A DNA stretch of 64,000 bases from positions 124,001 through 188,000 of the forward strand of contig JAABRD010000002.1 of the NCBI GenBank assembly GCA_011391085.1. Reading direction: 5' to 3'. The notes beneath the pieces were generated by a model that saw nothing but the letters and a program-made list of their open reading frames with translations, was not told the DNA's origin and ran no database searches. Origin of the DNA: Thiotrichaceae bacterium. GTDB lineage: Bacteria; Pseudomonadota; Gammaproteobacteria; Beggiatoales; Beggiatoaceae. How positions within the stretch are numbered: the stretch's first letter is position 1; every line of letters starts with the position of its first letter. The position numbers were made by a program, and so were the translations under genes. This document shows, piece by piece, positions 1 to 64,000 of the stretch.

Positions 1-1083
1 CGCACGGTAGCGGAATTGGTTATCTCGGCAGCGTCACCCTTTAATATTGCCGACGAACTGCAAATTCCTTACTTCACGTTTGCGGAGGTCACAGACCTGA
101 TTCACCAACATATTAAGGAGACGGGTCAACCAGTGGCACCAGAAGTTATCAAAGCGATTTATGACAACACCCAGGGACAGCCGGGTTTGGTGTGTGCGTT
201 ATGTCTCCATCTGGTCACGACAGTTGTTCCCGACATGCAACAACCGGTGACGATGGCGGCCTTCTATCAAACTTTGCAATTCTTTCTGACCAAACATTTA
301 AGCAAAAACATCATCAATGTGGTGCAGAAAGCGCGGGAGAAACGGGCGTTTATGTTCAAACTGCTGTTTCAAGCAGAACCTATCCCGTTTTCATTGTATG
401 ACCCGGACATTGCGTGGCTATCAGCCCACGGGGTGGTGGATGAAGTCGAAGGGGCAACCGAGGTAGTCGTGCCATTATACAAAAAGGTCTTGATTACGGC
501 ATTTCGGCCACTGTTCAATGGCGAAGTTCAACATTACTTGACCTCCGCCCATGATACGTTCAGTCAATATTTAACGGCCACGGGTGGTCTGAATCTCAAT
601 GCTTTGTTAGAAGCCTATCGGGCCTACGTGCGGCGACGCGGTTTTCGGGCATTTGATACGGAGAATCTACGCGAGGCGGCTTGGCATTATTCCTTGGATG
701 GGTTCATTTCTTTCTTCATCCATCAACTCGGTGGTCAAACCTTTGTCGAGGTCCCTTCTGGTCGGGGACGAATCGATCTGTTGATTCGTTATGGAGAACA
801 ATTATACCTTGTCGAAACTAAAAAATTCTCCACCCTGACGGCCTTTCAGGCGGGGAAGGGGCAACTCGTTGCCTATCTTCACTCCGAAGGTTTGACCGAG
901 GGGTATTATGTGGTTTTCAGCAACCTGCACACGGAGACAGATGAACTTTATACGGAGGAGGTGATTGAAGGCAAACAAATTTATACTCATATTGTCTTGA
1001 CGCACTTCACGCCACCTAGTCGGTTGCCTGTGCCAGAGACTTTGAAACAAAGGAAAAAAAAGGGCGTCAAGCGTGGGAAGTGA
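1..1083 (+). CDS. AAA-like ATPase/PD-(D/E)XK nuclease protein, C-terminal part
   Basis: The frame is open from base 1, so the 5' end lies outside the window; the first possible internal start is a TTG at 16. The first ~110 visible residues look like the lid and winged-helix part that follows the P-loop domain in AAA-like ATPases (a GQPGLV segment typical of such lids). The C-terminal ~150 residues resemble a PD-(D/E)XK nuclease: counted from the TTG, D254 lies in GRIDLLI and E267/K269 in YLVETKK, after a beta-strand-turn. Known family pattern: ATPase plus restriction-like nuclease proteins of unknown biological role, common in sulfur bacteria and cyanobacteria. The Walker A region is not visible, so ATPase assignment is inference. 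An inverted repeat at 1086-1183 follows immediately and could act as terminator. Confidence 0.65.
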   Translation, partial: RTVAELVISAASPFNIADELQIPYFTFAEVTDLIHQHIKETGQPVAPEVIKAIYDNTQGQPGLVCALCLHLVTTVVPDMQQPVTMAAFYQTLQFFLTKHLSKNIINVVQKAREKRAFMFKLLFQAEPIPFSLYDPDIAWLSAHGVVDEVEGATEVVVPLYKKVLITAFRPLFNGEVQHYLTSAHDTFSQYLTATGGLNLNALLEAYRAYVRRRGFRAFDTENLREAAWHYSLDGFISFFIHQLGGQTFVEVPSGRGRIDLLIRYGEQLYLVETKKFSTLTAFQAGKGQLVAYLHSEGLTEGYYVVFSNLHTETDELYTEEVIEGKQIYTHIVLTHFTPPSRLPVPETLKQRKKKGVKRGK

Positions 1084-1085
1084 AG

Positions 1086-1183
1086 GGTGAAAACTATGAT
1101 TTTTGTGATTAGAATGATGACCATGATTTATGAGTTTTTTCCTCATGGCTATCATCAAAATCACCAAAATCATAGTTCACCAT
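1086..1183. repeat. imperfect inverted repeat after the nuclease gene
   Basis: The arm at about 1086-1126 (GTGAAAACTATGATTTTTGT onward) pairs imperfectly with 1145-1183 (ending AAAATCATAGTTCAC). It starts 3 bp after the stop codon and may form a terminator-like hairpin. Confidence 0.6.
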
Positions 1184-1210
1184 GAGTCCAAAGCGTAGCT
1201 TTGTCAGTAT

Positions 1211-1388
1211 AGTAGTAATGCAATGTAGGTGAACTGTGATGTATATGATGTATTATGATGTATATGATTCAACAGATGAGAAAAAGGACGTGTCTTCATC
1301 CTCCTCTATAGTTTCTCATTCCCTCATACACATCACACATATCACACACATCACAGTTCCACACCATCACCCACATTGCCTCACTACC
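1211..1388. mobile_element. diverged MITE-like element, promoter side of the secreted Ig-like protein
   Basis: The ends are inverted: left GTAGTAATGCAATGTAGGT and right, read in reverse complement, GGTAGTGAGGCAATGTGGGT. They match the ends of the elements at 23816, 41338 and 45051. The interior is different, rich in ATGATGTAT/ACACATCA, with a second inverted pair AACTGTGATG/CATCACAGTT. No clear target duplication is seen. A remnant of the GAGTCCAAAGCGTAGC repeat lies just upstream at 1184-1205. Together with 1086-1183 these elements fill the gap before the next gene. Confidence 0.55.
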
Positions 1389-1426
1389 TTATTTTCTATT
1401 ATCAACACTTTAAGAGGTCATTTACT

Positions 1427-3976
1427 ATGTACAAGAAACGCAGAAGGTCGAGTTGGCCTAGCCAGTTATTGGCTACGGGCTTGTTGCTGGGGGGGAGTTG
1501 TTGGATAACTACACCGGCTTTTGCTGACGATTGTGGGGACCCTGGGTCGCCCATAACTGTCACCGTTTCACCTAATTTCTCGAAATCGTGTGCGATTGAA
1601 ACGGGAAGTGATGAGGATTGGTTCACATTTACGGCGCAAGCTGCTGGTTACTCTTACACAATTAAGGCGGATCAGGTAGGCGCAGATATTGATGTGGCCG
1701 TTGAACTTCGTAGCCCCAATAATACGACAGTTCAATCCTCGCAAAATCGTGGTTTTGAGGGAGAATCAGAGACATTGAATTATACGGCTACCGCCACCGC
1801 TGATTCTGTCTGGATCCGTGTCTTCCACACCGGCTTTTTTGGAAGCAAAACGGCCTATCAACTGAGTATCACGGAAATGGCCCCTCAAGCCAAAGAAATC
1901 AAGGTGATTAGTGGTGACAAGCAAGCAATCAAAGCCGGCCAAACGCCCACAGCAATTACTTTTCAATTGCTTGATACCAACGACAATGGGATGACGGGGC
2001 AAACGGTTCAGTTTACACTCTCGTCTGATTCTCCTCAGGTCACTATTCCAGCAAGTGATCAAACCGGCGAGAATGGTAACGTGGTTCTGAGTTTACCTGT
2101 GTTAACAACAACAGGTACTTATACCATCAAGGCGACGGCAGAGAGTGGCAAGGAAGCAACGGCAACGGTGACAGTCACTCCTGGCGATTTGGCCAGCCTC
2201 ACTCTGACACCAAACACTGATTGTCAAAGTCCACATTCTGCTGACAATCCGTGTACTCTCAAGGTGGAGGGGAAAGATGGTGGTGGCAATACGGTGTCAG
2301 TAGCCAGTATTGAACTTCAGTTGACGTTATCTGGTGTCTCTCCTGAAACCAGAACAATTACCGTCACCAATGAAGGCAACACCGGCGATTTAAAGTTGAA
2401 GGTGGGGAGTTATACGATTAAGGCAACTTCACCTGTACAATCCGTAAAGGATGTGACAGTAGAAGTGGTAGCCGGTGCGCCCACCACTTTGGAAAAAGTG
2501 TCTAGCACTTGTCAAGACTCACAAGCTGCAAATCAACCTTGTGACCTCGTTTTCAAACTGGTTGACCAGAATCAGAACGTGGTGGGTGGGAAGACAGTGA
2601 ATTTTGCCTTAACCCCAAACAATGATGGCACCACCTTGACAAACTCCGTTGAATCGGATTCTACCGCTGAAAAGTTAGGAGAAGTGAAGGTCACTTTGAC
2701 TCCTGCGACGACTCTGACGGCACCGGTTCAATATACGGTTTCGGCAATTTCGGAAAATGCGACGTTAACCATTAATCCGGCGGTTACAGTAACTGTCGTT
2801 GCTGAGAATGAACCTCCGCCTCCTGTACCACAGCCGACCTATTTCTTAACCGTGGCTAGTGGTGGCAACCAAAGCGTCACCGTAGAGGATCAACCCTCTC
2901 AACCGGTTCTTTTCCAATTGACCATGACGACGGATGACCAGGGCGAACCGGTAACAGTTACCACACCGATGGAAGTCACATTGACCTTGACCAATCCGCT
3001 TGACTCTGATGACAAAGTGTCATTGAGTAGTTATGATGAGAATGGCACCAAGGTTGCTGGTAACGGAGAAGTGACAGGAAAAACCGATGGCAATGGACAA
3101 GTCAAACTGGAGGTTTCCTTCAGCAAGAAGGAGATACGGACAGGAGTAACCACCTATTTGCTGTCTGCTAAACTAAAGGAGAATCCTAACGTGGCGGACT
3201 ATACCAATGTGTTCCTGTTGGAAAAACCGTTGGATAAATTGTTGGAAACTTGGCCTACGTTAAAGGAACTAGATGATCATGGCCTGGAAAAAACGGGAGG
3301 CAATACGAAGGATGGCAAAGGGGTTGCCTTTGGTGCTGACGGAACGGAAGATATCAATGTTCACTCCCTTTTCCACGGTGGCCTGTCACTCAACCAAGAA
3401 AATAAGTTCCTGCAAACACCACAAAAACCAGAAGACAAGGTGAAACTCTCCAAGGACAAAGACGGTAATCCCCACAAGGACGACAGTGATCACGTCATTG
3501 TGCAAGGAGTGATTCAAGTGGACCGGGCACATATCGGTCAAACCGCCGAGATTGTAGTCTTTGGTGAGAACGATTCGCCTACAGCGTTGGATGCCGCGGA
3601 CGGTTGTTACATGCTGGGTAGTTCTGCCATGATTGATCTTCAAACCTTGGGTGGTCGAGAAGTATGCCAACGGTTTCGTGACAAGAAGATGACCGGCGAC
3701 GACATGGCAAAACTGATCCCGTTTAAACGGGGTGTGACCTTGACAGACAAGGTCGTGGTAGAAATGTACACGGGGACTTTCTACTATGGTGCGGATTCGT
3801 TGCGGATTTACTTTGGGTATCGGTTGGCGGATGGGACCTTGGTATATAATGGGAGTAATCCTATTTATATCACTATTGAAGAAACGTCACCAGCAACCCC
3901 AGCAACCAAGGAGGTTCCAGAGGCAGGTGGGCAGAGTGGTGGTGAAACCACGGAAAAGCCTTCTGCCACACCATGA
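1427..3976 (+). CDS. secreted multi-domain protein with PPC-like and invasin-type Ig-like domains
   Basis: The start at 1427 is chosen because AGAGGT lies upstream and a signal peptide follows directly (KKRRR, hydrophobic core, TPAFA before D34); an ATG at 1376 in frame would bury this. The 849-residue product has a pre-peptidase C-terminal-like beta domain (~40-150, motif DEDWFTFTA). Three or four Ig-like domains of the Big_1/invasin kind follow (~153-600, with TGENGNV and TDGNGQVKLEV motifs). The C-terminal beta module (~688-818) ends in GYRLADGTLVYNG, before a Pro/Thr/Glu-rich tail. The same C-terminal module occurs in the giant protein at 52844-59242. The protein is probably exported and cell-surface associated; the function is unknown. 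A hairpin (3993-4018) follows. It may be co-expressed with the lipoprotein at 4091. Confidence 0.8.
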   Translation: MYKKRRRSSWPSQLLATGLLLGGSCWITTPAFADDCGDPGSPITVTVSPNFSKSCAIETGSDEDWFTFTAQAAGYSYTIKADQVGADIDVAVELRSPNNTTVQSSQNRGFEGESETLNYTATATADSVWIRVFHTGFFGSKTAYQLSITEMAPQAKEIKVISGDKQAIKAGQTPTAITFQLLDTNDNGMTGQTVQFTLSSDSPQVTIPASDQTGENGNVVLSLPVLTTTGTYTIKATAESGKEATATVTVTPGDLASLTLTPNTDCQSPHSADNPCTLKVEGKDGGGNTVSVASIELQLTLSGVSPETRTITVTNEGNTGDLKLKVGSYTIKATSPVQSVKDVTVEVVAGAPTTLEKVSSTCQDSQAANQPCDLVFKLVDQNQNVVGGKTVNFALTPNNDGTTLTNSVESDSTAEKLGEVKVTLTPATTLTAPVQYTVSAISENATLTINPAVTVTVVAENEPPPPVPQPTYFLTVASGGNQSVTVEDQPSQPVLFQLTMTTDDQGEPVTVTTPMEVTLTLTNPLDSDDKVSLSSYDENGTKVAGNGEVTGKTDGNGQVKLEVSFSKKEIRTGVTTYLLSAKLKENPNVADYTNVFLLEKPLDKLLETWPTLKELDDHGLEKTGGNTKDGKGVAFGADGTEDINVHSLFHGGLSLNQENKFLQTPQKPEDKVKLSKDKDGNPHKDDSDHVIVQGVIQVDRAHIGQTAEIVVFGENDSPTALDAADGCYMLGSSAMIDLQTLGGREVCQRFRDKKMTGDDMAKLIPFKRGVTLTDKVVVEMYTGTFYYGADSLRIYFGYRLADGTLVYNGSNPIYITIEETSPATPATKEVPEAGGQSGGETTEKPSATP

Positions 3977-3992
3977 TCCAAAATGCCATTTT

Positions 3993-4018
3993 CGTTCCCA
4001 CGCTGGCGCGTGGGAACG
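3993..4018. terminator. short palindromic repeat, terminator-like
   Basis: CGTTCCCACGC-TGGC-GCGTGGGAACG is a perfect 11-bp stem with a 4-bp loop starting 16 bp after the stop codon at 3976. The same sequence family occurs at 12378, 16753 and 33945, so it is a dispersed repeat. There is no T-tract, so factor-independent termination is uncertain. Confidence 0.6.
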
Positions 4019-4090
4019 AGAACCAATCATGACACTTCTATCACACATATTTTAGCATTATCCATCAACTCAAATCACAGGTGAACCTGT

Positions 4091-4681
4091 ATGAAAAAAC
4101 TTTTATTGACTCTAACCGTGATAAGTTCTTTAAGTGCTTGTCTGAGTAACCAACCTATACAACCCACTCAGTCTCCACCAACCTCTTCTTCCACAACCTC
4201 TGGTGGTGGGACCAGTAGTGGTAGTCCTCCATCCGGTGCGGCCATCACATTGAATGACGGTGCGTTTGACGTTAAATTGTCAACCGGCATGAATCAGGGT
4301 CAAGAACCAATAGCGGTCTCCTTAGGAAAGGACATTGAACCAGAAAAAGGCGAAATGCCCAGCCAGATGCAAGCCTGGTTGGGGGCTATAGAAGCAACGG
4401 GGGGAGAAGTCAAAAGAGAACCCTTTACGGAAGAGGAGATGTTTTTGGGTGCGGTTGCTGCTGCCATTCTGGCACCATTGGCCCAGTATCTGGTAGAACA
4501 AATGATTGCTAAGTATCAGCAATCTCAAGCGCAATCACAATATCAGCCTGCCCAAAATTACCACGCACGGGTTTGTTATGACAAAAAAAGCTACTTGGTT
4601 TCCAAAGTGGTGTTTGTGCGTAGGGATTCTTCCACTGGCCAACAGAAAAAAGCGGTTTGTGGGGTGAAACAATTGCGATAA
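4091..4681 (+). CDS. small lipoprotein of unknown function
   Basis: This is a 196-residue protein with a lipoprotein signal peptide: MKKLLL, hydrophobic stretch, lipobox LSAC with Cys17. A low-complexity Gln/Pro/Thr/Ser/Gly linker (~20-55) follows, as is common for lipoproteins that span away from the membrane. A more ordered region comes next, with a possible amphipathic/hydrophobic segment at ~120-138 (AAAILAPLAQYLVEQM) and a C-terminal basic end with two cysteines. AGGTG lies upstream of the ATG. I do not recognise a family. It sits between the Ig-like protein and the Sel1 protein, all on the plus strand, which suggests but does not prove a shared role at the cell envelope. Confidence 0.7.
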   Translation: MKKLLLTLTVISSLSACLSNQPIQPTQSPPTSSSTTSGGGTSSGSPPSGAAITLNDGAFDVKLSTGMNQGQEPIAVSLGKDIEPEKGEMPSQMQAWLGAIEATGGEVKREPFTEEEMFLGAVAAAILAPLAQYLVEQMIAKYQQSQAQSQYQPAQNYHARVCYDKKSYLVSKVVFVRRDSSTGQQKKAVCGVKQLR

Positions 4682-4685
4682 TAAA

Positions 4686-4787
4686 CGTAGATTGGGCCGT
4701 GTTTCGTTGCCTCCAACAGGAATCAAACCATCGCATACAGATGATTTGAGATGGTGTTGGTAGCCACGAAACTCTGTTCAATCTACA
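4686..4787. repeat. imperfect ~32-bp inverted repeat
   Basis: The arm 4686-4717 (CGTAGATTGGGCCGTGTTTC onward) pairs with 4756-4787 (ending GTTCAATCTACA), with about 38 bp between them that itself holds ACCATC/GATGGT. It lies between the lipoprotein and the Sel1 gene and is not obviously related to the other repeats of the window. Confidence 0.6.
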
Positions 4788-4813
4788 TGCGAGACAACCA
4801 AAAGGAAACTACG

Positions 4814-5611
4814 ATGCGTTTAATTCAAACCGTTTATCTGACAAATGGCAGTTTACTATTATTCTTACCTCTCCTGGCATTGACTGCCCCTGCCACCCAA
4901 TCGCCCGTTTCTCCTCAAGAAACGTTCCAACGCGCCCAGGCGTTTTATCACCAAAATGATTTCGCTCAAGCAGTTCCTCTATTGACCCAGGCGGCCCAAC
5001 AAGGTTTGCCCAATGCCCAGGGGTTATTGGGTTCCATGTATTTGATAGGCAAAGGGGTAGCCAAAGATTTTCCTAAAGCCTTGACGTTGTTGAAACAAGC
5101 CGCTACTCAAGGTCATGCGGAGGCGCAAAGTTTGATAGGGGCAATTTACCTGGTTGGTAAGGAGGTGCCACAAGATGTCAAACAAGCAGTGCAATGGTTA
5201 CAAAAAGCAGCAGGGCAGGGGTTGGCTGACGCCCAATATCTGTTAGGGGCATTGTATGTTGAGGGTAACGGAGTGCCTCGAAATTTGGAATATGCTTTAG
5301 AGTTATTATCGAAAGCAGGGGACCAGGGACACCAACCAGCGAAAGTGTTACAGGAAAAAGTCATTGTGCAACTGTTTCCCCCGGCCCAGGAGGCGTCTGT
5401 GGGAAAACCCCGCTTGACGGTAAAGGTGACTCCTCCGGATAGTCAGGTGAAAATTTTAAATATTTCACCCAAATATGTGCCGGGGATGGAATTGGCACCA
5501 GGTAAGTATCAAGTATTGGTGAGTCGGGCGGGATATAAGTCGAAACGGGTGTGGGTGGAGGTGAAAGAAGGAAGTGAGGAAGTGGTAGAGGAGGTGATGT
5601 TGACGAAGTGA
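4814..5611 (+). CDS. secreted Sel1-repeat protein with C-terminal PEGA-like domain
   Basis: The ATG at 4814 has AAAGGA 8 bp upstream and opens a signal sequence (MRLIQTVYL, hydrophobic core LLLFLPLLALTAPA); an upstream in-frame ATG at 4751 lies inside an inverted repeat. The 265-residue product carries at least three to four Sel1/TPR-like repeats (~30-175) with the usual A.(S/Y)LLG..Y..G.GV..D..KA...L..AA.QG pattern. A PEGA-like beta domain (~190-265) follows with P.D..V.I and LAPGKYQVLVSRAGY. Sel1 repeats mediate protein-protein contacts; PEGA domains are typical of surface or periplasmic proteins. The specific partner is unknown. Confidence 0.8.
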   Translation: MRLIQTVYLTNGSLLLFLPLLALTAPATQSPVSPQETFQRAQAFYHQNDFAQAVPLLTQAAQQGLPNAQGLLGSMYLIGKGVAKDFPKALTLLKQAATQGHAEAQSLIGAIYLVGKEVPQDVKQAVQWLQKAAGQGLADAQYLLGALYVEGNGVPRNLEYALELLSKAGDQGHQPAKVLQEKVIVQLFPPAQEASVGKPRLTVKVTPPDSQVKILNISPKYVPGMELAPGKYQVLVSRAGYKSKRVWVEVKEGSEEVVEEVMLTK

Positions 5612-5635
5612 GGTGGCGGAATAATTAGAGATTTC

Positions 5636-5745
5636 CCGGCGGAAGCCTCTAGTCCCGCCCAGTCCGGCTGAAGCCGTAAGTCCCGCAGGACCCGGCGGAA
5701 GCCTCTAGTCCCGCAAGATCCGGCTGAAGCCGTAAGTCCCGCTTT
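5636..5745. repeat. direct repeats of the CCGGCTGAAGCC / AGCCTCTAGTCC family
   Basis: Two tandem units of about 55 bp, each with CCGGCGGAAGCCTCTAGTCC and then CCGGCTGAAGCCGTAAGTCC. They lie between the convergent Sel1 gene and the DUF58 gene. This is the most frequent repeat family of the window. Confidence 0.75.
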
Positions 5746-5787
5746 GATTTATTTCATTATCCATTCTCCGCTATCCATTCTCCACTT

Positions 5788-7092
5788 TCACAACACCCCA
5801 CTTCGTTTGATTTCCAAATAGCGGTTCACTATTTTCACGGGCAGTTGTTCAGGTGTGGCATCTAAATAGAGAATACCATGACTTTTCATCACTTCGCCAA
5901 TTTGTTGACGATAATTTAAATAATCTAGGGTTGCGGCATGACGCAGTGCCTCCTCAAACGTGTTGACTGGTTGTCCGAGAACGTCATTGAGGATACCTTC
6001 TTGCAAGCTGGCCAACAAGACGAGATGTTTTTTGCGCAACAATTGCATGGCTGCCAGCAATTCGTCACTGTCTTCATCTCGCAAGTTGGACACCAAAATC
6101 ACAAAGGACCGTTTTTTGAGTTTCTTCATCAATTCTTGGGCAACCAACAAATAATCGCTGGTTCGAGTACTCGGTTGTAAATCATAGATGGTGTTTAATA
6201 TCATATTCATCGTTTGCATCCCTTTCCGGGGTGCTAACCAACGTGGTTCGCCACTGAAGGTTAATAATCCTAGCGCATCGCCTTGACGTAATGCCACGTA
6301 GCACAGAAGCAAGATGGCATTGAGGGTATGATCAAAATGGGAGAGGGGGCCATCTTGGGCTAACATACGTCTTCCGCAGTCAATTAAGAAGACAATTTGT
6401 TGGTCTCGTTCATCTTGATATTCTTTGGAAATCAATTTTTTATAGCGAGACGTGGCATTCCAATCAATTTGTCGCAACGCATCACCGGCATGATATTCGC
6501 GAAGTTGATGAAATTCCAATCCTTCCCCACGCCGTTGAAGTTTGCGAATCCCTAACTGTCCCAGCCGGTTTTCAGTGGCTAACAAAGCGTATTTTGTGGT
6601 AGTCGCAAAATTCGGATAAACGCGCACATGAGTGGTGATGGGGAGATAGCGGTACTGTTTCCAAAATTGCCAAGGAGAACGTATTAATAAGTGAACTCCG
6701 GCGAAATGCGCCACCCCGCGTTGTTGTGGACACAGACGATAATGCGTTTCTATCCTGGCGCCGGCAGGTAATGTAAAAATTTGCGGAAGACCTTGGATGT
6801 CACTATGAATGGGATAGTCGTCAAAGATTTCTATCACACGCGGAGTTTGGGTAGAATGGTAGATTTGTAATATCACGTCACTCCACACGCCTAAGGGTAA
6901 AGAATTTTGCAGATGACGTTCTACCGAGAGGGGTGGAATGCGCCAAACTTGCCAGGCGTCCAGAAAGGCAAGGAGGAGGAGAGTGACGCCTAACAGTTGC
7001 CAGGCAATCAGCAGGGGTGGATACATAGCGGCACCGATAGCCAGAATTAGCCAGAGTAGGAGTGCTAAAAAAGTGAAGGAAGTGGGACGCAT
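5788..7092 (-). CDS. DUF58-domain membrane protein
   Basis: The 434-residue product has two N-terminal hydrophobic segments (~8-45) and a central beta-rich region. It then carries the DUF58 signature: RRGEGLEFHQLREY, HAGDALRQIDWNATSR, followed by a VWA-like fold beginning FLIDCGRRM. DUF58 proteins are usually encoded next to MoxR AAA ATPases and VWA proteins and are thought to act in metalloprotein maturation or envelope stress. No moxR gene is visible here, so this copy is orphaned from its usual partner in this window. The start ATG at 7092 has no clear ribosome-binding site. Confidence 0.85.
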   Translation of the reverse strand: MRPTSFTFLALLLWLILAIGAAMYPPLLIAWQLLGVTLLLLAFLDAWQVWRIPPLSVERHLQNSLPLGVWSDVILQIYHSTQTPRVIEIFDDYPIHSDIQGLPQIFTLPAGARIETHYRLCPQQRGVAHFAGVHLLIRSPWQFWKQYRYLPITTHVRVYPNFATTTKYALLATENRLGQLGIRKLQRRGEGLEFHQLREYHAGDALRQIDWNATSRYKKLISKEYQDERDQQIVFLIDCGRRMLAQDGPLSHFDHTLNAILLLCYVALRQGDALGLLTFSGEPRWLAPRKGMQTMNMILNTIYDLQPSTRTSDYLLVAQELMKKLKKRSFVILVSNLRDEDSDELLAAMQLLRKKHLVLLASLQEGILNDVLGQPVNTFEEALRHAATLDYLNYRQQIGEVMKSHGILYLDATPEQLPVKIVNRYLEIKRSGVL

Positions 7093-7112
7093 GAAGTTAA
7101 TGGAAAATAGTC

Positions 7113-7196
7113 TGTAGAGTGGATTAAGCGTAGCGTATCCACCGCCTTTGATTAGATATTTTGTTGGTGGATACGCTACGCTTAATCCACCCTACA
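7113..7196. repeat. inverted repeat, GGTGGATACGCTACGCTTAA family
   Basis: TGTAGAGTGGATTAAGCGTA onward pairs with the far arm ending TTAATCCACCCTACA; the stem is about 30 bp with a ~20-bp loop. Related copies lie at 9163-9244 and 43540-43677. It sits just upstream of the DUF58 gene start and downstream of the glycerate kinase gene. Confidence 0.8.
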
Positions 7197-7231
7197 AATT
7201 ACAATAGGCGATTTTCGAAAGACTGTCAACT

Positions 7232-8458
7232 CTATTTCATCACTACCCCAATTAAAATGTCCATCACATTGGTCCCCGTAGGTTTCGTATAAAGCAAATC
7301 ACCACTGGCCGCTAAAAAACGTCCCGCATCAGCTTTTTCCAAACATTCATGGGCATTCAGTCCTTGTTGTTGTCCTCGTTCAATCGTCTTCCCATCTATG
7401 ATTGCACCCGCCGCCGTGCCAGGACCATCATTGCCATCTGTACCAGCCGCTAATAAACAGATGTCTTCTCGTTCTGCCAATTCACAAGCGGCTGTCAATG
7501 CTAAACTTTGACAGCGTCCACCTTGGCCTGGGGAGTCAGGTAAAATGACGGTTGTCTCACTTGACCACAGATAAATACCTGGCTTGGCCGTGCGTAACTG
7601 TTGTGCTATGCTACGTCCCGCTAACAGGGCATCACCCACTATTAAGTCATCATGGTTGTACACGGAATAATCCGATTGTTTAGTCGCCTCATGGCCAGCA
7701 GCTTGACGGGCTAGAGTGGGATTGGCAATGAGATGTGGTATGATTTGAGTAAAACATTCTGATGTTGCCAACGGTAATGCTTTGTCCGTTAATATTTGTA
7801 ACCAGTTAGGGAGGTTGTCAGGCAAAGTTATTTGGTTATGGGGAATGAGTAACCCTGACCCAATGGCTTGCAAATCGTCTCCTGGGACATCCGAGATGAG
7901 TAAGTTCAAAACGTTATGACCACGTAGAAAATTGGCTAAACGTCCACCCTTGATAGCGGAGAGACTTTTACGAATTTGATTCATGGCGTGAATATCTAAA
8001 CCTGTCGCCAGTAGCCATTGGTTAACTCGTTGTAAATCAGTCAAGGTGAGACCTGGGGCTAACACTTCGACAAGGGCCGAGGCTCCCCCTGAGAGGAGGA
8101 AGAGAATAGGGTATGGTTTAGGGAGTTTGGTAATACACTCTAACAACGTTTGACCTGCTTGTAGGCTAGAAATATCAGGCACGGGATGGGCCGCTTCTAG
8201 GCAAGTGATGGTACGGTTAGAGAAGAGTTCTTGGTCTAAATGGCCAGTTTTAGTAATTAACAGTGCCTGGGTGATTTGAGAGTTTAACACTTCAAAAGCA
8301 CCTGCCGTCATTTGGGACGCCGCTTTACCGATAGAGATTAAGGCTAGAGGAGTCTGAAGAAGATGAGTACGCAAATAATTGGCAACTTGAGTGCGTCCAT
8401 GAACGGCTTGCAGGGCGGCGTGATAAAGGGAGAGGAGGAGGTTACGAGGGGAATTCAT
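7232..8458 (-). CDS. glycerate 2-kinase (type 2, MOFRL family)
   Basis: The 408-residue product matches the glycerate 2-kinase/hydroxypyruvate reductase-like (GckA/TtuD) family. These enzymes phosphorylate D-glycerate to 2-phosphoglycerate with ATP, feeding glyoxylate/serine or tartrate carbon into glycolysis. Visible signatures are LLSGGASALVEVLAPGLTL, the RKSLSAIKGGRLA segment, SDVPGDDLQAIGSG, and the C-terminal MOFRL part with LAAGTDGNDGPGTAAGA. The ATG at 8458 (MNSPRNLLL) aligns with the usual N-terminus; an in-frame ATG at 8533 would add 25 residues running back into a repeat element. No glyoxylate carboligase or tartronate reductase gene lies nearby. Confidence 0.88.
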   Translation of the reverse strand: MNSPRNLLLSLYHAALQAVHGRTQVANYLRTHLLQTPLALISIGKAASQMTAGAFEVLNSQITQALLITKTGHLDQELFSNRTITCLEAAHPVPDISSLQAGQTLLECITKLPKPYPILFLLSGGASALVEVLAPGLTLTDLQRVNQWLLATGLDIHAMNQIRKSLSAIKGGRLANFLRGHNVLNLLISDVPGDDLQAIGSGLLIPHNQITLPDNLPNWLQILTDKALPLATSECFTQIIPHLIANPTLARQAAGHEATKQSDYSVYNHDDLIVGDALLAGRSIAQQLRTAKPGIYLWSSETTVILPDSPGQGGRCQSLALTAACELAEREDICLLAAGTDGNDGPGTAAGAIIDGKTIERGQQQGLNAHECLEKADAGRFLAASGDLLYTKPTGTNVMDILIGVVMK

Positions 8459-8486
8459 AAATTTAAGTGGTGTTGTATTGGGTAGT

Positions 8487-8548
8487 GATATAGTAATATT
8501 CCTATAAGCCTGTACATCTCTTCTGGAGCGCAATAAGAATTATTGCGC
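8487..8548. repeat. short dispersed element (ATAGTAATATTCC ... GCAATAAGAATTATTGCGC)
   Basis: It contains TATAGTAATATTCCTATAAG, CTGTAC, TCTGGAGCGC and the palindrome GCAATAAGAATTATTGCGC. The same order of blocks appears in inverted orientation at 36187-36256, so this is a dispersed unit and not a chance hairpin. Confidence 0.65.
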
Positions 8549-8554
8549 TTGTCA

Positions 8555-9130
8555 TCAAAGTCTGGAAGTACAACGTATTGGATCAAAAATCGAGGTTAAA
8601 TCGAACACCTCATTTTCGGCCCACGGAAATTCTGTGGTTCTGGCATAAACATAGTCTCTGACCGTGTTGCCCGAAATACCAGCTAACTGATTCACAAATA
8701 AAGAAAAATAATCTATATCTGCCCTCTCCACAGGTCGGTACGAGACGTTTTTATGAACCAGGTCACTTCTCAAATCAATCAAGGTATTTAAACAGAGTCT
8801 GACATTCTCCGTCGTCATGGTGGGCCAGAACCAAGATTGAGACAACTGTTTCAGGCCCAAAACTTGATAAAACAGTTCGTCAATTGCCCCTGGTCGAGGA
8901 GATTGCGATTTGGCCAGTTTCGTGGCTTGATGTTTGGTTAACAACAGTTGCCATTCCGTCGTTAATCGCCAAATATCTTTCTTCCACTCGTCGCTACGAT
9001 GCCACACATCGGCAGAAAATTTACTCTCCTGAGGTAATAACTCCGCGGCACTCATTTGCACGTTCTTCGGAAACAGATCAGGAGTGTTAGCCCTGGCTAA
9101 AATAAAGCTAAATACCTCTTTGTCCTCCAA
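8555..9130 (-). CDS. HEPN-domain protein (RiboL-PSP-HEPN-like)
   Basis: This is a helical protein of up to 191 residues. It contains LIDLRSDLVHKN, where R121 and H126 form the R-X4-6-H motif of HEPN RNases. The surrounding pattern (LFYQVLGLKQLSQSWFWPTMT, then a long helix) resembles HEPN domains of the RiboL-PSP type, found in toxin-antitoxin and abortive-infection systems. The 5' end is doubtful: the only upstream start is a TTG at 9130 that directly follows an in-frame stop codon, and the first ATG is at 9055. A palindromic repeat lies at 9163-9244, so the original N-terminus may have been lost to its insertion. RNase activity is inferred from the motif only. Confidence 0.6.
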   Translation of the reverse strand: MEDKEVFSFILARANTPDLFPKNVQMSAAELLPQESKFSADVWHRSDEWKKDIWRLTTEWQLLLTKHQATKLAKSQSPRPGAIDELFYQVLGLKQLSQSWFWPTMTTENVRLCLNTLIDLRSDLVHKNVSYRPVERADIDYFSLFVNQLAGISGNTVRDYVYARTTEFPWAENEVFDLTSIFDPIRCTSRL

Positions 9131-9162
9131 TTATAAGTGACTGTCCCATCTGTAGTTCCATC

Positions 9163-9244
9163 TGTAGGGTGGATTAAGCGTAGCGTATCCACCACCTTTG
9201 ATTGGACATTTTTGGTGGATACGCTACGCTTAATCCACCCTACA
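9163..9244. repeat. inverted repeat, GGTGGATACGCTACGCTTAA family
   Basis: TGTAGGGTGGATTAAGCGTA onward with a near-perfect reverse copy ending AATCCACCCTACA. The left flank TAGTTCCATCTG also matches the AGATGGAACTA flank of the copies at 43540, so the unit extends beyond the stem. It separates the HEPN gene from the predicted nuclease gene. Confidence 0.8.
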
Positions 9245-9275
9245 GAGTTTCTGCATGGCAACCAGGGAAAATTCA

Positions 9276-9893
9276 CTATTCCGCAGTTAGCATTGCTATC
9301 AACACCCGCAACACCTCCTCCACATCTGCGGGGACTCGAAATAAATTCACATCTTGCACTACTGTTTTGGTAGACCGTTGTAATTTGCCAAATTGCCAAA
9401 CACTTCCCGTCGAAACTGCACCATAGATTTGCGGCATGTCATTGTCCACCCACTGGTCGAAAGCGACTAATTCGGCGGCCAATTGCACAAAACCTCTTTC
9501 TAACTCGCCATTTTTGGCTTCTATAATTAACAATTGATGTTGGGGAGAGTGTAGATAATAGTCTATCACACCTTTCAATTGCGCAGTGACGGTCAAGGGA
9601 AATTCCACCCGCACTTGGGTATGGGTGTAATGCACCACTTCCATCAAAACAGGGGCCAGCAGAAATTCGCGACGGGCCGCTTCGCTGGTCATGCTGATAT
9701 AAGGTAAATTCTCCTCCAAACGTAACTTGAGGTCTTCCAAGCGTGGCAGTGCCAAGGGACTTCTGGGTAAGATCAAATTCTCGCGTCGAAACGCATAGCC
9801 AAAGTATTCTAGCAAGTCTTCTACATAAGCAATCAATTTGAAATAATCAGCAAAGGAGTAGCTTTCTTCTGCCGAGAGGATGGTTTTTTTCAT
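9276..9893 (-). CDS. predicted PD-(D/E)XK nuclease-like protein
   Basis: The 205-residue product has the core of a restriction-like nuclease: D111 in LKGVIDYYL, then E125 and K127 in LLIIEAKNG, after a short turn, and a following helix with Q (GFVQLAAEL). The C-terminal half (GSVWQFGKLQR) resembles the type I HsdR-N/DUF families of stand-alone nuclease-like proteins. GGAGGG lies 9 bp before the ATG at 9893, a strong ribosome-binding site. Substrate and partner are unknown. The HEPN gene lies downstream on the same strand, beyond a repeat. Confidence 0.7.
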   Translation of the reverse strand: MKKTILSAEESYSFADYFKLIAYVEDLLEYFGYAFRRENLILPRSPLALPRLEDLKLRLEENLPYISMTSEAARREFLLAPVLMEVVHYTHTQVRVEFPLTVTAQLKGVIDYYLHSPQHQLLIIEAKNGELERGFVQLAAELVAFDQWVDNDMPQIYGAVSTGSVWQFGKLQRSTKTVVQDVNLFRVPADVEEVLRVLIAMLTAE

Positions 9894-9929
9894 GATGTGT
9901 TTCCCTCCGTGTTAATTTTCTAGGATTTA

Positions 9930-9998
9930 CGCAAAAGCATCAAAGAAACTCAGTTTCTGATCGTCGTTTTGTTCTTGCCAAAGCTACGCTTTGGACTC
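9930..9998. repeat. mixed short repeats
   Basis: The stretch holds AAAGAAACTCAGTTTCT (same family as 16863, 43472 and 52803) and CCAAAGCTACGCTTTGGACTCCTG (a half unit of the palindromes at 14190 and 61975; 20-base core CCAAAGCTACGCTTTGGACT). Confidence 0.65.
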
Positions 9999-10006
9999 CT
10001 GAATAG

Positions 10007-10201
10007 TCATTTGGTTGAGACTCCAACCAGTTGCCCTTCTATCAATAAATGTTGTTCAGGATAACGCATCTCGGCCGTCTTAATGTCGGCAAATAGTTTC
10101 CGAAACAACGGCAAGCGGACGACGAAACCGTCAATCAATTGCTGTTTGGTTTGAGTGTGGGGGTTGTAAAGAGTAGCGACTAGAAGTTGTGATTGGGACA
10201 T
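10007..10201 (-). pseudogene. N-terminal relic of a P-loop ATPase, cut before Walker A
   Basis: The 64 residues read like the N-terminus of a family of large ATP-binding proteins in which NPHTQTKQQLIDGFVVRL and PEQHLLIEGQ precede the P-loop (usually RGMGKTT). Here the reading leaves the family right after EGQ and ends 9 residues later (LVGVSTK), next to the repeats at 9930-9998. The P-loop and everything after it are missing. From memory of the family I consider this a truncated remnant; a functional short protein cannot be excluded. Confidence 0.5.
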
Positions 10202-10489
10202 ATAGGGGATTCTGTTGGGGTTAAGAAGTGATATAAGATTCCGGTGGAGTGGAGACTTTTGGAGTGGAGGCCTTTGGAGTGGAGGCTTTAGCCGGCTGAC
10301 GGTAGGCGCATGGAGTGGAGGCCTTTGGAGTGGAGGCTTTAGCCGGCTGACGGTAGGCGCACCCTATTCTTGAAATTTGAAGTATGCCTACCGCCAGCCG
10401 GCTAAAGCCTCCACTCCAGTGGTCTAGTGTGCCTACCGCCAGCCGGCTAAAGCCTCCACTCCGCTGGCGTTTTCATTCCTGTTTACTAC
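10202..10489. repeat. GGAGTGGAGGCTTTAGCCGG repeats, two direct and two inverted
   Basis: No gene is seen here. Two direct copies of a ~51-bp unit (GGAGTGGAGGCCTTTGGAGT onward, ending CTGACGGTAGGCGCA) lie at about 10260-10362. Two inverted copies (TGCCTACCGCCAGCCGGCTA onward to CCTCCACTCC) lie at about 10385-10464. The arrangement allows alternative large hairpins between the ATPase relic and the VWA gene. Confidence 0.75.
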
Positions 10490-12127
10490 TTATTCTTTCT
10501 TCTCGGTCTTCGTTTCACTACTCAAAGATTTCGCTAAATTGACCAATTTGAGAAATTCTCCACGGTAGCCAAAGGGGTCGTCGCCGCGGGCTTCCCGTGC
10601 TAGGTTTAACACGTCTTCATAAGAAAATTGTCCCAAATATTTGCCACCGCGTAATTGTTGGCCAAAGGCCGCCACGGCAGTCGCAAAGCGGAACCGTTCG
10701 GTGGTGTTGTCCAACGTCTCTGTCAAGTCTTTGCGAGTGATTGGCCATTCTAGCAATTGGCTAGTCTCTCCATCTGGCAATTTGTAACGTAAGCGGAGGA
10801 AGGCAAATTCATCGCCATGTGGCACTTCTTGAGGAGACGTGGTGGAATGGTTATAGCGCAACGTTTCCAAACGTTGCCCAGCACTGCCAACCAGGGCAAT
10901 TTCATATAGGGCTGTAACCGTATGCCCAGCCCCAATGTCTCCTGCATCGACTTTATCATTGCTAAAATCTTCGCGCTTGAGGGCCCGATTTTCGTAGCCA
11001 ATGAGGCGATATTCAGTGACCGTCGTCGGATTAAATTCTATCTGAATCTTGACATCTTTGGCAATCGTTTGTAGAGTAGAGGACATTTGATCGACTAACA
11101 CTTTTTGGGCTTCATTTAGCGTGTCAATATAGGCATAATTGCCATTGCCAACATCGGCCAGTTGTTCCATTAAGGAATCGTTGTAATTGCCTGTGCCAAA
11201 GCCCAACGTGGTCAATGAAATACCACTGTTACGTTGTGCTTCGATCAAATTTTTGAGGGTTTCGATATTCACGATACCCACGTTGAAATCGCCGTCGGTG
11301 GCTAACAGAACGCGGTTAATACCACCTTTGATAAAGGCTTGTTGGGCCATCGAATACGCCAGTTGAATGCCCTCACCGCCATTGGTGGAACCGCCTGCAC
11401 TGAGACGGTCTATGGCCGCGAGGATTTGATTTTTTTGGTCACCTGGGGTAGGTTCTAACACGAGACCTGAGGCGCCGGCATAGACGACCAACGTGACTTT
11501 ATCTTGGTCTGTCAATTGTTTAGTCAACAATTTCAAGGCGGCCTTGAGTAATTCAAGTTTGTCGGGACTGTTCATGGAACCCGATACGTCAATGAGAAAA
11601 ACCAAGTTGGCAGGTGGCAATTGTTCTTTAGGAATATCAAAGCCTTTGATGCCAATGATTAGCAAGTGAGTCTGTTTATTCCAGGGGGTAGGCGCCATTT
11701 CTGTGGTGACTTTAAACGGCGGGTCGAGGCGGTTGGGGAGTGGATAATCGTAACTGAAATAGTTTATCATCTCCTCCGACCGTACCGCATCGTGCGGGGG
11801 CAGTTGGCCGCTATTCAACATGCGACGGACATTGGCATAGCTACCAGTGTCCACGTCAATGCTAAAGGTAGAAACGGGGGTTTCGCTAACCTTTTGAATG
11901 GGATTGTCTTCAAAGTGGGCGTAATTTTCGCGGTTAGTGGGTTGCTTGGGTGGCCGTAAAGAAGCCAATTCATCGGCCATGATGGGGGCCGTTGCCTGGA
12001 GTGGATGATCGAGGTAAGATTCTTTGGGTGCGGTTGCTGAATACCGAGAATGACAACTCGGAAACAGGCCAATAATCAATAGGATACTGATTATGAGACC
12101 AGATAAATACCAGTATGATTTCGACAT
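10490..12127 (-). CDS. YfbK-like VWA-domain lipoprotein
   Basis: The 545-residue product has a lipoprotein-type N-terminus (hydrophobic ~9-22, Cys25 in FPSC). The N-terminal von Willebrand-associated region (~86-150) has TFSIDVDTGSYANVRR and VRSEEMINYFSYDYP. The VWA domain (~174-350) has an intact MIDAS, DVSGS at 180-184, and a later LATDGDFN. The C-terminal DUF3520-like region is rich in beta strands and ends AREARGDDPFGYRGEFLKLV. Family: the E. coli YfbK/VWA-DUF3520 group of envelope proteins with unknown function. The ATG at 12127 has CAGGAGA upstream; an in-frame extension to 12232 runs into repeats and would bury the signal peptide. Confidence 0.88.
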   Translation of the reverse strand: MSKSYWYLSGLIISILLIIGLFPSCHSRYSATAPKESYLDHPLQATAPIMADELASLRPPKQPTNRENYAHFEDNPIQKVSETPVSTFSIDVDTGSYANVRRMLNSGQLPPHDAVRSEEMINYFSYDYPLPNRLDPPFKVTTEMAPTPWNKQTHLLIIGIKGFDIPKEQLPPANLVFLIDVSGSMNSPDKLELLKAALKLLTKQLTDQDKVTLVVYAGASGLVLEPTPGDQKNQILAAIDRLSAGGSTNGGEGIQLAYSMAQQAFIKGGINRVLLATDGDFNVGIVNIETLKNLIEAQRNSGISLTTLGFGTGNYNDSLMEQLADVGNGNYAYIDTLNEAQKVLVDQMSSTLQTIAKDVKIQIEFNPTTVTEYRLIGYENRALKREDFSNDKVDAGDIGAGHTVTALYEIALVGSAGQRLETLRYNHSTTSPQEVPHGDEFAFLRLRYKLPDGETSQLLEWPITRKDLTETLDNTTERFRFATAVAAFGQQLRGGKYLGQFSYEDVLNLAREARGDDPFGYRGEFLKLVNLAKSLSSETKTEKKE

Positions 12128-12496
12128 AGAAAGTCTCCTGTGAGGGATGAGTTGAAAGTTGTTTTGAATACAAGAAGCTATCCCAAATGTAGATTTCCTT
12201 ATTCCCTCGCCACCGAGTGAAACAGGAATCATGGGAATAGTAGCGGTGGACTAGAGGCTTTAGCCGGTGGCAGGTCACCGGCTAAAGCCTCTAGTCCAAA
12301 AGCCTCTAGTCCAATGGTATTTTTTGGGGATAGGTTCAAAAATCAGTATATCACCAGTTTATAGTTTGAGTCAAGATTATCTCGTTTCCACGCAAAAGCA
12401 GGGGAATACCTTGGGCAACGCAAAAGCGTTGCAGAAACGGGACGCGGGCGCGTGGGAACGAGATAATGACTGTTATAACGTGTTAGAGGGGAGAGT
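12128..12496. repeat. intergenic region with two palindromic repeat families
   Basis: The region holds GGACTAGAGGCTTTAGCCGG with its inverted copy (about 12249-12299, plus AGCCTCTAGTCC to 12313). It also holds a long unit, CTCGTTTCCACGCAAAAGCA ... GCGTGGGAACGAGAT (12380-12464), with an inner GCAACGCAAAAGCGTTGC hairpin; that family recurs at 16753. The two genes diverge from here, so promoters must lie among the repeats; none is clear. Confidence 0.65.
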
Positions 12497-13063
12497 ATGA
12501 TGACGATTAAATTTTGGGTGGCCAGTGCGATGGTTCTTAACCTGGTAGGATGTGCCACTTTGTCTAAAGAAGACTGTTTGAAAGGGGACTGGGCTAGTGT
12601 GGGACAAGCTGATGGTAGGCAAGGTTATCCCGTCACCCGTTTTCAAGAACATGAGAAGGCTTGTGTAGAATATCAAGTGCGACCTAACTTTGAAGCCTAT
12701 CAAGCAGGCCGTAATGAGGGGCTAAGGGAGTTTTGTACGCCTGACAATGGTTATGAATTGGGACGCCAAGTCAAGGCGTATGAAGACGTTTGTCCGGCGG
12801 AACTAAAGGATGCTTTTCTGGGACAATATGGACGTGGTTTGGATAGCGCGTTGCGTACCAATGAGGAACAATTGGATGAAGCAGAAGTGAAGTTGTCGCG
12901 CAAAGAACGGCAACTCTCTTATCTGGACCCGAAACAAGATAAAGAACGTAACCAGTTGACTGATGAAATCAAGGCGTTGGAATCCACTGTCAATAGTCTG
13001 CAGAGTAGTCGGTTGACGATCATTGAGTTACGTGAGAAGATTCGCAGTTTGAGAGAGTTCTAA
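12497..13063 (+). CDS. DUF2799-domain lipoprotein
   Basis: The 188-residue product has a short lipoprotein signal (hydrophobic to LVGC, Cys19). The conserved DUF2799 pattern follows: DCLKGDWASVGQADGRQGY, F.EHEKAC, Y.AGRNEGLREFCTP.NGYELGR, and VCPAEL...F...Y..GL. The C-terminal ~70 residues form a charged coiled-coil (ALRTNEEQLDEAEVKLSRKE onward). The family is widespread in gammaproteobacteria with no known function. GGGGAGAG precedes the tandem ATG codons at 12497 and 12500. Confidence 0.85.
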   Translation: MMTIKFWVASAMVLNLVGCATLSKEDCLKGDWASVGQADGRQGYPVTRFQEHEKACVEYQVRPNFEAYQAGRNEGLREFCTPDNGYELGRQVKAYEDVCPAELKDAFLGQYGRGLDSALRTNEEQLDEAEVKLSRKERQLSYLDPKQDKERNQLTDEIKALESTVNSLQSSRLTIIELREKIRSLREF

Positions 13064-13344
13064 ATTGGATTTCCCCGCACTGGTGGATTTAGAGGCTTTA
13101 GCCGGGGCGTCGCACTGGTGGACTAGAGGCTTTAGCCGGGGGCGTTCCCCGTCATTTGATTATGGTTCTGTCCCCACCGGCTAAAGCCTCTAGTCCACCT
13201 GTGTTTATTTTGCGGAGGGCAACAGAAGCAGAACCTAACTCAAACACGGTGAAACAATCTCCGGCTGAAGCCTCTAGTCCATCAGTAACTTTATTCTTCC
13301 AGTAACTTTATTCTTCGTACACAACCTAATATTCTCCATTCCCA
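13064..13344. repeat. GGACTAGAGGCTTTAGCCGG repeats before livF
   Basis: No gene is seen. About 13080-13139 carries two direct copies of GGTGGA(CT)..AGAGGCTTTAGCC, 13175-13198 an inverted copy ending CTCTAGTCCACC, and 13261-13281 another. Direct CAGTAACTTTATTCTTC also occurs twice (about 13283-13317). Confidence 0.7.
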
Positions 13345-14067
13345 ATGCCAAACGTTTCTGTTCCATTACTTCACATTCAAGGTTTGACCAGTCACTATGG
13401 ACGTATTCAAGCCTTGCATGGTATTGATTGTGATATTCAAGCCGGTGAGTTGGTTGCCTTGGTTGGTGCCAATGGGGCTGGCAAAACGACTTTGTTACGC
13501 ACTTTGTCAGGTGTTCAACCAGCCACGGGGGGGAGTGTTTATTTCAATACTCAAAATATTACTCAGTTGTCCCCTGACCAAAGAGTGCGTTTGGGCATTT
13601 CTCAAGTTCCCGAAGGGCGACAGGTATTTAGTCCGCTATCAGTGGAAGACAATTTGCGTTTAGGGGCTTACACACGTCCTCATTCTGAAGTGTCGAATAG
13701 TATTGACCAAGTGTATCAGTTATTTCCTATTCTTCAAACGAAGCGTCATCAATCGGCGGGAACTTTGTCGGGGGGACAACAACAGATGTTAGCCATTGGA
13801 CGTGCCTTGGTTGCCCATCCTGCGCTTCTGCTTTTGGATGAACCGAGTATGGGATTGGCACCCAAGTTGGTACATGACATTTTTGAAAAGATTCAGTTGT
13901 TGAAAGAAACTGGAATGACGATTTTCCTAGTCGAACAAAATGCCCATCTGGCTTTGTCCATTGCCGACCGTGGTTATGTCATTGAAATGGGGAAAATTGT
14001 GTTGGCGGATACGGGACCTGCATTGTTGGAAAATGCGAAAGTGAAAGAGGCGTATTTGGGGATTTAG
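13345..14067 (+). CDS. livF: branched-chain amino acid ABC transporter ATP-binding protein LivF
   Basis: The 240-residue product is a complete ABC ATPase of the LivF type. It has Walker A GANGAGKT (41-48), a Q-loop region QVPEGRQVFSPLSVEDNL that is characteristic of LivF, the ABC signature LSGGQQQ (141-147), and Walker B LLLLDEP. An H-loop is expected near LVEQN, where the usual His is replaced by Gln as is normal in LivF. It would energise uptake of branched-chain amino acids, amides or urea with LivG, LivH, LivM and a binding protein, none of which lie nearby. No clear ribosome-binding site precedes the ATG. An orphan copy or a distant operon is likely. Confidence 0.88.
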   Translation: MPNVSVPLLHIQGLTSHYGRIQALHGIDCDIQAGELVALVGANGAGKTTLLRTLSGVQPATGGSVYFNTQNITQLSPDQRVRLGISQVPEGRQVFSPLSVEDNLRLGAYTRPHSEVSNSIDQVYQLFPILQTKRHQSAGTLSGGQQQMLAIGRALVAHPALLLLDEPSMGLAPKLVHDIFEKIQLLKETGMTIFLVEQNAHLALSIADRGYVIEMGKIVLADTGPALLENAKVKEAYLGI

Positions 14068-14281
14068 TGTATAGTTCACAGGACTTACGCAACTGTTTTT
14101 GTAACTCGTTGAGTTGACACCCCCCTAACCCCCCTGCACGCGGGGGAATGACTCCCTGTGCGGGGTGGGGTGAGTGTGTAAGTCCTAGTTCAGGGGTCCA
14201 AAGCGTAGCTGTACGTGGCCCGTACAAAGCTACGCTTTTTCCTCCTGGTTTGAGACCGGTTTTGAGACAGTTTGTGGTTCC
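14068..14281. repeat. intergenic hairpins between livF and panD
   Basis: The C-rich stretch CACCCCCCTAACCCCCC with a partial G-rich complement (about 14120-14177) is followed by a palindrome at 14190-14249 (CAGGGGTCCAAAGCGTAGCT ... AGCTACGCTTTTTCCTCCTG). The latter belongs to the family at 24013 and 61975 and could end transcription from both converging genes. Confidence 0.65.
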
Positions 14282-14665
14282 CTAAGCCGCCTTTTGGACA
14301 GGAATCGCATGACGAGTTTGTGTGATTCTATTATTCTTGTCTAAGTAAATTAGAGTCGGCTTATGTAACCCCATTTCTTGGGGTGTGAGTGCCACATACG
14401 CACAGATAATAATGCGATGGCCCGGTTGGGCCTTGTGGGCCGCGGCGCCATTCACAGAGATGATTCCAGTCCCCTCTTGGGCACGAATGGTATAAGTCGT
14501 GAAACGTTCCCCGTTATTCACGTTATATATTTGAATTTGTTCATATTCATGGATGCCTGCCAGGTCTAACAGTTTGCCGTCAATGGCACAAGACCCTTCA
14601 TAATCTAATTCAGCATGAGTGACGCAGGCGAGGTGTAATTTGGCTTTTAGTAAAGTGCATTGCAT
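14282..14665 (-). CDS. panD: aspartate 1-decarboxylase proenzyme
   Basis: The 127-residue product converts L-aspartate to beta-alanine for pantothenate/CoA synthesis. The pyruvoyl precursor site is intact: Gly24-Ser25 in YEGSCAID, the self-cleavage position known from E. coli PanD. Other family signatures are [11 protein letters not shown] at the start, [14 protein letters not shown] (oxyanion/active-site region) and GHRIIICAY. The ATG at 14665 gives the standard N-terminus; an in-frame upstream ATG at 14713 is rejected. Downstream is a palindrome at 14190-14249. No panB or panC gene is close. Confidence 0.95.
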
Positions 14666-15092
14666 GATAGTTTTCCTCAATAAAACGACCCAGTTAATAT
14701 TATTATGAGTCATTTTTATTATTGTTGCAATGCAATATTAAAAAAGAACATGGAAAACGGGCAATAAAGTCTCTCAATATGCTGGACTAGAGTTTAGCTG
14801 GTGGGGTGCAAACAGAATTGACATTGCAGTGCCATGCCACCGGCTAAAGCCTCAATGCCATTAAGTTAAGGTACGGTGGAGTGGAGGCTTTAGCCGGCCG
14901 GCGGTAGGTGCCCCGCAATTTTAGTAGGGGGTGATGCCTACGGCCGGCCGGCTAAAGCCTCCACTCCACCTTAACTTAATGGCATTGCGGCTAAAGCCTC
15001 TAGTCCACCGCTACCGCCGGTGGGGTGCAAACAGAATTGAAATCGCAGTGCCATGCCACCGGCTAAAGCCTCTGGTTCAGCCTAGTTATTCT
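14666..15092. repeat. long nested palindromic repeats between panD and phoU
   Basis: No gene is seen. An outer pair of CACCGGCTAAAGCCTC-type units encloses a hairpin of about 130 nt at about 14855-14986. Its left arm is AATGCCATTAAGTTAAGGT then GGAGTGGAGGCTTTAGCCGG; its right arm is the near-perfect reverse complement ending AACTTAATGGCATT. CGGTGGGGTGCAAACAGAAT-like segments repeat at about 14798 and 15019. Confidence 0.75.
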
Positions 15093-15812
15093 CTAACGTG
15101 GTTGTCTCGCCTGTTTTTCCACTTGTTCCAAACTAATATGCCGGACATCTTTGCCTTTCACAAAATAAATCAAATATTCGCAAATGTTACAAGAATGGGC
15201 TGCAATCCGTTCCAAGGCCCGTGCCGACCACATGATATTTAAAGCAATGGGAATCGCCCGTGGGTCTTCCATCATGTAGGTGATCAATTGGCGATAAATA
15301 CTATCGCTTTCATGGTCTATTTTATGGTCCTCTCGCATTACCTGCAAAGCCACTTCCACATCGAGACGGGCAAACGCATCTAAGGCGTCGTGTAACATCT
15401 GGCGCACTTTTTCACCGAGATGATTGATGGTCACAAAATGTTTAGCCTGTGTCTCATTGGGCATTTGCAAAGCCATGTGGGCAATCCGTTCCGCTTGGTC
15501 ACCTATTCTTTCCAAGTCAGGAATCGTTTTGATGACTGCCATCACCAATCGTAAATCACTAGCCGTCGGTTGGCGCCGGGCTAAAATGCGGGTGCTTTCT
15601 TCATCAATGGCGACTTCTAACGCATTGATTTTATAATCATTGGCATAGACTCGTTTCGCCAATTGTTGGTCATTGTTGGTTAACGCAATCAACGCATTGG
15701 ACAGTTGTTCTTCTACCAAACCGCCCATGCTAAGAACTTGATTACGCAATTCGCGCAACTCCAGATTGAATTGCTGTGAAATATGGTGTTGTGTAAACTC
15801 TTCTTCGTTCAT
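15093..15812 (-). CDS. phoU: phosphate transport regulator PhoU
   Basis: The 239-residue all-helical protein has two PhoU repeats. Each has the metal-binding E/DxxxD type motif seen in PhoU: DYKINALEVAIDEES in the first half, DHKIDHESDSIYRQL in the second. PDLERIGDQAERIA and ARALERIAAHSCNICEYLIY are the family hallmarks. PhoU couples the Pst transporter to the PhoR/PhoB phosphate response and restrains uptake. It lies at the end of pstC-pstA-pstB-phoU, all on the minus strand, separated from pstB by a hairpin (15835-15895). Confidence 0.95.
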   Translation of the reverse strand: MNEEEFTQHHISQQFNLELRELRNQVLSMGGLVEEQLSNALIALTNNDQQLAKRVYANDYKINALEVAIDEESTRILARRQPTASDLRLVMAVIKTIPDLERIGDQAERIAHMALQMPNETQAKHFVTINHLGEKVRQMLHDALDAFARLDVEVALQVMREDHKIDHESDSIYRQLITYMMEDPRAIPIALNIMWSARALERIAAHSCNICEYLIYFVKGKDVRHISLEQVEKQARQPR

Positions 15813-15834
15813 TTTCTGTTAGCGATGTCAGGGG

Positions 15835-15895
15835 GTAGGGTGCGTCCCACGCACCTTTTTTTTGTTTGGGAAAGGTGCGTGGGACAGCACCCTAC
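15835..15895. repeat. hairpin between pstB and phoU
   Basis: GTAGGGTGCGTCCCACGCAC onward pairs with the arm ending GCGTGGGACAGCACCCTAC, with a T-rich loop. A strong intercistronic hairpin could reduce phoU expression relative to pstB or protect the mRNA 3' end. Confidence 0.7.
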
Positions 15896-15897
15896 TC

Positions 15898-16731
15898 TTA
15901 CCCATACCGCCCCGTAATATAATCTTCAGTTTGTTTTTTAGCAGGATTCGTAAATAAACTGCTAGTGTCTCCAAATTCAATTAACTCACCCAAATACATG
16001 AAGGCCGTATAGTCAGACACGCGGGCCGCTTGTTGCATATTGTGGGTGACAATGACAATAGTGTATTCGGTTTTCAACTCGTTGATCAACTCTTCAATCT
16101 TCAAGGTTGAAATCGGATCCAATGCCGAGGCGGGTTCATCTAATAACAGCACTTCGGGTTCAATCGCAATTGCCCGCGCAATCACCAGACGTTGCTGTTG
16201 TCCCCCGGATAAACCCAGGGCATTGTCATATAGGCGGTCTTTCACTTCATCCCACAGGGCCGCGCCTTTGAGAGATTTTTCAACCACTTCATCTAACACT
16301 CGACGACTATTAATTCCTTGCAGACGTAGGCCGTAGGCGACATTTTCATAGACCGATTTAGGAAACGGGTTCGGTTTTTGAAAAACCATCCCCACACGTC
16401 GTCGTAAGTCTGCCACATTGACCGATGGACGATGAATGTCATTGCCATCTAACAAAATTTCTCCATCGATGTGAACATCGTCAGTCAAATCATTCATTCG
16501 GTTGAAACAACGCAATAACGTTGATTTACCGCACCCGCTGGGACCAATGTAAGCCGTGACTCGACGGCTAGGAATACCCATATTGACGTCTTTCAACGCC
16601 TGTTTATCTCCGTAGTAGAGATTTAAATTTTTCACCACAATGCACAGATGTTCATCATCCAGACAGAGAGTTGCCTCGCCTCTGCCAAGTTGTGCAATAT
16701 CAATGCCATGTGTTAAAGTTGAGTTGTTCAT
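15898..16731 (-). CDS. pstB: phosphate ABC transporter ATP-binding protein PstB
   Basis: The 278-residue product is a full PstB. It has [17 protein letters not shown] at the start of the ABC fold, Walker A GPSGCGKS (63-70), the PstB-specific [31 protein letters not shown], signature LSGGQQQRL, and Walker [14 protein letters not shown] with H-loop [19 protein letters not shown]. It powers high-affinity phosphate import through PstC/PstA. The ATG at 16731 gives a typical N-terminus with a ~30-residue extension; an ATG at 16794 lies in a repeat. No good ribosome-binding site is visible. Confidence 0.95.
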
Positions 16732-16752
16732 AAGAGGTTCTGTTGACAGATT

Positions 16753-16898
16753 TGTCTCGTTCCCACGCAAAAGCGGGGGAATGTCGTGGACCAAGGTGTT
16801 GCGGGGATAGGACGTTGGTGCGTTTATACCACTTTTTTACGCTGGCGCGTGGGGGCGAGATAAAGAAACTCAGTTTTTTAAGAAACTGAGTTTCTTAG
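16753..16898. repeat. repeats between pstA and pstB
   Basis: Two families lie here. TCTCGTTCCCACGCAAAAGC ... GCGTGGGGGCGAGATAA (16753-16863) is related to 12378-12465. AAGAAACTCAGTTT followed by its reverse complement AAACTGAGTTTCTT (16863-16898) is related to 43472 and 52803. Both interrupt the pst operon. Confidence 0.7.
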
Positions 16899-16901
16899 CA
16901 T

Positions 16902-18548
16902 TTACGCCGTTTCCAATGCCTTATACTTTTCCCGCAACTGGTTGCGAATCCATATCGCGGCCAAATTCAAGACCACGATGACGGTCACTAACAAAAACGC
17001 CGTTGCATAAACCAACGGCCGACCCGCTTCCACGTTAGGACTTTGGAAACCCACGTCATAGATATGAAAACCTAAGTGCATAAATTTTCTATCCAAATGC
17101 AAAAAAGGAGTGTTGTTGTCAATAGCCAACGCGGGTGCCAATTTGACGACACCCACTAACATCAGTGGGGCCACTTCACCGGCGGCACGGGCTATCGCTA
17201 AAATTAAGCCAGTCATAATCGCAGGACTGGCCATGGGAATGACGGTACGCCATAATGTCTCTGCCTTCGTCGCCCCTAAGGCCAAACTGCCTTCCCGAAT
17301 CGATTTGGGAATCCGTGCTAAACCTTCTTCGGTGGACACAATCACAACAGGCAACGTCAATAAAGCCAAGGTGATAGATGCCCATAACAATCCTGGCGTT
17401 CCAAAGGTAGGGGCTGGTAAGGCTTCGGGAAAAAACCAAAGGTCAATCTTGGCCCCAATGAAATAGACAAAAAATCCCAGTCCAAACACGCCATACACTA
17501 TCGACGGGATGCCTGCTAAATTGTTCACGGCGACGCGAATCGTGCGAGTGAGGAAATTTTGTTTCGCATATTCATGTAAGTAAACGGCCGCAATGACGCC
17601 AAACGGTGTCACCATCACGGACATGATAAGAACCATAATCACCGTTCCAAAAATGGCTGGGAAAATCCCACCCTCCGTATTCGCTTCGCGTGGTTCATCA
17701 CTGACAAATTCCCAAAATTTCATCACATAGAAGCCCAGTTTTTCTGGCCCAGACAAACTGTTGGGACGATAGACCTTGACAACGTTTGCCAAAGAAATGT
17801 CCACCACCCGGCCATCCATCACCTTTGCACTGAAACTATCCCGGTTAACCGCTTGGTACAAATTGGCCAATTGTTGATTGAGTTCCTCAAACCGGGCCTG
17901 TAACACCACTCTCTCATCTGCCAACTGTTGTTGTTTAGCCGGGTCTGTGTCGTTATTCAACTCCAAACGCCGTTGGACAAGGCGCAATTGTTCTAACCCG
18001 TGGTTAACCTTCCCAATGTCATACTTGGAAATATTCCGAATTTCCTCATACAGTGTCAACGTCCGGTCTAAACGAGTTTGCAATTCCACCCACGCTTCGG
18101 GTCCTTCGCTGACAACTTTGCCCTCCTCCTTGACGGCTTGTAAGTAGCCATAAAAATTACCCCATTCACGACGTTCTATCACGATAACTTCTTTGGGATA
18201 ACGTTGCTGCTGTAAATTTTCGGCCAATACCCAGCGAAAATCCATTCCCAATATTTCGCGATTCCCCGTTTTGAGGAGATAACGAGTGACTAAATCGCCT
18301 TTGACTACTATCCCCATTTCTTGCAAACGAGAAGCGGGGACAACTTCTTCGCCACGAACTTCACCCAGCACCGTGATTTTACCATCATGATCTTGGTATT
18401 CTGCTTCCATGACCGAAGCAGGCCAAAAATGTCCTAAACCTTGCCAGATAATGAGTAGTAACAGACTCACCACGGCAAGAATACTCACCGTGACAGAAGC
18501 GGCTGTTAGCCATATCCAAGGTTCTCCGCTGTTCCACCAATGTTTCAT
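16902..18548 (-). CDS. pstA: phosphate ABC transporter permease PstA (long form)
   Basis: The 548-residue product is about twice the length of E. coli PstA. It has one N-terminal membrane segment (~17-35), a long soluble insert (~40-290) with a coiled-coil part (NHGLEQLRLVQRRLELN onward), and a six-helix permease domain (~300-540). The permease has EGSLALGATKAETLWRTVIP, the EAA loop that contacts PstB. Long PstA/PstC pairs are common in proteobacteria outside the enterics. It forms the inner-membrane channel with PstC. The start is ATG 18548, immediately after the palindromic array that separates it from pstC. Confidence 0.93.
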   Translation of the reverse strand: MKHWWNSGEPWIWLTAASVTVSILAVVSLLLLIIWQGLGHFWPASVMEAEYQDHDGKITVLGEVRGEEVVPASRLQEMGIVVKGDLVTRYLLKTGNREILGMDFRWVLAENLQQQRYPKEVIVIERREWGNFYGYLQAVKEEGKVVSEGPEAWVELQTRLDRTLTLYEEIRNISKYDIGKVNHGLEQLRLVQRRLELNNDTDPAKQQQLADERVVLQARFEELNQQLANLYQAVNRDSFSAKVMDGRVVDISLANVVKVYRPNSLSGPEKLGFYVMKFWEFVSDEPREANTEGGIFPAIFGTVIMVLIMSVMVTPFGVIAAVYLHEYAKQNFLTRTIRVAVNNLAGIPSIVYGVFGLGFFVYFIGAKIDLWFFPEALPAPTFGTPGLLWASITLALLTLPVVIVSTEEGLARIPKSIREGSLALGATKAETLWRTVIPMASPAIMTGLILAIARAAGEVAPLMLVGVVKLAPALAIDNNTPFLHLDRKFMHLGFHIYDVGFQSPNVEAGRPLVYATAFLLVTVIVVLNLAAIWIRNQLREKYKALETA

Positions 18549-18564
18549 ATTTTAGTTAAAATGA

Positions 18565-18869
18565 ATAATGAATAATGAATTCGCCGTTGGAGTCCGGAAT
18601 TTATTCCGTTGGAGTCCGGAATAAATTCCGGACTCCAAATTCTCGACGGAATAAATTCCGGACTCCAAATTCTCGACGGAATAAATTCCGGACTCCAAAT
18701 TCTCGACGGAATAAATTCCGGACTCCAAATTCTCGACGGAATAAATTCCGGACTCCAAATTCTCGACGGAATAAATTCCGGACTCCAAATTCTCAACGGA
18801 ATAAATTCCGTACTCCAAATTCTCGACAGTGAATAATGAATTTGCCGTTGGAGTCCGGAATTTATTCCG
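18565..18869. repeat. 30-bp tandem palindromic repeat array inside the pst operon
   Basis: Seven copies of GGAATAAATTCCG occur exactly 30 bp apart (starts 18618, 18648, 18678, 18708, 18738, 18768, 18798), linked by GACTCCAAATTCTCGAC. The array is bounded on both sides by the opposite-orientation unit GTTGGAGTCCGGAATTTATT (about 18588-18608 and 18847-18869), each preceded by GAATAATGAATT. The unit is a multiple of three, so all frames stay open, but the encoded peptides are repeat artefacts. No gene is present between pstC and pstA. Confidence 0.9.
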
Positions 18870-18878
18870 TAGAAGAGT

Positions 18879-21146
18879 TCACAACGAACTATACTTCCTC
18901 CGCAACCGTTGCCTCACCACTTCTGCCAACGTGTTAAAGAAGAAGGTAAAAATAAACAACACCAATCCCGATAGAAACAAAATCCGAAAGTGCGTACTGT
19001 TCACTTCCGCTTCCGGCATTTCCACCGCAATATTGGCCGCCAGCGTCCGCAACCCTTCAAACACATTCCATTCCATCACCGGCGTATTACCCGTCGCCAT
19101 CAACACAATCATGGTCTCTCCTACCGCCCGTCCCATCCCTATCATCACGGCTGAGAAAATGCCAGGGCTTGCAGTTAAAATCACCACTCGCGTCATCGTT
19201 TGCCAAGGGGTAGCCCCCAGTGCCAATGAACCGACCGTTAAATGCTTGGGAACACTAAATACGGCGTCTTCCGATATAGAAAAAATATTCGGAATCACGG
19301 CCATTCCCATTGCGATGCCGACCACTAACGCATTGCGTTGGTCAAAACGCATTCCTAACTCCGTGGTTATCCAATGCCGAATATTTCCTCCAAATAACCA
19401 TACTTCCAACGGATGACTGAGAGTGATAGACAGCCAGCTGATAAATAGGATAACAGGAATTAATAATGCCGCTTCCCAACCCCCAGGAATGTGATAGCGA
19501 ATCCCTTTCGGCAAATAATGCCACATCACGGCAAAGCACAACACGCCTATCGGCAACCCTATCAATAGGGTAAACATACCTACCAAATAGTCCTCCATCG
19601 CCGGGGCTAACCACAATCCGGCTAAAAATCCAAGCACCACCGTGGGTAAAGCGGCCATAATCTCGATTGTCGGTTTGACTATTTTACGCATTCTCGGCGC
19701 CATAAAATAAGCAGTATAAATGGCCCCCAGCACGGCTATCGGTACCGCTATCAACATTGCATAAAATGCCGCTTTCAATGTCCCAAATGCTAAGGGCATC
19801 AGACTAAATTTGGGTTCAAAGTCATTCGTAGAGGCAGAGGATTGCCAAATATATTCGGGATTCTCATAATTCTCATACCAAACTTTTTGCCATAACCCTG
19901 ACCAAGAGACTTCTGGATGATCATTACGAACTTTCCACGTCAACACATTGCCCGCGTCATCTTCGACTAACAAGAGGTTTCCCCGCGGGGCGAAAACCAT
20001 CTGAGGAATTGCCGAATCACTCGCGGAAGTAATCAATACAGTACGATTGGCCGTGGTATGATAAATACCAACTTGACCGGTCTTATCCGCCGCGGCAAAA
20101 CTCTTCCGCCGTTCTTCTGGGGCAATGGCAGTAATAGCCGCCTTCTGACCGTCAAATTCACGAACCTTCGTCAGAATTTGATTATTATTGGCATCTCGTT
20201 TCAGAAACCATTGCGTAATGTGCCCTTGGGAATCGCCCACCAGCAACGAAATATCCTCCGTGAGAAATTCTAAAGAGGTAATTTGGTCCTGTGGACCTAC
20301 CACCCGGACTTGGTGAACAATCTGAGGTGCGGTACTCTCTTGCAATGACACTTGCCAAATATAACCCTCTTGGTCTGCCATATACAACCTTCGTTGTTCT
20401 TTCTCCAATCGTAAATGGGTAATCTGAGATTGTTGCAAAGACAACTCACCTGAACTACGTTGCAAAGTCTCCGACTCCTCCAGAAACGACGATTCTTTCT
20501 TCAACTGGGTCACCACTAACCGGTTATCTTCTGTCACGGCCGCTACTGTATGAGTCTCCTCACCTACCTGAACCCCCAGACGAGTCAACGCTTTGCCATG
20601 GTCATCCACCCTCAAGGGGTCTTTTCCTAACGGATATTCCAAACGAGGCGCAATGACTCTTACATTCTTTGGGTAACTCACATCAAACACCCGTTTAACT
20701 ACAATCATTCGCCCATCATTCAAACCAAAAGCAACTACGCTACCCGCCGGATCCGCAGCCGCAAAACTGGTGACTGTGGCCTCTGCTGGGGCCAGTGCAT
20801 TATCCGAAATGATGGCACCATTCTTCAAACTAAAAAACACCGCATGGCCTTTCGAGGTGAAACGGACCCCAATTTCACCTTGTTCCTCCGTCGCCAAAAA
20901 CACCGTCTCTCCCGCCGTCGGGGCTGGTACCTTCAAAGTGTGAAGCACCTGCATCTGGGCAGGCAATAACAGTGGCCAGACAACATATAACAAATAGAAG
21001 AAAATTAGCAAAATGCAAAAGATAATACTAATACCACCGATAGTCATAGCATGTTTAGCCAATTTATCTTTTAACATCCGCCAATGACGACGGCGGATAA
21101 TAATAGGGTCATTTAATATAGATACAATAGAAGATGTCGTTTTCAT
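18879..21146 (-). CDS. pstC: phosphate ABC transporter permease PstC (long form with periplasmic beta-propeller-like insert)
   Basis: The 755-residue product has a cytoplasmic N-terminus and one membrane segment (~35-60). A ~390-residue soluble insert with repeated strand patterns such as VTSFAAADPAGSVVAFGLND and RLYMADQEGYIWQVSL suggests a WD40/beta-propeller-like fold. The permease domain follows (~450-750) with the EAA loop GSLALGATPWQTMTRVVI and GMGRAVGETMIVLMATGN. It pairs with PstA for phosphate import. The ATG at 21146 (MKTTSSIV) is preferred; ATG 21191 adds 15 residues without a better signal. No pstS (binding protein) lies upstream, where a repeat region and an unrelated gene follow. 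Confidence 0.92.
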   Translation of the reverse strand: MKTTSSIVSILNDPIIIRRRHWRMLKDKLAKHAMTIGGISIIFCILLIFFYLLYVVWPLLLPAQMQVLHTLKVPAPTAGETVFLATEEQGEIGVRFTSKGHAVFFSLKNGAIISDNALAPAEATVTSFAAADPAGSVVAFGLNDGRMIVVKRVFDVSYPKNVRVIAPRLEYPLGKDPLRVDDHGKALTRLGVQVGEETHTVAAVTEDNRLVVTQLKKESSFLEESETLQRSSGELSLQQSQITHLRLEKEQRRLYMADQEGYIWQVSLQESTAPQIVHQVRVVGPQDQITSLEFLTEDISLLVGDSQGHITQWFLKRDANNNQILTKVREFDGQKAAITAIAPEERRKSFAAADKTGQVGIYHTTANRTVLITSASDSAIPQMVFAPRGNLLLVEDDAGNVLTWKVRNDHPEVSWSGLWQKVWYENYENPEYIWQSSASTNDFEPKFSLMPLAFGTLKAAFYAMLIAVPIAVLGAIYTAYFMAPRMRKIVKPTIEIMAALPTVVLGFLAGLWLAPAMEDYLVGMFTLLIGLPIGVLCFAVMWHYLPKGIRYHIPGGWEAALLIPVILFISWLSITLSHPLEVWLFGGNIRHWITTELGMRFDQRNALVVGIAMGMAVIPNIFSISEDAVFSVPKHLTVGSLALGATPWQTMTRVVILTASPGIFSAVMIGMGRAVGETMIVLMATGNTPVMEWNVFEGLRTLAANIAVEMPEAEVNSTHFRILFLSGLVLFIFTFFFNTLAEVVRQRLRRKYSSL

Positions 21147-21191
21147 AGTGACTGGGCAGTGTAATAGAAAATTATGACGGAAATGTGACAA

Positions 21192-21401
21192 TAAAAAATA
21201 AAAAATAACAACCCTACATGTTGGACTTCCGGCTTTAGCCGTATGCCCCCAGTGGACTTAAAATAGCAGTGGACTAGAGGCTTTAGCCGGTGGGTGCAGA
21301 ACAGATATTGAAATCACCGTGCCCCCCCACCGGCTAAAGCCTCTAGTCCACCTGTATTTTAATTTTGGGGGACTTTATTCCTTAATTGAACTGAATGGCA
21401 T
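21192..21401. repeat. GTGGACTAGAGGCTTTAGCC hairpin upstream of pstC
   Basis: GTGGACTAGAGGCTTTAGCC at about 21268 and its reverse complement ending CTCTAGTCCAC at about 21350 form an ~80-bp unit with a heterologous centre (GAACAGATATTGAAATCACC). The centre resembles those at 14800, 15025 and 24785. A pho-box-like promoter was looked for by eye and not found. Confidence 0.7.
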
Positions 21402-23804
21402 TCATTCAATCCGTATCTCCTTCCAAAATGACCAATCACATTTTGCATCCTGGGCCGGCCCTGGGTGCGTGAGGAATAGCACCGTTGCCGATTTTTCTAC
21501 GACAAAGGCAATCTCAGGAAGAGTTTGCATCCCTCTGTCTTGTGTCACTTCCACAGGGTTCAAGAACCTTTTAAACAGAGTCACTTCTGGCTTATTGGGT
21601 TCTTTCTGGAGTATCTCAAAATCGACCCCGTCGGTGGCAAATTGACATCCGTCTGGTACTTTATTATAAGCACCACTATGTATTCCAAACTGACCCATGA
21701 GAGTATGTTTTCCAGCAGGTACTTGAAAACGCAGTTCGCCTGGGACGTGAACCATTAACACCGACTCCCCTCCTTCCAACATCTCCTGATGCGGTGAACT
21801 TACTTGATAAGGTTGAGAGTGCAACATGGGATATAAACCTGGCAAGGTCTGCTGTTGAATGGTCTCCTCAAACGTGGGTGGGGTAAGCGGAGATTCACTG
21901 AGTTTCACCGTCAGGTCAGGTTGAAAGAAAGTTTGCAACCATTCTGGATTCACCACCACCCGCACTTTGGCTATCTGTCTTAGTTCGCTACCGGCATACC
22001 AATTGTGTACATCCTCTTGATTGAGGAGTAGCGGATTTATCACAAAACTGGTTTGTACAATGTTAGGAATAATTCGATACAGCAATTTCGTCCCGTCAGT
22101 GGTTTCAATTTCCAAATTAACAATTGGCACTCGGTAGAGAACAGCGACGACATGTCCTAGCCAGGATTTGCGAATATCTAAACTTAACAGCAGTGGCTTC
22201 TGGTTCCATGATTGAATATCCAGGGATTCACCGATTTGAGTCTGACGAGTCAACAAAGTGTCTCCGTCCGCCACCCGTCCTTGCCCACGCGGAATGCGTT
22301 TGAGTAACAAATAATCCTTTTCGGTTAACACCGGCTGATAATCACGGAGAAGCAATTTCAATACTTCGGTATCTCCTGTCATGGGGAGACGATTGTCAAT
22401 GTCTTGGAATTTGAAGATGACAAATTGGGGGGCGTTGTTATTCGCATAAAAATCTCCATTGATAGCTAACAAGGAGGAGGTATAAGCCGCATAACTTTGG
22501 AAAATAGGACGTGGATGCCAGTTGAACCCATTGAGAAATAACACGCCCTGTTCCCAACCAAACATATCCACAGTCGCAGACCCCACTTGGGCACGAATGT
22601 TGGGGAGGTCATGTTGTTGTTTGAGAATGGCCACATTGGTATCTTGAGTGTTCTTAATCGTGGAAAAGGTTGTCAACACAGTATAGTTGTCGATAATGCG
22701 ATAATTCCATTCGGCTATAAAGGTTCGCAAGTTATATCCGAGAACGTTGCCAGCCATCAGTAAGCCACTTAGTGAGACAAAGACAGTCACATAACGCAAG
22801 GTTGAAAAAGCATATTGCCAAAGGAGAGAATGACTCTTCTCCACAGAAATGAAAAAGGGGAGAACGGCAACCACAATAAAGAATATCATGGAATGAGAAT
22901 CGTGTCTCACAAAGCCTTCTTTCCACGCCAGAAACAGTCCACTCAGGAGGAGACCGGCGATGACCAGTTTTTCCAATTTAAGAGGTTTGACCCAATCCGA
23001 TAACATTAGCATTCCTAACAGGGCTGACATCACCACCGTCGCTAATTTTAATTCTGTATGATTGATGCCACCTGCCATCGCTTCATTGTATGCACTGGCC
23101 ATGTCCCAGGAATTTTTCAGAAACAGGGGGAAGTTAAGAAGTGATTGGCCACTGACTAGCCAGCCACCCAACAGAAAGATGGTAAATGCCACGGAAACCG
23201 TGATTGCCAGTCCCCGCGAATGAGTGCGCCAGGCGACCATCGTAAGGGTGAGAATGCTTAAACTAGCTAACACGAGGTGCGGGAATTTAGTCAACGCGGC
23301 CAAAGCTAAACAGAGGAGGAGACCCATTAGCATCAAGAACGGGTCAACCGATTGAGTGGCCTGCGGCAGCAGTCGAATGGCCAATAAGGTACTCGCAAGA
23401 ATGCCTAAAATATAAATGGCGTCATAGTGGAGAACCGAAACGACGACGATGATGAGGAAAAAATAGACAAATTTGTCTATCTTACGGTCTAATTGATAAG
23501 ACCATGCGAAAAACAGGAAACTGAAACATCCTGCGCTGAGAAATTGCCAACTGACATAACTGGAAAATAAGTCAGCGTCATAACTGGAGGAAGTGTGAGA
23601 TAAGTAACCGAAGGGACCAAACGTAAAAATGTAATCCACCCCGGCTTGGAAGTGATGTTTGAAAGCGTAACCCAAGGCTTGGGTCCACGAAGCATCGGTC
23701 TCAATACTGGCCGTAAGCATCCCGAAGTCTAACGTGGATAGCCAAATAAGAGTGAGGAGACCAAAGTTGATAAAGAATTGTTCAAGTTTTGAGGTTGGGT
23801 GCAT
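21402..23804 (-). CDS. large multi-spanning membrane protein with C-terminal soluble domain
   Basis: The product is about 800 residues. The first ~430 residues hold ten or more hydrophobic helices (LILIWLSTLDFGML, YFFLIIVVVSVL, LMLMGLLLCLAL and others). The first extracytoplasmic loop has TDASWTQALGY and FTFGPFGYLSH, which resembles the acidic first loop of GT-C type glycosyltransferases. The C-terminal ~400 residues are beta-rich and likely periplasmic. I do not recognise a named family. Two possible starts exist: ATG 23804 (MHPTSKLEQFF), and ATG 23909 inside a MITE-like element that would add 35 polar residues. Neither has a convincing ribosome-binding site; 23804 is preferred. It is the last gene of a surface-related minus-strand block. 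Confidence 0.6.
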   Translation of the reverse strand: MHPTSKLEQFFINFGLLTLIWLSTLDFGMLTASIETDASWTQALGYAFKHHFQAGVDYIFTFGPFGYLSHTSSSYDADLFSSYVSWQFLSAGCFSFLFFAWSYQLDRKIDKFVYFFLIIVVVSVLHYDAIYILGILASTLLAIRLLPQATQSVDPFLMLMGLLLCLALAALTKFPHLVLASLSILTLTMVAWRTHSRGLAITVSVAFTIFLLGGWLVSGQSLLNFPLFLKNSWDMASAYNEAMAGGINHTELKLATVVMSALLGMLMLSDWVKPLKLEKLVIAGLLLSGLFLAWKEGFVRHDSHSMIFFIVVAVLPFFISVEKSHSLLWQYAFSTLRYVTVFVSLSGLLMAGNVLGYNLRTFIAEWNYRIIDNYTVLTTFSTIKNTQDTNVAILKQQHDLPNIRAQVGSATVDMFGWEQGVLFLNGFNWHPRPIFQSYAAYTSSLLAINGDFYANNNAPQFVIFKFQDIDNRLPMTGDTEVLKLLLRDYQPVLTEKDYLLLKRIPRGQGRVADGDTLLTRQTQIGESLDIQSWNQKPLLLSLDIRKSWLGHVVAVLYRVPIVNLEIETTDGTKLLYRIIPNIVQTSFVINPLLLNQEDVHNWYAGSELRQIAKVRVVVNPEWLQTFFQPDLTVKLSESPLTPPTFEETIQQQTLPGLYPMLHSQPYQVSSPHQEMLEGGESVLMVHVPGELRFQVPAGKHTLMGQFGIHSGAYNKVPDGCQFATDGVDFEILQKEPNKPEVTLFKRFLNPVEVTQDRGMQTLPEIAFVVEKSATVLFLTHPGPAQDAKCDWSFWKEIRIE

Positions 23805-23815
23805 GAGTATTTTTT

Positions 23816-23979
23816 GGTAGTGAGGCAATGTGGGTTCTTTGTCTGAACTTTGATTAGAATGATTTTCAGATGGACTATGATTCGTCAAGCCTCCTTTCAT
23901 AGTTTTCATTTAATCATATAAATCACAGTTCAAGACGAAGAGAAACCTCTCGATATTTCATCCAGATTGCATCACTACC
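23816..23979. mobile_element. MITE-like element with 8-bp target duplication
   Basis: The 164-bp element has terminal inverted repeats GGTAGTGAGGCAATGTGGGT / GGTAGTGATGCAATCTGGAT (the right end read in reverse complement). It is flanked by perfect 8-bp direct repeats TATTTTTT at 23808-23815 and 23980-23987. It is nearly identical to 41338-41502 and 45051-45216. No transposase gene is inside. It lies over the 5' end of the membrane-protein gene. Confidence 0.85.
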
Positions 23980-24012
23980 TATTTTTTAAATGATGAATGA
24001 TTATTCTCTACC

Positions 24013-24064
24013 AGGAGTCCACAGCGTCGCTTTGTCTGTACAAAGCACAGCGAAGGACTCCTGG
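24013..24064. repeat. palindrome, GAGTCCA(A)AGCGTAGCTTTG family
   Basis: CAGGAGTCCACAGCGTCGCT onward with the reverse arm ending GCGAAGGACTCCTGG, separated by TCTGT. Together with the MITE it fills the 359-bp gap between the membrane protein and the small gene at 24164; the rest of the gap shows nothing else. Confidence 0.7.
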
Positions 24065-24163
24065 TTGGTTTTGGTTATTCTATAGTGAGATGGCCCTTTT
24101 GCAAAGATTTTGAAAGTTTCCTGAGGTACCGTTTAGCGACTGGTTTAATATCCACAGTATACT

Positions 24164-24634
24164 TCATAATCCAAGTTCCCTTATCAAATCGTCCAGCGTG
24201 GTAGAACCACCCTCTCTGAGGGCGTCATCCGCATCAGCATTGTCAATCCAATCTTCAATCTCCTCCATCAATTCCTCCTTTTCCTTGGGCACCACGATGA
24301 TAAATAACTTCTTCAAATAAGTCAACGTGAGACATTCCTTGGTCTCTTCGACATGGTCGAATAACTTTTGTAAGATGACGGTGGTATACTTCCGACTTGG
24401 AAAAATTTCCACTTGACTCACGTCTCCGTCATCTTCAGCGTTCAAACAACGCTTGAGTTGTGCTATCAACTCGACATCTGTGAGAGGCACTGCCGCTAGA
24501 AAAATCCGGCTTGGATGATAAGTGGCTGTTAGACGAGTTTGGTTAACTATGGCTTCAGTTAACCATTGTTCTAACTTGGTACGTTGGTAGCTTGTGGAGA
24601 GTGGAATAATTCTGGTTGGTAAAGCTGGTTGCAT
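24164..24634 (-). CDS. conserved-looking small cytoplasmic protein, unknown
   Basis: The product is 156 residues, with no signal peptide or membrane segment. It has mixed alpha/beta composition with a very acidic C-terminal third (KEKEELMEEIEDWIDNADAD). The segments LTATYHPSRIFLAAVPLTD and KKLFIIVVPKEKEE look like paired beta strands. I do not recognise a family. It lies between two blocks of membrane-protein genes on the same strand but is separated from both by repeats, so an operon is doubtful. The ATG at 24634 has only a weak AGGT upstream. Confidence 0.5.
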   Translation of the reverse strand: MQPALPTRIIPLSTSYQRTKLEQWLTEAIVNQTRLTATYHPSRIFLAAVPLTDVELIAQLKRCLNAEDDGDVSQVEIFPSRKYTTVILQKLFDHVEETKECLTLTYLKKLFIIVVPKEKEELMEEIEDWIDNADADDALREGGSTTLDDLIRELGL

Positions 24635-24913
24635 AAGGATACCTCATAAGATAATTCATAAGCCTATTTCAAAACATGGAGAATGGGAAATGAATAATTG
24701 GTCACCGGACTAGAGGCTTCAGCCGGTCCCCGGACTAAAGGCTTCAGCCGGTCCCCGGACTAGAGGCTTCAGCCGGTGGGGACTGAACAGAATTGAAATC
24801 GCAGTGCCCCACCCACCGGCTAAAGCCTCTAGTCCACCCGTGCTTTGATTGATGTATTGATGTGATGCCATTAATTCCTTAACTTAAACTTAATAGCATT
24901 CCTCTAGTCCCGC
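24635..24913. repeat. GGACTAGAGGCTTCAGCCGG repeats
   Basis: Three direct copies of CCGGACTA(G/A)AGGCTTCAGC occur at about 24704-24775. An inverted copy ends at about 24837 (CTAAAGCCTCTAGTCCACCC). A solitary TTAACTTAAACTTAATAGCA block follows, similar to the ends of the 14855-14986 hairpin. Confidence 0.75.
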
Positions 24914-26761
24914 CTAGTTTGTTTCATTTTCCATTAAATCGGAAGACTTTGGACACCCAACTAACCATCCTCCCAAAAACAGTCCAAGGAAAAAGATCAC
25001 TTTCCCCCATTCCAATAACCACAACACGCCATAAGATAATATTCCGACTCCTCTTGGCATTCCAATAGCAAACCACAAATCGGGGCGATTGTCAATGGCT
25101 ACCACCCGAAAAGGTCCAGCCGGGGCACGCACGTAATAAGGTACCCAGGTTTCTCTAGGTGCTGTAGAAGGGAGAATAGGAATCGGTTCGGCTTGTCCTT
25201 CTGGCAATAGAAACAAGGCCAAGTCTGCTTCTCCTAAATAACCTGCTACGGGAATTTCTATGAACGTTTTGGCAATCTTGATTGGTTGACTGACGAAAAC
25301 GCCAACTGCTGGATTGCCTATGCTATTGTAAGAACCTAACGTATTTTCGCCCAAATATTTTCCCGTGGTTGGGTAAAATCCGTCCAGTACAAAAGGTGAG
25401 TTGTCTTGACTCGATTCGAGAGATTTAAAAGCCAGAGTGGGTGGCAAAATACGTTGTAATTTGGGGATAGACAATAGATTGGCGAGACGTTCGGCACTGG
25501 GATAAGGAATGACTTTGTGTTTAAGACTGTGGAGGTCTTTCGTGACCAGAAATTCGTGAGTATTTTTGAGTTGTTCGGCACTGTCTAACCGTTTTTGTTC
25601 GATGATAGGCCAAATCGTGGTAGTGAAGCTGAGGATGCCAAGTATCCACAATGAGGTCCATGCACAACTCAGGAAACGGACAGGTGCTCTAATTCCATTG
25701 GGTAAATTCCAGGTAGAGATGAAATACAGGGACAGGAAGTTAGCCAACGTCCCCAATGCCAAAATATCCATGTAGCGGAAGGCCGGAATAGATAGACCAA
25801 TTCGTGCATAAGAAGCACTCGCCGCTTGTAAAATGACCCAACTGCCCAATGCTAACACAAAGAGTTCTCCTGGAGTGGGGAGGCGACGTGATTTTATTGT
25901 TCTTACTACTAACATCAAAAAAGGCAAGTAGGTGAGTAATCCTAACCACTTCCCAGGTATCACCCACGGCCAAGATAACGCCGTGCCAAAGGCCGTCCAG
26001 AACTGATAGAAGTCAGCATGATAGGTGGTTCTCATCACCGAATAAGCGGGAGTCGTGATGGTAAGCATGACGAACAACGGAATCAACAGGCCACTGAACA
26101 GGAGAGTCGGAAGATGTGTTTTTCTAGCCCCACGGTCAATGAGAAGCAGGTAGAGTTTGAGAATGAAAATGACGAAAAGGGCAAAGAAGCCGGTAGCTAA
26201 ATTGAAATAGGCAAAAATACCCGCTAACCATCCTAACCACCATTGCCAGGTGAAATGGCGATGGAGTAACATTCCCCAGATGGCCAGGAGTGTGAAGAGA
26301 TTGAAGAGGTACCAACAGGAGTGGAAACCGCCTAAAATGTTTTCCCAGGCATAAGGTAGGGTCCAGAGGAGAAAAATGCTGAAGAGGATAACATTTTGTA
26401 AGGTAGCAGCGAAGAGGCGACGTAGGACGAGTATCAAAAATAGGGCCGTACACGTAGACAGGAAGGCATTCACAGTCATTTCCACCAAAGGGTCCCATTG
26501 TCTATCATTGCCAACCATGAGGAGGAGGCTGAGAAGTTTGGTGAAAATAATTCTGTGTTCATTATGTGCCACCCAAATATGTTGAAAGGTCAGTTTATCA
26601 TTTAACCAGGGTAAGAACACGCCGGCGGCTTCGCCGTCCCATTGATCCCAGTAGGGAACGGAACTGCCGAAGTGGTGGAGAAACCAAAGTCGGGCGCCGA
26701 AAATAGTGAGGGTGACGGCAAGTAATTTTAGGTAAAAGGAGTAGTGATGGGTTAGGTGCAT
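24914..26761 (-). CDS. GT-C-like multi-spanning membrane protein, paralogue A
   Basis: The 615-residue product (from ATG 26761; a TTG at 26785 is possible) has 10-12 hydrophobic helices in the first ~430 residues and a C-terminal beta domain (~440-590) ahead of a last membrane helix. The first extracytoplasmic loop carries PYWDQWDGEA and, later, HNEHRIIFTK. An acidic/aromatic D.W motif in this position is typical of GT-C glycosyltransferases that use polyprenyl-linked sugars. It is a clear paralogue of the adjacent 26800-28671 gene; both share AGYLGE/SGYLGE and LWFA.(G/A)MPRG near the end. A role in surface polysaccharide assembly is an inference. Confidence 0.65.
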   Translation of the reverse strand: MHLTHHYSFYLKLLAVTLTIFGARLWFLHHFGSSVPYWDQWDGEAAGVFLPWLNDKLTFQHIWVAHNEHRIIFTKLLSLLLMVGNDRQWDPLVEMTVNAFLSTCTALFLILVLRRLFAATLQNVILFSIFLLWTLPYAWENILGGFHSCWYLFNLFTLLAIWGMLLHRHFTWQWWLGWLAGIFAYFNLATGFFALFVIFILKLYLLLIDRGARKTHLPTLLFSGLLIPLFVMLTITTPAYSVMRTTYHADFYQFWTAFGTALSWPWVIPGKWLGLLTYLPFLMLVVRTIKSRRLPTPGELFVLALGSWVILQAASASYARIGLSIPAFRYMDILALGTLANFLSLYFISTWNLPNGIRAPVRFLSCAWTSLWILGILSFTTTIWPIIEQKRLDSAEQLKNTHEFLVTKDLHSLKHKVIPYPSAERLANLLSIPKLQRILPPTLAFKSLESSQDNSPFVLDGFYPTTGKYLGENTLGSYNSIGNPAVGVFVSQPIKIAKTFIEIPVAGYLGEADLALFLLPEGQAEPIPILPSTAPRETWVPYYVRAPAGPFRVVAIDNRPDLWFAIGMPRGVGILSYGVLWLLEWGKVIFFLGLFLGGWLVGCPKSSDLMENETN

Positions 26762-26799
26762 TTGATTTCGATTTGAATTTGTCAATGAATCAAAGAAAC

Positions 26800-28671
26800 T
26801 TAGTTTCTCTTTGCCATTGGTCGTGTTAAACTATCAAACGTTTTTGGATTCACTGTCAAGGCCAAAAACAGGAATCCAATCGTAATAATCAGTTGCCATT
26901 CCCGCAACCATAATTGCACATACATCGACAATTTTCCAATTCCTCTGGGCATGGCAAAGGCAAACCATAATTTGGGATTATTATCCTCTGCCACGATTTT
27001 AAAAGACTTGGTTGGGGTGGGCAGATAAATGGGAACTAATCCCTCGCGGGCCACTTTATAGGGGGTTAACCAAATCGGTTCAGGTTGTCCTTCCACTTCT
27101 AAACGCAAGGACAAGTCCTTCTCTCCCAAATAGCCGGAGATGGGAATAGCCATGAAAGGTTGTTTAGGAGGAGAGATGAAGACACTCTCAAAGTGACCTA
27201 CCGCGGCATTTTGTTGAGTATTATAAGAACCTAACATTTTTTCGCCGCGAGTTTTTGTCGTTGGATACACACCATTGGGAATAAAAGTGGAAATGGTTTC
27301 TGATTGGAATCGCGATTGGGGTACCTGCGAAGGGACGGTTAAGCTGGGCGGAAGCAATTTTTGAAAGTTGGGACGTTTCAAAAAACTGGCGAGAATTGGA
27401 GACAATGGATAAGGGCATGTTGGATAGGCTTTCAACGCTTTGAGTTCACCCGTATTTAAAAAGTTTCGCACATTGGCCAACTGTTCTTTGCTATTCGCGA
27501 GTTTGACTTTGATATGAGGCACTGCCTCCACCATGAGAACATAGATTCCACAGAGTAACAGGATTCCCCAACCGTGCACAATGAGGTTGATACGGGTTGT
27601 GATAAAATTGGGGAGTCCATGATTGGGTTGAGTCAGATAATGAAAAGAGAAGAAGTTGATGATGACTCCGATACTCATAATTTCCCAATAACGTGCAATC
27701 GGGTGAACGCCATCCCCTGCACCACGGGCAAAAGCCATAGCAACCGCTTGTAGGAGTATCCAGCAACCTAAGGCCAGGATGAAAAGTTCACCTCGCCAGA
27801 GGGGTTGTCTGCGCCATATCACGGTGGTCAGCAACACTAAAAAGGGCATATACATGAGGAGACTGAGGAGAGGGTAGTCCACCCAGGGCCAAGCGAGAAA
27901 TTTGCCCAATGAAGTGATGAAAGTGAGAATGTCTCGACTATACAATTCACTATGCTTAGGCGCCTGAATCAATTGGACGAGACTGACGATAATGAGGAGA
28001 CTACTGACTCCCAGCGTGAACAAGTGACTTCTGATGTGGTCACGATTGACTAGAATCAAATATAACTGGAAAATAACCACGACGACGAGGACGAAAAATC
28101 CTGAAGCTAAGTTAACACAACTTAATATTCCACAGACCAGACCAATAGCCCATTGCCAGGTCAAAACCTCATAGAGTAAGAGTCCCCACAAGGTTAACAA
28201 TGTCAGCAGTGATAACAGATACCAGGAGGATTGAAAACCCCAGATGATATTTATCCATCCCACTGGAATGACTCCCATCAAGGTGATACTTAGGATGATC
28301 CAGTTTTCAAGACGGTGGTCTAGCCAATTTCTCAAGATGACCGCAAATATCACGGCGGTAAGGGAGTAAAGAACAGCATTGACGATCATTTGTAACAGGG
28401 GTTCCCATTGACCGTCATTTAACACCGTCAACCCTAACGTGAGGAGACGTATCAACACAATGGGATGTTCACCATACGGAACCAGTAAATCAGACAGGTT
28501 AAGATGACCATTGAAGGCAGGTAGCAAGGTATAGAAACCGACTTCCCACTCATCAAAATAGGGCAGCGAGGTGCCAGCGATTTTGATAAACCAGAGTCTG
28601 GTGCCAAACATTAAGATAGCCATGCCCAGGAGTTTTAGAGAAAAGCGTAAATTCGTATGTAGTGTTGACAT
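26800..28671 (-). CDS. GT-C-like multi-spanning membrane protein, paralogue B
   Basis: The 623-residue product has the same architecture as the next gene: N-terminal helix, loop with LPYFDEWEVG and PYGEHPIVLIR, about ten further helices, then a soluble domain with SGYLGEKDLSLRLEVEG and LWFAFAMPRGIG, and a final helix (IITIGFLFLALTV). The 38-bp gap to paralogue A holds only a short AAACTTAGTTTCT palindrome, so the two may be co-transcribed. The aligned acidic residues in the first loop (D-E-W here, D-Q-W in A) are the best candidates for catalytic residues. Annotation as a glycosyltransferase is by fold pattern only. Confidence 0.65.
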   Translation of the reverse strand: MSTLHTNLRFSLKLLGMAILMFGTRLWFIKIAGTSLPYFDEWEVGFYTLLPAFNGHLNLSDLLVPYGEHPIVLIRLLTLGLTVLNDGQWEPLLQMIVNAVLYSLTAVIFAVILRNWLDHRLENWIILSITLMGVIPVGWINIIWGFQSSWYLLSLLTLLTLWGLLLYEVLTWQWAIGLVCGILSCVNLASGFFVLVVVVIFQLYLILVNRDHIRSHLFTLGVSSLLIIVSLVQLIQAPKHSELYSRDILTFITSLGKFLAWPWVDYPLLSLLMYMPFLVLLTTVIWRRQPLWRGELFILALGCWILLQAVAMAFARGAGDGVHPIARYWEIMSIGVIINFFSFHYLTQPNHGLPNFITTRINLIVHGWGILLLCGIYVLMVEAVPHIKVKLANSKEQLANVRNFLNTGELKALKAYPTCPYPLSPILASFLKRPNFQKLLPPSLTVPSQVPQSRFQSETISTFIPNGVYPTTKTRGEKMLGSYNTQQNAAVGHFESVFISPPKQPFMAIPISGYLGEKDLSLRLEVEGQPEPIWLTPYKVAREGLVPIYLPTPTKSFKIVAEDNNPKLWFAFAMPRGIGKLSMYVQLWLREWQLIITIGFLFLALTVNPKTFDSLTRPMAKRN

Positions 28672-28697
28672 AATGAAGAGTTTAGAACCTTAGGTAA

Positions 28698-28766
28698 AGC
28701 TAATTCGCTGGAACGCAATAAGAATTATTGCGCTTCGCGCCGTGGACGCAATAATTCTTATTGCGC
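28698..28766. repeat. GCAATAAGAATTATTGCGC palindromes
   Basis: Two copies, CGCAATAAGAATTATTGCGC and CGCAATAATTCTTATTGCGC, lie back to back between the exoprotein gene and paralogue B. They belong to the same family as 8487-8548 and 36187-36256. Confidence 0.7.
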
Positions 28767-28798
28767 GTAAGCTAGAATGGTACCGATTTGAATGAATA

Positions 28799-31105
28799 TT
28801 ATGGTAACCGTTGACATCCCGTCAACCACGCCCCCCGTTGTTTCCCGTCCCCTTTTCGCACCACCGTCGCCTGTTCCACCGTCGCTAATTTGGGTATCAA
28901 TCGAAACCCCAGACTGGGTTTCAAATCATACGGTGACAGTGTACTGCCCGCAATGGGATAGACGTAAAAGGTGCTACGATTCAGATATTCTTCAAAGGTC
29001 GCCCATTCACATGGACGCGGCAAGAGGTTTGGGACTGCGTTGAGAGTATTGGCACCGGCTAACAAACTGTCTCCAATGGTTTGGTCGGGGGAGTCAATGC
29101 GCACTTGGCCATCAATGCCTAATCTGGAGGAGGCACTGACTAAACTGTCGGGCGTTTTTAAGAATTGGTCGGCGATAATACGAATATTGCCACCGTGGCC
29201 CGCATCCGCTTGGGCGATAATCTGACCGTGGTTTATCACTACAAACTGGGGATTGTCAATGGTGATATTGCCACCATCCCCTATACCACCCGCTACACTG
29301 GTCGTCAATAGTCCCTGCCGTAAATACAATTGGTTAGCGACCGTGAGGTGTATATCACCACCGCCAGCATGGTCTGCGGAAGTGGTAATATTTCCACCGT
29401 CAGTTACGTGGAGAGTATTAGTAGTGATTAGGACTTCACCGGCCTCGCCGGTACCATTGTTGCTACTATTTGCACCAATCTGTCCACCCTCGGTTAAAAC
29501 CATTTCATTAGCTTGAATTTCCACTATACCCCCATTTCCACTACCGCCCATCGTACCGCTTCCTATGAGACTAGGGAGAATTTCCCAAATTCGCCCGATT
29601 GCCTTTACAACGACAGGCGCCCATCCAGCCAGATAGAGTTGGCCTGCCACTTGGATTCTTATATTACCTGCGGGAGCCATTTGATAAGTCATGCTACTAA
29701 TACGACCACCCTCTAGCAAATTAGCCGATTGGGCATTAATGGTAATATCACCTCCTCGACCCCTTCCATAAGTTTCTGTTAAAAGTTCACTGGCGTTTAA
29801 ATTTAATTCTTGGGTGCGTATCCAGATGTTACCAGATTGCCCAATTCCCAAGGAAATACTAAGAATCATAGTGAGAGGATTCTCGTATGCCTGGCCATGA
29901 CTTAGCCTAACCCCAGGATAAAAACCAGAGAGTGACAAACGGTCGGTAATGTTAAAAGTCAGGTCGCCACTGCGTCCTGTTCCTATCACACCACTGGCAA
30001 TCGTAGCCGCGTCTCTCAGGAAGACTTGGTTGGCATGAATCTCTATCGAACCAGCTTCACCCGCGGCGGCACTCCCCGTATTAATCAGCGCGTTGGTAAC
30101 GTCTAAATACGGGGTCTCAATGAGAATGCCACCCGCACTATTCATACTCGTGGTCAGCACCGAAATTTCACTGTTGACCCCTTTGAGATAAGTGGCTTCC
30201 GTGATTTTGAGGTTAATATCTTTACCATTTTGATTGCCAAACGTGTGGGAACGAATGATGGCATTGTCAAGGACAAATTGGCTGGCGCGAATAAAAGCGG
30301 TGCCGCCACTATGACCACTCAGTTCTATCAGGGTGTTTTCGAGCGTGATGTTGCCGCCTTGGCCATGAAGGATTAAATCATTGTCACTGGGAATCACTTC
30401 CCCACGAGAGGCCAAACTCGCTAGATTGATTCGTCCATGTTCAGCCGCTAAGATAGATTCAGAAGCCACCGTGGGAATGAACAGACTATTATCGGCGGTG
30501 AGTGGTATGTCACTGGTTAAGTGGAGGTCACCTCCAATTAAGGAGAGGGTTTGATCGAAGGGCACCGAGAGTTTGCTACTTTGCGTCTGAATTGGGGCGG
30601 GCGAATCGGTTAAAAACCCAAACGCCGCAATGGGGGCCACCGTCAATAAGTTGTTACTCGGAGTACGTGCCTCAAATTTGCTACCGTCACTTAACCGCAG
30701 GTAGTCCGCCGTGCTGGCATGAAATCCTCCTTGCACATCTAACTTGGCATTGGATCCAAACATGATACCATAAGGGTTGAGAAAATACAGGTCCGCATTC
30801 GGAATCGTAGAACGTAAGGTGCCATCAAGGTGAGACGGATTCCCGCCTGTCACACGACTGATAATATTTTGCACATTGTCAGGTCCAGAGAAGGTGGCAC
30901 TTTCGTGACTTTGCAAATTGAAGTCTTGAAAACTGTGGAATAAATTGCCACCGTGTTGTTGGCCTAAGTCGGCACCGATTTGATAATCGGGGCCAGGTAA
31001 GGTGCCTTTGCGTCCTAAGGAACCGTCGAGGGTGACTTGGGCTAAGGCGGTGGTGGAAATGAATAGGGTGAGTGTGGCAAGAGATAAAGTCGTGCGGGTT
31101 TTCAT
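28799..31105 (-). CDS. two-partner-secretion exoprotein (filamentous haemagglutinin N-terminal domain), copy 1
   Basis: The ATG at 31105 begins a signal peptide (MKTRTTLSLATLTLF, cleavage near TALA) in a 768-residue product; an in-frame extension to 31273 is repeat-derived. The TPS domain (~25-200) has the family hallmarks NIISRVTGGNPS, a L.FLNPYGIMFG strand and GGFHASTADYLRL. About 450 residues of beta-helix-forming repeats follow (G..G.I.I.A..L.L..GG.I). A conserved C-terminal region holds two cysteines (PRPCEWATF and LTGCQ). Such proteins cross the outer membrane through a TpsB porin; no TpsB gene is in the window. The canonical NPNG(I/V)F motif is NPYG here. Confidence 0.88.
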   Translation of the reverse strand: MKTRTTLSLATLTLFISTTALAQVTLDGSLGRKGTLPGPDYQIGADLGQQHGGNLFHSFQDFNLQSHESATFSGPDNVQNIISRVTGGNPSHLDGTLRSTIPNADLYFLNPYGIMFGSNAKLDVQGGFHASTADYLRLSDGSKFEARTPSNNLLTVAPIAAFGFLTDSPAPIQTQSSKLSVPFDQTLSLIGGDLHLTSDIPLTADNSLFIPTVASESILAAEHGRINLASLASRGEVIPSDNDLILHGQGGNITLENTLIELSGHSGGTAFIRASQFVLDNAIIRSHTFGNQNGKDINLKITEATYLKGVNSEISVLTTSMNSAGGILIETPYLDVTNALINTGSAAAGEAGSIEIHANQVFLRDAATIASGVIGTGRSGDLTFNITDRLSLSGFYPGVRLSHGQAYENPLTMILSISLGIGQSGNIWIRTQELNLNASELLTETYGRGRGGDITINAQSANLLEGGRISSMTYQMAPAGNIRIQVAGQLYLAGWAPVVVKAIGRIWEILPSLIGSGTMGGSGNGGIVEIQANEMVLTEGGQIGANSSNNGTGEAGEVLITTNTLHVTDGGNITTSADHAGGGDIHLTVANQLYLRQGLLTTSVAGGIGDGGNITIDNPQFVVINHGQIIAQADAGHGGNIRIIADQFLKTPDSLVSASSRLGIDGQVRIDSPDQTIGDSLLAGANTLNAVPNLLPRPCEWATFEEYLNRSTFYVYPIAGSTLSPYDLKPSLGFRLIPKLATVEQATVVRKGDGKQRGAWLTGCQRLP

Positions 31106-31137
31106 GGTTAAACCTGTTAGTTTAGATGGTAACACGA

Positions 31138-31231
31138 GAAGTTGGAGTCCGGAATTTATTCCGTTCTTGGCAACGGAATAAATTCCGGACTCCAACGGTA
31201 AACAACGGAATAAATTCCGTACTCCAAAGGC
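31138..31231. repeat. GGAGTCCGGAATTTATTCCG repeats upstream of exoprotein copy 1
   Basis: One unit in one orientation (GTTGGAGTCCGGAATTTATT) is followed by two in the other (AACGGAATAAATTCCGGACT and AACGGAATAAATTCCGTACT). The layout, including flanking AGAAG and AAAGGCAGATT, is the same as at 33810-33931 upstream of copy 2. Confidence 0.85.
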
Positions 31232-31248
31232 AGATTCTTTTACTAAAG

Positions 31249-33777
31249 TTACTGATGACACCCCGTCAACCACGCCACTCGTTGCTTCCCGTCCCCTTTT
31301 CGCACCACCGTCGCCTGGCCCACCGTCGCTAACTTCGGTATCAACTGAACCCCCTGACTGGGTTTTAAATCATAAGGTGACAATGTACTCCCCGCAATCG
31401 GATAGACGTAAAAGGTACTGCGATTCAGATATTCTTCAAAACTCATATCTTCGCAGAACCGGGGTAATAAGGCCGTGAGGTCGGTGAACTCGGTGGGAGA
31501 CGCTAATAAACTGTCTCCAATGGTTTGGTCGGGCGAATCAATCCGGACTTGGCCATCCAGACCGAGTCTGGAGGAGGCACTGATTAAGCTGTCGGGCGTC
31601 TTTAAGAATTGGTCGGCGATAATACGAATATTGCCACCGTGGCCGGCATCGGCTTGGGCAACAATGTGACCGTGGTTCATCACGACAAATTGCGGATTTC
31701 CAATAATGATATTGCCACCATCCCCTATACCACTCGCTACACTGGTCGTCAATAGTCCCTGCCGTAAATACAATTGGTTAGCGACCGTGAGGTGTATATC
31801 GCCCCCGCCAGCCAGTTGTGCCGACGTGGTAATTTGACTGTCGTCAAAGATTTCTAGGGTATCCGCTTGTATGGTCAAATTCCCGGCTTCCCCGAGACCC
31901 GTACTATTGGCAGTTATCAAGCCACCTTCACGAAGTTGCAGCTGATTCGCTTGCACTTTCACGTTGCCACCACGGCCGATCGTGGTCGTGCTACTGGAAA
32001 TGTTGCTGGGAATGCCCAGGAAATTACTTCCCCGAATCCGCAGGTCGCCCGTCACGCTGACGTTCACCTCCCCACCATCGCCCGTGCCAGCAAAAAGCGT
32101 CTTGCCAAGGACAAAACTGGTACTACTAGTAATGCTTGCACCTTGGTCTAACTGTAACTCGTGTGCCATTATCTGTATTTGGCCCGCAGGACCTGTACCC
32201 GCCGCGACGGTCATAATCACACTGTCTTGCATCACGAGTCGGTTCGCCGAGATGGTAATGTACCCGGCGGCGCCACTCCCAAGAGTACCAGCGCTAATCC
32301 CACTTTGCATGGCGTCAATCTCCATGTTAAAATAAGCAGAAGTAGCCGTAACCGTGGATTTTCTCCCCTTAACGGTGAAATCGCCGGCTACTTTGAGAGT
32401 AATGTGGCCGCCGGCATGTCCGCCAAAAGTATCACTGACAATGCCACCGCCATTTTGAAATATCACCGAGTCAGCTTCAATCATTATACTCCGGGCATCG
32501 GCCAGTCCCGCTGCTTCCATGGAGAGAAACCCGCCATCCAAATTCAGATAGTGAGTGGTAATGTGAATTTCTCCAGTTTGACCAGTGTTCATGCTATCTG
32601 CACTAATATAGCTATTGTCACTCAAGGGATTCTCTTCTCCCGCGACACGTCCGATAAGACTCAACGAATCCCGTGCATTAATACGAATAATTCCACCCGC
32701 GCCACTACCCTTCGCTATACTCGCCAAAGCAGCCCCTCCCGATAAGGTGACCTGATTGGCTTGCACTTCGATATCACCTCCCGCACCGCTACCCAAGGTA
32801 CTGGTATCAACGTGGCTACCGGCGGTCATCTCTAGGCGTGGGGTACGGATTTGAACATTACCGCCGTTACCGTTGCCAAACGTAAGTGTGCCAATCGCTT
32901 CGAGACCTCCTTTAACATTGACCGATTTGTCGGTGACGATGTCAATTCCTTGGCCGTCTTGATTGCCTAACGTGAATGCCTCAATCGCGGAGTGATCCAT
33001 CAGCAATTGTCCACCACGAATCAGCACTTTACCACCACCGAGGCCACTGGTAGAGACTTTCGCTTGATTCTGTAATTCGATAGTTCCCCCCTTTCCTGAC
33101 AACGTGGGATTAGCTAAAGCGACTTGACCTGCCTGGGCCAGACTGCTTAACGTCACTTGCCCACCGAGGGCACTCACTTGGGCACCGGTAAGAGAGAGGT
33201 TGCCGCCGGTGAGTGAGAAGGTTTGTCCATAAGGAACCGTGAGTTGTGATTCTTGCAACGACAGCGCGGCAGGCAAGTCGGTTAAAAACCCAAACGCCGC
33301 CACCGGCGCCACCGTCAACAGACTGTTACCTGGCACCCGCGCCTCAAACCGTCCCCCATCGGCTAAACGCAAATAATCTGCGGTACTAGCATGAAATCCT
33401 CCTTGCAAATCTAATTTGGCATTCGGTCCAAACAGGATACCAGACGGATTGAGAAAATACATATCGGCATTGGAAATGGAGGAACGAAGGGTGCCATCAA
33501 TGTTGGACGGATTCCCGCCCGTCACGCGGCTGATGATATTTTGCACGTTGTCAGGTCCAGAAAAGGTGGCACTTTCGTGACTTTGCAGATTGAAGTCTTG
33601 AAAGCTGTGGAATAAGTTACCGCCGTGTTGCTGGCCAACGTCGGCACCGATTTGATAATCGGGGCCAGGTAAGGTGCCGGCGCGGCCTAAGGTGCCGTCA
33701 AGGGTGACTTGGGCTAAGGCGGTGGTGGAAAAATACAGAGTGAATGTCACTAGGTGTAAAGTCGAGTGATTTTTCAT
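31249..33777 (-). CDS. two-partner-secretion exoprotein (filamentous haemagglutinin N-terminal domain), copy 2
   Basis: The 842-residue product has a signal peptide (MKNHSTLHLVTFTLYFSTTALA) and a TPS domain nearly identical to copy 1, here with NPSGILFG. The beta-helix repeats are longer than in copy 1. The C-terminal ~170 residues are almost the same as in copy 1, including the two cysteines (PRFCEDMSF and LTGCH). The middle region differs strongly from copy 1, while both ends are conserved even in DNA. This fits tandem duplication followed by diversification of the exposed part. It is probably an adhesin or biofilm protein. Confidence 0.88.
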   Translation of the reverse strand: MKNHSTLHLVTFTLYFSTTALAQVTLDGTLGRAGTLPGPDYQIGADVGQQHGGNLFHSFQDFNLQSHESATFSGPDNVQNIISRVTGGNPSNIDGTLRSSISNADMYFLNPSGILFGPNAKLDLQGGFHASTADYLRLADGGRFEARVPGNSLLTVAPVAAFGFLTDLPAALSLQESQLTVPYGQTFSLTGGNLSLTGAQVSALGGQVTLSSLAQAGQVALANPTLSGKGGTIELQNQAKVSTSGLGGGKVLIRGGQLLMDHSAIEAFTLGNQDGQGIDIVTDKSVNVKGGLEAIGTLTFGNGNGGNVQIRTPRLEMTAGSHVDTSTLGSGAGGDIEVQANQVTLSGGAALASIAKGSGAGGIIRINARDSLSLIGRVAGEENPLSDNSYISADSMNTGQTGEIHITTHYLNLDGGFLSMEAAGLADARSIMIEADSVIFQNGGGIVSDTFGGHAGGHITLKVAGDFTVKGRKSTVTATSAYFNMEIDAMQSGISAGTLGSGAAGYITISANRLVMQDSVIMTVAAGTGPAGQIQIMAHELQLDQGASITSSTSFVLGKTLFAGTGDGGEVNVSVTGDLRIRGSNFLGIPSNISSSTTTIGRGGNVKVQANQLQLREGGLITANSTGLGEAGNLTIQADTLEIFDDSQITTSAQLAGGGDIHLTVANQLYLRQGLLTTSVASGIGDGGNIIIGNPQFVVMNHGHIVAQADAGHGGNIRIIADQFLKTPDSLISASSRLGLDGQVRIDSPDQTIGDSLLASPTEFTDLTALLPRFCEDMSFEEYLNRSTFYVYPIAGSTLSPYDLKPSQGVQLIPKLATVGQATVVRKGDGKQRVAWLTGCHQ

Positions 33778-34104
33778 AGTTAATCCTTTTAAGTTTAGAT
33801 GGTCAAGAAGTTGGAGTACGGAATTGATTCCGTTTCAAGAAGTTGGAGTACGGAATTTATTCCGTCCCTGGAAACGGAATAAATTCCGGACTCCAACGGT
33901 AAACAACGGAATAAATTCCGTACTCCAAAGGCAGATTTTTATCTCGTTCCCACGCGCCAAACTAAGTTTCTGGGCGCCGTTGATTTCAGATGATTTGCGT
34001 AAGTTCTGTCCTCAATCTATTATCCTCTATTGGAACAATATTTGCGAATTTTTTCCTAAATTGATACAATTACCACAACCAAATTGATATGTAATCATTT
34101 TCAA
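33778..34104. repeat. intergenic region with GGAGTCCGGAATTTATTCCG repeats
   Basis: Four units lie at 33810-33931 (two GTTGGAGTACGGAATT(G/T)ATT and two in inverse orientation), then a TCTCGTTCCCACGC half unit at about 33942. About 34000-34104 is AT-rich and should hold the promoter of the cyclase gene; no confident -35/-10 pair can be named. Confidence 0.75.
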
Positions 34105-36183
34105 ATGAAAAAAATCAGCTTTAAAGCCAGCGTTCTATGGCAATTTACCTTTTTACTACTTTTTACGGTTTTAAGTATCGCCCTCAGTTTTTATTATGGT
34201 TCCAAAAAAATTACCTTGGAAATGGCAGAACAGGTGACTAAACAATTCACCGATAAAGTGATAGAACGCACGATTAACTATCTGAATGTACCAGCTATTC
34301 AAACGAAGCCGTTAAGTGGATTAGCCCAACACCAAAAAAATATTATGGATGTGCATGAGGAATTCTGGAAATACATGTGGGAACAATTGTTGGTGTTACC
34401 TCAAATACAAACTATGTTCATTGCCGATGCCGCCGGCAGTTATATTCAAGTTCGTAGAGAACCTAATCTTGCCACGCGGTTCATTGACCGTTCCATCACG
34501 CCTCCTATAGAAAAATGGTTCTTACGAGATGAGTCCTACAACGTCACGCGCATAGAAAAAGGAGATGCGAGTTTCGACCCACGCACTCGTCCTTGGTATC
34601 AAAATACTCAAACCCAACCGCGCATCTATTGGACCGATGTGTATATCTTCACCACCGCCCAAACCCCAGGGATTTCTGCCACCTACCCCGTATTAGATGA
34701 CACTGGCAAATTGATTGCGGTAACTTGTGTCAATACACCGTTACACAGCCTCTCAGATTTTATTACGGAACAAAAACTCAGTAAACATGGCGTGGTTTTG
34801 ATTGTCAATGGTAAAGGCGAGTTAGTCGCTTATCCCGACAAACGACGTTTGACTCATCGGGATGAGAAGACTGGTCAATGGCGTTTAGTCCATGTGACCG
34901 AGTTGGAGGAACAATGGATTACACGGGCCTATCATAGGTATGTACAGACTCGGGAGGAAAAGTTCTCTATTCGTAGCGACGGTAAAAATTATCTTGTCAA
35001 CATTGCTTCCTTTCCCGATTCATTCATCTCGGATTGGCGGATTCTGGTCGTCATTCCCAAAGAAGATTTGTTAAGTTCTGTGTACGACCTCTTCTGGCAA
35101 GTGGGTTTTGTGTCTCTAGGAATCTTTGGAATTTCTATTATCCTCGTCTATTTTTTTGCAGTTAAAGTGACTCAACCCATTACCCAGTTAGCCATTGAAA
35201 CGGAGAAAATTAAGAATCTACATTTGGATGAGGTCCGGTCCGTACAATCGGGTATTAAAGAAATTGATATGATGAATAGGACGTTAATCTCTACCACGCA
35301 AAGTCTCCATTCCTTCCGTAAATATGTCCCCGCAGACCTAGTTCGCCAGCTTATCCAACTGGGTCAAGAAGCGAAGTTAGGGGGAGAAGAAGCGGAGTTA
35401 ACCATCATGTTTTCCGATATTCAGGGTTTCACCAGCATTTCGGAAGACTTGCCGGCGCAAAAATTGATGTTGCATCTCTCCGAATATTTGGAAAACCTGA
35501 CCCATATCATCATGCAAGAACATGGTACGATTGACAAATATATTGGTGATGGTATCATGGCGTTCTGGGGGGCGCCAGTGAAATTACCCAATGCGACATA
35601 CTGTGCCTGTAAGGCTGTGTTAGCTTGCCAGAAGAGATTGCAAGACCTCAATATCAAGTGGTCACAAGAAGGTAAACCTGAGTTACATACCCGGATAGGA
35701 TTGCATACGGGTAACACGGTGGTAGGCAATTTGGGTTCGGATGACCGCATGAATTACACTATTATTGGCGATAGCGTGAACCTGGCGTCGCGTTTAGAAG
35801 GGGCCAACAAGTTGTACGGAACTAATATTATCATCAGTGAAGCCACCTATCAACAAGTTGCTAAACAATTTCATTGTCGCCTGTTAGATATTGTGGCAGT
35901 GAAAGGTAAACGGGTCAGTGTGAAGATTTACGAATTAATAGCGGAGAAAACGACACCGTTACCAGAGGAGATGCAACAATTTTGTGCTGAGTATGCCGAG
36001 GGTTTAGAGGCTTACTTACGACAAGATTGGGGCACTGCGTTGGCGATATTTAAGGAGTTGCAAAAGCGTTTTCCAACCGACGAATCGGTTCAACTCTTTA
36101 TTTCACGTTGCCATAAGTTCCAACACTCTCCTGATAAATTGCCACCAGATTGGAATGGAGTGGCGACGTTGGAAGATAAGTAG
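34105..36183 (+). CDS. membrane sensor adenylate/guanylate cyclase (dCache-HAMP-class III cyclase)
   Basis: The 692-residue product has a membrane helix (~10-32) and a periplasmic dCache-like sensor (~35-325) with the typical DPRTRPWYQNT. A second helix (~338-358) is followed by HAMP (~360-410) and a class III cyclase domain (~425-600). The catalytic elements are visible: metal Asp in MFSDIQGFTS (about 438), KYIGDGIMAFWGAP (Asp about 482) and the NYTIIGDSVNLASRLEG loop. A single TPR-like unit ends the protein. It should turn an extracytoplasmic small-molecule signal into a cyclic nucleotide; cAMP versus cGMP cannot be told from what I see. The ATG at 34105 is preferred over TTG 34084. Confidence 0.88.
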   Translation: MKKISFKASVLWQFTFLLLFTVLSIALSFYYGSKKITLEMAEQVTKQFTDKVIERTINYLNVPAIQTKPLSGLAQHQKNIMDVHEEFWKYMWEQLLVLPQIQTMFIADAAGSYIQVRREPNLATRFIDRSITPPIEKWFLRDESYNVTRIEKGDASFDPRTRPWYQNTQTQPRIYWTDVYIFTTAQTPGISATYPVLDDTGKLIAVTCVNTPLHSLSDFITEQKLSKHGVVLIVNGKGELVAYPDKRRLTHRDEKTGQWRLVHVTELEEQWITRAYHRYVQTREEKFSIRSDGKNYLVNIASFPDSFISDWRILVVIPKEDLLSSVYDLFWQVGFVSLGIFGISIILVYFFAVKVTQPITQLAIETEKIKNLHLDEVRSVQSGIKEIDMMNRTLISTTQSLHSFRKYVPADLVRQLIQLGQEAKLGGEEAELTIMFSDIQGFTSISEDLPAQKLMLHLSEYLENLTHIIMQEHGTIDKYIGDGIMAFWGAPVKLPNATYCACKAVLACQKRLQDLNIKWSQEGKPELHTRIGLHTGNTVVGNLGSDDRMNYTIIGDSVNLASRLEGANKLYGTNIIISEATYQQVAKQFHCRLLDIVAVKGKRVSVKIYELIAEKTTPLPEEMQQFCAEYAEGLEAYLRQDWGTALAIFKELQKRFPTDESVQLFISRCHKFQHSPDKLPPDWNGVATLEDK

Positions 36184-36186
36184 GAT

Positions 36187-36256
36187 AGAAGTGCAATAAT
36201 TTTTATTGCGCTCCAGAGAAAATCGTACAGATTTAAAGGAATATTACTATAAGTAC
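36187..36256. repeat. short dispersed element, inverted copy of 8487-8548
   Basis: GTGCAATAATTTTTATTGCG, CTCCAGAG, GTACAGATTTA and AGGAATATTACTATA appear in the reverse order and strand of the 8487 element. Confidence 0.65.
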
Positions 36257-36354
36257 TGAAGCAGTAATTTTGCGGTATTTTCCCTCACCCCCGACCCCTC
36301 TCCCAGAGGGAGAGGGGCGAAACAAAATACGAGAAAATTTCTGCTTCAGTACTT
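36251..36354. terminator. nested inverted repeat between cyclase and NTPase genes
   Basis: The outer arms AAGTACTGAAGCAGTAATTT (36251) and the complement ending CTGCTTCAGTACTT (36354) enclose CCCCTCTCCC/GGGAGAGGGG. The structure could end cyclase transcription; it directly precedes the NTPase gene. Confidence 0.6.
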
Positions 36355-36367
36355 AGAATACCGCCAG

Positions 36368-36919
36368 ATGAAATTAGGACTCACAGGTTCACACCGTACC
36401 GGCAAAACCAGTTTAGCCCAAATGATTGCTAATCAAACGGGTCTACCCTTTCTTAAAACTAGCACCAGTCAAGTGTTTCAACAACATGGTTTAGACCCCG
36501 CGACCCCGCTGAAGTTTAACACTCGTTTGCACATTCAACAACAAGTCTTAACAGCGGCGGTAGAAATCTGGCAAACCGCACCAAAGGCGTTTGTGACAGA
36601 TCGGACGCCTATCGATTTTATGGCTTACACGTTAGCAGATATTCAAGGAAATACAGAGGTTGATTTTGTTCAATTAGAGTCTTATCTGATGCAATGTTTT
36701 GACGTGACTCGTCAATTTTTCACGCAGTTAGTGATCATTCAACCTGCGATTCCGTTGGTGTATGAACCAGGGAAAGCGGCGTTGAATAAGGCTTATATGG
36801 AACATCTCAACACGATTATTTTAGGTTTATGTCATGACGAACGTTTACATTGCCCTGTCAACGTGTTAAACCGAAAGAAAGTGAAAATGGAGGAACGGGT
36901 GTATGAAATATTGAAGTGA
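36368..36919 (+). CDS. P-loop NTPase/kinase-like protein (AAA_28-like)
   Basis: The 183-residue product begins directly with a Walker A motif, GLTGSHRTGKTSLA (P-loop at 7-15). TDRTPIDFMAY follows, a Walker-B/lid region typical of the small ATPase/nucleoside-kinase-like group (AAA_28 and NadR-type kinases). The fold is a short nucleotide kinase-like Rossmann core; the substrate is unknown. The start ATG lies at the end of an inverted repeat with no ribosome-binding site visible. It converges on the MFS gene with only 21 bp between the stop codons. Confidence 0.7.
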   Translation: MKLGLTGSHRTGKTSLAQMIANQTGLPFLKTSTSQVFQQHGLDPATPLKFNTRLHIQQQVLTAAVEIWQTAPKAFVTDRTPIDFMAYTLADIQGNTEVDFVQLESYLMQCFDVTRQFFTQLVIIQPAIPLVYEPGKAALNKAYMEHLNTIILGLCHDERLHCPVNVLNRKKVKMEERVYEILK

Positions 36920-36940
36920 CGCCAGGACCAGGTTGCGAAA

Positions 36941-39421
36941 CTATACCTTGCGGGACAAGAACTGAAATAATCCAGCACTGGCAATCATCACCAAACCAAA
37001 TAAGGCCAACCCTAACGTGCTTTGATGACTGAAGATGAATAATTGGCTAACGATCATTGGTCCCAAAATGTGGCCGCCGCGTTCCAAAAAAGTGTAAGTG
37101 GCACTGATGGACTTGCTACCATAGCGTTTGGCCACCTCCGTTTTGTTAATATGCGTTAATACCGGTGCAGTTGACATTCCATTGGAAATGCCGGCGAGAA
37201 TTAGAAACAAAAAAATCAGATAATCTTCAAAGTGCAGGAGTCCCTGATTCACGATAATTTCATTGAAGTTGAAAGTCATCCAATTTAACCAGGGTGCCCC
37301 TGGCAAATATTCTCCCATCCACAGACTGGCACCTAGCATTCCTAACATGAGGATTCCTATTCCACCCACGATGGAACTCAATGACAGGGTGTTACGAGTT
37401 TCTCCCCATTTGTCGATAAGACGAGAAATATAATGAGTAATGATGGAGGAGGAGATATAAAATAGCATCAGTCCTAACCCAATGTCTTCACTGGCAAAAC
37501 CGCGGTTTGATAACACCAAGGGCACGGCAAACATGACGACGCCGGCGATGGCGATTTTGGAAGTTAAACCAATGAAGGTTAGCGTATTCATAAATTCAAA
37601 ATCGCGGAAGACTCGCATAAATTGAAGTAACGAGACCGTTTCGGTACCCTTCCCTTGCGGGTTCTGAGTAATCTCTTCCACATTTGGCACCAGGGCCCAT
37701 AAATAAATGGTTGCCAACAGAGTTAACAGAGAAGCAATCATAAACAATGTGTGATAAGAGAGATAGACAAAGAGTAACGCCCCTATTGAAGTGCCAGCAA
37801 TCATACCGGCATTTCGGCCCGTCACTTTTACAGCCCCGCCTTGGGTTTGTTTATCTTTGGGAGTGATGGCCAGAATATAAGATTGCAAGCCAATCAGGAA
37901 GACGCCTTGACCAATGCCAGAAAACACTCTACTGAGGGTCATTATCCAAAAATCCTCGGTACTGGCAAGCAACGTCAAACCTATCATTTCGGCAATGAAA
38001 CCGGCGGCCAACAATTTTTTGAGATTCCCTTTTTCAGCATAGTAACCGGCGGGAATGAGGACTAGGGCAAAACAGGTGTAGAATAGACTGAATGGTAAAC
38101 TGGCGGTGGCAAATGCGGAACCCGATTGTTCGGCCATACTGGTCGCCAATTGGGGCAGAAATGATACCGATAAAGCACTGACGAACACAATGAGGAAATA
38201 GGCCGGCTTGATTAACCGTAACCCAATTTGGAAATTGTTGTCTTCATGATTGCCAGGATGTGGGTTTGGATCGGAGATTACGATTTTTCCAGACTCACGT
38301 TTTTTGCGTATCGTCAACAATGCAGTCCCCGCGTCTAGGAAGATAAAGGAGATAAAACCGCACGCGACAAAGAGGACAATGAATGCTTTCGCACTACTCC
38401 AAATGGCACTCATCACGACTTTAATCGGGATACTGACAGCGACCCGGAAAGTCTGGTTTTGTTGAGAAGTTGACAGTGGTACGATATACTCGAAGCTGTC
38501 AGGTGACGCCTGATAGAAGTTGCCAATCTCTTGTGTATCGGTATGATAAACGACTAAATCATCTCTGGTCAAGGCAATCTGATTAATATGCGGATTATTC
38601 TTTTTGTAATCTTGAAAGGCTTCATTGATTCCACTGAGGTCATCAATGCGCAAATTTAACTCTAAAACTGCTGACAACCTCTGCGCCATCGAGTTAGACA
38701 ACGCCTTGGTGCTGGCCCGCGCCCCGGATTCGTAAGTGTTAAAAATCACCACCGAAATGAAGACTGACATCACGATAAATTCAATGATGTAAGTGGTTTT
38801 CAAAAACCGTTCTCTCGTTTTAGGTCGGGCAAAGTAAATCTCATAAACAATAATCAGTAAAATAAAAATCAGAGTCAGTGTCAGAAACGCATAAGACACT
38901 CTCTTAAATTGTTCGTCTAAAACGTGAAACAAGTCCTGCTTTTGAGACTCGATAGCCACCTGGCCTACTACCCCAAAACGGGTATCCAGGGGTAGAATCA
39001 CGCGGAGGCTGTCCACCGATTCTTCAACTGTCTTGTTGCCATCGAGTTTAAACAGACTCGCTTGGTATTGGCGGGCTACCAAGGTTTTCTTCAACTGTTC
39101 CAGAGAAGTATTTCTTTGTCCACTTAAGAACACTAAATTACCTTTCGTGTCAGTGACTTGAATAGCTTGAATAGTATCATCAGAAAGTAACAATCTTTCA
39201 CTTTGACTAGAAAATCCGCTAAATTGTTTGAGAGGCAGACCAGCTTGCAAATAAGGTTCAAAATTATATCTGATAATCTCCCCCTGTGTGGCCAATCTTG
39301 CCAGTTGAAATTGAGTGTACTTACGTTTAGCTTCGCCGTAACCAATAAATTCTAACAGTGCGAAGGTTAAAATCAGAATGATAATGATCGGAAGGCTGAT
39401 AAAAATATTTTTAAGTTTCAT
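36941..39421 (-). CDS. MFS transporter fused to N-terminal extracytoplasmic sensor domains
   Basis: The 826-residue product is about twice the length of a normal MFS carrier. Order: membrane helix (~8-27), extracytoplasmic domain (~30-175) with TIQAIQVTDTKGNLVFLSGQ as in Cache/PAS sensors, helix (~177-195), helix (~214-232), second extracytoplasmic domain (~235-345, with NPHINQIALTRDDLVVYHTD), helix (~346-366), then a 12-helix MFS domain (~400-820). The MFS part has a motif-A-like GYYAEKGNLKK and FSGIGQGVFLIGLQSYI. The architecture is that of a signalling receptor front end joined to a transporter. The substrate is unknown. Confidence 0.8.
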   Translation of the reverse strand: MKLKNIFISLPIIIILILTFALLEFIGYGEAKRKYTQFQLARLATQGEIIRYNFEPYLQAGLPLKQFSGFSSQSERLLLSDDTIQAIQVTDTKGNLVFLSGQRNTSLEQLKKTLVARQYQASLFKLDGNKTVEESVDSLRVILPLDTRFGVVGQVAIESQKQDLFHVLDEQFKRVSYAFLTLTLIFILLIIVYEIYFARPKTRERFLKTTYIIEFIVMSVFISVVIFNTYESGARASTKALSNSMAQRLSAVLELNLRIDDLSGINEAFQDYKKNNPHINQIALTRDDLVVYHTDTQEIGNFYQASPDSFEYIVPLSTSQQNQTFRVAVSIPIKVVMSAIWSSAKAFIVLFVACGFISFIFLDAGTALLTIRKKRESGKIVISDPNPHPGNHEDNNFQIGLRLIKPAYFLIVFVSALSVSFLPQLATSMAEQSGSAFATASLPFSLFYTCFALVLIPAGYYAEKGNLKKLLAAGFIAEMIGLTLLASTEDFWIMTLSRVFSGIGQGVFLIGLQSYILAITPKDKQTQGGAVKVTGRNAGMIAGTSIGALLFVYLSYHTLFMIASLLTLLATIYLWALVPNVEEITQNPQGKGTETVSLLQFMRVFRDFEFMNTLTFIGLTSKIAIAGVVMFAVPLVLSNRGFASEDIGLGLMLFYISSSIITHYISRLIDKWGETRNTLSLSSIVGGIGILMLGMLGASLWMGEYLPGAPWLNWMTFNFNEIIVNQGLLHFEDYLIFLFLILAGISNGMSTAPVLTHINKTEVAKRYGSKSISATYTFLERGGHILGPMIVSQLFIFSHQSTLGLALFGLVMIASAGLFQFLSRKV

Positions 39422-39611
39422 GTTTGGTTTGTAAGAAAATGAGAGATGTCGGTTTTCCCAATGCTGTTGCCACCCGATCCCGATGGACTGGAGGCTTCAG
39501 CCGTAGGGTGGCAATGGCTACCGGCTGAAGCCTCTAGTCCACCGGTGCAGAACCACATTGGTGGACTAGAGGCTTCAGCCGGAGGGTGGCGGTTGCTACT
39601 TGAAGTCAGTT
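39422..39611. repeat. GGACTAGAGGCTTCAGCCGG hairpin
   Basis: Three units lie here: GGACTGGAGGCTTCAGCCGT at about 39484, its inverse ending CTCTAGTCCACC at about 39542, and GGTGGACTAGAGGCTTCAGC at about 39561. They separate the FimV/ABC fusion gene from the MFS gene upstream region. Confidence 0.7.
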
Positions 39612-41186
39612 CTACTTTTGCTTCATGACATCATGCCCAAACGCCCGCACCGGTTTCCCCGTGTAATCATAAATGAAAGATGCACTTTCAAACAACTGGA
39701 AAGGAATTTTTAAACCAATTTTCCGCGCTATTTGAAAATTGATAGCAATGTCTGGAGGAGTAATTACACCGACTTTCAATTTACCTGCTTGGGCTTGTCC
39801 TTTCAGAATTTTTACAGCATAGAGACTGGCTAAATGCGCATTGTTGCGCCGGTCAATGCCAATGGCCATCACGGCACTGTCGGCATTGTCGGTCACAATA
39901 TTCGGAATGGAACCTAGCACTGGCACTTTGCCTGCCGTGGTTGCCACCGTAGCCATGTTCGAGAAGACCAAGGTACTGCTGGTCACCCAGAAAACGCTAT
40001 GTTTCAAATCCGCATCCGTCTGTCGCATGGTGATAATGGCTTCCAAAATCTGTTTGCGTAATTCCTCCACCGCAGTCTCCTTGGAAGTCACTTCTACGTT
40101 GATAACCTTGATGTTCATTTGACGCAATTGTTCTTGAGTCGGGATGACTTCCGTGGCTACCACTTGTGCATGATTACGGTCATATAAAATTCCCAAATTT
40201 TTGAGACCAGGAATTAAATCCATCAAATAATTGACTTGCACATCAATCGGCACATTTAGGGAAGTATATGCAATGTTGGTTCCACTGCCGTTTTCATAAT
40301 CTGCCACTTGATGCAACAACACAGGATCCTTATTGGTGCAAGTCACCACGGGAATGTTGCCACCGTTATAAAATTCATGGAGAAAAGCGGCAGATTCGGA
40401 CCCCATCGAAAAAATCAAGTCCATGTTTTCCCGTTCTGCGAGTTGCACCGCAGCTTTGCCCAGTGCATTGTCTTTATTGAAGTGAATTAAAGTGATTTCT
40501 GCATAAATGCCTTCATCATATAGCACCTGTAATAATTTAGAACTGGCTAAACTATAACTATCTGAAGGTTTGGGAATCAAACCTAGAATTTTTTTCGGTG
40601 GCAACTCTGACGTTCTCTGCCATTGCGGAAAAATTTTCATCACCTCTGGTCGGGCTGGCAAAATGTTGGCTTGCCAATTTTGCAAGACCTGTTTTTCCAA
40701 TTCCAACCAATACAAACTGGTGGTATCTTCTGCCGTTTTATTGGCAACCGGAGGAAAGGATGGTGACACGGAGGACGGCGCCGCGGGAGAAGTGATTACG
40801 GTGGTAAGACACCGTAATTTTTTCCCACTTTGCGAAGCCTGCTTCCATTCTTGGGTTTGTCGTTGTAATTCGGCAAGTGCTTCCGCCGGTGGAATCGTGG
40901 CAATTTCTGATAAAGTAGGCAAATTTAATGACACCTCCATTTTTAACGAATTGAAATTGCATGGTCGAGAAAACGCTTGTAGATTGGTACGCCATAAAGC
41001 CATCAACACTTGTGGAAGACTAACGCTTTTATCGGGGCGTACTTCTTTAGCAATGTTCCATAATGCCTGACCATTTTTTATGGGTCCATATTTTGGGGGA
41101 GGCACAGGGGGGGCTTGCCCAACGGCAATGACTAAATTGTTAAACAAGCAAAGAGTAAGTAGGGTCCATAATCGGATTTGTGTCAT
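39612..41186 (-). CDS. FimV-domain/ABC-type substrate-binding protein fusion
   Basis: The 524-residue product has a signal peptide (MTQIRLWTLLTLCLFNNLVI, cleavage near VGQA). A FimV N-terminal-type domain (~33-115) follows, with YGPIKNGQALWNIAKEVRPD, SVSLPQVLMALWRTNLQAF and LNLPTLSEI, ending in a W..A linker helix. A linker then leads to a periplasmic binding protein of the ABC_sub_bind/TrpX kind (~200-515) with KKILGLIPKPSDS, DLIFSMGSESAAF, IPVVTCTNKDP and GILYDRNHAQV. FimV domains normally occur in the polar hub protein and pair with peptidoglycan-related functions. A fusion to a solute-binding protein would position ligand sensing or uptake at the wall. No permease gene lies beside it. Confidence 0.8.
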   Translation of the reverse strand: MTQIRLWTLLTLCLFNNLVIAVGQAPPVPPPKYGPIKNGQALWNIAKEVRPDKSVSLPQVLMALWRTNLQAFSRPCNFNSLKMEVSLNLPTLSEIATIPPAEALAELQRQTQEWKQASQSGKKLRCLTTVITSPAAPSSVSPSFPPVANKTAEDTTSLYWLELEKQVLQNWQANILPARPEVMKIFPQWQRTSELPPKKILGLIPKPSDSYSLASSKLLQVLYDEGIYAEITLIHFNKDNALGKAAVQLAERENMDLIFSMGSESAAFLHEFYNGGNIPVVTCTNKDPVLLHQVADYENGSGTNIAYTSLNVPIDVQVNYLMDLIPGLKNLGILYDRNHAQVVATEVIPTQEQLRQMNIKVINVEVTSKETAVEELRKQILEAIITMRQTDADLKHSVFWVTSSTLVFSNMATVATTAGKVPVLGSIPNIVTDNADSAVMAIGIDRRNNAHLASLYAVKILKGQAQAGKLKVGVITPPDIAINFQIARKIGLKIPFQLFESASFIYDYTGKPVRAFGHDVMKQK

Positions 41187-41337
41187 GGTAATATTCTCTA
41201 GTGATGAAATAGTGAAATTATATAGTAATATTCCTTCTCATTTGTACCCCCCTAACCCCCCGCACGCGGGGGGTTGGGGGGGCTACAAGAGTAGAGGAAT
41301 ATCACTATAAAAGAGTTGCAAGATAATTACAAACTTG
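41187..41337. repeat. small inverted-repeat element with C-rich hairpin
   Basis: TATAGTAATATTCCTTCT at 41221 and the inverse AGGAATATCACTATA at about 41297-41311 enclose a hairpin CCCCCCTAACCCCCCGC / GGGGGGTTGGGGGGG. It looks like a second small element, adjacent to the MITE at 41338. This region and the following MITE make up most of the 529-bp gap before the OPT gene. Confidence 0.6.
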
Positions 41338-41502
41338 GGTAGTGATGCAATGTGGGTGAAATGTCTGAACTCTGATTAGAATGATTTTCAGATGGACTCT
41401 GATTAGTCAAGCCTCCTTTCATAGCCTTCATTTAATCATCTCAATCACAGTTCAAGACCTAAGAGAAACCGCACGATATTTCACCCAGATTGCATCACTA
41501 CC
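41338..41502. mobile_element. MITE-like element with 8-bp target duplication
   Basis: The 165-bp element has terminal inverted repeats GGTAGTGATGCAATGTGGGT / GGTAGTGATGCAATCTGGGT (the right end read in reverse complement), continuing TGAAAT.TC on both sides. Perfect 8-bp direct repeats CAAACTTG flank it at 41330-41337 and 41503-41510. It carries no transposase gene. The remaining 41511-41715, AT-rich with GAAAAAATTTGAAAAAATCC, leads into the OPT gene and should hold its promoter. Confidence 0.88.
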
Positions 41503-41715
41503 CAAACTTGGAAGAATGATTCAGGGGATCAACCGCTTTTAAAAGCAGTCTCTCTACGGGTTGCCAATCCTTATAAGGTAGTCAAGTAACCAATTATATG
41601 AATTTTAGATAAAAAATAACGTGCGACAAAAACAACTTTTTGAAAAAATTTGAAAAAATCCGTTACCTCTATTATAATTCATCTTCTTTATTTTAACCTA
41701 TGAAGGATGACCTAA

Positions 41716-43461
41716 GTGCTTAATCCCCCTAATCATCAGCCCTATCGTGAATTAACCCTAGCAGCAGTGCTATTAGGCATCTTCCAAGGCGCCATTCTTA
41801 ACGTTGCGTTTGCCTATAGTGCCCTCAAGCTAGGTTTCTCTATGGGGGCCTCCCCTATTGCGGCCATCCTCGGCTATGTATTTTTACGTGGTCTGTTACG
41901 CAAGGGCACCATTGTAGAAAACAATATCAATCAAAGTATTGCCTCTGGTATCGCATCTGCTGGAACAGGGGTTGTATTTGTTCTGCCCGCAATATTTTTG
42001 CTGAGTGTCCAACCCTCAAACTCCTTTACTTTTTCTTTTTGGCCATTGCTGATCGCCGGAATTGGCGGCGCCGTCTTAGGCGTTGTGTTACTCATTCCTT
42101 TACGCAAACAACTGATTGAAATAGAACGTTTACGATTTCCTTCCGGGGTAGCAGTAGCGACAATTATTCAATCCGGTGCGGCTGGTATAGGAAAAGCCAA
42201 ATTGTTAGGTATCGGCTTCTTAATCAGTGCCATCTGGAAAATGTTGATGCTGTTAGGATGGTTGGATTATCCAGGCATCCTCGAAAATGAGGAACTGAAT
42301 TTAAGTTTTGGATTCCTCCCAGCTTATGTGGCACCTGCCTTGTACTTATCACCCATGAACTTTGCCGCAGGATTACTGGCAGGTAGCGCAGGGTTGCCAT
42401 TTTTATTCGGTGGTATCTTAGCCTGGTGGATAATTTCTCCCGTCTCCGTCTTCTCCGGTTGGATACCCACCGCGACAGAAGGTTTGGTATTGACCGATTT
42501 TATCTATAATCAGATGTTGCGTCCGTTAGGAATTGGTATTCTCCTGGGGGCCGCTTTGATGGAAGTAATCGTCAATTTTCCTGTTATCAAAAATGCCATG
42601 GTTAGTCTAGCGTTTACCACCCGCAACAAAATGACTGATGTCACTCGCGATGAGATGCCTATGTGGGTACTGTTAGTCAGTGGCGGAATGGCAGTGTTGT
42701 TCTTTTTCACCGCGGCCCTTCTCACCCCTGGGGTACTTTTGCCACAAGCCCTTCTTACCGCGGTGCTAGGTACTCTTTGGTTAGGCTTGGCAGGTCTGGT
42801 GGTTGCCCAAACCACCGGTCTCACTGACATCTCCCCAGTCTCTGGCATCGCCTTGATTTCGGTGGCCATCATGATGATATTACTGAATGGCAACATCATG
42901 GCCTCTTTGATTCTAGCCTTAACGGTGGCAGTGGCTATCAGTCAAAGTGCAGACATGATGGAAGACTTGAAGACGGGATTTTTAGTGGGCAGTCGTCCCG
43001 TTTTACAACAACTGGTGCAAATCAGCATTTCTTGGATAGGCGTGATTTTCACTTTTATGGTAGTATATGTTCTGTGGACCCATGGTCAGGCAGGTCAACA
43101 CGGATTTGGTCCCAACACGCCTCTTCCAGCCCCCCAAGCGGCCACGTTAACCAGTATTGTGGAAGCCGTCAAAAATTCCTCCATGCCCACCGACAAATTT
43201 TTATTAGGAGGCATCGTTGGACTCCTACTGGGCATTGCGCCTGTGTCAGGTTTAGGCGTTTTAATGGGACTGGCCATGTATTTGCCATTTTCCATCACGT
43301 TAGGCTATGGACTTGGTTGTTTAGCGCAAATGGTTCTCGTCAAACATAAAGGGGTGGCGTTCACCGAAACCAAAGTCGTACCACTGGCCGCCGGCTTGAT
43401 TATTGGCGAAGCCCTGGTGAGTGTGGGAAATGCTATTTATGAAATTTTGCAATCATCATAA
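41716..43461 (+). CDS. OPT-family oligopeptide/metal-chelate transporter
   Basis: The 581-residue product has about 14 hydrophobic helices through its whole length and OPT-family features: ELTLAAVLLGIFQGAILNVA at the N-terminus, FPSGVAVATIIQSGAAG, and PVSGLGVLMGLAMYLPFS near the end. OPT proteins import oligopeptides or metal-siderophore complexes with protons. The start is a GTG at 41716 with AAGGATGA 8 bp upstream. No ATG in frame lies near, and the residues just after the GTG (LNPPNHQPYRELTLAA) fit the usual N-terminal pattern. The gene appears monocistronic. Confidence 0.88.
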   Translation: MLNPPNHQPYRELTLAAVLLGIFQGAILNVAFAYSALKLGFSMGASPIAAILGYVFLRGLLRKGTIVENNINQSIASGIASAGTGVVFVLPAIFLLSVQPSNSFTFSFWPLLIAGIGGAVLGVVLLIPLRKQLIEIERLRFPSGVAVATIIQSGAAGIGKAKLLGIGFLISAIWKMLMLLGWLDYPGILENEELNLSFGFLPAYVAPALYLSPMNFAAGLLAGSAGLPFLFGGILAWWIISPVSVFSGWIPTATEGLVLTDFIYNQMLRPLGIGILLGAALMEVIVNFPVIKNAMVSLAFTTRNKMTDVTRDEMPMWVLLVSGGMAVLFFFTAALLTPGVLLPQALLTAVLGTLWLGLAGLVVAQTTGLTDISPVSGIALISVAIMMILLNGNIMASLILALTVAVAISQSADMMEDLKTGFLVGSRPVLQQLVQISISWIGVIFTFMVVYVLWTHGQAGQHGFGPNTPLPAPQAATLTSIVEAVKNSSMPTDKFLLGGIVGLLLGIAPVSGLGVLMGLAMYLPFSITLGYGLGCLAQMVLVKHKGVAFTETKVVPLAAGLIIGEALVSVGNAIYEILQSS

Positions 43462-43730
43462 ATTCTACATGACCAGACAGAAACTGAGTTTCTTAACCCC
43501 CTTTTAAGTACTTGTGCATAACGGACCTGGTATTTCAGGTAGGGTGGATACGCTACGCTTAATCCACCCTACAGATGGAACTAAGGCTGGTGGATACGCT
43601 ACGCTTAATCCACCCTACAGATGGAACTAAGGCTGGTGGATACGCTACGCTTAATCCACCCTACAGATGGAACTAAGTTTCTCACCTCCTTTTACAAATG
43701 CAAGATGAAATCTTGCGCCTAAGGTGAATT
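43462..43730. repeat. three tandem 46-bp GGTGGATACGCTACGCTTAA units
   Basis: At 43540-43677, GGTGGATACGCTACGCTTAA plus TCCACCCTACAGATGGAACT plus AAGGCT is repeated three times, the last copy ending in AAGTTT. A GAAACTGAGTTTCTTA palindrome at about 43475 precedes it. The units match half of the inverted repeats at 7113 and 9163, here head to tail. Nothing else is seen in this gap. Confidence 0.85.
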
Positions 43731-44267
43731 ATGAAAGGACTAATCCTCTTTACTATCGGAATCATCATTGCATTAATCGGTGCCGCTAAATTGCCCGCAC
43801 CTAACGCCACCTGGTCAGATTTGTTGCCACTCTATCTACTCGGTATTTTCATGGCGGGAAGTGGTCTATGGTGGTGGCGACAATCAGCGTTGTCCACCAA
43901 ATTTGGAGATTCCAGTCTCCCCATTTCCAAAGCAGACAACCCTCTGTTGACCTTGTTGCCACAGTTATATGACAGCAGTCAGGCGTTAGAAAAACAACTG
44001 CCAAAACTTGACGGACCTGCAATTGTCAAGCGCGTGGAAGAGTTATTGAACACGTTTATCTTGCCCATAGTGGCAGGTCGCCAAGAGGTGATTTATATTC
44101 TGGGTCGTCAACAAGGAGTGAAAGTATTATTGGCCCTTGCAGAAGGAGAACGTCTGTTGAACCGAATGTGGTCTGCAACCAACGATGGCTATTTAGACGA
44201 AGTGTATGCGACTTGTCCAAAAGCAGTGACCGCTTTTGAGGAGGCTTATCAACTCAGTCGCAAGTAG
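43731..44267 (+). CDS. small inner-membrane protein, unknown
   Basis: The 178-residue product has two N-terminal membrane helices (~3-20, LILFTIGIIIALIGAAK, and ~30-48, LPLYLLGIFMAGSGLWWW). A cytoplasmic helical domain (~60-178) contains LLPQLYDSSQALEKQLPKL and GRQEVIYILGRQQGVKVLLA. AAGGTG lies 8 bp before the ATG. I do not recognise a named family. It converges on the cyclophilin gene across a perfect palindrome. Confidence 0.7.
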   Translation: MKGLILFTIGIIIALIGAAKLPAPNATWSDLLPLYLLGIFMAGSGLWWWRQSALSTKFGDSSLPISKADNPLLTLLPQLYDSSQALEKQLPKLDGPAIVKRVEELLNTFILPIVAGRQEVIYILGRQQGVKVLLALAEGERLLNRMWSATNDGYLDEVYATCPKAVTAFEEAYQLSRK

Positions 44268-44278
44268 AAATATTGAAA

Positions 44279-44304
44279 GGAGTCCAAGACATGTCTTGGA
44301 CTCC
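44279..44304. terminator. perfect 26-bp palindrome between convergent genes
   Basis: GGAGTCCAAGACA then its exact reverse complement TGTCTTGGACTCC. It sits between two convergent stop codons (44267 and 44315) and could end transcription both ways. The same family occurs at 45745, 51849, 61140 and 61183. Confidence 0.7.
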
Positions 44305-44314
44305 AAATTCCATT

Positions 44315-45010
44315 CTATCTAACGGCCCTCGTAGTCCCCTCCTTCTCCTCTGCTTTCTTTTCAACTGCCTTTTCCACCGCCGTCTCCACGATAGACACCT
44401 TCTCAATCACAATCGGCGTATTCGGCACATTCTCATAAATGTCCTGCGTCCCCGTCGCCACCTTGGCAATTTTATCCACCACTTCCATACCCTCTACCAC
44501 TTTTCCAAACACGGTATAGCCAAAGCCTTCGGGAGTAGAAGAGGTATAATCCAGGAAACTGTTATCTTTGAGGTTGACAAAAAACTGAGAAGCCGCTGAA
44601 TGGGGATTCCCAGTCCGTGCCATCGCCACCGTCCCACGGAGATTTTTCAAGCCATTACTGGCCTCGTTAGGAATCGGTTCATGCGCTTGCTTGTTTTTCA
44701 ACTCCTTGGTTAAACCGCCACCCTGAATCATAAAACCGTCTATCACCCGATGGAAGATAGTGCCTTCGTAAAAACCTTCCTTCACATAACGTTGGAAGTT
44801 TTCCACCGTTTTGGGTGCTTTGGAGGGATCCAATTCAATCACGATAGTCCCTTGACTGGTCTGCATTTTGACCAGATTGGAAGTGGCTGAGGACGTTTTG
44901 ACTGCCGGTGCAGGTGGTGTAGAAGCCGCAGCGTCTGGGGCCGAGTGGACACAGGCCGTTTGCGAGGTAAATAACAAAAATAACGAAAGGTTGAAGATAT
45001 GTTTCTTCAT
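44315..45010 (-). CDS. cyclophilin-type peptidyl-prolyl cis-trans isomerase, lipoprotein
   Basis: The 231-residue product has a lipoprotein signal (MKKHIFNLSLFLLFTSQTAC, Cys20) and a Pro/Ala/Ser linker. A cyclophilin domain (~48-205) follows with TIFHRVIDGFMIQGG, GTVAMARTGNPHSAASQFFV (catalytic Arg and the Gln/Phe pair in the usual order), and GYTVFGKVVEGMEVVDKIA. A charged EK-rich tail follows. It should catalyse proline isomerisation in folding of envelope proteins, anchored to a membrane. The usual drug-binding Trp position holds FLDYTSST here, as in most bacterial members. Confidence 0.92.
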   Translation of the reverse strand: MKKHIFNLSLFLLFTSQTACVHSAPDAAASTPPAPAVKTSSATSNLVKMQTSQGTIVIELDPSKAPKTVENFQRYVKEGFYEGTIFHRVIDGFMIQGGGLTKELKNKQAHEPIPNEASNGLKNLRGTVAMARTGNPHSAASQFFVNLKDNSFLDYTSSTPEGFGYTVFGKVVEGMEVVDKIAKVATGTQDIYENVPNTPIVIEKVSIVETAVEKAVEKKAEEKEGTTRAVR

Positions 45011-45050
45011 AATGTGTGGTTCTCTTGTGTGTGTAAAAGTTAAAAAAAAC

Positions 45051-45216
45051 GGTAGTGATGCAATGTGGGTTCTCTGTCTGAACTATGATTAGAATGATTT
45101 TCAGATGGACTATGATTAGTCATAGCCTCCTGTCATAGCCCTCATTTAATCATCTAAATCAAAGTTCAAGACGAAGAGAAACTGCACGATATTTCACCCA
45201 GATTACATCACTATCC
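45051..45216. mobile_element. MITE-like element without preserved target duplication
   Basis: The 166-bp element has GGTAGTGATGCAATGTGGGT at the left and GGATAGTGATGTAATCTGGG (reverse complement) at the right. The interior is shared with 23816 and 41338 (GAATGATTTTCAGATGGACT). The flanks AAAAAAAC and AAAATGGA do not match, so the insertion is older or has been rearranged. It lies in the upstream region of the cyclophilin gene. Confidence 0.8.
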
Positions 45217-45244
45217 AAAATGGAAACTGGCATTTTCCATTCTC

Positions 45245-45700
45245 CTAAAGTGAGGTCCCCAGCCGTCCTTGAAGTTCCTTATAAATCTCCTCCAAAATAG
45301 CCGCATCATACCCCTCTACCCAAACTTGCCGGCTGTCATTCCACCACTGTGCTTCGGCTTTCAATTTGGCAGTTTGCCAAAAATTGCCCTGCATTTTGAT
45401 GATAATCCGATGCCGATATTTATCCGTACCAGTTGCCAGGGTAGATTTCCAACCGGTTCGAATGTAGCCGCTGGCCCGATCTAACATTTCCAGATCGTAT
45501 TTTTCTGACAACACATCGATGGCACGTTGCCAAACTTCTTGATTTTTATTAGCAAAGAAGCCGTAGTTGTCATGCAAATAGATGCTTTTCCAAGCACCTG
45601 CCTCATTGCTAGTTTCCACAAACGTCCTTGGCGCGTGAGAAGCACAACTGGTCAATAAGAATAACACAAACAGGGTAGTAATAGTTTGTTTCAATAGCAT
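45245..45700 (-). CDS. small lipoprotein, unknown
   Basis: The 151-residue product has a clear lipoprotein signal (MLLKQTITTLFVLFLLTSCA, Cys19). The mature part has an alpha/beta pattern: WQRAIDVLSEKYDLEMLDR, then strands SGYIRTGWKSTL and KYRHRIIIKM, then AKLKAEAQWW. This resembles small outer-membrane lipoproteins with a conserved YIRT-W strand pair, but I cannot name the family. The MITE lies downstream of it, between it and the cyclophilin gene. Confidence 0.7.
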   Translation of the reverse strand: MLLKQTITTLFVLFLLTSCASHAPRTFVETSNEAGAWKSIYLHDNYGFFANKNQEVWQRAIDVLSEKYDLEMLDRASGYIRTGWKSTLATGTDKYRHRIIIKMQGNFWQTAKLKAEAQWWNDSRQVWVEGYDAAILEEIYKELQGRLGTSL

Positions 45701-45744
45701 ATTTGATTTTCTCGATGATGTTAGAGTATCATATTGGATAACCC

Positions 45745-45770
45745 GGAGTCCAAAACATGTTTTGGACTCC
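45745..45770. repeat. perfect 26-bp palindrome upstream of the restriction-modification gene
   Basis: GGAGTCCAAAACA then TGTTTTGGACTCC. It lies between the divergent lipoprotein gene and the MmeI-like gene, so the promoters of both must lie around it. Confidence 0.75.
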
Positions 45771-45805
45771 TTTTAACCAATCCCAACAAAATTTTCAATA
45801 TTCTC

Positions 45806-48646
45806 ATGACTCCCCAACATTTTATCACCAAATGGCAATCTTCGCAACTCAAAGAACGTTCCGCCTCGCAAGAACATTTTTTGGATATTTGTCAATTATT
45901 AGGCGAACCCACGCCGGCGGAGGCGGATCCGCACGGGACTTGGTATTGTTTTGAAAAAGGGACAACCAAAAGTGAAGGTGGCAAAGGTTGGGCCGATGTG
46001 TGGAAGCGGCATCATTTTGCTTGGGAATATAAAGGCAAACAGAAAGATTTAACCAAAGCCTTTGTCCAATTACAACGGTATGCCTTGGCCCTGGAAAATC
46101 CGCCATTGTTAATCGTCTCGGATATGGAGACGATTCAAATTTATACCAATTTTACCAACACCGTTCAAGACCTTCATACCCTCAAGTTAACCGATTTGGC
46201 CAATCCCCAGCGGTTGCAAATTCTCAAATGGGTGTTCACCGACCCCGAACAGTTGCGACCGGGGCGGACGCGGACCGCCGTGACGGAGGAGATTGCACAA
46301 GAGTTTGCCAGTTTAGCACAACGCCTCCGGGAACGTGGGCATCCACCGCCGCAGGTGGCGCATTTTATCAGTCAATTGTTATTTGGGATGTTTGCCGAAG
46401 CCGCGGGCTTATTTGACGGGCAACGGGTGTTAAGTGAGAGTTTAGCTGCCAGTGTGAAACGTCCTGAACATTGTACTGCAACGTTGCAAAGTTTATTTAC
46501 CACCATGCAACGCGGTGGGATGTTTGGCGTCCTTCCGATTGCCGAATTTAACGGTGGTTTGTTTGCTGAAGTGACGGTGTTACCGTTGCAAAAGGCCGAT
46601 ATTCAGTTATTATTGACCGTTGCCAGTCAAGATTGGAAGGACCTTGAACCGTCGATTTTTGGGACCTTGTTTGAACGTGGTTTAGACCCGGATAAGCGAA
46701 GTCAACTGGGGGCCCATTATACCGACCCTCTGTCGATAATGCGCTTGGTGCAACCTGTCGTGTTAGCCCCGTTGCAAGCCGCTTGGGCGCAGACGAAAGT
46801 GGCGATTCAAGCTGTGTTAAAAAAATCACGGGCGAAGAAAAGTCTTCCAAAACCAGCCCAAGATTTGTTCAATAGTTTCTTACAACGTTTGGCCCAAGTG
46901 CGCGTGTTGGACCCTGCCTGTGGGTCAGGGAATTTTTTATATCTCGTGTTGCGAGGTTTGAAAGATTTAGAACATCAAGCGATTTTGGAAGTGGAACAAC
47001 TGGCGTTAGGATTGGGAGGACAGTTTTCGATTCATACCGGGCCGCAAAATGTGTTGGGCATGGAAGTGAATCCTTACGCCGCTGAATTGGCACGAGTGAC
47101 GATTTGGATTGGCCATTTGCAATGGTTATTAGCACATGGCTATTCGATTCAGCAACATCCCATTTTGCAACCTCTGAATCAAATCGAATGTCAAGATGCC
47201 GTGATGACTGCGGCAGGGACCGAACCCGCGTGGCCACGGGCTGATTTCATCGTCGGCAACCCTCCCTTTTTGGGAGACAAGAAGATGATTAGCGTCTTAG
47301 GGGAGGAGTATGTGACACGGTTACGGAAGTTGTATCAAGGACGGGTGCCTGGTGGCGCCGATTTAGTCACCTATTGGTTTGAAAAGGCACGTACTCAGTT
47401 GGATAAAGGAGAAGTAACGGGGGTCGGTTTGGTTACCACTAATTCGATTCGTGGCGGGGCGAATCGCAAAGTATTGGAACGGATTCGAGAAGTGGGACCG
47501 ATTTTTGAGGCGTGGAGTGATGAAGCCTGGGTCAATGACGGCGCGGCAGTGCGAGTGTCGTTGGTGTGTTTTGGAGGGAAACGAGAGAAGGTTGTATTGA
47601 ATGGAGAAGAGGTGGAGGAGATTTTTGCGGATTTGACCGGGACCACAGCGGTAAATTTGACAAAGGCAAAACCATTGGCCAACAATTCAGAAGTTGCTTT
47701 CCAAGGAACAATTAAGGTTGGTCCTCTTGATATTGCGGGCGATTTAGCCAGAGAGTGGTTGTTATTACCTAAAAATCCAAATGGTCGTCCAAACAGTGAT
47801 GTTTTGCGTCCTTGGGCCAATGGCATGGACATTACACGGCGATCTTCCGATACCTGGATTATTGATTTCGGAGTGAATATGACAGAGGAGGAAGCCAGTT
47901 TTTATGAAAAACCGTTTGAGTATGTTGTTAAAAATGTTAAACCTCTTCGGGAAAACTTGAGATTTGATTCGCACCGGCAGAAATGGTGGTTACATGGTGC
48001 CCCTCGTCCGGCCATGCGAGAAACAATTAAACCACTTTCTCGTTTCATTATTACCCCTCGTGTTTCTAAACATCGCCTATTTGTTTGGATGGACAAAACG
48101 ATTTTGCCTGATTCCAGACTTTATGTGATTGCCCGTGACGACGACACCATGTTTGGCATTTTACATTCTCGTATACATGAAATTTGGAGTTTAGCAACTT
48201 GTTCATGGCATGGTGATGGTGATGAAGGTGGAAGACCTACTTATAACGCCCATTCTGTCTTTGCAACCTTCCCTTTCCCCGACGGTCTAACGCCCAACAT
48301 CCCAGCGACAGACTACGCCACCCATCCTCACGCCCAAGCGATAGCCACCGCCGCGCAACGCCTTCACGAATTACGAGAGAACTGGTTAAATCCCCCTGAA
48401 TGGGTAAAACGAGTCCCCGAAGTCGTCCCCGGCTACCCTGCCCGCCTCCTCCCCGTGGATGCCCAGGCTGCTGAACAATTGAAAAAACGCACCTTGACCA
48501 ATCTGTACAATGCCAAACCCCAATGGTTAGTTAATGCGCATCGTCAATTAGATGAAGCGGTGGCAAAGGCGTATGGATGGGAAGTGGAGTTGACGGAGGA
48601 GGAGGTATTGAAGAGATTGTTGGAATTGAATTTGAAGAGACTTTAA
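45806..48646 (+). CDS. MmeI-like type IIL restriction-modification enzyme (nuclease-methyltransferase fusion)
   Basis: The 946-residue product follows the single-chain MmeI plan. The N-terminal nuclease domain has D64 in GWADVW and E74-Y-K76 in FAWEYKGK, the same D-X9-E-X-K spacing as in MmeI. A helical spacer (~150-310) follows. The gamma-type N6-adenine methyltransferase domain has LGAHYTDPLS, DPACGSGNFLYLVL (motif I) and VGNPPFLGDKKM (motif IV). Next come a target-recognition region (~640-800, containing RPWANGMDITRR) and a C-terminal helical end. It should both methylate and cut DNA about 20 bp from its site. The ATG at 45806 is preferred; an in-frame ATG at 45734 reads through the palindrome. 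Confidence 0.88.
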   Translation: MTPQHFITKWQSSQLKERSASQEHFLDICQLLGEPTPAEADPHGTWYCFEKGTTKSEGGKGWADVWKRHHFAWEYKGKQKDLTKAFVQLQRYALALENPPLLIVSDMETIQIYTNFTNTVQDLHTLKLTDLANPQRLQILKWVFTDPEQLRPGRTRTAVTEEIAQEFASLAQRLRERGHPPPQVAHFISQLLFGMFAEAAGLFDGQRVLSESLAASVKRPEHCTATLQSLFTTMQRGGMFGVLPIAEFNGGLFAEVTVLPLQKADIQLLLTVASQDWKDLEPSIFGTLFERGLDPDKRSQLGAHYTDPLSIMRLVQPVVLAPLQAAWAQTKVAIQAVLKKSRAKKSLPKPAQDLFNSFLQRLAQVRVLDPACGSGNFLYLVLRGLKDLEHQAILEVEQLALGLGGQFSIHTGPQNVLGMEVNPYAAELARVTIWIGHLQWLLAHGYSIQQHPILQPLNQIECQDAVMTAAGTEPAWPRADFIVGNPPFLGDKKMISVLGEEYVTRLRKLYQGRVPGGADLVTYWFEKARTQLDKGEVTGVGLVTTNSIRGGANRKVLERIREVGPIFEAWSDEAWVNDGAAVRVSLVCFGGKREKVVLNGEEVEEIFADLTGTTAVNLTKAKPLANNSEVAFQGTIKVGPLDIAGDLAREWLLLPKNPNGRPNSDVLRPWANGMDITRRSSDTWIIDFGVNMTEEEASFYEKPFEYVVKNVKPLRENLRFDSHRQKWWLHGAPRPAMRETIKPLSRFIITPRVSKHRLFVWMDKTILPDSRLYVIARDDDTMFGILHSRIHEIWSLATCSWHGDGDEGGRPTYNAHSVFATFPFPDGLTPNIPATDYATHPHAQAIATAAQRLHELRENWLNPPEWVKRVPEVVPGYPARLLPVDAQAAEQLKKRTLTNLYNAKPQWLVNAHRQLDEAVAKAYGWEVELTEEEVLKRLLELNLKRL

Positions 48647-48662
48647 TTGGCAGTTGGCAGTT

Positions 48663-48718
48663 GGACTAGAGGCTTCAGCCGGAAAAAGGGGCACGGCACC
48701 GGCTGAAGCCTCTAGTCC
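48663..48718. repeat. GGACTAGAGGCTTCAGCCGG hairpin after the restriction-modification gene
   Basis: GGACTAGAGGCTTCAGCCGG and its reverse complement CCGGCTGAAGCCTCTAGTCC lie 16 bp apart, starting 17 bp after the stop codon. It may serve as terminator. Confidence 0.75.
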
Positions 48719-48781
48719 GGTGGTTCATCAGCCTGGTTCACCGTAATAATTATTTTTGGTTTAGCTTGATTGGAAAAGCAC

Positions 48782-49036
48782 ATGATAACGACACTTAACT
48801 TAGTTGAAGGACCCTATCATTTAGGACAATTACTAGAAGAAACGGCCCATTCTCACCGCCCGATTTTGATTAAAGGTCGGACCCAAAATGGAGTGCTGAT
48901 TTCTGAACAAGACTGGCGTTCCATTGAAGAAACGTTGTACTTACTATCTATTCCTCAAATGCGCGAATCCATCTTAGCGGGGTTGCACACGCCGGTGGGA
49001 GAGTGTGATATACTATTGACTCCAAAGTTAAGATAG
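48782..49036 (+). CDS. Phd/YefM-type antitoxin-like protein
   Basis: The 84-residue product resembles the Phd/YefM fold: an N-terminal strand-helix (LVEGPYHLGQLLEETAHSHR), a strand pair ILIKGRTQNGVLISEQDW, then helices (WRSIEETLYLLSIPQMRESI) that would contact a toxin. Phd/YefM proteins bind DNA at their own promoter and neutralise a partner toxin. The partner here is the PIN gene 21 bp downstream. The ATG at 48782 is preferred to TTG 48770. DNA binding is inferred from the family only. Confidence 0.7.
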   Translation: MITTLNLVEGPYHLGQLLEETAHSHRPILIKGRTQNGVLISEQDWRSIEETLYLLSIPQMRESILAGLHTPVGECDILLTPKLR

Positions 49037-49057
49037 AGAACAAAGTTGAGTTTAACT

Positions 49058-49519
49058 ATGATAAAAACCTTACGTGTTTACGTTGACACCTCCGTATTTG
49101 GGGGTTGCTTTGAGAATGAATTTGCCGAAGCCAGTCGGAGATTATTTACAGAAATCCAGACGGGCAAATTTATTCTGGTCATCTCGTCGTTGACCATCCA
49201 AGAATTAGACCGGGCGCCGGCCCCCGTGCAACGAGTGTTAGCAGAAATTCCTACTAACCAACTGGAAGTCATTCCTGAGGCACCCGCCATTGACCAGTTA
49301 CGTGAAGCCTATTTGCAAGCCCACGTAGTCGGTCCCAGTTCGTCGGCGGATGCCCAACATATTGCGGCTGCCGCCGTTGCGGAGGTAGATATGGTGGTGA
49401 GTTGGAATTTTCGGCACATTGTTCACTATGAAAAAATTAATGGCTACCATGCCGTTAATCTACTGAATGGTTACAAACCGATTCCCATTTATTCCCCAAG
49501 AGAGGTCGTATCCTTATGA
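49058..49519 (+). CDS. PIN-domain toxin-like RNase (VapC-type), cassette 1
   Basis: The 153-residue product has the PIN acidic set: D10 in YVDTSVFGG, a glutamate in SSLTIQELDRAP, an aspartate in SSADAQHIAAAAVAEVD, and a terminal VSWNFRHIVHYEKI segment typical of this PIN subgroup. PIN toxins are metal-dependent RNases. The ATG at 49058 is preferred to TTG 49046. The last codons are part of the 580-bp duplicated segment, and the stop overlaps the next gene by ATGA, so translation of the two is likely coupled. Confidence 0.78.
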   Translation: MIKTLRVYVDTSVFGGCFENEFAEASRRLFTEIQTGKFILVISSLTIQELDRAPAPVQRVLAEIPTNQLEVIPEAPAIDQLREAYLQAHVVGPSSSADAQHIAAAAVAEVDMVVSWNFRHIVHYEKINGYHAVNLLNGYKPIPIYSPREVVSL

Positions 49520-49713
49520 ACCAGTCTTACCAAATTTCTGATTGTGTGCAAATGAAATGGGAGATTCAACAACAACTGGCCAAGGAGTTTGCAGGAGTAC
49601 CAAAAGAGGAGGCGCAACGGATTTTGACGGAACGAGTCGCGGCCAATCCGATTTTTGGCGCACTGATTAAACAAGCGCGTCGTACACCGCTTCCTTATAA
49701 GCCGCAATTTTAG
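49516..49713 (+). CDS. small helical protein overlapping the PIN gene, copy 1
   Basis: The 65-residue product is charged and helical (DCVQMKWEIQQQLAKEF, then PKEEAQRILTERV), ending in a Pro/Tyr/Lys tail. Its ATG overlaps the stop codon of the PIN gene upstream (ATGA). A near-identical copy is at 50432, again overlapping a PIN stop codon. An analogous 60-residue gene overlaps the PIN gene at the right window end. I do not recognise a family; the recurring position suggests a partner of PIN proteins. Confidence 0.65.
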   Translation: MNQSYQISDCVQMKWEIQQQLAKEFAGVPKEEAQRILTERVAANPIFGALIKQARRTPLPYKPQF

Positions 49714-49718
49714 AGTAT

Positions 49719-49753
49719 GTAGGTTGGACTTCGCAAAGCCCAGTCCAACCTAC
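49719..49753. repeat. hairpin in copy 1 of the duplication
   Basis: GTAGGTTGGACT-TCGCAAAGCCC-AGTCCAACCTAC is a perfect 12-bp stem. The copy at 50635-50669 has AAAGTCC in the loop. It stands between the 65- and 75-residue genes and may be an attenuating or processing hairpin. Confidence 0.75.
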
Positions 49754-49794
49754 CCAGTTATCAATTATTTTTCCACAACCATGAGGATAACACG

Positions 49795-50022
49795 ATGTCT
49801 GATTCCACTCAACCCGAAACCATTCAATCCATTCGTGACGAAATCATGAAACACTACGCCAATCGTCACCTGAAAACCTTTGAAGAATTGGCCGAAGAAC
49901 AAGGCGTCAAGCCGATGACTAACTTTGACGCATTACTGGGGGTGTGGCCTGAAGAAGAACGCGATGACGGTTTTGAAGAGGCCGTCATGCGTTGGCGACG
50001 CGAAGTGATGGTCGGAGGTTGA
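49795..50022 (+). CDS. antitoxin-like small protein, copy 1
   Basis: The 75-residue acidic protein has an N-terminal helix (ETIQSIRDEIMKHYANRH), a middle FEELAEEQGVKP.TNFDALLG.WPEEE, and the end DDGFEEAVMRWRREVMVGG. The size, charge and position 5 bp upstream of a PIN gene fit a VapB-like antitoxin, but I cannot name the family. A GAGGATAACACG ribosome-binding region precedes the ATG. Confidence 0.68.
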   Translation: MSDSTQPETIQSIRDEIMKHYANRHLKTFEELAEEQGVKPMTNFDALLGVWPEEERDDGFEEAVMRWRREVMVGG

Positions 50023-50027
50023 CAGCA

Positions 50028-50435
50028 ATGGAAACCCGGCTGTTAGATACTTGTGTCGTTTCTTACTGGTTTAAAGAACATCCCCTAGCCGAAATATATC
50101 GCCCCCTGCTTGACGATAAACTGTTAGGTTTATCGTTTATCAGTCTAGGTGAGTTATATCGCTGGCCGTTGACTAAAAATTGGGGAGAGAAAAGACTCCG
50201 TGAATATGAAGAAGCATTGCAAACTTACGTGGTGTTATGGTGTGATGAGATGACGTGTCGCTGGTGGGCAAAAGTCTCTGCTATCAAAGGTCGTCCGATG
50301 CCCGTGAATGACTCTTGGATTGCGGCTACCGCGTTACGCCATGACACGCCTTTAGTCACGCATAATGTGAAAGACTTTGCCCATCTTCAGCCATTGGGTT
50401 TAAAACTTATCACGGCTTCCGTCGTATCCTTATGA
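50028..50435 (+). CDS. PIN-domain toxin-like RNase (VapC-type), cassette 2
   Basis: The 135-residue product begins METRLLDTCVVSYWF with the first catalytic aspartate at position 7. It has an E in SFISLGELYRWP, the aspartate of NDSWIAATALRH, and the closing THNVKDFAHLQPLGLKL. This is the classical VapC layout. The ATG at 50028 lies 5 bp after the stop of the 75-residue gene; an in-frame ATG at 49992 overlapping that gene is less likely. The stop codon overlaps the ATG of the second 65-residue gene (ATGA). The sequence is quite different from the PIN protein at 49058, although both end in the same VVSL codons. Confidence 0.82.
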   Translation: METRLLDTCVVSYWFKEHPLAEIYRPLLDDKLLGLSFISLGELYRWPLTKNWGEKRLREYEEALQTYVVLWCDEMTCRWWAKVSAIKGRPMPVNDSWIAATALRHDTPLVTHNVKDFAHLQPLGLKLITASVVSL

Positions 50436-50629
50436 ACCAGTCTTACCAAATTTCTGATTGTGTGCAAATGAAATGGGAGATTCAACAACAACTGGCCAAG
50501 GAGTTTGCAGGAGTGCCAAAAGAGGAGGCGCAACGGATTTTGACGGAACGAGTCGCGGCCAATCCGATTTTTGGCGCACTGATTAAACAAGCGCGTCGTA
50601 CACAGCTTCCTTATAAGCCGCGGTTTTAG
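50432..50629 (+). CDS. small helical protein overlapping the PIN gene, copy 2
   Basis: The product is 65 residues, identical to the 49516 product except for two residues near the end (TQLPYKPRF against TPLPYKPQF). It is again coupled by ATGA to a PIN gene. The position is what the duplication would create if its left edge lies in the last codons of the upstream PIN gene. Confidence 0.65.
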   Translation: MNQSYQISDCVQMKWEIQQQLAKEFAGVPKEEAQRILTERVAANPIFGALIKQARRTQLPYKPRF

Positions 50630-50710
50630 AGTATGTAGGTTGGACTTCGCAAAGTCCAGTCCAACCTACCCAGTTATCAATTATTTCTCCACAACCATGA
50701 GGATAACACT

Positions 50711-50938
50711 ATGTCTGATTCCACTCCAACTGAAACCATTCAATCCATTCGTGACGAAATCATGAAACACTACGCCAATCGTCACTTGAAAACCTTTGAA
50801 GAACTAGCCGAAGAACAAGGCGTCAAGCCTGTGACCAACTTTGACGCATTACTGGGCGGATGGCCTGAAGAAGAACGTGATGACGGTTTTGAAGAAGCCG
50901 TCATGCGCTGGCGACGCGAAGTTATGGTCGGGGGTTGA
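50711..50938 (+). CDS. antitoxin-like small protein, copy 2
   Basis: The 75-residue product differs from the 49795 product at only a few positions (STPTET for STQPET, KPVTNF for KPMTNF, LGGWPEEE for LGVWPEEE). The reading frame is intact even though the PIN gene that should follow is destroyed. It could still neutralise the toxin of cassette 2. Confidence 0.65.
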   Translation: MSDSTPTETIQSIRDEIMKHYANRHLKTFEELAEEQGVKPVTNFDALLGGWPEEERDDGFEEAVMRWRREVMVGG

Positions 50939-50943
50939 AAGCA

Positions 50944-51000
50944 ATGGAAACGCGGCTGTTAGATAGGTGTGTCGTTTCTTACCTGGTTTAAAGAACCTCC
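50944..51000 (+). pseudogene. broken PIN toxin gene, copy 2
   Basis: The start METRLLDRCVVSY matches the PIN gene at 50028 (offset 916). The catalytic-region Thr is changed to Arg, and one extra C after TCTTAC shifts the frame, giving a stop after 15 codons. Similarity ends at about 51000, where the sequence switches to an unrelated reading frame. The toxin has been lost while its antitoxin-like gene remains. Confidence 0.8.
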
Positions 51001-51002
51001 TT

Positions 51003-51344
51003 TGGCGTCCCTCCCAACGTTTAAGTCCTTTCATTCATATTGTTATTGACAACCCCAAAGCCATTTTTTCAAGATTCCGGCGACTTGGTATTTATCAGTG
51101 GCAAGAGGTTTTCAAGTTAGCGAAACAAGACCTTGACCGACAAATCATGGCATTTCGGTTTAGTCGTACTGAAGTATTTAATAGTCCTCTAGGTAAAAAG
51201 GAACTGGCAAACATTTGGCTGGCAGAAACAGGGCAAACATTTCAACCACCTCAAACTCCTAGATTGATTTCCAACTCACTATTTTTTCGCATTTATAAAA
51301 TGGGTACTCAAACGTCATCAACAGGATCATGCTATGTCCAATAA
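51003..51344 (+). pseudogene. 5'-truncated gene fragment upstream of the ASCH gene
   Basis: The frame is open from about 51003 to 51344 with plausible protein sequence: NPKAIFSRFRRLGIYQWQEV, DRQIMAFRFSRTEVF, LISNSLFFRIYKMG. It has no proper start, because its 5' part is replaced by the duplicated segment; the first internal ATG is at 51147. Its stop overlaps the start of the ASCH gene, so the two were probably coupled. I do not recognise the family with confidence. Confidence 0.55.
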
Positions 51345-51921
51345 CATCATCTTACTCTCGGTGCGCCCCAAATACGCTGAGAAAATCTTTAAACACACTA
51401 AAACGGTGGAACTCCGTCGGGTTCGTCCAAAATATTTACAGAAGGGCGACCTTGTGTTAGTTTATGTTTCCTCACCCATTCAAGCATTGGCTGGTACTGT
51501 CAAAGTGGAACGAGTGGTAGAAGAACCTTTAAAAAATCTTTGGCAACAGGTGAAAAAACAGGCGGGGGTAACACGTCAAGAGTTCAATTCTTACTATAAG
51601 GGTGTTTCGACAGGGGTGGGCATTTTCTTTGAGGAAGTTCAGAAATTTCAAGAACCTATAAAACTTCAAACGATAAGAGAACACTTGTTACTCTTTCGGC
51701 CACCGCAAAGTTTTCGCTATGCCAATGACTTGGAATTGGTGTTGCCACCGTTGGCCAATGTGATGGCCCAGGCGACCTCTAGCAGTGAACTGTTCCCATT
51801 CACCTGTGATTGGGAAATGGAAAAGTATGGGGTAAAAAAGATTATGAGGAGTCCAAAACCGGTTTTGGATTCCATTCCTACTTTCGTCAAACCCGTTTTG
51901 CTACCGCTGTTCCTGTCGTGA
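51334..51921 (+). CDS. ASCH-domain protein
   Basis: The 195-residue product begins with an ASCH-type beta-barrel: ILLSVRPKYAEKIFKHTKTV, ELRRVRPK, KGDLVLVYVSSPIQALAGTV and STGVGIFFEEV. ASCH domains are RNA- or modified-nucleotide-binding modules related to PUA. The last ~24 residues (RSPKPVLDSIPTFVKPVLL onward) are encoded across a palindromic repeat (51849-51872), so the natural C-terminus may have been closer to MEKYGVKK. The gene overlaps the truncated gene upstream. The role is unknown. Confidence 0.78.
   Translation: MSNNIILLSVRPKYAEKIFKHTKTVELRRVRPKYLQKGDLVLVYVSSPIQALAGTVKVERVVEEPLKNLWQQVKKQAGVTRQEFNSYYKGVSTGVGIFFEEVQKFQEPIKLQTIREHLLLFRPPQSFRYANDLELVLPPLANVMAQATSSSELFPFTCDWEMEKYGVKKIMRSPKPVLDSIPTFVKPVLLPLFLS
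51849..51872. repeat. palindrome inside the 3' end of the ASCH gene
   Basis: GGAGTCCAAAACC / GGTTTTGGATTCC is a copy of the 44279/45745 family with one mismatch. It lies in frame near the end of the coding sequence and extends the protein. Confidence 0.75.
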
Positions 51922-52095
51922 CTTGAGACGAACAACTTATTTGAGTTAGAATTTACATCAATAGCGGCCATGGCACAAGGCATATAGAAACCAAGAAAAA
52001 ACCTGACAGGTCTGTGAGACCTGTCAGGTTTGAAGTGGTAATGGTCTATTCATTATGGTCTGCCGAATTTGAAAAACAAACTACCCACCGGTACT
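51922..52095. terminator. intergenic region with ACCTGACAGGTC hairpin
   Basis: AAACCTGACAGGTCTGTGAG then ACCTGTCAGGTTT (51999-52031) forms a 14-bp stem; AAAAA precedes it on the left, so it would terminate leftward transcription from the gene at 52096. Nothing else is seen. Confidence 0.65.
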
Positions 52096-52482
52096 TTACT
52101 CAGGCAGTAAATCCGCAAAGCTGTCACTAAGTCCTCTTATATACGTCCAAGTCAAAGACTCTGGGCCTGTTGGACCTGCGACCACAAAAAACACGACCCG
52201 CGCTTTGGGAACGCATCTAATGGAGGCGGTATAGGGTTCTGCTTCTTGACGTCCCCAGGCTGCCCCTGAACCATCTTTCATTTGTGCAGCTTCTGCGGCA
52301 GAGTCATTGCCCAGTCCACTTTCAAACCCTTCTTCGCGAAGCACTTTTTTAGCTTTTTTAATACATTGACTATAATCTAATGAGACTCGTTTACTAGCGG
52401 TTGCCACTGACACTTCTGCTGGTGCAGTTGCCACGAGACCAAAGAATATAGTTGTCAACACAGTGATTTTCCACAATGACAT
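52096..52482 (-). CDS. small secreted protein, unknown
   Basis: The 128-residue product has a signal peptide (MSLWKITVLTTIFFGLVAT, cleavage near APA). The mature domain has DYSQCIKKAKKVLREEGFES, then strands AEPYTASIRCVPKARVVFFVVAGP. The two cysteines could pair. The pattern (helix, Gly-rich turn, strands with a conserved C and VVFFVVAG) resembles small periplasmic proteins of uncharacterised families. AGGAG lies 10 bp before the ATG at 52482. The genes on either side are not related to it. Confidence 0.7.
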   Translation of the reverse strand: MSLWKITVLTTIFFGLVATAPAEVSVATASKRVSLDYSQCIKKAKKVLREEGFESGLGNDSAAEAAQMKDGSGAAWGRQEAEPYTASIRCVPKARVVFFVVAGPTGPESLTWTYIRGLSDSFADLLPE

Positions 52483-52625
52483 CGTTGTTCTCCTGTTTAT
52501 CGTGAATGATGGAGTAGATTTTTACAATATGAGGTTCAAAGTTTTTCCCTCAGGCAAGTTCCAAAACATCAGTTATGATGTCAGATTTTGCTACCCTTCA
52601 TTCATGCAAAATTAATTCCATATAA
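52483..52625. other. intergenic, no feature
   Basis: The region is AT-rich, with no open frame, repeat or convincing hairpin. It should contain the promoter of the secreted protein at 52096-52482. Confidence 0.5.
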
Positions 52626-52748
52626 CAAGACGCCTAGTCGGTGTCTAATTTTGACGTATGGCTGGGGACGTGACTTGTGAAAGAACGCAATGACGGTTTT
52701 GAAGAGGCCGTCATGCACTGGCGACGCGAAGTCATGATCGGGGGTTGA
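52626..52748 (+). pseudogene. decayed third copy of the 75-residue antitoxin-like gene
   Basis: The 3' part GAACGCAATGACGGTTTTGA onward to GGGGGTTGA matches the 49795/50711 genes closely (reading DGFEEAVM.WRREVMIGG). The 5' part (GTGTCTAATTTTGACGTATG) matches only weakly and carries indels. No PIN gene follows. Confidence 0.75.
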
Positions 52749-52802
52749 ATGCTGGACTAGGGGCTTCAAGAATGTACAAAGTTCTGTCATATCGTGTGCC
52801 TG

Positions 52803-52834
52803 AGAAACCGAGTTTTTTCCAAAAACTCGGTTTC
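52803..52834. terminator. strong intrinsic terminator after the giant gene
   Basis: GAAACCGAGTTTTT / AAAAACTCGGTTTC is a 14-bp stem around a short loop, flanked by TTTT on the right and CTCA on the left. It lies 10 bp past the stop of the minus-strand giant gene. Confidence 0.75.
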
Positions 52835-52843
52835 TTTTCTGCG

Positions 52844-55800
52844 TTAAGGCAATGTTATCTCAATGGGCGCCTTCCCATTGAAAACAATCGTTTCCCCAAT
52901 CTCATATCCCACAAACACCAGCATCTCCCCCGGCAAACTACTGAGGTCCCCCTTGAAAATCTCCACCGGCAAGTTGTCCATCAAGGTGACATTTTTCACG
53001 GCGGGCATCAGAGTTCCGATAGTGTAGTCCCATTCTAACCACCGATGGTCAGCTAACCGCATGAAACTTAGCGTCTCCCCTTGTGGAGGAGTGTACAAGG
53101 CCACCATCACAATGTTAGCCTGTTTACCAAGATGGTCGCGGTCAGGTTTAATCGTGGTAGTAATAGAGACCTCCTTACTGCGCAACTGCAATTGCACTTC
53201 GCCTGCAAAGTACGCACGAGTCTCCACGTTGCCAGGGAGGCTGAGGCCATTGGCAATCCAGAAACGCGGTTGCGAAAAACCATTGAATACCACGGTACCA
53301 TTGGGCAGACGATAGCCAATCGATACCGTATATTCGCCCACCGGTAACCCTTGCAATTCCAATTTTAACGGAATTTCCATGATGGCCGAGAGTCGATCAA
53401 AACTCATCACCGCTTGGAGATTGGCCATTTGACCATCCCAAAGTTGCCAGGCAGTTGGCTGTCTTGTTCCACTCGTTCGTGTTCCAGACATGATCAGACA
53501 CCAGTCTATCAGTTCAGGAGGTTGCCCAGCACAATCCACTACGGGAGGTGGCAACGGGGCATCCCCGCCATCTTCTTTAGAAACAGGTGGTTCCTCCTCT
53601 GGAGGAGTTGTCCCAGTATCCTTCGGAAAGTCTGAAATGGGTTCATCTACAGGCTGTGATACCTCTGGGGTGGTTCTCGTCGGTGAGTACACAAACACTC
53701 GCCCATCATTTTGATTTTCCAACGTCACCACCACCGCCGCCGCTTGGTCTTGCAAAACTTCCGAAATGGTCATCAGTTGCAACGTCAAAGTATCTGTTGG
53801 CAATTGCACAACATCTTGATTCTCAGTTTGAGGCAATTGAACTTCAAAATAAGCGTCTGATGCTACCGGCTTACCTTCGGCATCAATGGCTGTACTATTG
53901 GACTTGAGAACTTTCTGATTGTCAGGATGTTCACACCGCCCATCGGTTCTCTCTTCCAAATGGCAATAATAGGCCAACGTGCTGGGTTTCAACACGAGAA
54001 TTTCCACCCGCGCCTTCTGCTGACACTCATCCGTCAAAGTCAAATAAGTCGTGCCTGCTTGACGCGGTGTCAAAGTCAATTGAGTCATGCCATCTTGAGA
54101 ATAAAATGGCAACTCTAAATCGACCACCGCAGCGTCAGGAACTTCACTTAACTTGAGTTTGCCTGGCCCCCCTATGAACGTGGGCGACACTGCCGCCTCT
54201 CCTTTGATAAAGGTAAAGTGGCTGTCAGCAGGTTGCAAAGCCGGACTGGTTTTGCACACATCCTCCTTCTCCACTTCATTCACCTGAATAGCAACGGTCG
54301 CCTGACTGTTGTGACATTTACTATCCTCTAACGTCAGTTGCGTGTTGCCCACTTCCCGCGGCGTTATCTCCAATTGCGTGAACCCCGGTTCCTTCTGGAG
54401 AATCTTCATGGTGATGACTTGTTCATCATACTCACCTTTGGGCATGATTTCTCCCACGCCACCAGTGAAAGTCAACGTAAGTGGGGAGTCACCCATATCC
54501 AAAGGAATCTCTCTGGACGCGGGTTGGATGGTGGAATCGGTGCAATTCTCACCTTGCCCACTGTTGCCACCACCAGTGTCGGTCTCTTCATCAGTGACCG
54601 TCACTTTCATCTTAACTTGGTTATTCTCACCACACCCCACCAAAGTGACTTCCGTTGAACCCTTTTGATGAGGAGTCAATTGCAAGGTGGTTTTGCCAGT
54701 CAACACGGCCTCCACTATCGTCTTGTCAAAGCCTTCGACAGTGTTAACGTCGCTTGGTAAAGTCACCATTTGCGGCCCTTCCTCAAGTGACAACGTAATC
54801 GCTTGTTGTGCCGCTGGCAAGGCCAATTTTTCACAAGGTGGAGGAGGTTCTGCCACCGTCACCGTGAACTTCACTTGGTTGCCCGCACAATCAACCAGAA
54901 CAAATTGCGTCTCGCCCACGTTCTGGGGCATTATCTTCAAACCCGTAGAAACTGGGGTAACAGTCACCACGTTCTCATCAGAGACCTTCTGTAATTCCAC
55001 TCCTTGGAAATACAACATGAACGGCTGTCCATCATTAACCAGAGTCAAATTCGTCTGCGCTGGAGGATTCATAAACGCCGGTGCCTGACAATCACAAGTG
55101 GCGGTTGCCTCATTCTCTTGCAGAGTGAGAGAAATCTGAGTGAGGTAGCCCAATTCTGCACCCGTGGGATGGGTCAACTGGAGTTCCCATTGTTCATCAC
55201 CTTCTCTCACACAGTCATTGACTATCCAGAGAGAAATCGTCTTATCTGCACCATCCCCATCAGCCCATGTCAAAGTACGCGGTGACAACACCACATAATC
55301 TTGATTTTCGGTGGCATTGCCAGACACGATTTGATAATCGGTACTAACGACACCCTGCTTGTCGTTGCCACGAGAAACTGCGATAGTAACCAAATGGCCA
55401 GATACTTCCTCACCCCTGATGGTCGTAGAATTGGTGCCATACTCGTCTATCGTCATCTGAGTCTGAGTGAACTGTAACAAACTGCCGGGCAAGACTTCAA
55501 ATTTAGCGGTGCAAGTCCGATTGTCATCCAACGTAACCGTTGCAGATTCTCCGCTACCTTCGCAATTCTCTCCCCAACCAAGGAAGGTGGAATGGTCATC
55601 CGGTGTTGCCACTAAAGTAACTGAAGTGCCAGTTGAATAATCGTAACTGCAATGGTTGGTTAGACCATCACAATCAATTCCAGACGGGTCACTGTTAATG
55701 GTGCCATGACCATTGCCAGTGAGGGTCACTTGTAAGCGTTTCGTCTCAGGTGGCGGGGGAGAGCGTTCCACAAACTGCGCGGTGCAGGACTTCTCCGCAT

Positions 55801-58800
55801 CCATAGTCATCTCGATGGAAAGAGTTGAACCCGCATCCTCGCAATTCCCACTCCATTTTTCAAATGTCCAATCAGCGTCAGGAGTGGCTGTCAACTTGAC
55901 CGTGCTGTTCTCCAGATACTCGAATTGGCAAGGAGAATTACTGGTTTCGCAAATGGCATTGGCATCCGTCTCAACTTTGCCATTTCCTGAAATGGTGAGG
56001 TTGAAGGGGTGGTTGACGGACTCCACAGGAGGAGTCACCACAGGAGGAGTCACCACAGGAGGAAGTTTATCTTTAAAACTAGCCACGCAAGACTTATCCG
56101 CATTCATAGTCAAAGAAGCAGGATTATCCGTGCCGCAATCCCCTTCCCAACCAGCAAATAACTCTTCTGGAACCGCCGTGACCGTGACCAAAGTGTTCTC
56201 CTGATAAGTTTGAATGCAAGATTCTTCACCAGCTTCGCATACGATATTGCCATCCATACGAAGTTGGCCATTTTCCTTGACAGCCAGGGTCAAATGGTAT
56301 TGGGGTGGAACTGCCGTTTCACCGTTTACAAAGCTTGCTTTACAAGTTTTGTTCTTGTCCAATTGGAGAGTAAAGGAACTGTCAAAATCATGGCAATCCC
56401 CGTCCCAACCCGCAAACTTTTGGCCCGTGGCAGGCGTAGCTGTTAAAGTCACAGAAGTGCCTTTGACAAACAACTTGTCGCAAGTGTCACCACGGCAATC
56501 GATTCCCGCTGGGTCACTTTGCACCTGACCTGACCCCGTAACAGTCACTTGCAAATTATAGTCAGTTTTTATCTCCTCAAACGTCACCTGACAAGACCGA
56601 TTGGCAGTCATGGACACGGACTGTTCGGCCAACGTCCCCGTACAATCGCCACTCCATTTTATCTTCATGTTGCCCCTAGCCGGTTGTGCCGTCAAGGTCA
56701 CTTTGCTATTCGTGAACTCCGCTTGACAAAGGGCAACATTGGCTTGACAATCAATCCCAGCTGGTTCACTGATCACTTTCCCATCACCAATGACCTGCAA
56801 TTGCAGAGAGTGAGAAGGCAATACAAATGTCACTGTACAACTCTTGGAAGAGTTCATAGTGAGAGTAGCAGGATTAGATTGTCCCGCACAGTCACCTCCC
56901 CATTCTTTAAAAAGATAACCCGTATTCGGGGTGGCAACCGCAGTTAGTTTCACTGACGTATTAGGCGAAAATGCTTTTTGACAATCCCCCGTCATTCCCC
57001 ATTGACAAGAGATTCCCGCCGGGGTGCTATTGACCTGAACAGTGCCATCAATACGGCTGATATTAAGGGAATAAGTGGTGGAACCGTTCTTTTCAAACAT
57101 TGCCACACAACTCTTATTGGCCCCCAGCGTCAGCGCCGGCAGAGACGCATTCGTACCACTGCAATCCCCACTCCACCCTGTGAAAGTGGAATTGGCATCG
57201 GCTACCGCCGTGAGTGTCACCGTCGTGTTCAAAGAATATTTGGCCGAACATTGACTACCACAGTTAATCCCCGTCAAACTGCTGACCGTCCCCGTCCCCG
57301 TCCCATTCTTAGTCACCGTCAAAGTTGCCAACGGGGCGAACGTCGCCTGACAAATTTTATCCGTTGATGCCACCACCGTCACCGTGGCGCGTGTCGCATT
57401 CGTCGCGTCCACACAGTTTCCCGTCCAACTCTTAAATTCATAATCCGAAGCTGGAGTGGCTACCAAAGTGATGGCCGTTCCAGTCGCAAATGGGGCTTTA
57501 CAAGTGCTACCACAGCTAATCCCGGCGGGTGTCGTCGTGATAGTACCATGACCACCATTTTGGACTTCTAACCATTTGTCTCTTTCTATCACGGTAAACG
57601 CATTTGCCAAAGTCGCTATTTCGGTGCCCGTCGTAACCGTCAGACCTTGCGTACCAATAGGTGCATCAGAAGCGATTTGAAGAGTCAGGGACAGCGTTGT
57701 TGAATGAGTCACCGTCGGCGTCACCTCAATGCCCAGGCCACTTACAGCAACAGTACTGGTGGCATCAAAATGCGTCTCATCACCTGCCACGATGACCGTC
57801 ACCACTTCCCCTTGACGACCTTGACTAGGCGTGACAGAAACAACCCGTGGCCCATCGCCAAACACTTCAAAGACTTCACCATTGGCAGGAATCGCCACTT
57901 CGCCACCCGTGACCATCGCAAAATCGTGAGGGCCAATGGCAGAAGCGTCATCCAGAATATTCAGCGTCGCAGAAGCGTGGGTGGCATCCGTAACAGTGAG
58001 AGAATTAACCGTGACCCCCGTCCCTTCAAAATTCAACTTGCTTTGGTCTGGCGCAAAATGCGTTCCCTCGCCCGTGATTTGTACCGTCACCGTGGTCCCA
58101 CGTTTCCCCTGTTTCGGGGTCAAGGCAATCGGGGCTGGTGAAAACACTGCAAAACCATCCGTGAGAGTCGTGACCTCGGCGCCTGTGTTGACAAACACAT
58201 CGCGGAATCCTAACAGGGCATCTTTCGCAACGGTCACCGTCACCGTCGCTTCCGTGGCCGTTTTAACCAACACTTCAGAAACGGTGAGACCCGTTCCTTC
58301 AAACGCCACTTGAGAGACGCCGTTTACAAAATGAGTATTCTTCCCCTTCACCGTCAAAGTCAACGTTTCCAACTGCCGCCCCTGCCAAGGTTGCAACGCC
58401 GTTATCGACGGTGGATTCGTGACTGTAGTGGCCTCAAAAACCTGTAACATGCCCAACGGTTGCGTATCTTTAGCCACTTCGCTACCCGTGGTGACCGTCA
58501 CTTTATGGAAACTAATCCGCGCTGTGTCAGCCACGTTGAGAAAGACAGTCATCGAAGTATTGCTATGCACCTGTTTATTGGCCACCGTAATCGCGGCATC
58601 ACCAAAATCGATGACCGAGTTGTCGGCAAAATGCGTATTGCTACCAGACAGACTCAACTCCACACCACTGGCATTTCTGGACACACTGACAGGGGCCACA
58701 CTAAGAAGCGTCGGCGTACTAGAGGGGGCAATGACTGATAACATGCCTATACCCGTCACAGTCTCCTCACCCCCGCCCTCTTTAGCAGTCTTTACCGTAA

Positions 58801-59242
58801 TGTCATAAAAACCGACACTGCTACTAGAAGGCACAGTGACATTGAGAATCATGGCCATGGAAGATAACACTTCACTGGAATTGACGATGACACCTCCTCC
58901 CACGCTGAGACCATTACGACTGGAACTATTGAAATGGGCGTTGGGCGCGGTGATTTGCAAGTCTGCCGTGCTACCTTGTGGCAACTGGAGAGGAGACACG
59001 GAAGTGATGGTCGGTTGAAAGGTGCTTAATAATATGTTCAGCACCGCATTTTCAAACAATTGGGCAAAGTTGGGGTCATCTTTGTCTAAAACGATACAAC
59101 TGCCATTGGTCAATTGAGATAGTTCACAAAAGACCGAGGAAGAAGCGGCTTGGACTGGGCTACTGAAAGACCAGCCGGTAGTAAGTAACAACGCGCTGAT
59201 TAATATCAGTGTTTTAAAGTAAGCAGAGAGAGTGTTATACAT
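52844..59242 (-). CDS. giant cysteine-rich modular secreted protein
   Basis: The product is 2132 residues. Order: signal peptide (to about residue 32, PVQA); five IPT/TIG-like beta repeats (~77-548), each with a TPS.G...V...G..THF pattern; eight divergent InlB-B/Flg_new_2-type repeats (~557-1250), each with four cysteines in a C..C..(W)GxC..C.A.F layout; a Calx-beta domain (~1254-1375). Four Cys-bounded beta repeats of ~88 residues follow (~1384-1745, ending G.T.LTL.DC), then a Pro/Glu linker. One partial and one full copy of a module (~1938-2132) share GYRLPNGTVVFNG/GYEIGETIVFNG with the 1427-3976 protein. It is probably exported and surface-exposed. The adjacent VWA gene upstream is likely co-transcribed. 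Confidence 0.85.
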   Translation of the reverse strand: MYNTLSAYFKTLILISALLLTTGWSFSSPVQAASSSVFCELSQLTNGSCIVLDKDDPNFAQLFENAVLNILLSTFQPTITSVSPLQLPQGSTADLQITAPNAHFNSSSRNGLSVGGGVIVNSSEVLSSMAMILNVTVPSSSSVGFYDITVKTAKEGGGEETVTGIGMLSVIAPSSTPTLLSVAPVSVSRNASGVELSLSGSNTHFADNSVIDFGDAAITVANKQVHSNTSMTVFLNVADTARISFHKVTVTTGSEVAKDTQPLGMLQVFEATTVTNPPSITALQPWQGRQLETLTLTVKGKNTHFVNGVSQVAFEGTGLTVSEVLVKTATEATVTVTVAKDALLGFRDVFVNTGAEVTTLTDGFAVFSPAPIALTPKQGKRGTTVTVQITGEGTHFAPDQSKLNFEGTGVTVNSLTVTDATHASATLNILDDASAIGPHDFAMVTGGEVAIPANGEVFEVFGDGPRVVSVTPSQGRQGEVVTVIVAGDETHFDATSTVAVSGLGIEVTPTVTHSTTLSLTLQIASDAPIGTQGLTVTTGTEIATLANAFTVIERDKWLEVQNGGHGTITTTPAGISCGSTCKAPFATGTAITLVATPASDYEFKSWTGNCVDATNATRATVTVVASTDKICQATFAPLATLTVTKNGTGTGTVSSLTGINCGSQCSAKYSLNTTVTLTAVADANSTFTGWSGDCSGTNASLPALTLGANKSCVAMFEKNGSTTYSLNISRIDGTVQVNSTPAGISCQWGMTGDCQKAFSPNTSVKLTAVATPNTGYLFKEWGGDCAGQSNPATLTMNSSKSCTVTFVLPSHSLQLQVIGDGKVISEPAGIDCQANVALCQAEFTNSKVTLTAQPARGNMKIKWSGDCTGTLAEQSVSMTANRSCQVTFEEIKTDYNLQVTVTGSGQVQSDPAGIDCRGDTCDKLFVKGTSVTLTATPATGQKFAGWDGDCHDFDSSFTLQLDKNKTCKASFVNGETAVPPQYHLTLAVKENGQLRMDGNIVCEAGEESCIQTYQENTLVTVTAVPEELFAGWEGDCGTDNPASLTMNADKSCVASFKDKLPPVVTPPVVTPPVESVNHPFNLTISGNGKVETDANAICETSNSPCQFEYLENSTVKLTATPDADWTFEKWSGNCEDAGSTLSIEMTMDAEKSCTAQFVERSPPPPETKRLQVTLTGNGHGTINSDPSGIDCDGLTNHCSYDYSTGTSVTLVATPDDHSTFLGWGENCEGSGESATVTLDDNRTCTAKFEVLPGSLLQFTQTQMTIDEYGTNSTTIRGEEVSGHLVTIAVSRGNDKQGVVSTDYQIVSGNATENQDYVVLSPRTLTWADGDGADKTISLWIVNDCVREGDEQWELQLTHPTGAELGYLTQISLTLQENEATATCDCQAPAFMNPPAQTNLTLVNDGQPFMLYFQGVELQKVSDENVVTVTPVSTGLKIMPQNVGETQFVLVDCAGNQVKFTVTVAEPPPPCEKLALPAAQQAITLSLEEGPQMVTLPSDVNTVEGFDKTIVEAVLTGKTTLQLTPHQKGSTEVTLVGCGENNQVKMKVTVTDEETDTGGGNSGQGENCTDSTIQPASREIPLDMGDSPLTLTFTGGVGEIMPKGEYDEQVITMKILQKEPGFTQLEITPREVGNTQLTLEDSKCHNSQATVAIQVNEVEKEDVCKTSPALQPADSHFTFIKGEAAVSPTFIGGPGKLKLSEVPDAAVVDLELPFYSQDGMTQLTLTPRQAGTTYLTLTDECQQKARVEILVLKPSTLAYYCHLEERTDGRCEHPDNQKVLKSNSTAIDAEGKPVASDAYFEVQLPQTENQDVVQLPTDTLTLQLMTISEVLQDQAAAVVVTLENQNDGRVFVYSPTRTTPEVSQPVDEPISDFPKDTGTTPPEEEPPVSKEDGGDAPLPPPVVDCAGQPPELIDWCLIMSGTRTSGTRQPTAWQLWDGQMANLQAVMSFDRLSAIMEIPLKLELQGLPVGEYTVSIGYRLPNGTVVFNGFSQPRFWIANGLSLPGNVETRAYFAGEVQLQLRSKEVSITTTIKPDRDHLGKQANIVMVALYTPPQGETLSFMRLADHRWLEWDYTIGTLMPAVKNVTLMDNLPVEIFKGDLSSLPGEMLVFVGYEIGETIVFNGKAPIEITLP

Positions 59243-59453
59243 AATGGATAATGGACAGTGGATAGTGGATAATAAGTACCCTGGAGTGGAACCGCCGGAC
59301 TAGAGGCTTCAGCCGGAGGGGGCGGACTAGAGGCTTCAACCGGTTTAATTGGGTGCCAACTCCCTACCGGCTGAAGCCTCTAGTCCCCCCACCGGCTGAA
59401 GCCTCTAATCCGGCGTGTCACCGGCTAAAGCCTCTACTCCAACATTTCAATAG
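59243..59453. repeat. GGACTAGAGGCTTCAGCCGG repeats
   Basis: Two direct copies (about 59290 and 59324) and three inverted copies (about 59368-59386, 59392-59411, 59420-59439) lie between the VWA gene and the giant gene. GGATAATGGACAGTGGATAG at 59244 is a short local repeat. Confidence 0.75.
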
Positions 59454-59981
59454 CTACTCACTGGCTTGACAACTGCCAGAAACCAACACCGTCATCCGAA
59501 TTTTCTTGTCAATCAACAGTTGTTTCAGACCTTCAAAGTCATCTTGAACCTGCGGTGTAGATTGGGTGGCCAATAACAACGTCCCACCCTGTTTGAGATT
59601 TTGGGCCGCCACCATAATGGCTTCGACAGCGGCCTTGGCACATTGATGGCCTTGAGAGGGGGTTAGATTTTCTACCACCTGTAACAATTCCTTTGGGTCA
59701 TTCGTCACCAGACGAGTATCGACCTGATTATTAAACGTTATCAAGGCAATTTGAGGGAGGGTAGAAGTGTCTGGCAGATGGGTAATGAAATTGCGCACGG
59801 CCTTGGCCAACCCTGGCAACGCTTCTGCCATATTCTTAGTATCGTCAATCACCAAGGCAATGTCAACATTGGTAGCCAGCGGTCTGGAAATCGTTTCGTC
59901 CGCCCAGGCGGAAGTGAAAGGGCTAATGACAATCAGTAGCCCCAAAGTGGTGTGAGTCAGTAACGTGGATTTGTGATTCAT
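59454..59981 (-). CDS. short secreted VWA-like protein with degenerate MIDAS
   Basis: The 175-residue product has a signal peptide (cleavage near TSAWA, residue 26-27) and one VWA fold. The MIDAS motif is DDTKN (46-50) in place of DxSxS, and the later conserved D-G pair is replaced by LLATQST, so metal binding is probably lost. The domain is also short, with a terminal cysteine (VSGSCQASE). It is encoded just upstream of the giant secreted protein on the same strand, so it may be its partner. No good ribosome-binding site is seen. Confidence 0.72.
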   Translation of the reverse strand: MNHKSTLLTHTTLGLLIVISPFTSAWADETISRPLATNVDIALVIDDTKNMAEALPGLAKAVRNFITHLPDTSTLPQIALITFNNQVDTRLVTNDPKELLQVVENLTPSQGHQCAKAAVEAIMVAAQNLKQGGTLLLATQSTPQVQDDFEGLKQLLIDKKIRMTVLVSGSCQASE

Positions 59982-60399
59982 ATATCAAGTCTCCTAAAAG
60001 TGTGTTGAGTAGAAATGAAAATAGGGTAGGCATCCGTGCCTACCATAAAAGCGTTCATGTCCGTATGTCAAAGGGTTCCCCACCACTATATAAACTCTGT
60101 CAGATTACGCAATTTGGGGATGTATATTGCGTAACTTTTCCTTACCATCTAATATAGGGTGTGTTGAAATCCTTCACAAGATGGACTCCTATGTCAGTTT
60201 GGTTTAACATTTTTGAAAGTTTCGTTTAACAAGTGCAAGTTTCGTTTAACAGTTTGAACTGTGATGTTTATGATGAGTGTGATGAATGAATTGAACCATG
60301 AGTGGATGAAAGAATGGATGGCAAAAACGGTTGCATAAGTTCCAATAATCGGTTAATCTCACTCCTCTATATTCTTTTCATTCAATCAACGTACTCAAA
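59982..60399. other. divergent promoter region between VWA gene and xisH
   Basis: The region starts with a GTAGGCATCCGTGCCTAC palindrome (about 60027-60044). It includes the three direct repeats at 60196-60251 and then AACTGTGATGTTTATGATGA, similar to the interior of the 1211 MITE. No coding sequence is seen. Confidence 0.6.
60196..60251. promoter_or_regulatory. three direct repeats AGTTTSGTTTAACA, operator-like
   Basis: AGTTTGGTTTAACA (60196), AGTTTCGTTTAACA (60218) and AGTTTCGTTTAACA (60238) are spaced 22 and 20 bp, about two helical turns. Same-face direct repeats upstream of a gene are typical of operators or iterons. They lie ~150 bp before xisH and ~215 bp before the divergent VWA gene. 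Confidence 0.6.
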
Positions 60400-60816
60400 A
60401 TGCCAGCCAAAGACATTTTTCATGGCGCAGTGAAAAACGGCCTTCTTAAAGAAGGTTGGACCATCACGGCGGACCCTTTATTTATTCAAGTGGGTGACGT
60501 GGATATTTATATTGACCTTGCTGCTGAAAAACTGATTGCGGCAGACCGGGCGGGTCAACAAATTGCAGTGGAAATCAAAAGTTTTACCCTTCCTTCGTTA
60601 ATTTATGCGTTTCATCTGGCCGTGGGTCAATATATTAACTATCGGCAAGCCTTGCATGAGGTTGCACCGCACCGGGTTTTGTATCTAGCCATCCCAGAGG
60701 ATGTCTATGAAAGTTTTTTCGCCCGTCGCCTGATTCAATCGGTCATTGAAAACAATCACATTCACTTGTTGGTTTATGATAACGTTCAAGAGGTTATCGT
60801 CAAATGGCTAAACTAA
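60400..60816 (+). CDS. xisH: XisH-family protein
   Basis: The 138-residue product matches XisH: MPAKDIFHGAVKNGLLKEGW, ITADP, GDVDIYIDLAAEKLIAADR, QIAVEIKSFTLPS, and YINYRQALHEVAPHRVLYLA. The D...E-I-K arrangement (DIYIDL, VEIKSF) fits the endonuclease-like fold described for XisH. It was first known as a helper of fdxN element excision in heterocyst cyanobacteria, but stand-alone xisH-xisI pairs are widespread and their role is unclear. It overlaps xisI by 13 bp. Confidence 0.93.
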   Translation: MPAKDIFHGAVKNGLLKEGWTITADPLFIQVGDVDIYIDLAAEKLIAADRAGQQIAVEIKSFTLPSLIYAFHLAVGQYINYRQALHEVAPHRVLYLAIPEDVYESFFARRLIQSVIENNHIHLLVYDNVQEVIVKWLN

Positions 60817-61139
60817 ATCAATATCGTTCTTACATTGAACAACTGCTAACGGCACACAGTGATTACCGCCCCACTTATGGCGAAGTGGAAGTGCAATTGA
60901 TTTTTGATAAGGAACGTGACCACTATCAATTGGTCAATCTGGGATGGCATGGTCCCAAACGGATTCGTGGCTGTGTGTTGCATATCGACCTCAAAGGCGA
61001 GAAAATTTGGATTCAACACGATGGCACTGAGGTTGGGATAGCCAATGAATTGGTGGCCTTAGGCGTTCCCAAAGAAGACATTGTGTTGGCCTTTCATGCC
61101 CAGTCCAGGCGGCCTTATACGGGCTTTGCAGTAAATTAA
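60804..61139 (+). CDS. xisI: XisI-family protein
   Basis: The 111-residue product matches XisI: NQYRSYIEQLLTAHSDYRP, EVEVQLIFDKERDHYQLVN, GWHGPKRIRGCVLHIDLKGE, KIWIQHDGTEVGIANELVAL, and VLAFHAQSRRPYTGFAV. It starts inside the end of xisH (13-bp overlap), so the two proteins are probably made together as a complex. Two palindromes follow directly. No recombinase gene or element boundary is visible, so a role in excision here is not supported. Confidence 0.93.
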   Translation: MAKLNQYRSYIEQLLTAHSDYRPTYGEVEVQLIFDKERDHYQLVNLGWHGPKRIRGCVLHIDLKGEKIWIQHDGTEVGIANELVALGVPKEDIVLAFHAQSRRPYTGFAVN

Positions 61140-61208
61140 GGAGTAGCCCAAAACCTGTTTTGGACTCCAACAATCCCACGCCGGAGTCCAAGACGAGTCT
61201 TGGACTCC
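61140..61208. terminator. two palindromes between convergent xisI and fic genes
   Basis: GGAGTAGCCCAAAACC / GGTTTTGGACTCC-like (61140-61168, imperfect) and GGAGTCCAAGACG / CGTCTTGGACTCC (61183-61208, near-perfect). They belong to the same family as 44279 and 45745, again between convergent genes. Confidence 0.7.
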
Positions 61209-61946
61209 TTATTCAATTCCCAACGCATACCAATAAGGTGCAAAACTCTCCACCACCAATTTTCCTATCAACACCAAAAATGGTTCATAATCCCCCTCCA
61301 CATGCGCCTTATCCAACGTTTCATAGTAGGTCAATCTTTGTTCCACTGGTAACACTACCGCAGGAAAGCCTCCTTTCAGCAATTCTAAGTTCATTAACAA
61401 TCTTGCCGTGCGCCCATTGCCATCGGCAAACGGGTGAATTTTCACCAATTCACTATGTACCCTAGCCGCCCGTTCCACTGGATGTTGTGTCACCCATTGC
61501 GTATGGTACTGTTCCATGAAGTTGGCCATTTCAAAAGGGGCTTGTAGAAAACTGGGGGGACGATGTTGGGCGCCGGCAATAAGGACGTTAATCGTCCGAT
61601 ATTTCCCCGCATTCTCATCATCCAAGTATTTTAAAACTAACTGATGAATATTCTTGATTTGCCACTCCGATAATTTCTCAGTACCTTGGGCTAACGTTTC
61701 TACAAATTCAATGGCGTGTTGATGATTAATAACCTCCAGATGTTCTCGCAACGTCTTCCCTCCCACCGTGACTCCTTCCAAAACCACTTTCGTTTCTCTC
61801 AAGGTCAAGGTGTTACCTTCAATGGCATTGGAATGGTAGGTCCAGCGCAACCATAAGTTTTCGCGCAAATTACGCACCACCGTGTCAGGTAAGGGACGGT
61901 AACGGTCTAACTTATCTTTAAGTAAATCCAAATGAGAAAAGTTCAT
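61209..61946 (-). CDS. Fic-domain protein (AMPylase-like)
   Basis: The 245-residue product has the complete Fic motif HPFADGNGRTAR (171-182), with the catalytic His171, and a flap region around KYRTINVLIAGAQHRPP. An N-terminal inhibitory helix has S39...E43-G44 (SNAIEG), which fits the self-inhibited class II Fic enzymes. Fic proteins transfer AMP or another nucleotide to Ser/Thr/Tyr of a target. The gene overlaps the upstream 86-residue gene by ATGA. The partner and target are unknown. Confidence 0.9.
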   Translation of the reverse strand: MNFSHLDLLKDKLDRYRPLPDTVVRNLRENLWLRWTYHSNAIEGNTLTLRETKVVLEGVTVGGKTLREHLEVINHQHAIEFVETLAQGTEKLSEWQIKNIHQLVLKYLDDENAGKYRTINVLIAGAQHRPPSFLQAPFEMANFMEQYHTQWVTQHPVERAARVHSELVKIHPFADGNGRTARLLMNLELLKGGFPAVVLPVEQRLTYYETLDKAHVEGDYEPFLVLIGKLVVESFAPYWYALGIE

Positions 61947-62203
61947 GGTATTATGGTCATTAACTCAAATCCAAGAGTCCAAAGCGTAGCTTTGTCCGGG
62001 TCACGCACAAAGCTACGCTTTGGACTCCTGAACCAAGAAGCCGCACTTAGGGAAGCTTGCGTCTGTTGAAACGAGTTGTCCCATTGCCACTCATCTTGAA
62101 GGTCGGCAAGATATTCTCTCAAATGTTCAACCACTTGAATCTGCAAAACCTCAGGTAAAGTTTCCAGCATAGTGACTACAGTAGTAATGGCCGTAGATGA
62201 CAT
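61943..62203 (-). CDS. antitoxin-like small protein with repeat-derived C-terminus
   Basis: The 86-residue product has a conserved N-terminal part: MLETLPEVLQIQVVEHLREY, LADLQDEWQWDNSFQQTQ, LSAA. It follows the pattern of small helical antitoxin-like proteins that precede RelE/PIN-type genes in cyanobacteria and sulfur bacteria. From residue ~56 onward (SWFRSPKRSFVRDPDKATLW) the code is a palindromic repeat (61975-62028), so the original C-terminus has been replaced. Its stop overlaps the fic start. Whether it still works is doubtful. Confidence 0.6.
   Translation of the reverse strand: MSSTAITTVVTMLETLPEVLQIQVVEHLREYLADLQDEWQWDNSFQQTQASLSAASWFRSPKRSFVRDPDKATLWTLGFELMTIIP
61975..62028. repeat. 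palindrome that ran into the antitoxin-like gene
   Basis: GAGTCCAAAGCGTAGCTTTG ... CAAAGCTACGCTTTGGACTC with a 14-bp centre. It belongs to the same family as 14190 and 24013. It encodes the last ~30 residues of the 61943-62203 gene. Confidence 0.85.
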
Positions 62204-62381
62204 CGTTGTTTAGGGGCCCTGTTGAAAATAATGTGTTTGTATTAAAGTCTAGTAGAGTGCTTGCCCACCCCACCCATTTGAAAAGTAGGGGGGCGTCCTA
62301 CGCACCATTCTTAATTCCTGCATCGTCTCCAAATTTTGAGAACAGGTGCGCTTTGATTCCAAAATCAATGAAGACGAACAA

Positions 62382-63236
62382 TTAATAAAAATTCCCTGAC
62401 AACACGTATCGTTTACCAGTCTGATCATAAATCAACTGACAACATTCCCGGGCCTCTCGCCGATTTCCTAACCGATAGAATAGCTTGGCAATTTGATGCA
62501 ACAAACGTTCTCTCGTGTGGTCTAAACTCTGGTCTTTTGCCAACGTGTCCCGATTGTAAAGTGTTAAAGCCCGTCTGTAATGGATTAATGCCTCCTCAAA
62601 ATGACGTCGGTTATTTAAAATCAAGGCAATCTGTTCAAGCAGATCAGCACGTTCCTGGTCTAAAGCCCTATTTGAAATTATCCAGGGCTGATTATAAACC
62701 GATAAAGCTTGACGATAGAAATGCAACGAATCGTCGAATCGTTTTTCCTGATAACAGGTTGACCCAGCCGCTTCTAATTGTTTGGCACGATGCGCGGCGA
62801 TGGTTAGACGGGTTATCGACCACAGTTTTTCAATCACCAATAGCGTAAAAACGGTGATACCTACCCATTCATCACTTAGAAGGTCTTGCGGATACAGAAA
62901 AATGATCAATACGCTGAAAAACAGTGGAATGCCTTCGCCATAACCGATGTCTTTAACCTTTCGGTAGCGGTGATACAGTTCCAATCTGTCAAGGACAAAG
63001 TCAAAGATGTTATTGATGGCCAGTTTTCGCAAATGCTTTAACAGATATTCCACAAAGTCATCCTGAATATCCATGACCGTTAACACCCATCGATAGCATC
63101 TTTCGGCATAGTTGACTATCAACTGCACCAGCAGACTAATCAGGATGATGATAAATAAAGCGGTGCCAAAGGACGTTTTAAAGATTTCAACGTAACTTTG
63201 ATTGCCAAAAAAAAATTGCAGTATATTCTCAGACAT
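62382..63236 (-). CDS. membrane protein with C-terminal TPR-like repeats
   Basis: The 284-residue product has two N-terminal helices (~20-40, ALFIIILISLLVQLIV, and ~105-150, FFSVLIIFLYP with WVGITVFTLLVIEKLWS). A cytoplasmic helical domain (~155-280) has at least two TPR-like units: SLHFYRQALSVYNQ and EALIHYRRALTLYN, each preceded by LDxxRxxLLxQIA. TPR pairs of this kind hold partner proteins. The ATG at 63236 has AGGAGGTG 5 bp upstream, an excellent ribosome-binding site. The partner is unknown. Confidence 0.8.
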   Translation of the reverse strand: MSENILQFFFGNQSYVEIFKTSFGTALFIIILISLLVQLIVNYAERCYRWVLTVMDIQDDFVEYLLKHLRKLAINNIFDFVLDRLELYHRYRKVKDIGYGEGIPLFFSVLIIFLYPQDLLSDEWVGITVFTLLVIEKLWSITRLTIAAHRAKQLEAAGSTCYQEKRFDDSLHFYRQALSVYNQPWIISNRALDQERADLLEQIALILNNRRHFEEALIHYRRALTLYNRDTLAKDQSLDHTRERLLHQIAKLFYRLGNRREARECCQLIYDQTGKRYVLSGNFY

Positions 63237-63709
63237 AAAACTCACCTCCTATTTCTCTCGTTTCGTGTGCTTGTGACACCTAAATACGTTGGAGTCCGGA
63301 ATTGATTCCGTCTCCCTTGGCCGTTGGAGTACGGAATTGATTCCGTCGGGCCGTTGGAGTACGGAATTGATTCCGTCGGGCCGTTGGAGTACGGAATTGA
63401 TTCCGTCGGGCCGTTGGAGTACGGAATTGATTCCGTCTTTTCTGACTACCAACGGAATAAATTCCGTACTCCAACGGCAGGCACGGAATGAATTCCGGAC
63501 TCCAACGGCAGGAACGGAATAAATTCCGGACTCCAACGGCAGGCACGGAATGAATTCCGGACTCCAACGGCAGGAACGGAATAAATTCCGTACTCCAACG
63601 GCAGGAACGGAATGAATTACGGACTCCAACGGTAGGCACGGAATGAATTACGGACTCCAACGGTAGGCACGGAATGAATTCCGGACTCCAACGGCAACCC
63701 ACCAATCCA
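63237..63709. repeat. two head-to-head palindromic repeat arrays
   Basis: The first block has GGAATTGATTCCG at 63298, 63333, 63363, 63393 and 63423 (mostly 30-bp period). The second, inverted block has GGAAT(A/G)AATTCCG-type cores at 63454, 63485, 63516, 63547, 63578, 63609, 63640 and 63671 (31-bp period). The blocks are oriented toward each other around TCTTTTCTGACTACC. They belong to the same family as 18565 and 31138. No gene is present. Confidence 0.9.
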
Positions 63710-63892
63710 CTACTGGGCTACAGGAAGATTCATCTGTGGTAAGTTGAAATGATATTTCGTTTTCACCTCTTCGGCGATTCGTTTCAATTTATTTAGGTAT
63801 TCTTCGGGAGTCAAGTGACGGTCTTCCTGATAACATTGTTCTTTCCACTGACGGACCTCCAATAGTGAAGGGTCTTCTTGATATTTAGTCAT
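63710..63892 (-). CDS. small helical protein overlapping a PIN gene
   Basis: The 60-residue product is charged and helical: DPSLLEVRQWKEQCYQED, LTPEEYLNKLKRIAEEV, then a polar tail. Its start overlaps the end of the PIN gene (8 bp). Size, charge and position resemble the 65-residue genes at 49516 and 50432 although the sequences differ. It is probably a partner of the PIN protein; no named family is recognised. Confidence 0.65.
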   Translation of the reverse strand: MTKYQEDPSLLEVRQWKEQCYQEDRHLTPEEYLNKLKRIAEEVKTKYHFNLPQMNLPVAQ

Positions 63893-64000
63893 CGTTTATA
63901 ACCTCTAGCGGGGTAACCAGTTCTAATTTTTTGGTATAACCTTGAGTCAAATTTACCCCATTAATTTTTTCTCGCTTTTTAAGGTTAGCCAAGTGTTTCA
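63885..64000 (-). CDS. PIN-domain protein, C-terminal end (rest outside window)
   Basis: The minus-strand frame from the window end reads KHLANLKKREKINGVNLTQG, then YTKKLELVTPLEVINDD and stop. This is the closing strand-helix of PIN proteins of the W.F.HL....K...IN..N...GY....I.TP.E type. The corresponding end of the PIN protein at 49058 is WNFRHIVHYEKINGYHAVNL. Only ~37 residues are visible and the catalytic part is missing. Its stop codon overlaps the next gene by 8 bp. Confidence 0.7.
   Translation of the reverse strand, partial: KHLANLKKREKINGVNLTQGYTKKLELVTPLEVINDD

Follow-up and report, generated by a model that had tools for sequence, protein, structure and literature searches.

Architecture of the sensor-fused MFS protein

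The stretch of Thiotrichaceae bacterium DNA analyzed here (64,000 nucleotides, referred to as the window) contains a gene, P0001, in which an MFS transporter is preceded by what look like sensor domains, and this raises the question of what such a transporter would be sensing and with which partners. The frame begins with an ATG and runs for 826 aa with zero internal stops. Hydropathy placed four TM segments in the N-terminal part (residues 5–23, 175–193, 209–227 and 346–364), leaving loops of 151 residues (24–174) and 118 residues (228–345) between the helices. Since Lys and Arg in this part cluster in the short loops 194–208 and 365–408, the two long loops are predicted to be extracytoplasmic. 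The remainder of the protein belongs to the MFS; Pfam returned MFS_1 as its only match (residues 409–708, 7.5e-30, 104.5 bits against a curated cut-off of 33.4) and 11 of the 12 expected TM segments rise above the hydropathy threshold, the absent one falling within 746–802. A Pfam scan of residues 1–398 gave zero matches, Cache included. The original prediction had described four extra helices and two periplasmic domains ahead of a complete MFS domain, and hydropathy, charge distribution and the MFS_1 match all bear this out, with its domain limits (30–175 and 235–345) matching the loops found here.

A search of 42 genomes of the order returned two full-length orthologues, each from a different genome (51 and 49% identity), and more distant proteins of the same type turned up in class and phylum scans. 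Because the same architecture recurs in other genomes, it is neither a chance arrangement nor an assembly fusion of two genes, the artefact against which the original prediction had warned. A model of full-length P0001 built from three sequences was too poor for use (pLDDT 43.8). The features of the locus are given in Table 1.

Table 1. Features at the P0001 locus, in window coordinates.
Feature	Position	Strand	Description
Sensor-fused MFS protein P0001	36941..39421	minus	826 aa; open frame, Pfam, hydropathy
Extracytoplasmic domain A, Cache/PDC fold (modelled)	38900..39352	minus	Residues 24-174; model of 1-210, fold search, homology to separate TM-Cache protein
Extracytoplasmic domain B, Cache-like by homology	38387..38740	minus	Residues 228-345; profile matches
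MFS domain	36944..38230	minus	Residues 398-826; closest solved relative NorA
Partner substrate-binding protein (SBP)	39612..41186	minus	524 aa; FimV_core-type N-terminal stretch, then PF04392 ABC_sub_bind (TrpX-like)
REP-like palindromes	39480..39582	.	In the 190-bp SBP-MFS gap; genome-wide repeat
dCache class III cyclase	34084..36183	plus	Convergent neighbour; dCache_1 4.8e-18, Guanylate_cyc 1.9e-24 (Pfam)

Sensor domains and subfamilies

Domain A was modelled from P0001 residues 1–210 together with five homologous sensor regions (pLDDT 72.3; residues 104–127 below 50). In a fold search the model matched the sensor of WalK (Z 11.1, rmsd 2.8, 126 aligned) and LuxQ (Z 9.9, rmsd 2.9, 127 aligned), and the sensor domains of KinD, Tlp3, DctB and CitA were also among its best structural matches. 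The Foldseek list also held Ragulator/MglB-type chains, which are alike in general shape and had a similar E-value. As modelled, domain A, held between two TM helices, is a Cache/PDC fold. Profile comparison of domains A and B with their helices removed gave a probability of 94.3 (E 1e-7), which together with the match of residues 206–372 described below supports domain B as a putative Cache-like homologue of domain A. The Cache or PAS fold suggested for both domains in the original prediction is therefore borne out for domain A in its model and structural matches, and has the support of profile homology for domain B. Copying of the sensor domains from the neighbouring cyclase was also considered and is unsupported (profile match ~1%).

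To describe the family we use a grouping of our own into subfamilies S1, S2 and S3. S1, to which P0001 belongs, has two sensor domains in one chain and is without HAMP. S2 proteins (~700 residues) have one Cache domain, then HAMP in some, then MFS, and mostly occur with a separate TM-Cache protein, C2, encoded alongside (by its own gene at 23 of 28 S2 loci); fused cases in S2 are L059 and L060. The HAMP domain makes signalling plausible in S2, and it is absent from S1. In the S2 protein L033, sCache_3_2 (3.4e-7) is followed by HAMP (7.9e-6), both over the Pfam cut-off, and then by MFS; its residues 16–255 also matched a WalK kinase model at 7.9e-12, below the cut-off of that model. Pfam recognised sCache_3_2 in two of the ten S2 N-termini scanned. 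A PDB profile search with the S2 N-termini placed the DcuS periplasmic domain at the top, as a weak match (E 0.15), and a second PDB search of the sensor regions gave weak mixed matches and no clear family. A transposase-like gene interrupts the C2 sensor gene of one genome (G006; L033:4181-5834), in which the MFS and SBP genes are intact.

Profile comparison matched P0001 residues 1–205 to C2 (probability 98.5, E 1.6e-15) and residues 206–372 to the N-termini of the Cache-HAMP-MFS proteins of S2 (probability 97.8, E 1e-12), so P0001 looks like the fused counterpart of two proteins that stay separate in most S2 bacteria. S3 consists of two proteins with a different long N-terminus of ~600 residues (L035:7235-10354, from contig 129 of the window's own genome, and L034:5382-8615), with the SBP absent nearby.

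Genomes carrying the family include Beggiatoa sp. SZUA-411 (G034, from the window's family group) and Sulfuriflexus sp. (G379, Gammaproteobacteria), and the named plasmid members come from Vibrio, Azospirillum and Aureimonas. A single-sequence scan of the genome contigs gave 0 loci and a scan with the S2 alignment gave 2. When the fused S2 protein served as query across the class, few loci came up, in 4 of 340 genomes.

A substrate-binding protein gene accompanies the transporter

The most telling fact at this locus, absent from the original prediction, is the SBP gene immediately upstream of P0001 and in the same orientation, 190 bp away and without overlap. A PF04392-family SBP is found near 49 of the 52 long-frame sensor-MFS loci, which is the linkage of SBP gene to transporter gene looked for in SBP-dependent transporters; these 49 include near relatives (e.g., G005/G006, G409/G454 and three vibrio plasmids). 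At 44 of the 52 the SBP gene is on the same strand within 300 bp on either side of the MFS gene, and where gene junctions were checked there was a 4-bp overlap in 10 of 10. The SBP is 867 bp away with the C2 gene between at L057, 2.8 kb away on the same strand and two genes off at L164, and 1.6–2.5 kb away on the opposite strand at L070, L175 and L177. It is absent at three loci, namely L030, where the gene runs off the contig, and the two S3 proteins. This count of 52 leaves aside the short-frame hits of G685, G757, G094, G255 and G291, those of G496 and G411 that matched in the N-terminal part only, and 11 of 19 plasmid records. At G018, which has two short-frame matches, no SBP was apparent in the ORF list. 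Of the 49 SBPs, 25 went into the SBP profile and 24 are independent of it.

As a control we took the 30 MFS_1 loci that the family search gave from 14 of the same genomes, with flanks of ~1.5 kb, shorter at contig ends. Two had an SBP (L126 and L127) and both proved to be sensor-MFS genes, leaving 0 of 28 plain MFS loci with an SBP beside them and leading us to reject a chance neighbour. By coordinates, 11 of the 26 PF04392 matches in these 14 genomes adjoin a sensor-MFS gene. Among the window's relatives the SBP gene precedes the MFS gene, and at other loci it mostly follows it, so the two stay neighbours although their order varies. SBP and MFS distances across the 49 loci have a mirror correlation of 0.83, a value that shared ancestry alone could yield. 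These observations bear on whether P0001 could be an ordinary drug-efflux MFS protein with extra structural domains and an SBP neighbour by chance. Its best family matches are indeed multidrug transporters, but the contrast between 49 of 52 loci and 0 of 28 controls, and an adjacency that stays while the order of the two genes flips, make this explanation scarcely credible.

The REP-like palindromes between the two genes are probably incidental, as the palindrome around GGACTAGAGGCTTCAGCCG occurs at 33 places in the window and 908 + 923 in its own genome (≤2 mismatches; backward control 0). Plasmid records label the two proteins only as 'MFS transporter' and 'ABC transporter substrate binding protein', with a D-Ala D-Ala ligase or ATP-grasp protein also named, and the system is therefore invisible to annotation.

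The MFS domain

Several charged residues of the MFS domain are kept across 49 sequences: R498 (48/49), D670 (46/49), R781 (46/49), E780 (45/49, with D in the remaining four) and K622 (42/49). This is the pattern expected of a working substrate/proton path, going by the alignment. The solved sequence closest to the domain is NorA (E 0.0004), and the best NCBI model for P0001 is the multidrug model TIGR00880, at 47 bits against a cut-off of 131, with other models far below theirs; P0001 thus resembles the drug/H+ antiporters (DHA) and is not assigned to them. Since both NorA and the best model are of this kind, export is hinted at. A GPPIGG stretch is kept in the sister proteins, which we take to be antiporter motif C.

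Two Azospirillum relatives (L071 and L072) consist of an MFS protein of ~500 residues, close to the S2 MFS domain, without sensor and without SBP, and this suggests the transporter can probably work alone. Their neighbours are feoAB, a hydrolase gene and a chemoreceptor gene.

It is conceivable that substrate passes from the SBP to the MFS domain for import, with the Cache domains as a docking platform, which would make a fourth class beside ABC, TRAP and TTT. The near-universal SBP pairing fits this, no ABC permease gene was noticed next to the pair in the loci read (an incidental, undirected observation), and PMC9352664 states three SBP-dependent classes (TRAP, ABC importers and TTT). TRAP and TTT resemble the present pair in joining a secondary transporter to an SBP, but they are not MFS, and the tie between P0001 and its SBP is known here from gene linkage. 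Against import stand the likeness of the MFS domain to drug/H+ antiporters in both TIGR00880 and NorA, and the absence of the SBP from the sensor-less relatives. The GPPIGG stretch, as an antiporter motif, also argues against it, and we regard an SBP-dependent importer as unlikely.

Gene neighbourhood

The dCache-cyclase gene next door, from which the original prediction had argued that the locus already uses such sensors, is real (Table 1). As an argument it is weak from one locus, but the association of Cache-bearing enzymes with the family recurs elsewhere, and we consider the cyclase a probable signalling partner of P0001. Over the 49 loci, whose examined flanks differ in length, class III cyclase matches were found near five and SpoIIE matches near 13, and the cyclases and SpoIIE proteins that were tested contain Cache or HAMP parts according to Pfam, one of the SpoIIE proteins being SiaA-like. 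At L025 the cyclase gene overlaps the MFS gene by 4 bp. The window's cyclase also matched Pycsar cyclase models, which we take as general class III cyclase likeness; PADLOC defence models gave no match for P0001 or the SBP. At L058 (2991-3887), genes for an anti-sigma-type ATPase and a STAS protein stand directly before the C2-MFS-SBP genes, an arrangement that suggests a partner-switching output.

Such neighbours raise the possibility that the MFS domain no longer transports and instead senses, with output through the adjacent Cache-cyclase or SpoIIE phosphatase. The recurrence of Cache-HAMP enzymes next door, the SiaA-like protein among them, and the STAS and anti-sigma-type ATPase genes at L058 would fit a pure receptor. 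The strong conservation of intramembrane charges and other residues, however, is that of a working transporter, and many loci have no output enzyme in the examined flanks, so that loss of transport appears distinctly unlikely.

A D-Ala-D-Ala-ligase-like ATP-grasp protein is encoded near 12 of the 49 loci and a glutamate-cysteine-ligase-like protein near three. For this subset of loci it could be imagined that a dipeptide-like compound is produced by the enzyme, exported by the MFS domain and measured outside by the SBP and Cache domains, as feedback or a quorum signal. Amino-acid-like ligands are plausible given that the SBP is TrpX-like, and the ligase counts themselves favour this reading. 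Neither ligase gene, however, lies beside the window's own pair, and both types are absent from the examined flanks at 34 of the 49 loci, making a product-sensing exporter very unlikely.

Type VI secretion genes were found near 10 of the 49 loci, as tss clusters at L059, L060, L066, L067 and L073 and as VgrG at L029, L055, L056, L068 and L175. On the vibrio plasmids (L066, L067 and L073), the ATP-grasp ligase, sensor-MFS and SBP genes form a triple with a second SBP_bac_3-like gene, located between tssH and an FHA gene of the type VI secretion cluster. Elsewhere in the window, a small AAA_28-type nucleotide-binding protein (36368-36919, 1e-7) is encoded between the cyclase and MFS genes, and an OPT-family oligopeptide transporter (41716-43461, 2.4e-57) is divergent from the SBP gene. 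Two long, very alike neighbouring proteins at 28799-33777 have the appearance of filamentous haemagglutinin-type secreted proteins.

Comparison with known systems

A close precedent for an SBP working with a membrane-anchored PDC domain is LuxQ, which recognises AI-2 through LuxP (PMC8534201). The LuxP-LuxQ pair shows that action of an SBP by way of a PDC domain is possible. P0001 is like this pair in that the SBP is encoded with a membrane protein and domain A has the LuxQ fold, and unlike it in that the output is an MFS domain instead of a histidine kinase and the SBP is of PF04392; the likeness is known here from genes and fold. Pfam and NCBI models found no histidine kinase domain in P0001. 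In DcuS-DctA a PDC sensor and a transporter work as one unit, according to PMC8307970 and PMC4280142, and P0001 shares this joining of PDC sensor to transporter. The DcuS-DctA unit, however, consists of two separate proteins, with a kinase and a transporter of the DctA type, whereas P0001 is a single chain with an MFS domain and lacks a kinase.

Regulatory domains (CBS, cNMP-binding, PAS and UspA) are known to occur fused to MFS transporters, and PMC10710835 describes these fusions as usually C-terminal. P0001 likewise joins regulatory and MFS parts, but its fusion is N-terminal and extracytoplasmic, with a dedicated SBP gene. Finally, the SLC5/STAC histidine kinases (CbrA, CrbS and RpuS) fuse a transporter domain to signalling parts (PMC9100948) and are comparable to P0001 as transporter-signalling fusions; they differ in being SLC5 rather than MFS and in having a kinase output, with no SBP stated in the abstract of that paper. 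A literature search of open-licence papers did not find a Cache-fused MFS or an SBP-MFS pair described.

Proposed mechanism and significance

The conserved sensor-transporter/SBP module is real, and the sequence evidence for it is strong. For P0001 itself we favour an SBP-informed receptor-transporter (transceptor), a reading whose chances we judge to be about even. The PF04392 SBP would catch a small ligand in the periplasm and dock, in the manner of LuxP on LuxQ, on the pair of Cache domains anchored in the membrane. The resulting change would pass via the N-terminal helices, or in sister proteins via HAMP, to the exporter-type MFS domain and set its activity, and it would probably be passed also to the Cache-bearing cyclases or SpoIIE phosphatases encoded nearby. 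Speaking for this reading are the Cache fold of domain A, the homology of the sensor domains to each other, the conserved pairing with the SBP gene, the charged residues kept in the MFS domain and the recurrent Cache-bearing output enzymes. Counting against it are the loci with a more distant or opposite-strand SBP, the SBP-free S3 proteins, the sensor-less Azospirillum relatives, the poor full-length model, the missing HAMP domain of S1 and the 190-bp gap between the window's two genes.

More broadly, and with the odds somewhat against us, we tentatively propose that these proteins may represent an undescribed class of SBP-coupled MFS systems, widespread in Pseudomonadota, in which the SBP acts via membrane-anchored Cache domains on the MFS domain. 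Capture, signalling and transport would then form one module, which would in some cases be part of a type VI secretion cluster and be linked with cyclases or SpoIIE phosphatases that carry Cache domains. If true, SBP-linked transporters would gain a fourth class, in which the docking part would for the first time be a Cache receptor. If the pairing is functional, the MFS would join ABC, TRAP and TTT as SBP-linked machines, and Cache domains would gain a role in transport control beyond kinases or chemotaxis. The copies in vibrio type VI clusters would, moreover, give a testable link from an external small molecule to type VI secretion.

Follow-up and report, generated by a model that had tools for sequence, protein, structure and literature searches.

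MITEs are already well known, the Beggiatoaceae included. Reviewed bacterial MITEs include Correia, ERIC and Chunjie, and ERIC reaches copy numbers in the hundreds, with 711 copies in Photorhabdus; the Rickettsia palindromic elements are named in the same review (PMC10969869). Two MITEs, the hupL MITE and the dsrA intron MITE, have been described in Ca. Thiomargarita nelsonii Bud S10. In the former, the inverted repeats are 19 bp and the direct repeat 10 bp long, and its parent was not found; the latter has TATAG ends; and one MITE of this strain has matches on 260 of 439 contigs (PMC4853749). The term "IS1" is absent from the text of PMC4853749. The element family described here, E1, resembles Correia, ERIC and Chunjie in being short, non-coding, intergenic and bounded by inverted repeats, with many copies and size variants (PMC10969869), but its sequence is unrelated to theirs, and in E1 one set of ends surrounds several unrelated cores. 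Similarly, the hupL and dsrA elements are MITEs of the same bacterial family, although they differ from E1 in ends and repeats. With the IS1 family (NF033558, PF03400), E1 shares GGTAGTG... ends and an 8-bp duplication; unlike IS1, it encodes no protein. To judge from the searchable literature, the IS1 parentage of E1 and the presence of one hairpin core in MITEs with unrelated ends are new: among open-licence papers, the T. nelsonii MITEs were found, with no IS1-derived MITE of the E1 kind and no report of shared cores.

The window, that is, the whole stretch of DNA analysed, comprises 64,000 nt of a Thiotrichaceae bacterium (Beggiatoaceae; GCA_011391085.1, contig JAABRD010000002.1, positions 124,001 to 188,000, forward strand). 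E1 denotes the family of the element at window positions 41338-41502, and its end sequence is GGTAGTGATGCAATGTGGGTGAT. The initial annotation had placed at these positions a 165-bp element with inverted repeats of about 28 bp and perfect 8-bp duplications, and the coordinates were reproduced, with CAAACTTG on both sides. The ends of this copy read GGTAGTGATGCAATGTGGGT; left and right agree over 28 bp with 93% identity and thus form an imperfect inverted repeat. A single long hairpin results when the strand is folded (z-score -8.26), and the closest other copies in the genome are 98-99% identical. The copy at 23816-23979 was also correctly described as having its own, different duplication, TATTTTTT, on both sides. 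Of two further copies proposed, the one at 45051-45216 is a genuine copy whose end had to be moved to 45215, and comparison of its flanks (AAAAAAAC / CAAAATGG) gave no duplication; the "diverged copy" at 1211-1388 does have E1-type ends, but its interior is a different core, and its flanks (GTCAGTAT / TTATTTTC) are likewise not duplicated. The E1 end, at three mismatches or fewer, occurs 8 times in the window versus 0 in 100 dinucleotide shuffles. Going beyond the initial annotation, E1 interiors are interchangeable, and the window copy represents core A, one of several core types. The features are collected in Table 1.

Table 1. Coordinates of the E1 element, its copies and neighbouring elements in the window.
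Feature	Position	Strand	Remarks
E1 element, core A (main finding)	41338..41502	+	165 bp
Left terminal inverted repeat of this element	41338..41365	+	
Right terminal inverted repeat of this element	41475..41502	-	
Target duplication, left copy	41330..41337	.	CAAACTTG, 8 bp, perfect
Target duplication, right copy	41503..41510	.	CAAACTTG, 8 bp, perfect
E1 element, core A	23816..23979	+	164 bp; target duplication TATTTTTT at 23808-23815 / 23980-23987
E1 element, core A	45051..45215	+	165 bp; no target duplication
Diverged E1-ended element, different palindromic core	1211..1388	+	178 bp; no target duplication
E2 element with core-B hairpin (as in other E1 elements)	36250..36355	+	ends TAAGTACTGAAGCAG; TA target type
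E4 element, CCCCCCGCACGCGGGG core	41221..41309	+	ends TATAGTAATATTCC; TA type; 28 bp upstream of E1 41338-41502

In the whole genome (a 5.77-Mb draft of 140 contigs), the E1 end pattern at two mismatches or fewer was matched 485 times in forward and 499 times in reverse orientation, while the control, the same pattern read backwards, gave 0 and 0. These numbers correspond to about 490 E1 elements, or roughly 1.3% of the genome as an estimate for a mean length near 155 bp. Close reading covered the first 1.39 Mb and then a 0.79-Mb hold-out (2.18 Mb in total). The first part held 144 inward-facing end pairs, and an exact 8-bp duplication flanked 76 of 142 pairs; other lengths were nearly absent among these 142 (6 bp, 0; 7 bp, 1; 9 bp, 0; 10 bp, 0). 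The hold-out replicated this result, with an 8-bp duplication in 23 of 49 copies and a 9-bp duplication in 1. The 90 of 189 end pairs that have no perfect duplication are as expected of old or rearranged copies. The consensus of the insertion sites is symmetric and A+T-rich, T.CAAWWTTG.A. Two copies (L077:3412-3576 and L098:15299-15463) are nested in another E1 copy with the duplication GATTTTCA, and the related empty site gives 93 matches for each. Only 1 of 142 copies lies within an ORF of at least 150 aa, versus 61.5% for random placement.

Because E1 is strongly self-complementary and intergenic, it could be thought that exchange between repeats (recombination or gene conversion) multiplied it, or that it proliferated in the manner of REP/REPIN palindromes, with no target-duplicating transposition. 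This reading is extremely improbable: the ends are defined, the nested insertions have related empty sites, and exact 8-bp duplications flank 99 of the 189 intact copies in the combined 2.18 Mb and differ at nearly every site. For the E1 ends, the duplications already refute it. The same count supports the earlier description of E1 as non-autonomous and as duplicating 8 bp of target upon transposition. E1 elements are short, mostly 49-180 bp with peaks at 115 and 163-167 bp, and contain no transposase gene. Two pairs of E1 ends 2.4 and 3.7 kb apart (L071, L119) were considered as long elements and rejected, being unrelated end remnants whose left ends start as ordinary core-B copies.

Other genomes point to a probable source of the transposase. 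The same ends are present in a Thiomargarita MAG and in Ca. Thiomargarita nelsonii, and they are sparse in four sampled genomes of Beggiatoaceae. In T. nelsonii, an element of about 803 bp (L184:346-1148) has GGTAGTRATGCAATGTGGGTGAT at both ends, that is, the same 23-bp ends as E1, and encloses a decayed IS1 transposase, the readable part of which matches NF033558 (E=2.2e-24) and PF03400 (E=5.2e-9). This single decayed copy, which has no target duplication of its own, is the sole parent with exactly the E1 ends. IS1 transposases were found in 22 of 42 genomes of Beggiatoaceae; where the ends of the relatives' elements could be placed, the elements measure 708-834 bp and have GGTAGTG-type ends, and three of the relatives' elements (L188, L191 and L200) are flanked by 8-bp duplications. 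In the window genome, searched as a whole draft, the PF03400 profile gave no match and NF033558 nothing significant, and an IS1 family profile derived from the relatives gave one match, a fragment of 48 residues at the edge of contig C83. This fragment was rejected as the parent, since it lacks an E1 end and is cut off by the contig border, and no IS1-type transposase bearing E1 ends was found anywhere in the draft. For a MITE derived from IS1, such an autonomous partner in the genome is usual but not a strict requirement. The IS1 parent of E1 has presumably been lost, or lies in a portion of the genome missing from the draft assembly. Judged by sequence, the parent family of E1 is IS1, one of the three families (with ISL3 and IS66) that the initial annotation had proposed, and the duplications of E1 agree with the 8 to 9 bp of IS1-family insertions. 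The many copies with 8-bp duplications that it anticipated were indeed recovered by searching the genome with the ends, but a full-length parent appeared only in T. nelsonii, in decayed form, and not in this genome.

Another family that makes 8-bp duplications is IS6, and mobilisation of E1 by such a transposase, with GG..TG.TGCAA-type ends, would also account for the duplications; IS6-type ends, such as those of IS26 (GGCACTGTTGCAAA), resemble GGTAGTGATGCAA. This is very unlikely, however, as the T. nelsonii element with exactly the E1 ends encodes an IS1 transposase. As a candidate parent IS6 was rejected, given that no IS6 transposase (PF13610) is present in the window genome. In L141-L170, most of the relatives' E1-type copies are diverged and lack duplications, and the Thiomargarita SulCav MAG, whose DNA is for the most part about 65-77% similar, is too distant for orthologous empty sites.

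At least five cores (A-E), unrelated to each other and mostly palindromic, occur between E1 ends. Core A (TCTGAACT...) was found 92 times inside E1 ends and once outside, and identity among its copies is 83-99% (mean 92%). For core B (CCCTCACCCCCGGCCCCTCTCCC...), 81 occurrences were inside E1 ends and 48 outside; both cores outnumber C (GTAGGGGCAACC), D (GGACTGSCAGTCC) and E (GACCTCSGAGGTC). Perfect 8-bp duplications flank 62/103 elements with core A, 29/49 with core B, 1/6 with core C, 1/4 with core D, 2/5 with core E and 4/18 unassigned elements; with at least one for each core, E1 units with each of the cores have transposed. The Thiomargarita MAG likewise has elements flanked by duplications, with cores B, D and E and with a sixth core (TTTGACAACTTTTGAAAAGTTGTCAAATC). 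A 54-bp E1 element (L074:27-80) has no core and has kept its target duplication; it resembles the outcome of a deletion at a short TCACCC repeat.

How the ends came to hold such different interiors can be explained in two ways. Core B also occurs in another family. E2 is a mini-transposon family distinct from E1, with TAAGTA ends and a TA target; its ends are TAAGTASYGAAGCAGAAATTTT with TA at the borders, and core B was found in 14 of 14 pairs and, in the hold-out, in 8 of 8. The core-B module common to E1 and E2 measures about 100 bp (about 50 bp in its single form), occurs in both orientations and reaches 96% identity, and the similarity between E1 and E2 ends near the module borders. For example, an E1 element (L111:3289-3451) and an E2 element (L075:11695-11874) have 100 bp in common at 96% identity. 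Moreover, an ORF of 1071 aa resembling a DNA methylase or restriction enzyme (L085:5967-9182, i.e., G000:C96:145967-149182) contains three in-frame core-B palindromes, which are read as peptides such as PSPPAPLPEGEG and leave the frame unbroken. None of nine homologs from other genomes in the bacterial family has these peptides; in a second genomic copy of the gene (L135), they occur as single or partial versions. Core-B-like modules of about 100 bp were also found on plasmids of cyanobacteria (Pseudanabaena, Leptolyngbya) and of Cupriavidus, at about 76-79% identity.

This distribution suggests that core B is independently mobile and entered E1 by insertion, and no clean E1 element predating such an insertion was found. 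More generally, core B, having no transposase of its own, may insert into mobile elements and genes and use unrelated MITE families as carriers (here IS1-type MITEs with 8-bp duplications and TA-target MITEs), with ends and cores behaving as exchangeable, recombining modules; we regard this tentatively, as a nearly balanced call. Alternatively, the cores are not inserted mobile palindromes at all, and E1 elements arose afresh when IS1-type ends came to flank repeats, or when abortive gap repair copied filler between the ends. We hold this to be possible, if somewhat doubtful. What the core types have in common with one another and with the IS1 parent is confined to about 23 bp of end, the rarity of cores C, D and E fits such an origin, and the apparent deletion in the 54-bp element implies that E1 interiors are altered by slippage or repair. 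On the other hand, core B has similar boundaries and the same length (about 50 or 100 bp) whether it lies in E1, E2 or a coding gene, so that for this core the insertion of a defined module fits better than de novo formation. Palindromes in frame within protein-coding genes are also characteristic of the Rickettsia palindromic elements, to which core B is similar in this respect; they differ from it in sequence and organism, and core B is in addition found inside two MITE families.

Based on the results presented above, E1 is very probably a MITE of the IS1 family, with IS1-type ends, a noncoding core, mobilisation in trans, a unit defined by its ends, and an independently mobile core B. Each element would consist of about 23 bp of IS1-type end on either side of a non-coding, self-complementary core. 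An IS1 transposase supplied in trans would bind both ends, and insertion would proceed through an 8-bp staggered cut at the A+T-rich symmetric target, nearly always between genes. The ends rather than the core would set the transposable unit, as cores A, B, C, D and E lie within the same ends, each with target duplications. Core A is by appearance a resident part of E1, and core B would be an independent mobile palindrome that entered E1, E2 and, to judge from its distribution, a gene.

The E1 result links a very abundant intergenic repeat of relatives of the giant sulfur bacteria to an IS1 parent. Ends and interiors of MITEs seem in this case to evolve as separate modules, and how MITEs gain new interiors thereby becomes testable by strain comparison. 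Since core B occurs in two MITE families and in frame in a protein-coding gene, MITEs may serve to disseminate palindromes of this sort.

Several other repeats accompany E1. Other palindromes are carried by two more families, whose ends are TATAGTRATATTC and GGTAGTGTTG. The TATAGTRATATTC-ended TA-type family, found at window positions 41221-41309 and at other loci, has at least three palindromic cores, and E1 is inserted in some of its copies with the duplication CAAATCTG. Three very abundant intergenic repeats (e.g., in L049 and L033) were counted in the 1.39 Mb: GGACTAGAGGCTT(TAGCCGG), 407 times; GGAGTACGGAATT, about 226 times; and the GAGTCCAAAGC type, about 196 times. At L112:8439-8749, an element with ends GGTAGTGTTGCAAAGGTAATGG and the core GGAGTACGGAATT is inserted within an E1 element, and a few members of the GGTAGTGTTGCAAAGGTAATGG-ended family have 8-bp duplications. 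Contig C10 starts with an E1 end that was considered as a long copy and rejected, as it reads as a core-A element interrupted by another repeat with the end GAGTTGTCCGGAAAT; this repeat is present also at C134 and C62. The repeat end GAGTTGTCCGGAAATAAAAATT is found at G000:C10:1-97, C134:289-385 and C62:54201-54264, once inserted in E1. Near an E1 copy of the window, positions 45734-48646 hold an ORF of 970 aa that is restriction/methylase-like by eye.
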